Assembly (NCBI GenBank): GCA_019120595.1
Contig: DWUV01000063.1
Span: 1-35,186 of the forward strand
DNA length: 35,186 bases
Source of the DNA: Candidatus Mediterraneibacter tabaqchaliae
Lineage (GTDB): Bacteria; Bacillota; Clostridia; Lachnospirales; Lachnospiraceae
Direction of reading: 5' to 3'
Under the pieces are notes generated by a model. That model ran no database searches and was not told the origin of the DNA. It saw only the letters and a list, made by a program, of their open reading frames with translations. The position numbers and the translations under genes were made by a program. Positions 1 to 35,186 of this stretch are shown here, in pieces. Position 1 is the stretch's first letter. Each line of letters opens with the position of its first letter.

Positions 1-357
1 GGACGCGCCCACCCCGACAAACGCCATCATGACCCCGCTGATCAGGGCAAGCGTTATCGCTGTATGTACGGCTTCTGACATTTCTTTCTCCCGCCCTGCC
101 GCGAAATATCTTGCCGCAAGGACGTTCGCTCCCAGTGAGATGCCGATAAACAGATTCGTAAATATATTGATCAGCGCTGTGGTAGACCCTACGGCAGCCA
201 GTGCCTGGCTTCCGCTGAACCGGCCGACAACAATGATATCCACGGCGTTGAACATCAGCTGGAGGATACTCGATACCATCAGCGGCAGAGAAAACGAGAT
301 CAGCTTATCCATGATCGATCCGCTGCACATGTCTATTTCATATTTATTTGTCTTCAA
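1..357 (-). CDS. MATE family efflux transporter, N-terminal part (runs off left edge)
   Basis: The track lists only the antisense shadow here. Translating the minus strand gives an open frame from a TTG at 357 to the window edge: a short polar N-terminus, then hydrophobic helices containing LISFSLPLMVSSILQLMFNA and DIIVVGRFSGSQALAAVGST. This is the typical first-two-helix pattern of MATE (NorM/DinF-like) cation- or proton-coupled drug exporters of the inner membrane. About 119 codons are visible; the family is usually about 450 residues, so roughly three quarters lies outside. I chose TTG because AAGGAG sits about 11 nt upstream; an ATG nine codons in (328-330) is the alternative. It is divergent from the ABC operon at 524. 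The family is clear, the substrate is not. Confidence 0.85.
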   Translation of the reverse strand, partial: MKTNKYEIDMCSGSIMDKLISFSLPLMVSSILQLMFNAVDIIVVGRFSGSQALAAVGSTTALINIFTNLFIGISLGANVLAARYFAAGREKEMSEAVHTAITLALISGVMMAFVGVGAS

Positions 358-448
358 TTTCTGTCCATCTCCTTAGGTCTGGTAACTTTTTCTGCATTGC
401 ATATCTTACTGCTATCTTCTGATTTGGTCAATAAAAAAACAATTTATC

Positions 449-477
449 TTGACTTTTTGGGTCTTTCGTATTATTGT
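449..477 (+). promoter_or_regulatory. sigma-A-type promoter of the ABC export operon
   Basis: TTGACT (449-454), a 17-bp spacer and TATTGT (472-477) form a good vegetative promoter about 45 bp before the ABC ATPase. The -10 lies inside the left arm of the palindrome at 469-500, which suggests direct repressor control. Confidence 0.6.
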
Positions 478-500
478 ATTGTTCAATTAATACAATAATA
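469..500 (+). promoter_or_regulatory. perfect palindrome, candidate operator
   Basis: TATTATTGTATT, 8 bp (gttcaatt), AATACAATAATA: two 12-bp arms that match perfectly as an inverted repeat. It covers the -10 and the likely transcription start of the ABC operon. Placement and length fit a dimeric repressor operator, such as those of GntR/YtrA-type regulators that control export ABC operons. No regulator gene lies beside it, so its protein must be encoded elsewhere. There is no T-tract, and the AT-rich stem argues against a terminator. Confidence 0.6.
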
Positions 501-523
501 TTGTTTATGATAGGAGATATTTT

Positions 524-1255
524 ATGGAACCACTGATCAGAGTCGAGGATATACATAAGATCTATAACCCCGGCGAAAACGAGGTGCGTGCCCTGGACGG
601 AGTCTCTCTTGAGATCCGGCGGGGCGAATTCGCGGCGATCGTCGGACATTCCGGCTCCGGAAAGTCCACGCTTATGAACATGCTTGGCTGCCTGGATACC
701 CCCACGTCCGGTCACTACTATCTGGACGGAAGAGACGTTTCCCGCCTGTCGGATAATGAACTGTCAGATATCCGCAATCAGAAGATCGGGTTTATCTTCC
801 AGGGATTTAACCTGATCCCCAGCCTGGATGCAGTCGGCAATGTGGAGCTCCCCCTCATCTACCGGGGGATGGGCAGGCAGAGGCGGAGACGGACCGCAGT
901 CCGGGCGCTGGAACGGGTCGGTCTGGGGAAGCGGCTCCGCCATAAGCCCGGCGAGCTCTCCGGCGGACAGCAGCAGAGAGTCGCCGTGGCAAGAGCGATC
1001 GCAGCGCAGCCGCCAGTCATTCTCGCTGACGAGCCTACAGGAAATCTGGACAGCCGCTCCACTGCGGATATCATGGATATTTTAAAAGAGCTCCACAGGA
1101 GCGGCCGCACGGTGATCGTGATCACGCATGACGACGACATCGCCCGGCAGGCGGACCGTGTCATAAGGATCCTGGACGGCCGAGTGGAGGCAGATTATAA
1201 GAATAAAGCTTTATCCGATCCGGGAAATAAGAAAGAAAAAATGGAGGATTCCTGA
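524..1255 (+). CDS. ABC transporter ATP-binding protein (MacB/LolD-like export)
   Basis: A 243-residue cytoplasmic ATPase that powers the permease encoded two genes downstream. All nucleotide-binding motifs are visible: Walker A GHSGSGKST (41-49), Q-loop glutamine near 93, signature LSGGQQQRV (145-153), Walker B VILADE followed by PTGNLD (165-176), and the H-loop histidine in VITHDDD (about 202). The PTGNLD form and the size are typical of the MacB/LolD/SalX group that pairs with FtsX-fold permeases. AGGAGA sits 6 nt before the ATG. The stop is almost touching the adaptor gene (1-nt gap), so the two are co-transcribed and probably translationally coupled. The exported substrate cannot be told; candidates are peptides, antibiotics or lipids. 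Confidence 0.95.
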   Translation: MEPLIRVEDIHKIYNPGENEVRALDGVSLEIRRGEFAAIVGHSGSGKSTLMNMLGCLDTPTSGHYYLDGRDVSRLSDNELSDIRNQKIGFIFQGFNLIPSLDAVGNVELPLIYRGMGRQRRRRTAVRALERVGLGKRLRHKPGELSGGQQQRVAVARAIAAQPPVILADEPTGNLDSRSTADIMDILKELHRSGRTVIVITHDDDIARQADRVIRILDGRVEADYKNKALSDPGNKKEKMEDS

Positions 1256-1256
1256 T

Positions 1257-2942
1257 ATGTTTTCCAATAAGAAAAATACTCATCTCAAAGAAAGTGCGTC
1301 AGCAGCACATGATCCGCTGAATACAACGGATGCCGGCAGTACGTCCGGCGCAGTATCCGCAAAGAAAAAACTGCCCGCATGGGTCATCTTCCCTGTCCTG
1401 GCGGCTGTCCTTCTCCTGGCATGGTTCCTTTCTCTTTTTGCAGGAGGAAAGACGGAGGACTCTGTGGGGACTCCGCTCAATGTGGTAAAAGCTGAGAAAG
1501 GTACAGTAAAGGAAGTATACAATTCCAGCGGTACGGTCGAGAGCGAGAATACAAAGACCTACTACTCTCCTGTCACAGCTCCCATCAAAGAATGCAGGGC
1601 AGTCGTCGGCCAGACAGTAAAAGCGGGAGATCTGCTCGTGACGTTTGACACAACCGATCTGGAGCGGAACAACCGGCAGGCGCAGCTTACACTCCAGTCC
1701 AGCCTCAATAATTCCATCGCCGCAAGGGCTCAGAACGCCAAAACTGTTGACGCGGCAAATGCAGCGTCCGCGCAGGCAGCGGCACAGGCGAACGCACTTG
1801 CAGACGAAGTGAATGCCCTTGTATCCCAGGTCGATTCCGCCTATGCCCAGTATCAGGCGAATCAGCAGGCAGCGGCACAGCAGGCCGCTCAGAACGCCCC
1901 GAAGGTCCAAGCTCTCCAGGCGCAGATCACATCTTATAATGAAGCCATAGCTTCAGCAGATGCAGTGATCTCATCCTATGAGAGAGGTTATACCGGACGG
2001 CAGGTAGAGATCAATGAAGCGCTTGCGGCAGAAGATCCGGATCCGGTCCAGGAACAGATCATAAAAGATACAGAGGATTATAGCGCTGCATTACAGTCAA
2101 AGTCTGACACAGAAGCACTCCTCGCCCAGGCGCAGGATTCTCTGGACGCACTCGGCGTTCCCCCGGCTGATGACGCGGGTTATGCTGATCTCCTGGCTCA
2201 GTATGAGGCAAAATATGCCGAATGGCAGGCAGCATACCAGGCTGCCGGTGCTGTGATCCCTGAGACAGGGATGAGTTCCGCTGAACTCAATAACCTGGAT
2301 ATCAGCGACAATCTGGCGGAGCTTGCCGCCTTAATCCCGGAGGAACTTCTGGCAAAAGGAAAAGAAGGCATGAAAGCAGACATGAACGGTGTCATCGCAT
2401 CGGTTGACATCCTTCAGTCTAACAGCGCGGCACAGGGAGCTGCCCTCTTTACCATCGCAGGTACAGACAGCGTCCGTGTGAAGATCGAGGTTTCCCCTGA
2501 TGATTATGATAAGATGAAGCCCGGCTGCGAGGTAACAGTAACGCTTGCAGACCATACATACAAAGGAACGCTTGACGGAGTTGACAAGATCGCTGTCCCC
2601 AACGCAAAGGGAGTCCCTGTCATCGGCGCCCGCATCCACATCGAGGACCCGGATGAAAACATCTGCATCGGCGCTACCGCGAAGATCAAGATGACAGTTG
2701 CTGAGGCAGAAAATGTGGTCGTCATCCCAACTGAGGCAGTCAATGCCTCAACTGACGGTGACTTTGTCTATGTGATCGAAAACGGTATCGTTAAAGAAAA
2801 ACCGGTCACCCTCGGGATCTCCTCTTCCACAGAGACAGAGATCAGGGAAGGACTTGACGTGGGAGACATCGTCATCAATGATTTCAACGCGGATATCAAG
2901 CCGGGCATGAAGGCTTCCGCAAAGGAAGCAGCGGCGGAATAA
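1257..2942 (+). CDS. MacA-like efflux adaptor (HlyD/RND periplasmic adaptor family)
   Basis: A 561-residue membrane-anchored adaptor. A polar cytoplasmic tail (1-38) is followed by one transmembrane segment (about 39-62, AWVIFPVLAAVLLLAWFLSL). Next come a first lipoyl/barrel half, a long Ala/Gln-rich coiled coil (about 130-300), a second lipoyl half (DMNGVIASVDI) and beta-barrel segments resembling the YknX/MacA C-terminus (VVIPTEAVNASTDGDFVYVIENG). In gram-positives such adaptors work with MacB-type ABC pumps without an outer-membrane channel. It is longer than E. coli MacA (about 370) because of the coiled coil. It lies between the ATPase and permease genes, with a 20-nt gap to the permease. 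The role is inferred from family and operon. Confidence 0.9.
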   Translation: MFSNKKNTHLKESASAAHDPLNTTDAGSTSGAVSAKKKLPAWVIFPVLAAVLLLAWFLSLFAGGKTEDSVGTPLNVVKAEKGTVKEVYNSSGTVESENTKTYYSPVTAPIKECRAVVGQTVKAGDLLVTFDTTDLERNNRQAQLTLQSSLNNSIAARAQNAKTVDAANAASAQAAAQANALADEVNALVSQVDSAYAQYQANQQAAAQQAAQNAPKVQALQAQITSYNEAIASADAVISSYERGYTGRQVEINEALAAEDPDPVQEQIIKDTEDYSAALQSKSDTEALLAQAQDSLDALGVPPADDAGYADLLAQYEAKYAEWQAAYQAAGAVIPETGMSSAELNNLDISDNLAELAALIPEELLAKGKEGMKADMNGVIASVDILQSNSAAQGAALFTIAGTDSVRVKIEVSPDDYDKMKPGCEVTVTLADHTYKGTLDGVDKIAVPNAKGVPVIGARIHIEDPDENICIGATAKIKMTVAEAENVVVIPTEAVNASTDGDFVYVIENGIVKEKPVTLGISSSTETEIREGLDVGDIVINDFNADIKPGMKASAKEAAAE

Positions 2943-2962
2943 CCAGCCGGGAGGAAAGATAG

Positions 2963-4201
2963 ATGGGACAATTTCTTGAATATATCAAAATGGCGCTGGA
3001 TAATATCCGCTCCAATAAGGGCCGTTCCTTCCTGACCATGCTTGGGATCATCATCGGCATTTCTTCTGTTGTGACCATTGTTTCCATAGGAAATGGTCTG
3101 AAAAGCGATGTGGTAGACGCGGCGAACGAGCAGACGAACACCGTGACTGTCCAGGCAAACACAGAGGAAGTGACTGACACACAGATCATTACAGGGGACG
3201 ACATCTCTTATCTGGAAACAGCTATGGGTGATTCGATCGAGAGCATAACTGCATCTTCCATGTACGCGGGGAAATGCACGACCCGCAAAGGGACTTTTGA
3301 CGCCTATGTGACAATGACTACTCCGGATTATGAGCACGCCCAGTACACATCTCCTCTTGTAAAAGGCGCGTATTTTACAGACATGGATCTGGCCGGCGGG
3401 AACCCGGTCTGTGTCATTGACGAGCTGACTGCTCTCTATCTGTTCGGAAATACGAACGTCGTGGGTATGAGCTTTGAACTTGCCATTGACAGCGGCATCG
3501 AAGAGATCATGATCACGGGGATCCGGGAGACATCCGATGATATGCTGGAAGTGGAACAGACGTATCAGGCAATGGGACTGGGTGAGACGATCTCCATTGA
3601 AGTGCCTTACACGCTGGCTGAGTCTTTCGGGACTCCCATTGAAGGGTTTTCTTCGGTATCGATCACCGCCCGGGACACAGAGTCAGCGGGCCGCGTGGCA
3701 TCATCCGCTGTAAAGCTCTTAAACTCCCGGCATCAGGATCTGGGCGACAATCCTTTCATGCAGCAGAAACCGATGAACCTGTCAGATATGCTGGGCGCAG
3801 TCATGGACGGGGTGACAGCCTTTGTGGCGCTCGTGGCAGCCATCTCTCTCATCGTGGGCGGCATCGGCGTCATGAACATCATGCTCGTCTCCGTGACAGA
3901 GCGGACCCGGGAGATCGGTATCCGCAAAGCCCTGGGCGCCAGGACCGGATCCATTATCGCCCAGTTTCTCTGTGAGTCCGCCATTATCTCCGGCATGGGC
4001 GGAGTCATAGGAATCCTGCTCGGCGGAGGTCTCACGGCACTGATCAGTGTGCTTGAGATCGGCGGGATCCACGCTTCCCTTTCTCTCCCGGCAGTGATCA
4101 TCGCGACTCTCTTCTCCTGCGGAGTGGGGATCGTCTTCGGTATCTATCCCGCGCGGAAAGCCGCGCGCCTGAGTCCGATCGAAGCACTGCGGCGCATATA
4201 A
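2963..4201 (+). CDS. MacB-like ABC transporter permease (FtsX fold)
   Basis: A 412-residue inner-membrane permease. The N-terminus [25 protein letters not shown] is the typical MacB_PCD start with the first membrane helix (about 20-43). An extracellular domain of about 230 residues follows, then three C-terminal helices forming the FtsX domain, with the conserved stretches [28 protein letters not shown] and [17 protein letters not shown]. Together with the ATPase and adaptor it makes a complete tripartite exporter. GGGAGGAAAG lies upstream of the ATG. Length matches YknZ-type permeases. It is the last core gene of the operon; the downstream gap holds a small hairpin but no clear terminator. 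Confidence 0.95.
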
Positions 4202-4221
4202 ACGAGCCGCTGCTTATAGAT

Positions 4222-4241
4222 TTCAGCCGACTGCGGCTGAA
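4222..4241 (+). repeat. small perfect hairpin in the operon gap
   Basis: TTCAGCCG, loop ACTG, CGGCTGAA: an 8-bp perfect stem with a tetraloop, 20 nt after the permease stop. The following bases are AT-rich but contain no T-run. It may be an mRNA-stabilising or partial attenuation structure rather than a terminator. Confidence 0.45.
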
Positions 4242-4277
4242 CCAATATTATCATTTAATTTATGAGGAGGAATCATA

Positions 4278-4655
4278 ATGAAAAGAAAAAGCAAACTTCT
4301 GAATGTCGTATCCATTATCATCATCGTACTCAGTGCACTCGGGCTTCTGGGCACACTTGCGCTGATCGCCATGTCCGGCATGCTGGAGCCTTATCTCGAA
4401 GCCTATGGGGTCGCCCCGCTGTCAGCAGGCGACTATGCATTTTCATTAGTCCTGACCGTCATCGAGCTTGCAGCCGGGATCATGGGCGTGATGTACCGCT
4501 CTAAAAAATCCGTCCTGATCATCGGTGTTATCTACTGTGTCGGCGTCCTGGCAAATATCATCATATCCACAGTCACGGTCGGGTTTCTGTTCACCTATGT
4601 GTTCGGCCTGATCCTCCCGATCCTCTATATGTGGGGATGGTATCTGTCTGAGTAG
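4278..4655 (+). CDS. small four-helix membrane protein, unknown function
   Basis: 125 residues, almost entirely hydrophobic. After a basic start (MKRKSKLL) there are about four membrane spans: roughly 9-33, 50-72 (FSLVLTVIELAAGIMGVMY), 77-96 (VLIIGVIYCVGVLANIIIS) and 99-122 (VGFLFTYVFGLILPILYMWGW). A strong AGGAGG sits 6-7 nt before the ATG. It follows the ABC exporter by 76 nt on the same strand and is closed by terminators, so it is probably the last gene of that transcript, and could help in export or immunity. I do not recognise a family; it resembles the many small integral membrane proteins of Lachnospiraceae. Function unknown. Confidence 0.8.
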   Translation: MKRKSKLLNVVSIIIIVLSALGLLGTLALIAMSGMLEPYLEAYGVAPLSAGDYAFSLVLTVIELAAGIMGVMYRSKKSVLIIGVIYCVGVLANIIISTVTVGFLFTYVFGLILPILYMWGWYLSE

Positions 4656-4677
4656 AACAGGGAGCTGTTTTTTATTT
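4656..4677 (+). terminator. short stem followed by T-rich run
   Basis: AACAG, loop GGAG, CTGTT, then TTTTATTTT, directly after the 125-aa gene's stop. The stem is only 5 bp, so it would be weak alone and may act with the larger hairpin at 4703. Confidence 0.4.
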
Positions 4678-4702
4678 TGTGTCCTTTTTACAGGATAAAT
4701 TT

Positions 4703-4746
4703 CAGGGGCAGGCATGACTCATGAGAATCATACCTACCCCTGTTTT
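4703..4746 (+). terminator. terminator between ABC operon and GNAT gene
   Basis: CAGGGGCAGG pairs with CCTACCCCTG (one mismatch) across a 20-nt loop and is followed by TTTT. It lies between convergent genes, so it stops the forward transcript and may also act on the minus-strand GNAT message, though the T-tract is weaker in that direction. Confidence 0.6.
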
Positions 4747-4751
4747 GGACT

Positions 4752-5336
4752 TCAGCCCTTCCCATACCTTTCTGCAAACTCCCTTTTGATCTCGTCAAAG
4801 CACCTGGTTTCCAACGGTCTGTCCGGATGGGAAGAAATGCATTTCTCAAGCCATACTATGTCATACCAGCGACTGAATTTATATCCGCATTTGTGGAATC
4901 TTCCTGCCGCGTGATATCCCATATGTTCATGGAACTGCACACTGTTTCTTGTCAGATATTCGTCTTCCGGGTCAGGGTACGCGACACAGGCATTCAGATT
5001 GATCACATTCTGAAGTGTCAGAGCATACTCCAGCGCCGTATAAAGTTCTCTTCCGATCCCCTGTTCTCTGACATCTTTTGCTATGTAGATCGTCGTTTCC
5101 ACCGACCAGTCGTAAGCTCTCCGCTCCTTAAACGGACCTGCATATGCGTATCCTGCGATCCTGCCGTCTCTTTCAGATACAAGATAAGGATACCTTCTCA
5201 AAATTTTCTGAATGCGCCCCCTGAAATCTTTTATTGAAGGAACTTCGTATTCAAATGTAATGGCAGTCCTCTCCACATAATAAGCATATATATCAAGTAA
5301 TTCTCCTGAATCACTCTCTTCGGCGATGCGGATCAT
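4752..5336 (-). CDS. GNAT N-acetyltransferase, phosphinothricin-acetyltransferase-like
   Basis: A 194-residue cytoplasmic acetyl-CoA-dependent N-acetyltransferase. The start IRIAEESDSGELLDIYAYYV, the segment TAITFEYEVPS and the acetyl-CoA loop VREQGIGREL (about 89-98, the R/Q-x-x-G-x-G/A motif A) match the Pat/YncA branch of GNATs. That branch acetylates phosphinothricin, methionine sulfoximine or related small amines. The C-terminal FHEHMGYHAAGRFHKCGYKFSRWYDIVWLEK is also typical of this branch. Length is near the usual 165-190. AGGAGGC lies 6 nt before the ATG, and a good promoter is at 5405-5433. It is transcribed alone. The true substrate cannot be read from sequence. Confidence 0.9.
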   Translation of the reverse strand: MIRIAEESDSGELLDIYAYYVERTAITFEYEVPSIKDFRGRIQKILRRYPYLVSERDGRIAGYAYAGPFKERRAYDWSVETTIYIAKDVREQGIGRELYTALEYALTLQNVINLNACVAYPDPEDEYLTRNSVQFHEHMGYHAAGRFHKCGYKFSRWYDIVWLEKCISSHPDRPLETRCFDEIKREFAERYGKG

Positions 5337-5404
5337 TTTTAAGCCTCCTGTTCCTCAAAATGTCCGGTGTTGCTCTTCGACATAGTATGATAGACCCTGA
5401 ATTG

Positions 5405-5433
5405 AGTATAATCGTTTTTTTATTAGCTGTAAA
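5405..5433 (-). promoter_or_regulatory. sigma-A-type promoter of the GNAT gene
   Basis: On the minus strand TTTACA (5433-5428), a 17-bp spacer and TATACT (5410-5405) lie about 70 nt before the acetyltransferase start. Both boxes match consensus well. Confidence 0.65.
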
Positions 5434-5493
5434 TATATTAATTCCCTCCGCAGTATGGACACGTTCCTGTTTCCCACCGTAATTCCGGTATAA

Positions 5494-5537
5494 AAGAGAG
5501 AGTACAATTACCAATTCTAGTAATTGCAGTCTCTCTT
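5494..5537 (-). terminator. terminator of the sigma/anti-sigma operon
   Basis: Two stacked stems on the minus strand: AAGAGAGA with TCTCTCTT outside (8 bp) and CAATTAC with GTAATTG inside (7 bp), separated by 3-nt internal loops and closed by an 8-nt loop. The reverse transcript continues TTTTA. It sits 11 nt after the stop of the anti-sigma-like gene. Confidence 0.7.
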
Positions 5538-5548
5538 ATAAATTATCA

Positions 5549-6334
5549 CTATTTGATAAATACTTTACCTTCTTTTAGAGATATAGCGTCAGAGCTTGAA
5601 TTCAATAGACAAATGTAATATTCTCCGGCTTTTTCTGCGGTTAATTCAAAGGTTTGATTTAAGCCAGTCTGTACATTTCCTTCCAATAATACGCCGTCAC
5701 GGATATAAAAATAGTGGATTGACTGGCCTTTTTCCCGATGAAGCTCTGATTCGTATTCCTGTGCCTGAAAAACTAATGTTTCTCCCTTGTCTAATTTCCA
5801 TCCTGAACCATCTTCCTGCACAAAAATAACCAGGTCATTATTGTTAAATATAATTTCCGGTGTGATAGACTGTCCGGAATCACCGGATACAGCAAATTCA
5901 GTAATACTGTTTGGAATAATGACTACGTTATTATAAGATTTAATTAATCCTGTTGTATCCCAAATTCCTGTTGAATTAGTCTCGAACTTAATCTCTTCAT
6001 CAGCACCTATTTTTTGGACCGTCATCTCGGACGCTTTTCCAACCAAATCCCGGTTGCTGTCATCGATCAATGCCGCGCCATTGTTGCGGGCAACGGTAAT
6101 TACAGAAGCCAATACAGTCAATACAGTAAGTGCCGCCGCCAACAAAACGCCTTTAAAGGTAAAATGCCTTTTTCTCACGCTTTTTTGTTTGTGGATCATA
6201 TCTGTTACATCTTTGCAGGTTTTGTCTGAAGAAAACATTTCCTCAATTTCATCATTAAAGATATCATTTTCATCCAATATTTCAAAAGCAGCATCCGAAA
6301 TATTATCAAACATGTCGTTATACGTAATTTTCAT
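5549..6334 (-). CDS. putative membrane-bound anti-sigma factor
   Basis: 261 residues with a cytoplasmic acidic N-terminus (1-57), one membrane helix (about 61-82, KGVLLAAALTVLTVLASVITVA) and an extracytoplasmic domain that looks beta-rich (about 90-261). The gene overlaps the end of the sigma-factor gene by 17 nt on the same strand. This is the standard arrangement in which a transmembrane anti-sigma sequesters its sigma at the membrane. No zinc-binding HxxxCxxC motif (ZAS domain) is visible, so it would be a non-ZAS type. I do not recognise the outer domain. Signal and release mechanism are unknown. The region is clearly more AT-rich than the flanking housekeeping genes. Role inferred from topology and gene order. 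Confidence 0.7.
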   Translation of the reverse strand: MKITYNDMFDNISDAAFEILDENDIFNDEIEEMFSSDKTCKDVTDMIHKQKSVRKRHFTFKGVLLAAALTVLTVLASVITVARNNGAALIDDSNRDLVGKASEMTVQKIGADEEIKFETNSTGIWDTTGLIKSYNNVVIIPNSITEFAVSGDSGQSITPEIIFNNNDLVIFVQEDGSGWKLDKGETLVFQAQEYESELHREKGQSIHYFYIRDGVLLEGNVQTGLNQTFELTAEKAGEYYICLLNSSSDAISLKEGKVFIK

Positions 6335-6881
6335 AATGATTCCCTCCTTCTTCTAAAAATTTTTTCATCTTTTCTCTGGAGCGTTTCAGTTTACTTTTTA
6401 CTGTAGATACGGGGATACTTGTTATGCGAGAAATATCTGATATTTTCTCATTTTCGAAATAGAACAGAACCAATATTAGCTGTTCTTCTTTACTCAGGCT
6501 CCTGATAGCATCTTTTAGCAGCAGTCTTAATTCGATCTGGTTGAAATTATCGGAAATCTCTCCAATCACTTCATCATTTATCTGATAGTCTGCTTTATGT
6601 TTTTTCTTTTCGTTTATAGCTGTATTCCTTGCTAATGTACCTAAATAACCTTTTATTGTGGTGCTTTTCGCTGGATCGATTTTATCAGCCTTTTGCCACA
6701 AGGTGAAAAAAACCTGATTAACAATACCTTGAAGGTCAACTTTATGCGAGTAACTGCCTAAGATGCTATAAACAATTTTTGCCACATAGGAGTTATATTC
6801 CGAAATAATGATTGCCAATGCTGATTCATCACCTTTTCGGATCCGGCTGATCAGTTCAGTCTCGTTATAACAATTACTCAA
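6318..6881 (-). CDS. RNA polymerase sigma factor, sigma-70 family (ECF-like)
   Basis: 187 residues. Region 2 (about 10-85) contains SYSHKVDLQGIVNQVFFTLWQKADKID, the core-binding and -10 recognition helices of ECF sigmas. Region 4 (about 115-175) contains LSKEEQLILVLFYFENEKISDISRITSIPVSTVKSKLKRSREKMKKFL, a helix-turn-helix for the -35 element. The start is TTG at 6881, because GGAGGTG lies 7 nt upstream and no nearer ATG fits. It overlaps the downstream anti-sigma-like gene by 17 nt, so the pair is translationally coupled. An ECF-like promoter at 6912-6945 suggests it transcribes its own operon. Other regulon members are not visible in the window. Confidence 0.9.
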   Translation of the reverse strand: MSNCYNETELISRIRKGDESALAIIISEYNSYVAKIVYSILGSYSHKVDLQGIVNQVFFTLWQKADKIDPAKSTTIKGYLGTLARNTAINEKKKHKADYQINDEVIGEISDNFNQIELRLLLKDAIRSLSKEEQLILVLFYFENEKISDISRITSIPVSTVKSKLKRSREKMKKFLEEGGNHYENYV

Positions 6882-6911
6882 GTGACTTCACCTCCATTTC
6901 CCATCTCTTTA

Positions 6912-6945
6912 CTATATATACAAAGATCAGAAATAAAAAGTTGCA
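6912..6945 (-). promoter_or_regulatory. candidate autoregulatory ECF promoter
   Basis: Minus strand: TGCAACTTTTT (6945-6935), 13 bp, GTATATATAG (6921-6912), about 30 nt before the TTG of the sigma gene. A -35 with AAC followed by a T-run is a hallmark of ECF promoters and unlike the TTGACA/TATAAT pairs elsewhere in this window. It probably lets the sigma factor activate itself. Confidence 0.6.
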
Positions 6946-7096
6946 TCGATGGTCCTCTGACATAAGAAAACATTGAAAATGCGATAAACTCAATGCTTTT
7001 GAGCACGAGCAAGCGTTGGTGTTTTGAAACTAAAAACAAATTGACTTTTATACAGTCTTTATGATACGCTATCCGTATGAAAGTTGGTGATTTTTT

Positions 7097-7687
7097 TTGA
7101 AGCAAAACATGATTGAAAAATTGCTTGCGGAAAACAATGGTATTTTGAAAACGGCTGATGTTGTCGCCGCTGGCATTTCCAAAGAAACATTTTACAAATA
7201 TGCAAAAAGTGCTGGGCTTGAAAAGGCTGCGCATGGGATTTACCTTTTGCCCTCTGCATGGGCTGATGAAATGTATTTGCTGCAAGCCCAAATCCCCAAA
7301 GCGATATACTCTCACGAAACCGCGCTGTACTTGCACGATCTCGCGGAAATGGAGCCAATGCCGCTTACGGTAACTGTACCCGCCAAATATAACAGCCTGA
7401 CACTTGCAGAAAAAGGTGTGAAGATTGTTTATGTAAAAAAGGAGTGGCACGCGCTGGGCGTTCGTCAAATGTCCTCTCCTGCCGGACATTCGATTGCCGT
7501 TTACGATATGGAGCGTACCATTTGCGATATAATCCGCAAACGGGCTGATATGGATATTTCTGCTTTCAATTATGCGATAGTGGAGTTTATGAAGCGAAAA
7601 GATAAAAACCTCAACCGCCTTATGGAGTATGCAAAGACCATGCGGCTTGAAAAGAAAATCCGGGAAACAATGGAGGTACTATTCTAA
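7097..7687 (+). CDS. abiEi: AbiEi-type antitoxin (type IV toxin-antitoxin system)
   Basis: 196 residues, close to the usual 200 for this family. The N-terminal winged-helix segment (about 1-50) reads IEKLLAENNGILKTADVVAAGISKETFYKYAKSAGLEKAAHGIYLLP, the typical AbiEi DNA-binding start. It is followed by YSHETALYLHDLAEMEPMPLTVTVP and the C-terminal AbiEi_4-like part (SIAVYDMERTICDIIRKR). AbiEi represses its operon and counteracts AbiEii, a nucleotidyltransferase toxin, giving phage abortive infection. TTG at 7097 is preferred because GGTGA lies 6-7 nt upstream; ATG at 7109 is possible. The next gene overlaps the stop by one base and is a broken AbiEii, so this antitoxin appears to be an orphan. 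It is AT-richer than the neighbouring core genes. Confidence 0.85.
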   Translation: MKQNMIEKLLAENNGILKTADVVAAGISKETFYKYAKSAGLEKAAHGIYLLPSAWADEMYLLQAQIPKAIYSHETALYLHDLAEMEPMPLTVTVPAKYNSLTLAEKGVKIVYVKKEWHALGVRQMSSPAGHSIAVYDMERTICDIIRKRADMDISAFNYAIVEFMKRKDKNLNRLMEYAKTMRLEKKIRETMEVLF

Positions 7688-8022
7688 TGATTAAAACATC
7701 AAGACAGCTAAAAGATTCAATTCGCAACATATCAACGGGGGACGTGGTAACACCTGTCGAGATTACGTATCAGTACAAGCTAATGTTTGAGCAGCGGTAT
7801 ATTTCATTGTGGGCATACACCCTCGAAACGGTGCTTGCAGAAAAAATCGAAACGGTATTGACGCGGACAATCTTTAATACCCGTCTGCGGGATTTTTATG
7901 ACTTATATATCCTGCAACACGCAGGAATGGAAATTGACACAAAAACGCTTGCCGCCGCGCTTGTGGCAACCTGCCACAAGCGGGACAGCGAAAAGGTATT
8001 GCCGCTGCATTTCATAAAATAA
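7687..8022 (+). pseudogene. abiEii: AbiEii/AbiGii toxin remnant with internal deletion
   Basis: 111 codons, against about 270-300 expected. The first 14 residues, MIKTSRQLKDSIRN, match the usual AbiEii start. They then jump directly to ISTGDVVTPVEITYQYKLMFEQRYISLWAYTLETVLAEKIETVLTRTIFNTRLRDFYDLYIL, which is normally past residue 130. The missing middle would carry the nucleotidyltransferase core (the K-G-G-x-x-V/L and D-x-D region), so no active toxin can be made. The tail ATCHKRDSEKVLPLHFIK also departs from the family soon after ATCHKR, pointing to a second lesion. The reading frame is kept, so a short protein could still be made. It overlaps abiEi by 1 nt as in intact AbiE operons. Family features are from memory. 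Confidence 0.8.
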
Positions 8023-8034
8023 GGAGGATTTTGT

Positions 8035-8116
8035 ATGGGCTATTTAGCGACAACGGGCGCATATCTTATAATCGCTTTGGCAATCAGTTTTATTGTTCTT
8101 CCCCTGCAAATACAGA
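8035..8116 (+). pseudogene. truncated 5' end of an unknown membrane-protein gene
   Basis: A strong AAGGAGGA 7 nt before an ATG opens MGYLATTGAYLIIALAISFIVLPLQIQI, a clear membrane-helix start. From about 8117 the frame runs antisense into the 3' end of the FAD oxidoreductase and becomes Pro/Arg-rich nonsense. The simplest reading is that a mobile-element gene was cut here, marking the right edge of the accessory patch. A genuine ~30-aa micro-protein is less likely, since there is no stop at the junction. I do not recognise the family. Confidence 0.5.
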
Positions 8117-9334
8117 TTACCGGGCAGCCGCTTCCCCAGCCACATGTCCGCTGGCCCACGCCCACTGGAGATTATACCCCCCGCACATTCCGTCTACGTC
8201 CAGGATCTCTCCGGCAAAATACAGTCCGGGCACGTATCTGGATTCCAGTGTCTCAGGATCCACCTCCGCGGTATCGATCCCGCCGCAGCACACCTGCGCC
8301 TGCTCATAGGAGTTCGTCGCCTTTACCGGGACTTCAAAGCGCTTGATCAGTTGTACGAGCCTGCCGATCTCATTCTCTGTCAAAGCCCCCGCATTCTGCT
8401 CTCGCGGGATGCGGGAGAGCTTGATCCACAGGTCGGACAGTTTTTTGTGAAAGAGGCCGATCAGGAACATATCCGCGGATTTCTCAGGGCGTATCTTTGC
8501 CCTGGCACTCAGGAATGCCCTGGTCTGTTCTTCTGTAAAGTCCGGCATAAAGTCCAGCACAGCCGTCACTTCTTTTTTCTCGTACAGGAGCTTTGCAGCA
8601 TACCGGCTCACCTGGAATACAGGGATCCCTGAGATCCCGTAATCCGTGAGCTGAATCTCGCCTGTATCCGTCGCGATGCACTCTCCCTCAGACCAGACAG
8701 AGACACTGCCGTTTGCCCGCACGCCTGCGACCGCTTTAAAGAAACTCCCTTCACACCGGAGCTGGACCAGTGCGGGAAGTACCGGGATCAGCCTGTGTCC
8801 CAGACGCTTGGCAAGGTCATAGCCTGATCCGTCGGATCCGGTTGCAGGCGCCGCCCTGGATCCGGTACAGAGGATCACACGGTCCGCGCGGATATTTTCA
8901 CGATCTGAGCGGATCGTAAAGCCCTTTTTCCCGGGAAGGATCTCCCGGATATCAACTCCTGTCCGGATTTCCACATGCAGACGCTCCAGTTCCATCCGGA
9001 ACGCGTCAAGCACTGCGGAGGCCTGGTCGGAATTGGGATAGAGATATCCGTTCCGGTTTTTTGAGTAGATCCCAAGCTGAAGGAAAAAAGAGATCGCTTT
9101 CTGAGCGTCAAATTTTTCGATGATCCCCCACGGGAACAAAGGGTCTTCCGAGTGATAGCACAGCGGTTCCTGATGTGTATTTGTAAAATTGCATCTTCCG
9201 TTTCCTGTGGACAGGATCTTCTTCCCGATCCGGTCTTTGTGTTCCAGGATGATAACGCGGGCTCCTTCTGATGCCGCTGTCACAGCAGCCATCATCCCTG
9301 ACGCACCCCCGCCGATCACTGCGACTGTTCTCAT
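8117..9334 (-). CDS. FAD-dependent oxidoreductase, HI0933/YhiN family
   Basis: About 405 residues. The N-terminal dinucleotide fold is VAVIGGGASGMMAAVTAASEGARVIILEHKDRIGKKILSTGNGRCNFTN, which contains the GxGxxG loop and the family-specific KKILSTGNGRCN. An inserted domain follows. The C-terminal FAD contact is YFAGEILDVDGMCGGYNLQWAWASGHVAG. These features define the HI0933-like flavoproteins (COG2081), sometimes annotated as aminoacetone oxidases; the physiological substrate is uncertain. The track starts at 9349, but the ATG at 9334 is preferred because GGAGGG lies 5 nt before it. It is the last gene of the mutS operon, with a gap of about 59 nt after the YnbB-like gene. Its 3' end abuts the accessory patch. 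Confidence 0.9.
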   Translation of the reverse strand: MRTVAVIGGGASGMMAAVTAASEGARVIILEHKDRIGKKILSTGNGRCNFTNTHQEPLCYHSEDPLFPWGIIEKFDAQKAISFFLQLGIYSKNRNGYLYPNSDQASAVLDAFRMELERLHVEIRTGVDIREILPGKKGFTIRSDRENIRADRVILCTGSRAAPATGSDGSGYDLAKRLGHRLIPVLPALVQLRCEGSFFKAVAGVRANGSVSVWSEGECIATDTGEIQLTDYGISGIPVFQVSRYAAKLLYEKKEVTAVLDFMPDFTEEQTRAFLSARAKIRPEKSADMFLIGLFHKKLSDLWIKLSRIPREQNAGALTENEIGRLVQLIKRFEVPVKATNSYEQAQVCCGGIDTAEVDPETLESRYVPGLYFAGEILDVDGMCGGYNLQWAWASGHVAGEAAAR

Positions 9335-9393
9335 CTCTCTTCCCTCCATCGCTTTTCAATGTCGCTTTACTGCCTGTCCTGCCATAAGCCTGC

Positions 9394-10704
9394 TTATAAA
9401 AGTCCGCGTATCCTGTCCATTGAGACCACTCCTGCGTCGATCATGCTCTGCAGGGATTTCAGTATCCCCAGCTTCGCATGCGTCCATGTAAGTCCGCCCT
9501 GAAAATACACGGCATACGGCGGTTTGATCGGTCCGTCCGCGGACAGCTCGATAGATGATCCCTGGACAAAGGATCCGGCTGCCATGATCACATCGCTGTC
9601 ATAGCCGGGCATTGCCCACGGCTCAGGGGACACATAGCTGTCCACAGGGGCAGCCGCCTGGATTCCCTTACAGAAAGAGATCACGCCCTCCGGCGATCCC
9701 AGTGTCACTGCCTGGATGATGTCATGGCGGGACTCTTTTCCGTCCGGCACCACCGGATAGCCCAGCTTCTCATAGATATTTGCCGCGAACACCGCTCCTT
9801 TGAGCGCGCCGCACACCACAGTCGGGGCGAGGAAAAATCCCTGGTAAAAGGACTGCATTACTCCAAGGGATGCGCCCACCTCCTTCCCGAGTCCGGGGGA
9901 AGTAAGCCTGTACGCGCAGTTCTCGATCAGCTCTTCTTTTCCCGCGATGTAACCGCCGATCGGGGCAAGCCCGCCGCCCGGATTCTTGATCAGGGATCCC
10001 ACGATCATGTCCGCACCCACGTCGCTGGGTTCGATCCGTTCCACAAACTCTCCGTAGCAGTTATCTACCATGCAGATCACATCCGGGCGTCTCTCCTTGA
10101 TAAATGCGATCAATTCCCCGATCTGTTCTACGGAATAGCTGGGACGGGTCTGATATCCCTTGGAGCGCTGGATGGTCACAAGTTTTGTCTTCTCATTTAA
10201 CGCTGCCTCGATCGCAGGATAATCGAAATATCCGTCTTCCAGAAGCTCCACCTGCCGGTAAGTGATCCCGTACTCGGCAAGGGAACCTTTGGACGGCCGG
10301 ATGCCGATCACTTCCTCCAAAGTATCATACGGTTTTCCCACCGGGGAGAGGAGCTCGTCCCCGGGACGCAGGTTTGCCGCAAGGGCAAGAGCCAGCGCGT
10401 GTGTGCCGCAGGTGATCTGCGGGCGGACAAGTGCTGCTTCTGTGTGGAAGGCTGAGGCATAGACCTGTTCCAGCGTATCCCTTCCCTGGTCATTGTACCC
10501 GTATCCGCTGACATAGTGAAAGCAGCCTTCGCTCACCCGGTTCTCCTGCATTGCATGGATGATCTTGAGCTGGTTATATTCTGCTGTCTCGTCAAATCCG
10601 CGGAAGCGCTCCTTTAGGCTCTCTTCCGTCTTCTGCCCGTACTTCCAGACTTCTTCGGAAATGCCGAGCTTCTGGTACATAGATTGTGATTCTGTCTGGT
10701 TCAT
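9394..10704 (-). CDS. PLP-dependent methionine gamma-lyase family protein (YnbB-like)
   Basis: 436 residues of the aspartate-aminotransferase fold, in the family often annotated 'methionine gamma-lyase family / aluminium resistance protein'. Visible features are FHYVSGYGYNDQGRDTLEQVYASAF near the N-terminus, the cofactor region RPQITCGTHALALALAANLRPGD, the aspartate segment VICMVDNCYGEFVE, and the probable PLP-lysine in VGSLIKNPGGGLAPIGGYIAGK. The likely reaction is a C-S or beta/gamma elimination of sulfur amino acids, but this branch is poorly characterised. It overlaps miaA by 4 nt (ATGA), so it is translationally coupled. B. subtilis ynbB is also found in the miaA-hfq-hflX-glnR neighbourhood. 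Function remains tentative. Confidence 0.88.
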   Translation of the reverse strand: MNQTESQSMYQKLGISEEVWKYGQKTEESLKERFRGFDETAEYNQLKIIHAMQENRVSEGCFHYVSGYGYNDQGRDTLEQVYASAFHTEAALVRPQITCGTHALALALAANLRPGDELLSPVGKPYDTLEEVIGIRPSKGSLAEYGITYRQVELLEDGYFDYPAIEAALNEKTKLVTIQRSKGYQTRPSYSVEQIGELIAFIKERRPDVICMVDNCYGEFVERIEPSDVGADMIVGSLIKNPGGGLAPIGGYIAGKEELIENCAYRLTSPGLGKEVGASLGVMQSFYQGFFLAPTVVCGALKGAVFAANIYEKLGYPVVPDGKESRHDIIQAVTLGSPEGVISFCKGIQAAAPVDSYVSPEPWAMPGYDSDVIMAAGSFVQGSSIELSADGPIKPPYAVYFQGGLTWTHAKLGILKSLQSMIDAGVVSMDRIRGLL

Positions 10705-11648
10705 TTTATTATCCCTCTGTTCTTCAGTTCTTTTCTCATAAAATCTACGACGGCGTCGTCAGACTGCCCGATGACAGACTTATCCGCCCATATGACGTCC
10801 CGCTCCCGCTTAAACCAGGTGAGCTGACGCTTTGCGAAATGGCGGGTGTCTCTTTTGATGATGCGCACCGCCTCCTCCAGCGTGCATTCCCCGTCAAGAT
10901 AAGCGTAAAGTTCCTTGTAGCCAAGCCCCTGCATGGCAGTGGACTCTCTCTTCACTCCGCGCTCCTTCAGATACCGCACTTCTTCGAGAAGCCCTTCTTC
11001 CATCATCTTATCCACTCTCCTGTCGATCCGCTCATACAGCCGGCTCCTCTCGTCCGTCAGGACAAAGTAAGCGAAATCATAAGGCGAGCTCTTTTCCCGC
11101 TCCGCCTCATTATGTTCGGAGATCTTTCCGCCGGTCTGATGGTGGAATTCCAGGGCCCGGATCATGCGCTTGATATTGTGGGGGTGGATTTCTTCCGCTG
11201 CTTTCGGATCCGCTTCCCTCAGCATGGCGTGGAGATATTCCCCGCCCTTTTCTTCCGCTGTTTTTTCCAGAGAGCGGCGGTATGATGTATCTCCGTCATT
11301 CTCCGTAAAATCAATATCATATAGGAGCGCCTGGATATAAAATCCGGTCCCCCCTGCCACAAGAGGGATCTTCCCTTTCGCATAGATCTCCTCCGCAGCC
11401 GCTTTTGCCATCTGCTGGAAGCGTACCACATTAAACTCTTCCTCCGGTTCCAGCACATCGATCAGATAGTGGGGCACTCCCTCCATCTCTTCCTGCCGGA
11501 TCTTTGCCGAGCCGATATCCATATGGCGGTATACCTGCATGGAATCCGCGGAGATGATCTCCGCGCCAATGGCCTTTGCCAGGCGTATGGACGCCGCTGT
11601 CTTGCCGACGGCGGTAGGGCCTGCAAGTATGATCAGTGGTCTTTTCAT
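10701..11648 (-). CDS. miaA: tRNA dimethylallyltransferase MiaA
   Basis: 315 residues, a full-length enzyme that adds dimethylallyl to N6 of A37 in tRNAs reading UNN codons. The P-loop LAGPTAVGKTAAS (8-20), the DSMQVYRHMDIGSAK substrate segment (about 35-49), GVPHYLIDVLEPEEEFN, VAGGTGFYIQALLYDI and NIKRMIRALEFHHQTG are all diagnostic. It starts 1 nt into the mutL stop and overlaps the downstream PLP-enzyme gene by 4 nt, so it is an internal gene of the mutS-mutL-miaA operon. This order is common in bacteria (mutL-miaA). Confidence 0.97.
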   Translation of the reverse strand: MKRPLIILAGPTAVGKTAASIRLAKAIGAEIISADSMQVYRHMDIGSAKIRQEEMEGVPHYLIDVLEPEEEFNVVRFQQMAKAAAEEIYAKGKIPLVAGGTGFYIQALLYDIDFTENDGDTSYRRSLEKTAEEKGGEYLHAMLREADPKAAEEIHPHNIKRMIRALEFHHQTGGKISEHNEAEREKSSPYDFAYFVLTDERSRLYERIDRRVDKMMEEGLLEEVRYLKERGVKRESTAMQGLGYKELYAYLDGECTLEEAVRIIKRDTRHFAKRQLTWFKRERDVIWADKSVIGQSDDAVVDFMRKELKNRGIIK

Positions 11649-13735
11649 TATACGATCCTCTTAAATTTCTTTTCCAGTTCTTTTTTTGTCATTGCAATGA
11701 TAGTCGGCCTGCCATGGGGACAGTGGTACGGATTGTCCAGGGTGAGCAGCTCCCCGATCAGAGCGTCAACCTCCTGGGCGGAAAGCCTGTTGTTTCCTTT
11801 CACAGCGGCTTTGCAGGACATGGACGCTACTTTCTCGTCGATCAGGTCCGGCGTCATGGACGTATTCAGCCCGTCCGACAGGTCATCGATCATCTCCATC
11901 AGCAGTTCTTTTTTCGCGATGCCGAACAGATTGTCCGGCACTGCGCGCACTGCATACTCTTCAGAGCCAAAGGGCTCGATCTCAAATCCGATCCGCGTGA
12001 ACCGGTCCATATGTTCCTCCAGAAGCCTTGCCTCCTGCATGGAGAGCGTCAATATGATCGGCGGACTCAAATACTGAGCTGTAAACGCTCTTGTCCTCAT
12101 CCCTTTGAGCGTGCGCTCATAAAGCACCCTCTCATGGGCTGCATGCTGGTCTATAATGTACAGGCTGTCCTGAAACTGCACGAGCCAGTATGTGTCAAAT
12201 ACCTGTCCGATCAGCTTGTATTCCGCGCGGACATCCCGCTTCAGGAAATTCTCCTCAAAAAGATCGAGCTGCTGCGGTTTCTGAGGCGCCTCAGATGGTG
12301 CTTCCTCTTCGGGAGCCGGGTTTTCCTCTGGTTTTATCTTTGCCGGGCAGGCTTCCTGATGTACTGTCTCTTCCTTCTCCGGCGCCTGAACGTCTCCCGG
12401 TGTCCGGACTTTCTCCGCGCCGTATCTTACTGTCTCCCGGATCCTGTCCGCCTGTGTTTCCGGGCGGTAGATCTGGTTTCTGTCAGCCACCTCCGCGGAG
12501 GACATCCTCTCATGGTAGGCAGTGACCCTCTCCCTCATCTTCCGGATAAAGTAATCCTCATCATGCACCTCTTCCTGCGACGGAGGCTGTACCACTTCCG
12601 TCCCGGCATCTCCGGGCTTTATCTCCGCAGCCGTATTCCTCGGGCGCAGCAGGAAGGGGCTCTCTTTCTGTCCCGTCCTTCCCGGTACAGCCTTCCCGGA
12701 TCCTTCCGCCTGTACCGGTTCCGGCACTTCCGCTCTCTGGATCAGCTCCGGCTCCAGCAGCCTGCGGTGCACGCCCTCAAAGACCGTGTTGTACACGTCC
12801 TGCTGTCTCTGGAAGCGCAGTTCCATCTTGGTGGGATGGACATTGACGTCGATCGTCTCCCCGTCCACATGGAAATGGAGGACTGCAAAAGGAAATTTAT
12901 GCTGCATGGTAAAGTCTTTGTATGCATCCTCCAGAGATTTTGAGATCATAGGACTTTTTACGTACCTGCCGTTCACAAAGAAATTTTCAAAGTTCCTGTT
13001 TCCTCTCGTGATGACCGGTTTCCCGAGGTAGCCCGTGATCCTCAGACCCGATTTTTCATAATCAATCTCCAGCAGATTGGCCGCGATATCACGCCCGTAT
13101 ATGTTATAGATCACGTCTTTTAATTTTCCGTTTCCCGAAGTCCTTAGCTTCTCCTGGTTATTGTTTTTAAAGAGAAACGCCACTTCCGGATGGGACAGAG
13201 CCAGGTGCATAAGCAGGTCCTGGACATGCCCTGCTTCTGTCATGGGCGTCTTTAAGAACTTCCGCCTTGCAGGCACATTGTAAAAGAGTTGATGCACAAG
13301 GAACGTCGTACCGTCAGGCGCGCCGGTTTCCTCTAAAGAGACTTCCTTTCCGCCCTCGATCACATATCTTGTCCCGAATTCGCAGTCCCCGGTCTTTGTG
13401 ATCAGCTCTGTGCGCGTCACTGCCGCGATACTCGAGAGCGCCTCGCCGCGGAAGCCCAGAGAACTGATGTGCATCAGGTCTTCCACGCTGCGGATCTTAC
13501 TTGTAGAATGGCGCAGGAAAGCGCTCCTCACCTCATCGTGGGGGATCCCGCAGCCGTTGTCTGTCACACGGATAAAGTCAATACCGCCGTCCCGGATCTC
13601 CACTGTCACGGAATCCGCCCCGGCGTCGATGGCATTTTCCACCAGTTCTTTTACAATAGAAGCCGGGCGCTCGATCACTTCGCCCGCCGCGATCTTATCG
13701 ATCGTCACCTGATCCAATACCTGAATGTGGGGCAT
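11648..13735 (-). CDS. mutL: DNA mismatch repair protein MutL
   Basis: 695 residues. The N-terminal GHKL ATPase carries IAAGEVIERPASIVKELVENAIDAGA (ATP-Mg, about 14-40), DNGCGIPHDEV and GFRGEALSSIAAV. A linker rich in Pro/Glu (about 340-500) follows, then the C-terminal dimerisation domain. That domain has the endonuclease motif DQHAAHERVLYE (DQHA-x2-E-x4-E) plus SCKAAVKGNNRL and CPHGRPT, so this MutL should nick DNA itself, as in bacteria lacking MutH. GGAG lies upstream of the ATG. It follows mutS by 16 nt. MutL is recruited by MutS to mismatches and directs strand removal. Confidence 0.97.
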   Translation of the reverse strand: MPHIQVLDQVTIDKIAAGEVIERPASIVKELVENAIDAGADSVTVEIRDGGIDFIRVTDNGCGIPHDEVRSAFLRHSTSKIRSVEDLMHISSLGFRGEALSSIAAVTRTELITKTGDCEFGTRYVIEGGKEVSLEETGAPDGTTFLVHQLFYNVPARRKFLKTPMTEAGHVQDLLMHLALSHPEVAFLFKNNNQEKLRTSGNGKLKDVIYNIYGRDIAANLLEIDYEKSGLRITGYLGKPVITRGNRNFENFFVNGRYVKSPMISKSLEDAYKDFTMQHKFPFAVLHFHVDGETIDVNVHPTKMELRFQRQQDVYNTVFEGVHRRLLEPELIQRAEVPEPVQAEGSGKAVPGRTGQKESPFLLRPRNTAAEIKPGDAGTEVVQPPSQEEVHDEDYFIRKMRERVTAYHERMSSAEVADRNQIYRPETQADRIRETVRYGAEKVRTPGDVQAPEKEETVHQEACPAKIKPEENPAPEEEAPSEAPQKPQQLDLFEENFLKRDVRAEYKLIGQVFDTYWLVQFQDSLYIIDQHAAHERVLYERTLKGMRTRAFTAQYLSPPIILTLSMQEARLLEEHMDRFTRIGFEIEPFGSEEYAVRAVPDNLFGIAKKELLMEMIDDLSDGLNTSMTPDLIDEKVASMSCKAAVKGNNRLSAQEVDALIGELLTLDNPYHCPHGRPTIIAMTKKELEKKFKRIV

Positions 13736-13751
13736 CTCAATCTCCTCTCTT

Positions 13752-16403
13752 TTACCATCTGTTCTTCAGCTTATTCTGAAGTCTGTATATCGTATTCAGC
13801 GCGTCGATGGGCGTCATATTGCCTACGTCAAGGTTTTTCAGCTCCTCGAGGACATCGTCGTCCTTCACGGTATCAAAGAGCGACATCTGCGCAATGTCCA
13901 CTTCATCGTATTTCTTCACTTTTGGCCGCTTCTTTTCGCTGCGCTCCCTGACCGCGATCTCGCTGACCTTTGCGGTCACATCCTCATCACTTAATTCCTC
14001 AACGATCTCTTTCGCGCGCTCGATCACCAGGTCCGGCACTCCTGCCAGCTTTGCCACCTGGATGCCGTAGCTTTTGTCCGCGCCGCCTTTTACGATCTTG
14101 CGCAGGAATACGATGTCATCGCCTTTTTCCTTGACTGCGATACAGTAATTGTTGACATTGCTGATCTTGCCCTCCAGCTCGGTCAGCTCATGGTAATGGG
14201 TCGCGAAAAGGGTCTTCGCCCCGAGCAGGCGGCTGTCGCTGATGTATTCCACTACAGCCCATGCGATAGAAAGTCCGTCGAACGTACTCGTCCCTCTTCC
14301 GATCTCATCCAGGATCAGAAGGCTCTTTGAGGTCGCATTCCTTAAGATGTTCGCCACTTCCGTCATCTCTACCATAAAGGTACTCTGGCCGGATGCCAGG
14401 TCGTCTGACGCGCCTACCCTCGTGAAGATCCGGTCAGACAGACCGATGTTCGCACTTTTCGCCGGCACGAAGGAACCGATCTGCGCCATTAAAGCGATCA
14501 GTGCAGTTTGGCGCATATACGTGGATTTTCCGGCCATGTTCGGTCCGGTGATGATAGAGATCCGGTGTTTTTTATCATCCAGATACGTATCATTTGCGAT
14601 AAACATATCATTGGGGATCATCCGCTCTACCACCGGATGCCGCCCGTCTTTAATATCAATGATCCCTTTCTCATTGATCTTCGGGCGGGTATAATTATTC
14701 CGCTCCGCCACAACGGCAAGGGAGGCAAACGCGTCCAGGGCTGCCACTGCCTTCGCGGTCTTCTGGATCCGCTCGATCTCCCCGGCAATGGTGTCCCTGA
14801 CCTGGCTGTAGATCTCATATTCCAGCGCATAGAGCTTATCTTCCGCGCCCAGGATCATATCCTCCAGCTCTTTTAACTCCGGGGTGATGTAACGCTCGGC
14901 GTTGGCCAGTGTCTGCTTGCGCGTATAGTAGTCCGGCACCATGTCCTTATAGGAATTGGTGACTTCCAGATAATATCCGAACACTTTGTTGTATTTGATG
15001 CGGAGATTCTTGATCCCTGTCTTTTCCCTCTCATCGTTTTCCAGCTTCGCCAGCCATTCCTTGCCGTCTGACTTCGCCCGGCGGAGCTTGTCCACTTCTT
15101 CATTGTAGCCGTCCCGGATGATATTGCCCTCTTTCATGGCTATGGGCGGTTCCTCGCGGATCGCGTCTTTTACCAGTGTGCAGAGATCTTCCAGCGGATC
15201 CATGTCGTCGTGGATATTTTTCAGAAGCTCTGACTGCATTTCTTCCAGGATATAACGGATATGCGGGAGCATTTCTAGGGAGCTGCGGAACGCGGTCAGG
15301 TCTCTCGGATTTGCGGTCCCGTATGCGATCCTTGTGATCAGCCTCTCCAGGTCATAGACCGGGGAGAGGTACTCGCGGATCTCCTCCCGGGAGATGGCGC
15401 TGTCCTTCAGCTCTGCCACAGCATCCAGCCGTTTCTCGATCTCCTTTTTGTCGATCAGAGGCTGCTCCACATATTTTCGCAGCGTCCTTGCCCCCATGGC
15501 GGTCTTTGTCTTATCCAGCACCCAGAGAAGGGAGCCCCTCTTCTGCTTCTCGCGCAGCGTCTCGCACAGCTCCAGGTTCCGCCTTGTAGAGCTGTCCAGC
15601 ATCATGTATTTTCCTGCGGCGTAAGGGGTGATGTGCGTCAGGTTGGACAGGGAGTTTTTCTGCGTCTCCAGAAGATACTGAAGGAGCGCCCCTGCGCTGA
15701 TGATCCCGCAGTCATAATCCGCCAGCCCCAGCCCTGCAAAGGATGTTACCTGAAAGTGCTCCAGGAGTTTCTGGCGGCACACATCATCGTCAAAGTACCA
15801 GGAATCCAGGGAATAGATCGTGATCCCCAGCCTGTCCTTCATCCCGTCCAGGTCCATGCCGCTCATATAAAAGGCTTCATTACATATGATCTCCGACGGG
15901 GAGAAACGGTAGATCTCATCCATGAGCTTCGCGCTGTCCGGGATCTCTGTCACAAAATAATCCCCTGTGGTGATATCAGATACAGACACTCCGTAGCGGT
16001 CCGCAATATAGACGATGCACATGATATAATTGTTCCTCGTCTCATCCAGCGCCTGGGTATCCAGGTTCGTTCCCGGCGTGACAATGCGCACCACATCACG
16101 CTTTACGATCCCTTTTGCCGTCTTCGGGTCTTCCACCTGCTCGCAGATCGCCACTTTGTAACCTTTTGACACCAGTTTGTTCAGATAACTTTCCACAGCA
16201 TGATAAGGGACACCGCACATGGGTGCCCTCTCTTCCTGCCCGCAGTTCTTGCCGGTCAGCGTGATCTCCAGTTCCCTCGACGCGGTCAGCGCATCGTCAA
16301 AGAACATCTCGTAAAAATCTCCTAATCTATAAAAGAGGATGCAGTCCTGGTACTGAGCTTTCGTCTCCATGTACTGCTTCATCATTGGTGTTAATTCTGC
16401 CAC
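13752..16403 (-). CDS. mutS: DNA mismatch repair protein MutS
   Basis: 883 residues from the GTG at 16403; the track's 962-aa version adds 79 codons reading through the promoter region. The GTG is preferred because AAAGGAG lies 7 nt upstream and the product then starts VAELTPMMKQYMETKAQYQD, as MutS does. Visible features are the mismatch-reading wedge GDFYEMFFDDA, the clamp and lever regions, Walker A GPNMAGKST, LASGQSTFMVEMTEVANIL, and Walker B LLILDEIGRGTSTFDG. The C-terminal tail includes DEVDIAQMSLFDTV and a final short helix. It heads the operon mutS-mutL-miaA-PLP enzyme-FAD enzyme, driven by the promoter at 16486-16514. Confidence 0.97.
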   Translation of the reverse strand: MAELTPMMKQYMETKAQYQDCILFYRLGDFYEMFFDDALTASRELEITLTGKNCGQEERAPMCGVPYHAVESYLNKLVSKGYKVAICEQVEDPKTAKGIVKRDVVRIVTPGTNLDTQALDETRNNYIMCIVYIADRYGVSVSDITTGDYFVTEIPDSAKLMDEIYRFSPSEIICNEAFYMSGMDLDGMKDRLGITIYSLDSWYFDDDVCRQKLLEHFQVTSFAGLGLADYDCGIISAGALLQYLLETQKNSLSNLTHITPYAAGKYMMLDSSTRRNLELCETLREKQKRGSLLWVLDKTKTAMGARTLRKYVEQPLIDKKEIEKRLDAVAELKDSAISREEIREYLSPVYDLERLITRIAYGTANPRDLTAFRSSLEMLPHIRYILEEMQSELLKNIHDDMDPLEDLCTLVKDAIREEPPIAMKEGNIIRDGYNEEVDKLRRAKSDGKEWLAKLENDEREKTGIKNLRIKYNKVFGYYLEVTNSYKDMVPDYYTRKQTLANAERYITPELKELEDMILGAEDKLYALEYEIYSQVRDTIAGEIERIQKTAKAVAALDAFASLAVVAERNNYTRPKINEKGIIDIKDGRHPVVERMIPNDMFIANDTYLDDKKHRISIITGPNMAGKSTYMRQTALIALMAQIGSFVPAKSANIGLSDRIFTRVGASDDLASGQSTFMVEMTEVANILRNATSKSLLILDEIGRGTSTFDGLSIAWAVVEYISDSRLLGAKTLFATHYHELTELEGKISNVNNYCIAVKEKGDDIVFLRKIVKGGADKSYGIQVAKLAGVPDLVIERAKEIVEELSDEDVTAKVSEIAVRERSEKKRPKVKKYDEVDIAQMSLFDTVKDDDVLEELKNLDVGNMTPIDALNTIYRLQNKLKNRW

Positions 16404-16426
16404 GTTTGTACTCCTTTGCTGTATGC

Positions 16427-16463
16427 GCGCACATTTGCTTCCGGATCCGGACCGCATGTGCGC
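16427..16463 (-). repeat. inverted repeat in the mutS 5' leader
   Basis: GCGCACAT and ATGTGCGC form an 8-bp perfect stem with a 21-nt loop that itself contains the palindrome CCGGATCCGG. It lies between the mutS promoter and its ribosome site, about 24 nt before the start codon, so the mRNA leader should fold there. No T-tract follows. It could modulate translation or mRNA half-life. Confidence 0.5.
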
Positions 16464-16485
16464 AGGTAAAAATTTCTGCGGATGT

Positions 16486-16514
16486 ATTATAGCATTTTTG
16501 AGAAATCTGTTCAA
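16486..16514 (-). promoter_or_regulatory. sigma-A promoter of the mutS operon
   Basis: TTGAAC (16514-16509), 17 bp, TATAAT (16491-16486) on the minus strand, about 80 nt before the mutS GTG. This is near consensus and one of the clearest promoters in the window. Confidence 0.8.
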
Positions 16515-16644
16515 CCGAAAAGGGTGAAAGGAAAGGGTGCAAAGTATGGCGGACCATATTAAATAAATCTCAATAAAATATACATAGAATTTTCGGAGGA
16601 TCCGTGTTACATTGGTGATATCACATAAACAGGAGGACATTATA

Positions 16645-17634
16645 ATGATCCAATTTCCGACATTCCCGCCTCACATGAAGCAGGCGGCAGACAGGCAGAA
16701 GGGACAGAACTGGTTTATAGAACTTCTGATATTTTTTCTCGTTTACATGATCTCATCTATGGCGGCAAGCATCATCGTGATCATAGGAGGCGTGGCTGCG
16801 GTCCTGGCTGACAGCAGCATCCTGAAACAGTTTGCCGGCGGAGATCTGCGGCAGGCTGAAACACTGATGAACGCACTCCTGGATTCAGATCCCATTATGA
16901 TCGTCACGCTGTTCGCCAATGCAGCCATGATCCTTATCACGGTGCTTTTCTGTATTTTTCTCCAGAAGCGGACCGCAGCATCCATGGGATTTGTGCGCAA
17001 AAAGGCCTTCACCCAGTATCTTGCAGGCGCAGGGACCGGTCTTCTGCTCTTCTGCGGAGCGGTCCTCATCAATGTCCTGACAGGATCCATGACCATCGAC
17101 GGGATCTCTTCCGGATTCTCGCCGGTCCTCTTCCTGCTGTTCCTGCTCGGGTTCGGCGTCCAGGGGATGGGGGAGGAAGTGCTCTGCCGGGGATATTTTA
17201 TGGTGTCCCTGGGGCGGAGGTACCGGGCAGCCGCGGCAGTTTTCCTGAATTCCGCCGTGTTCTCTCTGCTCCACATTTTTAATCCCGGGATCTCCCTGCT
17301 GGCGATCGTCAATCTTCTGCTGGCGGGTGTGGTATTCTCTCTGTATTTCCTGAGGACAGGCAATATCTGGGGAGCGGGCGCCATGCATACGGTATGGAAT
17401 TTTGTCCAGGGGAATGTATTCGGCATGGAGGTGAGCGGCCTTGAGATATCCTGCTCTCTTTTCTCCTCCACCTCTGATCCGTCCCGTTCACTCTGGAACG
17501 GCGGTTCTTTCGGAGCCGAGGGAGGGCTTTCCGTGACCATCGTGCTGACCATCGCGATCCTGGTCATGCTCTTTACAGCACGTGGAAATGCGGCAGTTTC
17601 TCCCCGTACAGAAAATGCAGGAGATAACTGCTGA
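16645..17634 (+). CDS. CPBP family intramembrane glutamic protease
   Basis: 329 residues from the ATG at 16645; the track's TTG start 11 codons earlier lacks a ribosome site, whereas AGGAGGA sits 7 nt before this ATG. About seven or eight membrane helices are visible. The CPBP (Abi) signature motifs are all present: GMGEEVLCRGY (EExxxR, Glu177-178 and Arg182), SLLHIFNPG (His210) and GAMHTVWNFVQGN (His248, Asn252). These proteases cleave within the membrane, for example CAAX-type processing or bacteriocin immunity; the target is unknown. The gene stands alone on the plus strand. Its 3' end overlaps the convergent gene at 17573 by 62 nt. Confidence 0.92.
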   Translation: MIQFPTFPPHMKQAADRQKGQNWFIELLIFFLVYMISSMAASIIVIIGGVAAVLADSSILKQFAGGDLRQAETLMNALLDSDPIMIVTLFANAAMILITVLFCIFLQKRTAASMGFVRKKAFTQYLAGAGTGLLLFCGAVLINVLTGSMTIDGISSGFSPVLFLLFLLGFGVQGMGEEVLCRGYFMVSLGRRYRAAAAVFLNSAVFSLLHIFNPGISLLAIVNLLLAGVVFSLYFLRTGNIWGAGAMHTVWNFVQGNVFGMEVSGLEISCSLFSSTSDPSRSLWNGGSFGAEGGLSVTIVLTIAILVMLFTARGNAAVSPRTENAGDNC

Positions 17635-18010
17635 GAAAGATGCCGAGCACGCACAGGCCGGAAAAGATGACGGCAAAAGGCAGGCAGATCTGCCCCATCA
17701 GCTGAAAGGGCTGGTCCGTGTAATCCCACACTGCCCAGCCCATTATTTTATTTACAAAGATCCCGGTGATAAACTCGCACGCTGTGACAAAGATCACGCA
17801 CCAGCCCACCTGCTTCCAGAGCGGCGCGTCCCACCCGGTCCACATCCCCTGCTGGGCGAAAAAAATAAGGCAGAGCCCGCCGAGCAGGAACATGGACCAG
17901 TGGGAAAATCCCCGGAATATCACTTCAAATGTATAATACAGGGTCCCGCCGAGCGTTCCCAGAAATAAGTATTCACTCAGTCGCTTCACAGTAAGTATCC
18001 TCTTTTTCAT
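17573..18010 (-). CDS. CmpB-like putative ABC-transporter type IV membrane protein
   Basis: 145 residues from the ATG at 18010 (MKKRILTVKRLSEYLFLGTLGGTLYYTFEV). The track's start at 18133 adds 41 unlikely residues and overlaps rarA. About four membrane helices are visible, with the conserved aromatic stretches RGFSHWSMFLLGGLCLIF, CEFITGIFVNKIMGWAVWDYTDQPFQLMGQICLPF and YLLHFLYGEKLPH. This pattern matches the 'putative ABC transporter permease' family common in Clostridia (PF06541-like); actual transport has not been shown for it. GGAG lies about 10 nt before the ATG. It is downstream of rarA on the same strand (88-nt gap) and converges with the CPBP gene with a 62-nt coding overlap. Confidence 0.8.
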   Translation of the reverse strand: MKKRILTVKRLSEYLFLGTLGGTLYYTFEVIFRGFSHWSMFLLGGLCLIFFAQQGMWTGWDAPLWKQVGWCVIFVTACEFITGIFVNKIMGWAVWDYTDQPFQLMGQICLPFAVIFSGLCVLGIFLSSYLLHFLYGEKLPHFHVL

Positions 18011-18098
18011 TTTCTCTGTACTCCATTCTCCGCAAGAGCGGAAAATGGTCCCATACATAGTCTGGACATCCCGGCATGATTTTATAAGTGGAAATCTC

Positions 18099-19415
18099 TT
18101 ACGTTTCTTCGCGGAACCGTCTGATCTCGGCAAGCCGTTCCGCTGTTTTCTTTTCCTCCCCTTCCATAGTCGGATGGTAATAGGTTCTGTCTTTCAGTCC
18201 ATCCGGCATGCACTGCATATGAGTCAGCTTTTCCTCTGTGTCATGTGCGTATTCATAGCCTTTCCCATATCCCAGCTCTTTCATCAGCCCGGTGGGCGCG
18301 TTCCTGATCTGCATGGGCACTGGCTCTGCGTTCCGCTCCCTGACGTCCCGCTTACATTCCTCGCACGCTCTGTACAGGGCGTTTGACTTGGGCGCCATAG
18401 ACAGATACACCACCGCGTGGGTCAGATGGACGTCGCATTCCGGCATGCCCAGGAAATGGCACGCCTGATAAGCTGCCACGGCGACCTGCAGCGCCCGGCT
18501 GTCCGCCATGCCTACGTCCTCGCTGGCGAACCGGATCAGCCTGCGCGCGATATACAGCGGGTTTTCCCCGCCTTCCAGCATACGCATCATCCAGTAGACC
18601 GCCGCGTCAGGGTCACTGTTCCGCATGGATTTGTGGAGTGCGGAGATCAGATTATAGTGTTCTTCCCCAGTCTTATCATATAGAAGAGATTTCCTGCTGA
18701 TACACTGGGACAGCCCTTCCGTTGTCACTGTGATCCCTTCCGCGCTGATCTCTCCGTTTAACACTGCCATTTCCAGTGTGTTCAGCGCGGTCCTGGCGTC
18801 TCCGTTGGCGAACGCTGCGATGGCTTTTATATGGTCCTCAGATATCGTTACGTTTTGATCTCCGAATCCTTTTGGATCTTTCAGCGCATTTTCAATCAGG
18901 CGGACCAGGTCCTTTTCCTCCAGCGCCTTCAGCACAAACACCCGGCAGCGGGATAAGAGCGCTGCATTGATCTCAAAAGACGGGTTCTCCGTGGTCGCCC
19001 CGATCAGGATGATGCTTCCCTTCTCCACATACGGGAGGAAGGCGTCCTGCTGTGCCTTATTAAAGCGGTGGATCTCATCCACAAAGAGCACGGTGCGCAG
19101 GCCCACTCTCCGGCTCTGTTCCGCCCGGTCCATGACCGCGCGGATCTCCTTGATGCCGCTGGTCACGGCGCTGAAGTTGATGAACTCTGACTTCGTCCTC
19201 CCCGCAATGATGCTGGCAAGAGTGGTCTTTCCCACACCGGGCGGTCCCCAGAAGATCATGGACGAGATCTGGTCCCGTTCGATGAGCTGCCTGAGCATTT
19301 TCCCCGGTCCCAGCAGGTGCTCCTGCCCCACAAATCCTTCCAGTGTGTCCGGGCGCAGCCTGCTCGCCAGAGGCGTCATCGCCCTGTTATTTCCAAATAA
19401 TGTCATCTGCTCCAT
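18099..19415 (-). CDS. rarA: replication-associated recombination protein A (RarA/MgsA)
   Basis: 438-442 residues of a clamp-loader-type AAA+ ATPase that acts at stalled replication forks with SSB. After MTPLASRLRPDTLEGFVGQEHLLG come Walker A FWGPPGVGKTTLA, Walker B VLFVDEIHRFNKAQQDAFLP, sensor 1 IGATTENPSFEINAALLSRC and the C-terminal tetramerisation part with YARRLIRFASEDVGMAD and YLSMAPKSNALYRA. The track uses a GTG at 19427; I prefer the ATG at 19415 (MEQMTLFGNN). Neither has a perfect ribosome site, so the start is uncertain by four codons. It follows the 206-aa membrane-protein gene by about 80 nt on the same strand and may share its transcript. Confidence 0.94.
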   Translation of the reverse strand: MEQMTLFGNNRAMTPLASRLRPDTLEGFVGQEHLLGPGKMLRQLIERDQISSMIFWGPPGVGKTTLASIIAGRTKSEFINFSAVTSGIKEIRAVMDRAEQSRRVGLRTVLFVDEIHRFNKAQQDAFLPYVEKGSIILIGATTENPSFEINAALLSRCRVFVLKALEEKDLVRLIENALKDPKGFGDQNVTISEDHIKAIAAFANGDARTALNTLEMAVLNGEISAEGITVTTEGLSQCISRKSLLYDKTGEEHYNLISALHKSMRNSDPDAAVYWMMRMLEGGENPLYIARRLIRFASEDVGMADSRALQVAVAAYQACHFLGMPECDVHLTHAVVYLSMAPKSNALYRACEECKRDVRERNAEPVPMQIRNAPTGLMKELGYGKGYEYAHDTEEKLTHMQCMPDGLKDRTYYHPTMEGEEKKTAERLAEIRRFREET

Positions 19416-19504
19416 ATCAAACTTCACTTCTTTCCCATTGGTATGACTGAATCTTGTTGTGACTGTATCCGGTTTTGAACGATATCCGCTTTCTGACAGC
19501 CCCC

Positions 19505-20125
19505 TTATCTCATCAGCAGCCTGATCAGTATCAGGATGGCAGCAAATAGAAAGATTATTTTCCCAAACAGCTCTCCGCCCATGTGGAATTCCTCAAATTC
19601 CCTGGGCATGTTGAAGATATCCGGGTCTCTCCTGTGCTCTTTCAGCTGAAAGTCCTCTATGTAATGTTTCCAACCGCTCCTGTCCGTATAGACGCTGACC
19701 CGGTCAGAGGCAAGATACCGGTGGACAGGTATCCGGTAGCCCTGGCTCTGGATCGTACTTGCCGCTCCGGTCGCAGGGTCATACATTTCCACCTGAAGGA
19801 AATAATATCTGCGGTACCTGAGCGTATGATGCTCACCCGTCGTATAGGGCACATCCTGCCTTGCGATGCCTGTGATCCGTCCCTGGGACACATCGCCCAG
19901 CGCCACTGCTTCCGCTCTCTGGCGACGGTAAAACAGCGCCCTTCTCACATTATTGACCGCAGTGTACGGCATGAGCAGACCCGCCGCAAGAAAGACAAGC
20001 AGAAACGGATCAAAGCCTGCCGCCGCGATACTTCGGATCAGGACCGAGTACCACACGGCCGTAAATACAATTGCAGGTATCACCCCACTGATCTCTTCTT
20101 CCGCCGGTCTGATCTTTCTCTTCAT
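19505..20125 (-). CDS. membrane protein of unknown function (DUF3592-like layout)
   Basis: 206 residues. Two N-terminal membrane helices (about 14-37 and 42-62), a central extramembrane domain rich in Tyr/Arg (about 65-170, with GRITGIARQDVPYTTGEHHTLRYRRYYFLQVEMYDPATG) and one C-terminal helix (about 184-203, KIIFLFAAILILIRLLM). The topology and the beta-rich middle with 'V-x-Y/tag-x-G' turns resemble DUF3592-type proteins, but I cannot assign it firmly. GGGAGGAT lies before the ATG, and an extended -10 is at 20220-20228. It is the first gene before rarA. Function unknown. Confidence 0.75.
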   Translation of the reverse strand: MKRKIRPAEEEISGVIPAIVFTAVWYSVLIRSIAAAGFDPFLLVFLAAGLLMPYTAVNNVRRALFYRRQRAEAVALGDVSQGRITGIARQDVPYTTGEHHTLRYRRYYFLQVEMYDPATGAASTIQSQGYRIPVHRYLASDRVSVYTDRSGWKHYIEDFQLKEHRRDPDIFNMPREFEEFHMGGELFGKIIFLFAAILILIRLLMR

Positions 20126-20219
20126 CTCAGTATCCTCCCACGTTCTTTCACATAATCCCCGTTCATATTATTTACAGGTTCTAAAAAACGATTTTTTGTA
20201 ATGATGTTTTTACAGGTAC

Positions 20220-20228
20220 ATTATAACA
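20220..20228 (-). promoter_or_regulatory. extended -10 promoter of the 206-aa membrane protein gene
   Basis: TGTTATAAT on the minus strand (TG-N-TATAAT) about 95 nt before the ATG at 20125. No good -35 is found at 16-18 bp, which is tolerable for extended -10 promoters. Confidence 0.5.
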
Positions 20229-20286
20229 GATTCTCTTCGACAGATATAGAGAATAAATCCCTTCGTCCGGTGTCGTTCCTTTTACG

Positions 20287-20335
20287 AAAGAGAGACAGCT
20301 GCACTTATCCGTACTCAGTGCTGCTGTCTCTCTTT
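20287..20335 (-). terminator. terminator of pnp
   Basis: AAAGAGAGACAGC pairs perfectly with GCTGTCTCTCTTT (13 bp). After one mismatch a further 5 bp (GCACT/AGTGC) stack on top. It lies about 80 nt after the pnp stop. The T-run beyond the stem is short in the reverse direction (TTT within the stem) and a little better in the forward one. The GAGAGAC/GTCTCTC sequence recalls the terminator at 5494. Confidence 0.65.
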
Positions 20336-20415
20336 TAAACTCTCTTTATCTTTGATCGGATCTCCGCAGGATGAATGTCCCTGTCACCGCTGTCCCGGCA
20401 ACAGTTTCTCCTCTT

Positions 20416-22503
20416 TTACTCAGCTACATCGCGGATGCTGAAGCTGAACCTGCCCATCTTATCCTTGCCCAGGCATACAGCCTTCACTACATCGCCCAGC
20501 TTGAGCACATCCTCGACCTTGTCCACTCTCTTCTTCGCGATCTTGGAGATGTGTACCAGACCTTCCTTGCCCGGAGCGAACTCAAGGAATGCGCCGAAGT
20601 CTTTGATGCTTACGACCTTTCCTTCGAATACCTGTCCCGCCTCAAAATCTGTCACGATCGTATGGATCAGCTTGGCTGCCTTATCCATGCCTTCTTTCTC
20701 TGTGCCGCAGATGGATACGGAACCGTCATCCTCGATATCGATCTTCACGCCGGTCATATCGATGATCGCGTTGATCGTCTTTCCTCTCTGTCCGACTACA
20801 TCGCCGATCTTCTGCGGATCGATCTGCATCTGGATGATCTTCGGAGCGTACGGTCCGACTTCCGGCCTCGGCTCTGCGATCGCCTTGTTCATAACCTCAT
20901 CGATAATGTAGGTCCTTGCCTTCTTCGTCGCAGCGATCGCTTCCTCGATGATCGGTCTTGTCAGTCCGTGGATCTTGATATCCATCTGGATCGCTGTGAT
21001 CCCTTTATGTGTACCTGCGACCTTGAAGTCCATATCTCCGAAGAAATCTTCCAGTCCCTGGATATCCGTGAGTACCAGGTAATCATCATCTGTATCCCCT
21101 GTCACCAGACCTGCGGAGATACCGGCCACCGCGGATCTGATCGGCACGCCCGCTGTCATAAGGGACATACTGGACGCGCACACACTTGCCTGGGAAGTAG
21201 ATCCGTTGGACTCAAATGTCTCAGAGACCGTGCGGATCGCATACGGGAACTCCGCCTCGCTCGGAAGTACCGGAAGAAGCGCTCTCTCGGCAAGCGCCCC
21301 GTGTCCGATCTCTCGGCGTCCCGGTCCTCTCGACGGCTTTGTCTCGCCTACGGAGTAGGACGGGAAATTATAGTGGTGCATATATCTCTTTGACGTCTCT
21401 GCCTCATCCAGCCCGTCCAGTCTCTGTGCCTCGGACAGCGGAGCAAGTGTGGTCACAGTGCAGATCTGTGTCTGCCCTCTCGTAAACATGGCGGATCCGT
21501 GTACTCTCGGGATCAGGTCCACCTCCGCCGCAAGCGGGCGGATCTCGTCAATGGCACGTCCGTCCGGGCGCTTGTGGTCTTTTAAGATCATCTTTCTCAC
21601 GGTCTTTTTCTGATACTGGTAAACAGCCTCGCCCAGAACTTCCAGCCATTCTTCTTTGTCTGCGAATGCCTCTTCCAGTTTTTCCGTGATCTGGCGGATA
21701 TTCTCTTCCCTTGTCTGCTTGTCATCCGTGAAGACCGCCTCTTCCATTTCTTCCGGCGGGACGATTTCTTTGATGGCATCGAACAGCTCCTGCGGTACTG
21801 CGCAGCTCTTATAGCTGTGCTTCGGCTTTCCGCATTCCGCGACAATGGTGTCAAAGAATGCGATCACTTTCTGGTTCAGCTCATGAGCCGCAAAGATCGC
21901 CTCGATCATCTTGTCCTCAGGAACTTCATTTGCTCCCGCTTCGATCATGATGACTTTTTCCTTTGTGGAAGCCACGGTCAGCGCCAGGTCAGATACCTCT
22001 CTCTGAGCCGCTGTCGGGTTAAAGACGAACTCTCCGTCTACCAGGCCTACCTGGGTCGTGGAGATCGGTCCGTCAAACGGGATGTCGGAAATACTTGTGG
22101 CGATGGAAGCGCCAAGCATCGCTGTCAGCTCGGGGCTGCAGTCCTGCTCCACGGACATGACCAGGTTTTCCAGAGTCACGTCGTTTCTGTAATCTTTCGG
22201 GAAAAGAGGGCGCATCGGGCGGTCGATGACACGGTCCGTCAGGATCGCGTTCTCAGAAGCCTTTCCCTCTCTTTTATTGAAGCCGCCCGGGATCTTTCCT
22301 ACCGCATAAAGTCTCTCATTGTACTCAACGCTTAACGGGAAGAAATCGATCCCGTCTCTTGGTTTCTCTGATGCCGTCGCAGTACAGAGCACCGTCGTCT
22401 CTCCATAGTGCATGAGCACAGCGCCGTTCGCCTGCTTTGCCACTCTGCCAACATCGACGCGCAGCGTCCTGCCGGCGAGTTCCATTTCATACTTTTTGTA
22501 CAT
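20416..22503 (-). CDS. pnp: polyribonucleotide nucleotidyltransferase (PNPase)
   Basis: 695 residues, the full usual length. Two RNase PH domains are visible: the first with AVLMHYGETTVLCTATAS and RPMRPLFPKDYRNDV, the second with DGRAIDEIRPLAAEVDLIPRVHGSAMFTRGQTQ and SNGSTSQASVCASSMSLMTAGVPI. They are joined by the alpha-helical linker. A KH domain (about 555-610, IGDVVGQRGKTINAIIDMTG) and an S1 domain (about 620-690, GQVFEGKVVSIKDFGAFLEFAPGKEGLVHISKIA) bind RNA. The enzyme degrades RNA 3' to 5' with phosphate in the cytoplasm. It has its own promoter and a long leader hairpin, and is separated from rpsO by the catabolic cassette. AAGGAG lies 6 nt before the ATG. Confidence 0.98.
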   Translation of the reverse strand: MYKKYEMELAGRTLRVDVGRVAKQANGAVLMHYGETTVLCTATASEKPRDGIDFFPLSVEYNERLYAVGKIPGGFNKREGKASENAILTDRVIDRPMRPLFPKDYRNDVTLENLVMSVEQDCSPELTAMLGASIATSISDIPFDGPISTTQVGLVDGEFVFNPTAAQREVSDLALTVASTKEKVIMIEAGANEVPEDKMIEAIFAAHELNQKVIAFFDTIVAECGKPKHSYKSCAVPQELFDAIKEIVPPEEMEEAVFTDDKQTREENIRQITEKLEEAFADKEEWLEVLGEAVYQYQKKTVRKMILKDHKRPDGRAIDEIRPLAAEVDLIPRVHGSAMFTRGQTQICTVTTLAPLSEAQRLDGLDEAETSKRYMHHYNFPSYSVGETKPSRGPGRREIGHGALAERALLPVLPSEAEFPYAIRTVSETFESNGSTSQASVCASSMSLMTAGVPIRSAVAGISAGLVTGDTDDDYLVLTDIQGLEDFFGDMDFKVAGTHKGITAIQMDIKIHGLTRPIIEEAIAATKKARTYIIDEVMNKAIAEPRPEVGPYAPKIIQMQIDPQKIGDVVGQRGKTINAIIDMTGVKIDIEDDGSVSICGTEKEGMDKAAKLIHTIVTDFEAGQVFEGKVVSIKDFGAFLEFAPGKEGLVHISKIAKKRVDKVEDVLKLGDVVKAVCLGKDKMGRFSFSIRDVAE

Positions 22504-22534
22504 GTTGTTCTCCTTTATTTACTCGTTTTCTTTC

Positions 22535-22625
22535 GCGGACAGATGTCACCGAAACTACTGAAAAAAACATCAGCCCGGATGCTGATATGCTTTTCAGTGG
22601 TCTCGGGTACTCTTAAGCCGTCCGC
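22535..22625 (-). ncRNA. pnp 5' leader long hairpin (cis-acting)
   Basis: The leader RNA folds into one long arm. GCGGAC pairs with GTCCGC at the base; after an internal loop, CCGAGACCACTGAAAA pairs with TTTTCAGTAGTTTCGG (16 positions, one mismatch); the top is ATCAGC/GCTGAT. It starts within about 15 nt of the expected transcription start and ends about 31 nt before the ATG. In E. coli, a double-stranded pnp leader is cut by RNase III and then attacked by PNPase for autoregulation. This structure is placed for the same job; that it works so here is inference. Confidence 0.65.
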
Positions 22626-22635
22626 AATCTTATAT

Positions 22636-22664
22636 ATTATAGCATATGCCTTTTTGTTAGGCAA
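22636..22664 (-). promoter_or_regulatory. sigma-A promoter of pnp
   Basis: TTGCCT (22664-22659), 17 bp, TATAAT (22641-22636) on the minus strand. The -35 begins immediately after the T-run of the upstream operon's terminator. Confidence 0.8.
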
Positions 22665-22760
22665 TAAAAAAGAACTGCCGTTAAAATTTTTCGAATGGCG
22701 CGGGCCGGTCCGGTGGTCTTCCCCCGGCAGCCCGGCGCCATCCCTGCTTCTAACGGCAGT
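22665..22760 (-). terminator. large terminator of the catabolic operon
   Basis: On the minus strand ACTGCCGTTA pairs perfectly with TAACGGCAGT, followed by TCTTTTTTATT. Inside the loop, ATGGCGC pairs with GCGCCAT and encloses a GC-rich segment. It sits about 75 nt after the uxaB-like stop, so it isolates pnp from the cassette. Confidence 0.75.
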
Positions 22761-22835
22761 CCCATATTTTTATCCGATATCCGGTCTGGTATTTCCCCGG
22801 AAATTTTCTGTGCCGTCCTTTCGACGGACACGCTG

Positions 22836-24329
22836 CTACAGGCAGGATGCAAAAGCAGCCAGCGCGCCTTTCTCCCGGATCAGCTTCAGATTATCGGCTG
22901 TAAGTGTTTCGAATCCTTCGATCCGCGTCAGGTCCTGTCCCCACATCTGCTCATCCGTCATCACTGCATGGACCAGATCTTCGGCGGAGTCCTTTCTGTG
23001 ATCCCAGTAAAACTCCAGTACCCAGCGGTCATCCGAGCACACATAGGTGTTTCCCTTCGCCCGGCGGCAGACCAGGCCTTTGTCGTTTAACTCCTGGATG
23101 TCATTTGTGTAAAATGCGATATACGCCGCAAAGCTCATGGCCAGGCAGGACGGGATCTTCCCTTCCAGCCCGATGTAGTCCAGCAGGCTGGGCAGATTCC
23201 TTGCCCGCCACTTGGAAGTCGAGTTCAGGGAGATGCTCATCAGCTCGTGATCCACGAACGGGTTGTTGAAGCGGTCCTGCACCGCGCCGGCAAATTCCAT
23301 CAGATCCTTCTTGTCCAGCGGAAGTGTGGGGATGATCTCCTCGTAGAGCATCTGGTTCATGAACCCGCGGACCGTATCGTCCGCCATGCAGTCGCGGACG
23401 ATATCAAAGCCGCCCAGATAAGCTCCCAGGACAAATCCCGTGTGTGCGCCGTTTAAGATCCTTACCTTTCTCTTCTTGTAAGGAGTCACATCCGGCACGA
23501 CGATGCAGTTTACCCCTGCCTTTTTAAAGGGCAGCTTTTCCTCGAGCCACTGCGGGCCTTCGATATTCCATACGCCGAACACTTCGCCCACGTCGAGAAG
23601 CTGATCCCTGTATCCGTTCTCCGACTCCAGCTTCCCCGCCTCCTCAGCGTCTTTGATCCGGCCGGGAACGATGCGGTCCACCAGAGTAGAGCAGAATGTG
23701 CAGTCTTCGGAGACATATTTCCGGAAGTCCTCTTCCAGTCCCCACTGGCTGATGTACTGCTCCACGCACTTTAACAGTTCTTTTCCGTTGTTGTCGATGA
23801 GCTCGCAGGAAAGGATCACAAGCCCGCTTTTGCCCGCTTTATACCTTGCGTACAGCACCTGCGTCAGTTTCCCGGGGAAGGAACTGCACGGCTCATCTTC
23901 CATCCGGCACTCCGGGTCATAGACGATCCCAGCCTCCGTTGTATTGGATACAATGTACTCCAGATCGTCGGATACTGCCAGCTCCATCATCGCGTCGAAT
24001 CCTTCTTTTTCATACGGATTGACACAGCGGGAAACAGAAGAAATCACGCGCTTTCTGTCCACTTTTTCCCCGTTTTCCCTGCCGCGCAGATAGAGGGTGT
24101 AGAGTCCTTCCTGGGCATTGATCATATCGGTCAGTCCCTGGGGGATCGGCTGCACGAGCACGCACTTTCCGTTCCATCCCGCCTTTTCGTTGGCTACGTC
24201 AAACCAGTAGTCAACAAACGCGCGCAGGAAATTTCCTTCGCCGAACTGCATCACCTTCTCCGGCGCCGACTCTAAAACATACCCCTCGTAACCGGATTTC
24301 TTAAGCACCTCATAATTTAAAAGCTCCAT
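22836..24329 (-). CDS. uxaB: tagaturonate reductase / altronate oxidoreductase (UxaB-like)
   Basis: 497 residues of the polyol-specific long-chain dehydrogenase family. The N-terminal nucleotide-binding part has VMQFGEGNFLRAFVDYWFDVANE, typical of UxaB. SNTTEAGIVY and STLVDRIVPGR are shared by UxaB/UxuB/MtlD proteins. The catalytic stretch KVRILNGAHT carries the K-x(4-5)-N-x-x-H pattern. The known UxaB reaction is NADH-dependent reduction of D-tagaturonate to D-altronate in hexuronate breakdown. No UxaC isomerase is present in the cluster; instead an LgoD-like dehydrogenase gene precedes it, suggesting tagaturonate comes from L-galactonate. AAAGGTG lies upstream of the ATG. It is the last gene of the four-gene operon. 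Fructuronate or mannitol as substrate is possible but less likely. Confidence 0.85.
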   Translation of the reverse strand: MELLNYEVLKKSGYEGYVLESAPEKVMQFGEGNFLRAFVDYWFDVANEKAGWNGKCVLVQPIPQGLTDMINAQEGLYTLYLRGRENGEKVDRKRVISSVSRCVNPYEKEGFDAMMELAVSDDLEYIVSNTTEAGIVYDPECRMEDEPCSSFPGKLTQVLYARYKAGKSGLVILSCELIDNNGKELLKCVEQYISQWGLEEDFRKYVSEDCTFCSTLVDRIVPGRIKDAEEAGKLESENGYRDQLLDVGEVFGVWNIEGPQWLEEKLPFKKAGVNCIVVPDVTPYKKRKVRILNGAHTGFVLGAYLGGFDIVRDCMADDTVRGFMNQMLYEEIIPTLPLDKKDLMEFAGAVQDRFNNPFVDHELMSISLNSTSKWRARNLPSLLDYIGLEGKIPSCLAMSFAAYIAFYTNDIQELNDKGLVCRRAKGNTYVCSDDRWVLEFYWDHRKDSAEDLVHAVMTDEQMWGQDLTRIEGFETLTADNLKLIREKGALAAFASCL

Positions 24330-24379
24330 TGTTCTTTCACCTTTCTTCTGTCAAATCCTCATATCAAAACCTTCTCTGG

Positions 24380-25435
24380 TCAAAACTCGGAAAAATCCAG
24401 GACGACTTTCAGCATTTCCGCCCCGTTTTTATCAAACTCGGCAAACGCTTCTGCAGCCTTGTCCGCAGGATACATGTTTGTGATCACCCTGCCCAGGTCC
24501 GCCCTTCCTGCATTGACCAGATCGATCAGCTCGACGAAATCCTTCTTTAAGGCATTGCGGCTCCCGAATACATTCAGCTCTTTCTTCTGGATCAGCGTAA
24601 AATTAAAGTCCAGGTTCTTCTTGCCCACGCCGATCAGCACGACTTTGCCGCCGAAGGCCGCGGCGTCGATGCAGTTCTGGAATGTAGACGGCAGGCCCAC
24701 CGCCTCGATGCACACGTCAAAACCGTAGGCATTTGCATTGCCGCGGATATCGATCTGTCCGGTGATGTCTGCCACCGCTTTTTCCAGCGCCTCAGGGGAC
24801 TCATTCAGGATCATGCCGTCAAATCCGAAATTGTCCATGGCATAGCGCAGCTTCTTTTCCGCTACATCGCACATATAGACTTCTCCGCCCAGTGCCTTTG
24901 CAGCGCATCCCGCCAGCACGCCGATGGTGCCCGCTCCGATGACAAGGACTTTGTCGCCTTTTTTGATCCCGGCTCTCTGCACGCCGTGATAGCTGATGCA
25001 GAACGGCTCTATGGCTGCCAGCAGCTTCGGATCCAGTCCTTTGCCGTCATAGATCCGCTCCAGCGGCATCGTGATGTATTCGCAGAAAGCGCCGTCCCTC
25101 TGGCATCCCATGGTCTGATTGTCCATGCACGCATTGACGATCCCTCTCTCGCAGCTGTAGCAGCTGCCGCAGTTAAAGTAGGGGTTGCAGGTAACGATCA
25201 TCCCCTCTTTCAGTCCGTACTCATTCTCATCGACTTCTACGATCTCCGCGCTGAACTCATGTCCCGGGATGCGTGGATAGTCAAAATATGCAAATGTCCC
25301 CCTGTAGGATCCCAGGTCGCTCCCGCAGATCCCCCCGTAGAGGATCTTTAAAAGAGCTTCCCCCGGTTTCCTTACCGGTTTTTCGATCTCCCGGATCTCC
25401 ACGTGTCCGGGTTCTGTGATATAGATTGCTTTCAC
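24380..25435 (-). CDS. zinc-dependent MDR alcohol dehydrogenase, L-galactonate 5-dehydrogenase (LgoD)-like
   Basis: 351 residues. GTG start at 25435 with AGGAGG about 7 nt upstream. The catalytic zinc ligands are in GGICGSDLGSYRG and IPGHEF. The structural zinc lobe is complete: CGSCYSCERGIVNAC (CxxCxxCx7C). The NAD fold is VLVIGAGTIGVLAG, and IEPFCISYHGVQRAGI is typical of polyol dehydrogenases. The late segment FGSRNALKKDFVELIDLVNAG resembles the GSRNA-T-EDF segment of E. coli LgoD (YjjN), which oxidises L-galactonate to D-tagaturonate. That would feed the UxaB-like enzyme encoded 50 nt downstream. L-idonate, sorbitol or galactitol-phosphate as substrate are alternatives. The family is firm; the substrate is inferred from context. 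Confidence 0.85.
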   Translation of the reverse strand: MKAIYITEPGHVEIREIEKPVRKPGEALLKILYGGICGSDLGSYRGTFAYFDYPRIPGHEFSAEIVEVDENEYGLKEGMIVTCNPYFNCGSCYSCERGIVNACMDNQTMGCQRDGAFCEYITMPLERIYDGKGLDPKLLAAIEPFCISYHGVQRAGIKKGDKVLVIGAGTIGVLAGCAAKALGGEVYMCDVAEKKLRYAMDNFGFDGMILNESPEALEKAVADITGQIDIRGNANAYGFDVCIEAVGLPSTFQNCIDAAAFGGKVVLIGVGKKNLDFNFTLIQKKELNVFGSRNALKKDFVELIDLVNAGRADLGRVITNMYPADKAAEAFAEFDKNGAEMLKVVLDFSEF

Positions 25436-25486
25436 GGTTCTTCCTCCTGTCTTTTATGATCTGTTTTCTTTTTCAGCCGTTTAGAC

Positions 25487-26692
25487 TCAGCGGTCTGCGT
25501 CGATATATTTTTCGTTCCAGATGACCGCGGTCTTCATGGGCGCGCTCTTGGAATAGATCTTATTTTCATAAGCCCCGATGGGATCTTCGGCAAACTCGCC
25601 TTTATCAATGAGCTCTACGATCTCGTCATAGCAGCTCTTCTCAAGGATGCGGATCGCCTCCTCCATATGGTCCTGGCGGAAATTAATGGAGCCGAAGATC
25701 ACCTGGTTCTTAAAGCCGAAGGGCATGGTGTCAAAGGAGACCACCGGGCCTAAGGAGAAGGAATTGTAGATCCCGTTGCATCCCAGCACGCCGTACTGAA
25801 ACGCGATCTCCTGCTCGATCCCCGCGCCGCTGGATCCGATGAACACGGTAGCCGTGCCGCCCAGCTTATCCGTGATCGCTTTCGCCAGCTCTTCTTTTGT
25901 GTCAAAATTGCTCTTTACATAATCTGCCTTTGCCTGCTTCAGGGCAAACGAAACCTTCGGGCTGTCCTCATCGCTCCTCGCCACAAAGACGATCTTTGCC
26001 TCCGGATATTTCTGCCGGATCAGGTCTCCGATGAACATCCCCGTGGTGCCAAGGCCGAAGACGCATACCCTCTGGAATGTCTCTTTTCTCGCGATCTCAC
26101 GCGCCTCTGTCTCCGAGCATTTGTACTGCGCCATCTTTACCCGGAAGTTGTGCGCCTCGCCAAGATCTTCCATGCGCTCTCTCTGGAAGATCATGCAGGC
26201 ATAGGGATCGCTGAACACCAGTTTTTTTGCCAGGGAAAGGGCGATCTTTCCGTCCTTTACATACCCGTCCGGGATCTTCAGGAGCATGTCAGGATTGTAA
26301 TAATCCATATCCGAGAACAGGCCGTCCGCCTGGTCGCATCCGTACTCAAAATAATCCTCTTCCTCCGTATACCGGGTAGGGTCATAGCTGTTCCCCCCGC
26401 GGATCAGGACAATGGCAAAGCGGTTCTCCGACGGCACCCATACCACGCCTTCGTGTCCGTTGATCAGGCGGTCACATCCCGGCGGGAATTTGGCATTTAA
26501 CTCCCCTTTGCGTCCCATCTCCATCAGAGTATGGTCTGTCCCGCAGAATCCGACCAGTACGCTCTCCGCCAGGATCCCTTCCTTCTCTTCCTCTCCTCTG
26601 AGCCTTCTCCTCGGGATATTGTGGATCTCCACATCCCCGTATACAAGAGGCCTGTCTTCACTGTTCTGAAAATATGTACCTTTTACGATCAT
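25487..26692 (-). CDS. atypical glucose-dehydrogenase-like MDR oxidoreductase
   Basis: 401 residues. The N-terminal GroES-like part has the zinc cysteine in SVLVGFCGTDHTLME and the histidine-glutamate pair in INGHEGVVWV. The structural lobe that normally holds CxxCxxCx7C is replaced by RGGNSYDPTRYTEEEDYFEYGCDQADGLFSDMDYYNPDML. The NAD(P) fold is VCVFGLGTTGMFIGDLI. The end IFGSINFRQDHMEEAI recalls the C-terminus of archaeal-type glucose 1-dehydrogenases (SVNA-x5-A pattern). Those enzymes oxidise aldoses at C1 to lactones, which fits the lactonase-like gene 30 nt upstream. AGGAGG lies 7 nt before the ATG. The true sugar is unknown. An insert rich in lysine and charged residues before the NAD fold (about 170-205) is also unusual. 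Confidence 0.75.
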   Translation of the reverse strand: MIVKGTYFQNSEDRPLVYGDVEIHNIPRRRLRGEEEKEGILAESVLVGFCGTDHTLMEMGRKGELNAKFPPGCDRLINGHEGVVWVPSENRFAIVLIRGGNSYDPTRYTEEEDYFEYGCDQADGLFSDMDYYNPDMLLKIPDGYVKDGKIALSLAKKLVFSDPYACMIFQRERMEDLGEAHNFRVKMAQYKCSETEAREIARKETFQRVCVFGLGTTGMFIGDLIRQKYPEAKIVFVARSDEDSPKVSFALKQAKADYVKSNFDTKEELAKAITDKLGGTATVFIGSSGAGIEQEIAFQYGVLGCNGIYNSFSLGPVVSFDTMPFGFKNQVIFGSINFRQDHMEEAIRILEKSCYDEIVELIDKGEFAEDPIGAYENKIYSKSAPMKTAVIWNEKYIDADR

Positions 26693-26722
26693 ATTAAATC
26701 CTCCTAATAGTTAATTGCCGGG

Positions 26723-27601
26723 TCATTCCACCATGTTGATCATCTTATCCGGGACTGCCAGTTTCGGGAATCCGTAAAACTTCTCCGCGTTTTCACCCAG
26801 GAATTTTCTCTTTTCCTCGTCTGACAGCTCTGTTGTCTTCTCCACGAAATCCTTGCTCATGTCATAAGTGATCGCTGTCATTGTCCTCGGGTAGTCGCTG
26901 CCCCACATCAGTTTGTCTATGCCGCAGATATCGATGGCAGTGCGGATCGCCCTCACCGCTGACGGATACGGATAGAACTCCCTGTGAAAGAGCCATGTGA
27001 TGCCGCCGCTCTCGATATAGACATTTTTATGCTTTGCAAGAGCGATCTGCTTCTCCCAGCCGTCCACTGTGACCATGCCGAAATGTCCCACCGCGATGCG
27101 CAGGTCCGGGTGTCTTCCGATCAGCTCCTCCAAGGCGTCTGTCTGCAGATCCCCGTCCGCCATGTCAATGGCAACGAATTTTCCCAGACGCTCCGCCTGT
27201 GCGAAGACTTCCTCGTGGGCAAGAAGATCTTGATTATCCAGCCTGCCCCCGCAGATCTTTACGCCGTCAAACCGGGACATCCATTCGTCCGCGATCGGTT
27301 TCTCCTCATACAGACAGGTGATCCGCATCCGGTCCGGGTATTTCTCCTTACACTCCAGAAGATAACTGTCCTGACTGCCGTCTATATATTCCTGTGTGAT
27401 CACACAGCCGCTGACCCGCGCGTAATCCATATTTGCCATCAGCATTTCCACGGTATTGCGGCCGTCAAGCATATAGGGCGGCATCATCTGTCTCAGTTCG
27501 CCGCCGAAATCGCTCCTCCCGCCGGTAAGCGGGATCACCGGTTTTCCGTTCACACGGCCTGCCTGAGGGTTCCATAAGTGTGCATGTGCATCAATGATCA
27601 T
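26723..27601 (-). CDS. amidohydrolase family 2 protein, probable sugar lactonase
   Basis: About 292 residues from the ATG at 27601. AGGAGGAG sits just upstream; the track's start adds 7 residues containing the ribosome site. It is a TIM-barrel metal hydrolase: MIIDAHAHLW (HxH metal pair at the start), DGVKICGGRL (strand carrying a lysine), RIAVGHFG (histidine) and LMWGSDYPRTMT (catalytic aspartate at the end of the barrel). Family members in sugar pathways hydrolyse L-fucono-, L-rhamnono- or L-galactono-lactones; others are decarboxylases (ACMSD-like). Being first in an operon with three sugar-type dehydrogenases, a lactonase is the best reading. It is divergent from the AraC-family regulator, with 138 nt between them. 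Confidence 0.85.
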   Translation of the reverse strand: MIIDAHAHLWNPQAGRVNGKPVIPLTGGRSDFGGELRQMMPPYMLDGRNTVEMLMANMDYARVSGCVITQEYIDGSQDSYLLECKEKYPDRMRITCLYEEKPIADEWMSRFDGVKICGGRLDNQDLLAHEEVFAQAERLGKFVAIDMADGDLQTDALEELIGRHPDLRIAVGHFGMVTVDGWEKQIALAKHKNVYIESGGITWLFHREFYPYPSAVRAIRTAIDICGIDKLMWGSDYPRTMTAITYDMSKDFVEKTTELSDEEKRKFLGENAEKFYGFPKLAVPDKMINMVE

Positions 27602-27637
27602 ATAACTCCTCCTTCTGACCATATTTTTCTCTCAATC

Positions 27638-27667
27638 TTGCTTTCATTATATCTCCTGTGGTACGAT
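27638..27667 (+). promoter_or_regulatory. candidate promoter of the AraC-family regulator
   Basis: TTGCTT (27638-27643), 18 bp, TACGAT (27662-27667) on the plus strand, about 72 nt before the regulator's ATG. It overlaps the -10 of the divergent operon, so the two directions may compete. Confidence 0.4.
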
Positions 27668-27674
27668 GAAGATA
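27646..27674 (-). promoter_or_regulatory. candidate promoter of the catabolic operon
   Basis: TATAAT (27651-27646) on the minus strand, 45 nt before the lactonase-like ATG. The hexamer 17 bp upstream is TATCTT, a poor -35. That fits a promoter needing an activator such as the divergent AraC-type protein. Confidence 0.5.
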
Positions 27675-27739
27675 CATCAAAATCAGACAATTACGGTATA
27701 TCCGTGTCCGATAAGCGTACTTTGAGAGGAGCATCTTCT

Positions 27740-28609
27740 ATGAAAAATGACAATCTGAACATTACCTTCTCAATAGGGAAATATATGATCACGATCCTGA
27801 AATTTACTTATGAATGCCAGACCTGGAATACCCCGTCCCATTCCCACAGCTCCAACAGCTATGAGCTCCACTATATCCCCCAGGGAAAGGGGACATTGAT
27901 CAGCAGCCAGAAGTCCTACGCCCTGTATCCCAATGTCCTGTATACGACCGGTCCCCATATCGAGCACCAGCAGTATCCGGACCCTTCTGATCCAACCTAT
28001 GAATACTGCATTTATCTGAGGATCGAGGAGCCCCATGCAAAGCAGCGCAGAAAAAATCTGGACCGGGAAACTATCATGGATATGTTTTTAAACTACCCGT
28101 TCTGGTACGGAACTGACCACGCGGAACTCCCGGTCACTCTGGAACAGATCCGGCAGGAGATCTTTGATCCAAGGCCGGGCGGAGCACTGATGCTCGAAGC
28201 GCTGTTTATCCAGTTCATGGTCAAGGTCCTGCGCAACTATAAACCTGCATCCAAAGCCGCGATCACATCGATCCCGATCCCCCTGATCAAAGCCTATATC
28301 CTGATCGAGGACAGTTTCCTTTTAGAATATGACACGATCACGCTTGAAGAGCTGTCACGGAGACTGGGCTTGAGCACCCGTCAGACCAGCAGGGTCTTAT
28401 TTGACAGATACGGGCAGAATTTCACTCAGAAGCGGACCGAAGCGAGGATGGCGGCAGCGGCGACCTTTTTAAAAGAGGGCAGGCTCTCCGTCTCCGAGAT
28501 CGCGTCCAGGCTGGGCTACTCCTGTCCGAACCATTTTCACGCAGCGTTCAAAAAGTATTATCAAATGACTGCCACGGAATATAAGAACCGGTATCTGGAC
28601 AGACCGTGA
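27740..28609 (+). CDS. AraC family transcriptional regulator
   Basis: 289 residues from the ATG at 27740 (GAGAGGAG 8-9 nt upstream; the track's frame begins 54 codons earlier without a ribosome site). The N-terminal half (about 1-150) looks like a cupin sensor domain: WNTPSHSHSSNSYELHYIPQGKGTLISSQKSYALYPNVLYTTGP carries the HxH region and the beta turns of sugar-sensing AraC proteins. The C-terminal half holds two helix-turn-helix units, ITLEELSRRLGLSTRQTSRVLFDRYG and LSVSEIASRLGYSCPNHFHAAFKKYYQMTATEYKNR. It is transcribed away from the four dehydrogenase/lactonase genes and very likely controls them in response to the substrate or an intermediate. It ends before a bidirectional terminator shared with rpsO. 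Confidence 0.92.
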   Translation: MKNDNLNITFSIGKYMITILKFTYECQTWNTPSHSHSSNSYELHYIPQGKGTLISSQKSYALYPNVLYTTGPHIEHQQYPDPSDPTYEYCIYLRIEEPHAKQRRKNLDRETIMDMFLNYPFWYGTDHAELPVTLEQIRQEIFDPRPGGALMLEALFIQFMVKVLRNYKPASKAAITSIPIPLIKAYILIEDSFLLEYDTITLEELSRRLGLSTRQTSRVLFDRYGQNFTQKRTEARMAAAATFLKEGRLSVSEIASRLGYSCPNHFHAAFKKYYQMTATEYKNRYLDRP

Positions 28610-28649
28610 AAGCGGTGTTCCGCGACAGGCCATAGATCAAAAAACATCA

Positions 28650-28697
28650 AAAAAAGCGCCGGCTGCATGGAAATCCATTTGCCGCCGGCGCTTTTTT
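28650..28697. terminator. bidirectional terminator between araC-type gene and rpsO
   Basis: A-tract, GCGCCGGC, a loop with a small inner ATGGA/TCCAT stem, GCCGGCGC, then TTTTTT. The stem is perfect, GC-rich and flanked by A6/T6, so it should stop transcripts from both strands: the regulator on plus and rpsO on minus. Confidence 0.85.
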
Positions 28698-28723
28698 CAT
28701 CCTGTTCCTTACCCGATCCCGGA

Positions 28724-28990
28724 TTATTTTCTAAGTCCGAGTCTCTCGATCAGGGAACGATATCTCTCGATATCTACTTTCTTAAGGTATGCAAGAAGTC
28801 CTCTTCTCTGACCTACCATCTTAAGAAGTCCTCTTCTTGAGTGGTGATCCTTCGGGTTAGCCTTGAAGTGCTCTGTGAGCTCATTGATCCTTGCTGTCAG
28901 GATCGCTACCTGTACCTCCGGTGAACCTGTGTCACCCTCGCTTCTTCCATACTCTTTGATGATTGCCTGTTTCTTGTCTTTTGCGATCAT
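28724..28990 (-). CDS. rpsO: 30S ribosomal protein S15
   Basis: 88 residues, the exact usual length. The sequence [73 protein letters not shown] carries the conserved GDTGSPEVQ and HSRRGLL..V..RR..L.YL signatures. S15 binds the central domain of 16S rRNA early in small-subunit assembly. It has its own promoter and a structured leader. A strong AAGGAGGAG precedes the ATG. In many bacteria pnp follows directly; here a catabolic cassette lies between the two. Confidence 0.98.
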
Positions 28991-29024
28991 GCTTTGTCTC
29001 CTCCTTAAATATACTCTGGTAACC

Positions 29025-29072
29025 GCCTGGCATTAAGCGATGGCTGGAGTCTTCCGATCACCGAACGCCGGC
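29025..29072 (-). ncRNA. rpsO leader hairpin, candidate S15 autoregulatory element
   Basis: The leader RNA folds as GCC-GGCGUU-(C)-GGUGAU, loop, AUCGCU-(U)-AAUGCC-(A)-GGC: about 15 pairs including G-U wobbles, with a possible small GGA/UCC stem at the top. It ends about 20 nt before the AAGGAGG of rpsO. S15 leaders in several phyla bind the protein and block translation, with unrelated folds in different groups. A regulatory role here is inferred from position and structure only. Confidence 0.45.
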
Positions 29073-29091
29073 TGATTGTGTAACCTCAGCT

Positions 29092-29120
29092 AGTATAGCA
29101 CAGCACACTGTGGTTGTAAA
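29092..29120 (-). promoter_or_regulatory. sigma-A promoter of rpsO
   Basis: TTTACA (29120-29115), 17 bp, TATACT (29097-29092) on the minus strand, giving a leader of about 95 nt before the rpsO ATG. Confidence 0.7.
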
Positions 29121-29154
29121 GAAAATTTTCAATGACTGTATGCCAGTCTGTATG

Positions 29155-30060
29155 TCAGTTTTTTAAGCTTCGATCTTTAAAGAAATCGATCCCGTACTGC
29201 ATGTCCTTCATGACCTGCTCTTTCAGCTCTTCCACAGAGCCGAATTTCACCTCCGGGCGTTCAAACCCGCAGAACCGGACCGTCACTTCTTTGCCGTAGG
29301 CATCTCCCTCATATCCGTAGACATAGACTTCAAAAAGCCGCCTGCGCTCATCCGTGACCGTGGGCTTGACCCCGGCGTTTCCCACGCCGTTGTACCACTC
29401 TCCGTCGATCTTCACCCGGCAGGCATAGACTCCGTACCTGGGGAGGATCTTCTGCGCTTCCGGCTCCACATTCATCGTCGGGAATCCCAGCGTCCGCCCG
29501 AGCTGTTTCCCGTGGCGGACAGGCCCGGTGAGTTCATAAGGGTAGCCCAGGAGCCGCTCCGCGAGCCGGACGTCCCCCTGCGCGAGGGCATCCCGGATAT
29601 AGGTGCTGCTGATGATCATATCCCCGTACCGCTCCTTTTCCACCACATCCACGGTATAGCCATATTGAGGGGCATATCGTTCCAGCATCTCCACGCTCCC
29701 GCGCTTATTGTGCCCGAAAGCAAAGTCCCTGCCCACGACGATATGGGCCGCGTTTAATCCCGCGCACAGGATGTCCCGGATAAAGTCTTCCGCCTCCATA
29801 TTCCTGAGCGTCTCTGTAAACGGACAGTCGATCAGGCAGTCGATCTTCCCCTCCAGATGCTCCCTGCGCTCCCGGTTCGTCATGATCGCATCCCTGTGCA
29901 TGTCAAAAGCGCAGAGCACACTGTCGCATTCATCGGAGGCATAGTCCCTTATTTTATCCACCAGTTTCTGATGCCCCCTGTGGAGTCCGTCAAACTTCCC
30001 TATGGTTACTGCCGTCTTTTTTGTCCCGTGATAATTTTCTATTCCTGTAATATAATCCAT
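29155..30060 (-). CDS. ribF: bifunctional riboflavin kinase / FAD synthetase RibF
   Basis: 301 residues. The N-terminal FAD-synthetase domain (about 1-180) has VTIGKFDGLHRGHQKLVDKI with the HxGH-like nucleotidyltransferase motif, and VVGRDFAFGHNKRGSVEML and ISSTYIRDALAQGDV. The C-terminal riboflavin kinase domain (about 183-300) has GPVRHGKQLGRTLGFPTMNVEPE and YGVYACRVKIDGEWYNGVGNAGVKPT. It makes FMN from riboflavin and then FAD. It follows truB by 7 nt, in the infB-rbfA-nrnA-truB-ribF operon. The FAD-dependent enzyme at 8117 would use its product. Confidence 0.97.
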   Translation of the reverse strand: MDYITGIENYHGTKKTAVTIGKFDGLHRGHQKLVDKIRDYASDECDSVLCAFDMHRDAIMTNRERREHLEGKIDCLIDCPFTETLRNMEAEDFIRDILCAGLNAAHIVVGRDFAFGHNKRGSVEMLERYAPQYGYTVDVVEKERYGDMIISSTYIRDALAQGDVRLAERLLGYPYELTGPVRHGKQLGRTLGFPTMNVEPEAQKILPRYGVYACRVKIDGEWYNGVGNAGVKPTVTDERRRLFEVYVYGYEGDAYGKEVTVRFCGFERPEVKFGSVEELKEQVMKDMQYGIDFFKDRSLKN

Positions 30061-30067
30061 GCCTGCC

Positions 30068-31060
30068 TCATCTGTCCTTTTTCTCTGTTTTGCCTGCGCT
30101 CAGTCCATCGGGATCAAGGAACATTTTTTCCAGCCGGAACTGCCCCCGTTTTCCCTCGTACCGATAGATGCCAATGAACCGTTCCCGGCTGTCATATACG
30201 CGGAATCTTTCCCCGTCTGCCGGTCCCGCGGCACAGCTTTTCTGTTCCGGGGCTCCGGCAGGTTCCGCTCCGCCCGGCTGCCGTATGACATGTTTCAGAC
30301 AGAAAGGATTTCCGTTATATCCGAGAGAGACTGCCCCGTCCTTTAAAACCACCTGCCTCAATTCAGGAAATACACTGTCCAGGGGAAGGAGGATCTGTGA
30401 CAGGTTCCCATTCTTTGCGTGGTCCTCCACGTCTGCCAGCCGCAGGCTCTCTTCCAGGCGGAATCTTCCCACGCGTGTGCGGAGCAGTGACTCCATGCAT
30501 CCTCCCACGCCCAGCTTCTCTCCGATATCATGGCAGAGCGTGCGGATATAAGTTCCTTTGGAGCAGTCCACTTCCATGCGCACACGCGGGAGAAAGACTT
30601 CCTTCACCCGGATGTCATGGATGAGGACTTTCCTGCTCCTACGCTCTACGGTCTTTCCTTCCCTTGCCAGTTCATAGAGCTTTTTCCCGCCCACTTTCAG
30701 TGCGGAATACATGGGCGGGATCTGGTCGTATTCCCCGATAAAACTCCGGATACATCCCAGCACATCCTCCTCTGTGACACCCGCTGTCTGCCGTTCGGCC
30801 AGGACAGCGCCCGAGATGTCCTGAGTGTCTGTCGTCTTCCCGAGGAGCAGGACCGTCTCGTAAGTCTTGTCCTTATCCGTGAGCAGGTCGCAGACCTTTG
30901 TCGCCCTGCCCAGACAGACAGGAAGCACCCCCTCCGCATCGGGATCGAGGGTGCCTGTATGTCCGATCTTCTTCTGTCCCACGATGCCCCTCAGGCGGGC
31001 GACAACATCGTGGGAAGTCCATCCTTTTTCTTTATAAATATTCAGAATCCCGTTGATCAT
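30068..31060 (-). CDS. truB: tRNA pseudouridine(55) synthase TruB
   Basis: 330 residues. MINGILNIYKEKGWTSHDVVARLRG and KKIGHTGTLDPDAEGVLPVCLGRATK contain the catalytic aspartate of the TruB family. DKTYETVLLLGKTTDTQD, YSALKVGGKKLYELAREG and CSKGTYIRTLCHDIGEKLG are further conserved blocks. It makes pseudouridine 55 in the T-loop of tRNAs. The C-terminal part has a Gly/Ala/Pro-rich stretch (PGGAEPAGAPEQKSCAAGPADG, about 268-289) before the final beta-strands, longer than usual and probably a loop insertion. It lies between nrnA (23-nt gap) and ribF (7-nt gap). Confidence 0.97.
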   Translation of the reverse strand: MINGILNIYKEKGWTSHDVVARLRGIVGQKKIGHTGTLDPDAEGVLPVCLGRATKVCDLLTDKDKTYETVLLLGKTTDTQDISGAVLAERQTAGVTEEDVLGCIRSFIGEYDQIPPMYSALKVGGKKLYELAREGKTVERRSRKVLIHDIRVKEVFLPRVRMEVDCSKGTYIRTLCHDIGEKLGVGGCMESLLRTRVGRFRLEESLRLADVEDHAKNGNLSQILLPLDSVFPELRQVVLKDGAVSLGYNGNPFCLKHVIRQPGGAEPAGAPEQKSCAAGPADGERFRVYDSRERFIGIYRYEGKRGQFRLEKMFLDPDGLSAGKTEKKDR

Positions 31061-31083
31061 TCTCTTCTCATCCTGTCACTTCT

Positions 31084-32085
31084 CTATTCCTGCGGTGATC
31101 CGCTGCCGCTGTGGTCGAGCTGCAGCGCGATCCTGGCTGTGATATTGTTGATCACATCGTGGCTGGAGCCGCTCATCGTGACTCCTGCCGCGCGCACATG
31201 CCCGCCGCCGCCGAAATGCTTCGCGATCACGCTGACATCCACCGCGCCCTTTGAGCGCAGGCTGACCTTGAACTTCTGGGGCTCGATCTCATGGAGAAAG
31301 ATCGCCACTTCTACCCCTTTCGTCTGGCGCAGCTGGCTTACGATCCCCTCCAGGTCAGCGGGCTGTGCCTGGAAGAACCGCATGGACCGCTGGCGGATCA
31401 CAGAGACAATGCAGCGCTTATCCATGATAAGCATGCTCTCCAGGAGCGCGCGCCCCAGGATCTGGTTCTGGATGTACGTTTTCTCATAGTATGTCTTCTC
31501 AATGATCTCACTGCCGTTGATGCCTTTGCGCATCAGCTCCGCCGCGATCTCCATAGTCTCCGGGGAGGTGCAGGAATACTGGAACACGCCGGTATCGTGC
31601 ACGATTCCCATGTAGAGTGCTTCCGCCACTGCTTTGCTGATCTTTTCTTTCTCAGTCAGCCGAAAGATCAGCTCTGATGTAGAACTGGAGTCAGGGACAA
31701 TATAATTATAGTCTGCAAACGCATCATTGCTGATATGATGGTCAATGCACAGTGTCTCAGCGGCAGCCTCAAATAACGGCTCCGAAAAGCCCAGGCGCTT
31801 TGCGTCCCCGCAGTCCAGGCAGATAAAAAGATCATACGGCCCCGTCCCGTCAGGGATCTGCGTCTTCACTTCGTCCGTCCCGCTGATCATACGGTATGCC
31901 TCCGGCACATCTTCCAGATAGACATCCGTATGGATGTGCGGGAACTGTTCTTTCAGATAGAGATACAGACCCATACAGGATCCGACACAGTCGCCGTCCG
32001 GGCGGACATGCCCGCCCAGTGCGACGCTGCGCTTGTCTTTTAAGATATCTTCTAATACAATCGTCATATCAATCTTCAGCTCCAT
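31084..32085 (-). CDS. nrnA: DHH-family nanoRNase / PAP phosphatase NrnA
   Basis: 333 residues. The DHH domain shows ALGGHVRPDGDCVGSCMG (DxD motif), FICLDCGD and CIDHHISNDAFADYNYI (DHH motif). The C-terminal DHHA1 domain ends with FGGGGHVRAAG (GGGH). NrnA degrades 2-5-nt RNAs and, in related proteins, pAp to AMP; some relatives cleave pGpG or c-di-AMP products. It lies between rbfA and truB as in many Firmicutes. The chosen ATG overlaps rbfA by 17 nt. A second ATG at 32067 sits just after the rbfA stop but is farther from its GGAG. Confidence 0.95.
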   Translation of the reverse strand: MELKIDMTIVLEDILKDKRSVALGGHVRPDGDCVGSCMGLYLYLKEQFPHIHTDVYLEDVPEAYRMISGTDEVKTQIPDGTGPYDLFICLDCGDAKRLGFSEPLFEAAAETLCIDHHISNDAFADYNYIVPDSSSTSELIFRLTEKEKISKAVAEALYMGIVHDTGVFQYSCTSPETMEIAAELMRKGINGSEIIEKTYYEKTYIQNQILGRALLESMLIMDKRCIVSVIRQRSMRFFQAQPADLEGIVSQLRQTKGVEVAIFLHEIEPQKFKVSLRSKGAVDVSVIAKHFGGGGHVRAAGVTMSGSSHDVINNITARIALQLDHSGSGSPQE

Positions 32086-32443
32086 TCTCTGAATTCCCTG
32101 TCACTTCATCGATCTTTCTGCTGATATTCACTCCATATTCAATGGACTGGTCCAGGATAAAACGGATCTCCGGGGTGTTGCGCATATTGACCGTACGCGC
32201 CAGCTCGCGGCGGATATACCCCTCCGCGCTTTGGAGCCCTTTCAATGTATCCTGCTGTGCCTTCTCATCTCCCAGGACACTGATATATGCCTTACATGTC
32301 TTTAAATCCGGAGCCACTTCGACAGCAACCACGGACGTCATCGGCGCCACCCTGGGGTCTTTGATCCCTCCGCGCAGGATATTGCTCAGCTCTCTCTGGA
32401 CCTCAGCATTTACTCGTGTGTTTTTGATACTGTTTTTTCTCAT
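32069..32443 (-). CDS. rbfA: 30S ribosome-binding factor RbfA
   Basis: 124 residues from the ATG at 32443 (AAGGAG 5 nt upstream; the track's TTG start adds 7 residues containing that ribosome site). MRKNSIKNTRVNAEVQRELSNILRGGIKDPRVAPMTSVVAVEVAPDLKTCKAYISVLG is a typical KH-fold RbfA, and LARTVNMRNTPEIRFILDQSIEYG is its conserved C-terminal block. It helps mature the 5' end of 16S rRNA, especially in the cold. It follows infB by 26 nt and overlaps nrnA by 17 nt. Confidence 0.96.
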   Translation of the reverse strand: MRKNSIKNTRVNAEVQRELSNILRGGIKDPRVAPMTSVVAVEVAPDLKTCKAYISVLGDEKAQQDTLKGLQSAEGYIRRELARTVNMRNTPEIRFILDQSIEYGVNISRKIDEVTGNSENGAED

Positions 32444-32469
32444 TGCTGCTCCTTCTCTCTGCAACAGGC

Positions 32470-35186
32470 TTATTTTCTCTCAGTCTCGACCATCTTGTAA
32501 GCCTCGACCTCATCGCCTTCTTTGATGTCATTATAATTCTCAAATACAAAACCGCACTCGTATCCGGCCCTTACTTCCTTCACATCGTCCTTGAATCTCT
32601 TCAGGGATGCCAGCGGTCCGTCGAATACGACGATACCGTCGCGGATCAGGCGGACAGAACAGTTCCTCTCGAAGATACCGTCCTTTACATAAGCGCCTGC
32701 GATCGTTCCCACGCCGGACGCCTTGAATGTCTGGCGTACTTCCGCGTGTCCCAGCACCTTCTCCTCGAAGACAGGGTCGAGCATGCCCTTCATAGCTGCC
32801 TCCACATCCTCGATGGCATTGTAGATGACTCTGTAAAGCCTCAGGTCCACGCCTTCTCTGTCCGCGATGTCCTTTGCAGTCGCATCCGGGCGGACATTGA
32901 ATCCGATGATGATGGCATTGGAAGCGGACGCCAGGATCACATCGGATTCATTGATCGCGCCCACGCCCCCGTGGATCACCTTAACAACGACTTCATCGTT
33001 TGACAACTTTAAGAGGCTCTGCTTGAGCGCCTCCACAGAGCCCTGTACGTCTGCTTTTACGACGATATTGAGCTCTTTTAAGTTGCCTTCCTGGATCTGG
33101 CTGAACAGATCGTCAAGGGACATCCTGGACTTCGTCTCATCCAGGAGCTTCACCTTATTCTGCGCGATAAAGGTCTCCGCGAAGTTTCTCGCTTCCTTCT
33201 CTGAATCGCATCCCACAAACACCTCGCCGGCATTCGGCACATCATTCAGACCGAGGATCTCTACCGGCTGGGACGGGCCTGCCTCTTTGACACGCCTTCC
33301 CTTGTCATCCATCATCGCGCGGACACGTCCGTGCGCGCTTCCCGCCGCAATAGCGTCTCCTACATGGAGCGTTCCCTTCTGTACGAGCACGGTCGCCACA
33401 GAACCTTTGCCCTTATCCAGCTCTGCCTCGATCACAAGACCTCTTGCCGCGCGGTTCGGGTTTGCCTTAAGCTCCATCACTTCCGCTGTCAGAAGGATCA
33501 TCTCAAGCAGATCCGGGATCCCTTCTTTTGTGTGCGCGGACACGGGGACAAAGATCGTGCTTCCGCCCCAGTCTTCCGGGATCAGCTCATACTCTGTCAG
33601 CTCCTGTTTCACGCGCTCGATATTCGCGCTGGGCTTATCGATCTTGTTGATCGCTACGATGATCTCGACCCCTGCCGCTTTCGCGTGGTTGATCGCCTCC
33701 ACGGTCTGCGGCATCACGCCGTCGTCCGCAGCGACTACGAGGATCGCGATATCCGTGGAGTTTGCCCCGCGCATACGCATCGCGGTGAACGCCTCGTGTC
33801 CCGGCGTATCCAGGAAAGTGATCTTTTCTCCGTTGACTTCCACCACATAAGCGCCGATATGCTGAGTGATGCCGCCTGCCTCACGGTTAGTTACGTTGGA
33901 GTGGCGGATCGCATCCAGGAGAGAGGTCTTGCCGTGGTCGACATGGCCCATGACACAGACGACCGGAGGACGTTTCACCATAGTGCTTTCATCTTCCTCA
34001 TCCTCTTTTAAGAGCTCTTCGATCACATCCACGACTTCCTCTTTCTCACAGAGTACCTCAAATTCCATTGCGATCTCCTCTGCTGTGTCAAAGTCGATCT
34101 CCTGGTTTACTGTCACGACTTTTCCCTGCATAAAGAGCTTCTTCACGATCACGGACGGCACGACCTTCATCTTATCCGCAAGCTCTTTGATCGTCAGGAC
34201 TTCCGGGATCACGATCTGTTTGATCTTCTCCTCTTTCTTCTCCTCCTGCTTCTGCTGCGGCTTCTTCGCCTCTGCCACCTGTTTCTGTTTCCTGCCCTTC
34301 TTGCCTTTGCCGTCGAACGCCTCGTCTCTGTATTCTTTCTTCCTGTTGTCGCGCTCTTTATCTTTTGCCTTATTTCTCTGGCTCTTCTGCTGCTCTACCA
34401 TCGGTGCGCCCACATCGTCCCTGCGGGAATCCCTGCGGTCGCCGCGCGGTCCGGATCCGTTCGGCCTCTGGTCCCGGCCGCCTCTTTCACCTCTGTCCCC
34501 TCTGTCAGAGCGCCCTCTTCCATCGCCGAAAGAGCGGCCTCCCTGGGGCCTGTCAGAGCGTCCCGGCCTGTCGGAGCGTGCTGTCCGGTCTCCTGACGAA
34601 CGGCCTTCTCCCGCAGTCCTTCCCTGTCCCGCGCGTTCCGAACGGACAGGACGGTCTCCGGCCGGTCTGTCTGCGCGTGCCGGACGGTCTCCCTGCGGTC
34701 TGTCTGTCCGCGCCGGGCGGTCTCCGACCGGTCTGCCCTCGCCGGACGGGCGTGTGCCCTGAGCCGGACGCTCCGCACGTACCGGACGGTCTCCTGACAG
34801 CCTGCTCTCTCCCGCCGGACGCTCCTCTCCTGCCGGGCGCGCACCGGCAGCCGGACGTGTCCCGCTCTGCACTGCTCTCTCCGGGCGTACCGGACGCTCT
34901 CCTGCCGGACGTCCCTCGCCCGCGGGACGCGCTCCCTGTGCCGGACGTGTTCCCGGCTGTCCCGGGCGGACTCCCTGTGCCGGACGGTTCCCCGGCTGTC
35001 CCGGGCGTGCTCCCTGCGCCGGACGGCTGCCCGGCTGTCCCTGACGCGCAGGATGCTGCTGTGCCGGACGGCTGCCCTGGATACGGCGGCTGTCACGGGA
35101 ATTCTGGGGACGGATGACAAAGGCCAGATTTTTCTTCTTCGGCGCCGCCTCCTTTGCATCAGCAGACTCTGCTTTCACACTGTCTG
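32470..35186 (-). CDS. infB: translation initiation factor IF-2, 5' end outside window
   Basis: At least 904 codons are visible; the track's GTG at 35178 is not the real start, since the frame stays open to the window edge. After a lysine-rich patch come an Arg/Pro/Gly/Ala/Asp-rich low-complexity region (about 35-255), a Lys/Glu coiled region (about 262-320) and the IF2_N domain ([23 protein letters not shown], about 327-377). The GTPase domain has GHVDHGKT (411-418), DTPGHEAF and NKIDKP, followed by domains II-IV. IF-2 brings fMet-tRNA to the 30S subunit. It leads the rbfA-nrnA-truB-ribF group. The N-terminal low-complexity arm is long and regular; see the repeat entry. Confidence 0.97.
34414..35076 (-). 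repeat. infB: degenerate tandem repeats in the IF-2 N-terminal arm
   Basis: About 220 codons built from short related units such as [30 protein letters not shown] and later [15 protein letters not shown]. At DNA level these read as repeated gccggacg, cggacggt and ccggacgg units in the + strand. The arm is strongly positively charged with regular Asp/Glu, so likely disordered. Repeat number may vary between strains. It also creates long open frames on all strands that are not genes. Confidence 0.8.

Follow-up and report, generated by a model that had tools for sequence, protein, structure and literature searches.

A conserved operon of gut and rumen Clostridia probably encodes a medium-chain L-galactose 1-dehydrogenase

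The described L-galactose 1-dehydrogenases LguA, BVU_0219 and Arabidopsis GalDH are, as we take it, aldo/keto reductases (N-terminus of LguA, METRKLGNTGLDVSV). They group in one cluster and act at the head of the pathway for L-galactose (PMC12632266), in which LguD, LguC and LguB of Luteolibacter catalyse the C5 oxidation of L-galactonate, the reduction of tagaturonate and the dehydration of altronate (PMC12632266). C5 oxidation to tagaturonate, a tagaturonate reductase and an altronate dehydratase are common to Luteolibacter (lguABCDEF) and E. coli (lgoD/uxaB/uxaA). Here we describe a locus of Candidatus Mediterraneibacter tabaqchaliae, lying in the window (the whole stretch of 35,186 nucleotides that was analysed), which would share these steps with both systems but differs in its first enzyme, in having a separate lactonase gene and, in many of its relatives, a mutarotase homologue. 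The predicted first reaction is that of LguA, BVU_0219 and GalDH, whereas the protein is a medium-chain dehydrogenase (MDR), a fold unrelated to theirs. We consider it probable (about 0.68) that this 401-aa MDR is a zinc- and nicotinamide-dependent L-galactose 1-dehydrogenase heading an L-galactose pathway. The features of the locus are as follows.

22836–24329, minus strand: UxaB-like tagaturonate reductase, predicted to convert D-tagaturonate to D-altronate (NF002969, 556.5 bits, cut-off 359)
24380–25435, minus strand: zinc MDR with a structural lobe (MDR2), predicted NAD+-dependent L-galactonate 5-dehydrogenase (34% identity to LgoD; ADH_N, 82.7 bits)
25487–26692, minus strand: predicted L-galactose 1-dehydrogenase, the 401-aa MDR, archaeal-glucose-dehydrogenase-like (profile, alignment, model and neighbours)
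26723–27601, minus strand: COG3618-like amidohydrolase (AmH), predicted L-galactono-1,5-lactonase (Amidohydro_2, 130 bits; fold matches; co-occurrence)
27740–28609, plus strand: divergent AraC-family regulator (AraC_binding, HTH_18)

The start of AmH was placed at the conserved MIIDAH at 27601, the listed ORF extending to 27622, and that of the regulator at the MKNDNL start conserved in relatives, the longest ORF beginning at 27578. AmH, the 401-aa MDR, MDR2 and UxaB all point the same way and are separated by 30, 51 and 50 bp. The operon and the AraC gene are inserted between rpsO (28724–28990, minus strand) and pnp (20416–22503, minus strand), which are usually neighbours (window positions 20416–28990); in close relatives (loci L003–L005), pnp also follows soon after the cluster. 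A search for RNA families in 20000–31500 returned none.

The gene at 25487–26692 starts with ATG, encodes 401 aa, and is real and conserved. Scanning genome contigs revealed 165 stretches encoding relatives, of which 80 were retained, so that at least 80 relatives exist at 67–99% identity. Most of the hosts belong to Lachnospiraceae or to other Clostridia living in gut and rumen (among them Roseburia inulinivorans and Lachnoclostridium sp. An76), and two are Treponema metagenome-assembled genomes. Full clusters with about 70% identity stand on these two Treponema-labelled contigs (L021 and L055), which suggests either transfer from Clostridia or misbinned contigs. The family is rare, since the gene was present in 5 of 299 genomes of the taxonomic family (all matches above 700 bits, with no intermediates) and, in a phylum-wide sample of 399 genomes, in the window's own genome only. 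No relative was found in the viral contigs and plasmids searched, and a search of the open-access literature found no paper on the family.

To place the protein, profiles and a structure model were compared. Neither Pfam nor NCBIfam could name it, as nothing scored above a cut-off: the best Pfam signal was Glu_dehyd_C (PF16912) at 24.1 bits, below the cut-off of 34.9, NCBIfam gave no match, and ADH_N (PF08240) gave none at E ≤ 1, with a PF08240 search of the own genome missing the gene too. In a profile search against the PDB, its sole matches were the glucose dehydrogenases (GDHs) of Haloferax mediterranei and Sulfolobus solfataricus. The AlphaFold model (pLDDT 83, pTM 0.84) has the MDR fold, not that of an aldo/keto reductase; the top Foldseek matches were all MDRs, and the first two were again the Haloferax and Sulfolobus enzymes. 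Thus, the protein belongs to the medium-chain dehydrogenases and comes closest to archaeal GDHs, at 16–19% identity, and since the MDR fold is present, we read the missing ADH_N match as a limit of sensitivity. The sequence-only reading had proposed superposing a predicted structure on such GDHs, and the model bears out the proposed kinship, while the zinc and sugar sites discussed below rest on alignments. Its suggestion that the protein represents an MDR subfamily apart, with a distinct aldose specificity, likewise gains from the tight conservation, the lack of an NCBIfam model and the dedicated operon.

In an alignment of 24 members, Cys50 (GFCGTD), His80-Glu81 (NGHEG) and the GxGxxG glycines (G213xG215xxG218) are invariant, in agreement with the earlier statement that the N-terminal zinc cysteine and the GHE are kept. 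The CxxCxxCx7C lobe had been reported missing, and its cysteine pattern is indeed absent from 24 of 24 members; no Cys or His is conserved between Arg98 and Glu116, and Cys119 is the sole invariant Cys near the lobe position. The sister MDR at 24380–25435 does keep its lobe, as had been noted, with Cys89/92/95/103 invariant in its own family. The whole of YTEEEDYFEYGCDQADG had been taken as the replacement of the lobe, which holds only for residues ~99–113, about five residues fewer than in Sulfolobus GDH; YFEYGCDQADG aligns without gaps with the post-lobe strand of both archaeal enzymes (GEFGEAGIHKMDG and MYFERGIVGAHG), placing Glu116 opposite Glu114. As regards a substitute structural metal site made of other residues, Asp104, Glu112, Cys119, Asp120 and Asp123 are invariant near the lobe position, but residues 102–111 have a pLDDT below 50 in the model.

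Sulfolobus GDH 1 (PDB 2cd9, 2cdb) shares the MDR fold, has Cys39 and GHE opposite Cys50 and GHE, and Glu114 and Asn307 opposite Glu116 and Asn337, but it bears lobe cysteines 93, 96, 99 and 107, none of which the 401-aa MDR has, and is only ~16% identical. Haloferax GDH (PDB 2b5w, 2b5v) has the MDR fold without lobe cysteines, an FE(114)xG opposite FE(116)YG, and a similar C-terminal GSVN/GSIN segment; it differs in its ~19% identity over the structural alignment, in its wild-type Asp38 in place of the family's Cys50 (2b5w is the D38C mutant), in a longer lobe stretch and in the different gene neighbours that are to be expected. The expectation that glucose dehydrogenases normally retain a zinc lobe is therefore not general, because the Haloferax segment has no lobe cysteine, and since this enzyme is the top structural match, loss of the lobe is ruled out as what is new about the protein.

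The C-terminal likeness to GDHs seen by the sequence-only reading survives in part: Asn337 of INFRQDH, invariant like Glu116, aligns with Sulfolobus Asn307, but the likeness is weak, as the sub-threshold Glu_dehyd_C score indicates. Glu114 and Asn307 of the archaeal enzyme are presumably the residues that contact glucose, so Glu116 and Asn337 would lie where archaeal GDHs bind the sugar. The catalytic zinc would be held by Cys50, His80, Glu81 and probably Asp162; Asp162-Pro163 is invariant, stands at a helix start in the model, and is probably the counterpart of the Glu-Pro that many MDRs use, among other residues, to bind this zinc. Behind its second Rossmann strand, the 401-aa MDR has VARS, without an acidic residue, as does Sulfolobus GDH, which was solved with NADP, whereas the sister MDR has an Asp at the matching position (MCDVAEKK). 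Judged by this residue, the cofactor is probably NADP+ for the 401-aa MDR and is predicted to be NAD+ for the sister.

The gene neighbourhood is conserved as well. Among 46 relative loci with at least 15 kb, scored by tblastn because the ORF caller fails in G+C-rich loci, AmH was present in 44, MDR2 in 40, a homologue of L-fucose mutarotase in 28 (129.5 bits on the L-fucose mutarotase model, cut-off 141), AraC in 25, UxaB in 24 and UxaA in 22, and the divergent AraC gene adjoins the cluster in many loci. Across the 299 family genomes, the 401-aa MDR and a close AmH (>490 bits) occur in exactly the same five, a coincidence with a probability of ~5e-11 if genomes are taken as independent, a figure that kinship makes too small. 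In the family genomes without the 401-aa MDR, a search for another dehydrogenase beside AmH gave one distant AmH (119 bits, genome G215), with no recognised cluster genes adjoining. The search for homologues and their neighbours, which had been proposed earlier, thus yields a conserved operon with AmH, MDR2 and UxaB, and this operon points to L-galactose, whereas the sequence-only reading had named no substrate.

Given these conserved neighbours, L-galactose is the substrate we favour, because C5 oxidation of L-galactonate gives D-tagaturonate, which fits UxaB and UxaA. The 401-aa MDR would oxidise L-galactose, probably with NADP+, to L-galactono-1,5-lactone, and AmH would hydrolyse the lactone to L-galactonate. 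The best PDB matches of the AmH model are COG3618-type lactonases; its fold matches comprise 4i6k, 4dlf/4do7 (COG3618, Burkholderia multivorans) and 2ffi, and include 2-pyrone-4,6-dicarboxylate lactonases. We take the target of 4dlf/4do7 to be L-fucono-1,5-lactonase, presumably also accepting L-galactono-lactone. MDR2 would then oxidise L-galactonate at C5 to D-tagaturonate; it shares 34% identity with E. coli LgoD along its full length, and since MDR2 and LgoD score nearly alike on the IolM and PRK10083 models, its substrate is not fixed by family models. UxaB would reduce D-tagaturonate to D-altronate, and altronate dehydratase (D-altronate to KDG) and KDPG aldolase, both encoded elsewhere in the genome, would complete the route together with a presumed KDG kinase. 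The window's own operon has neither UxaA nor mutarotase, whose homologues lie elsewhere: a UxaA on contig C113 is 58% identical to the operon UxaA of L005, and a member of the KDPG aldolase family is found on contig C117. A separate hexuronate cluster in the same genome (L098, contig C113) combines uronate isomerase, UxaA and another UxaB, while a uronate isomerase is missing from the conserved neighbours of the 401-aa MDR, which argues that the UxaB of the window serves something else, namely tagaturonate from another source.

Two groups of loci depart from the usual arrangement. In R. inulinivorans (L007 and L153), the pair of AmH and 401-aa MDR adjoins fucI (FucI, 1017.7 bits), and the orthologue of MDR2 (77%) is found at another site, as part of an operon with the order MDR2-TRAP transporter-UxaB-UxaA, as expected for use of L-galactonate. 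The gene order of this second operon resembles that of a hexonate uptake operon. In five other loci (L052, L061, L069, L071 and L081), the usual place of MDR2 after the 401-aa MDR is taken by an Fe-ADH_2 gene, given here for L069; AmH is the next gene in those contigs that show it.

L069, 9202–10569: Fe-ADH_2 protein of ~454 aa, glycerol-1-phosphate-dehydrogenase-like

MDR2 has no match in four of the five genomes, and in the fifth its only matches are 30% paralogues. This complementary distribution suggests that the Fe-ADH_2 protein does the job of MDR2 and is a candidate second, unrelated L-galactonate 5-dehydrogenase. Somewhat less firmly than the assignment of the 401-aa MDR itself, we favour the wider proposal that L-galactose 1-dehydrogenases form a second family, unrelated to the first and made up of MDRs and not aldo/keto reductases, which heads a dedicated pathway of gut and rumen Clostridia, and that either a zinc MDR or an Fe-ADH-type enzyme can perform the C5 step of this pathway.

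Other substrates have to be weighed against L-galactose. The main rival, which we regard as unlikely, is that the protein is an L-fucose (6-deoxy-L-galactose) 1-dehydrogenase of the non-phosphorylating L-fucose pathway, with L-galactose as a side substrate. The mutarotase homologue, the GH29 genes of some neighbourhoods (7 of 80 loci, 34–69% identical to the copy in L077) and the adjacency of AmH and the 401-aa MDR to fucI in R. inulinivorans speak for it, but all three fit L-galactose equally well. The two sugars differ solely at C6. Tagaturonate reductase and altronate dehydratase act on sugar acids with a 6-hydroxyl group, so that UxaB and UxaA favour a 6-hydroxy sugar, and by established chemistry a 6-deoxy product could not receive a C6 phosphate from KDG kinase. 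Moreover, the neighbours include no recurrent seventh enzyme family of the kind of L-fuconate dehydratase, and R. inulinivorans holds the remaining set as an L-galactonate-like operon.

That the enzyme oxidises a different aldose (L-glucose, D-arabinose or D-glucose), after the manner of the archaeal GDHs, appears less likely still. Its nearest solved relatives are glucose dehydrogenases, and one Luteolibacter gene set serves both L-glucose and L-galactose (PMC12632266), but no recurrent extra gene of the cluster would fit a 5-keto-L-gluconate 4-epimerase, and no sign of the LguG epimerase was seen there. D-glucose would not yield tagaturonate, and conservation with UxaB and UxaA favours the galacto configuration. 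We consider it very improbable that the locus encodes a modified form of the inositol pathway of Thermotoga, with an IolM-like MDR2, a hydrolase and tagaturonate, the 401-aa MDR being a cyclitol dehydrogenase. IolM is the best NCBIfam model of MDR2 (171 bits, cut-off 450), but this match is unspecific, with E. coli LgoD reaching 193 bits likewise. The Thermotoga pathway also passes via D-tagaturonate, yet a sugar mutarotase and a COG3618-type lactonase would be of no obvious use for a cyclitol, and the 401-aa MDR resembles glucose dehydrogenases, not inositol dehydrogenases.

Possible sources of the sugar also bear on the substrate; they comprise the GH29 genes beside the cluster and GH95 enzymes, of which the latter lend weak support to L-galactose. 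The Bacteroides ovatus GH95 enzyme BACOVA_03438 frees L-galactose from corn xylan and has Thr370 in place of the fucosidase His419 (PMC4491172). Seven strong GH95 domains are encoded in the window's genome, and one of them carries Thr at the discriminating position (KYTTNIN; L107, contig C94, 19249–20466, in an open frame of ~1,700 aa) and is, by this residue, a candidate alpha-L-galactosidase. Thr-type GH95 proteins also occur in two other genomes (G089 and G006), that is, in 3 of 5 genomes with the 401-aa MDR versus 4 of 39 without it (one-sided Fisher P = 0.023, in a test picked after the operon was known and with several incomplete draft genomes).

If the assignment holds, this would be a non-orthologous replacement of L-galactose dehydrogenase, as the known enzymes are aldo/keto reductases: L-galactose oxidation, earlier assigned to the aldo/keto-type family only, would gain an unrelated MDR enzyme, and Clostridia would match the chemistry of Luteolibacter with a non-homologous first enzyme. 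A family without an NCBIfam model would obtain a substrate and a name, and the cluster would become a genomic marker of L-galactose use. The protein would also be a bacterial sugar dehydrogenase of the archaeal-GDH-like kind that functions without the structural zinc lobe. Since an enzyme of the gut liberates L-galactose, a rare plant sugar, from corn xylan (PMC4491172), bacteria living in people and in animals fed on corn should encounter it.
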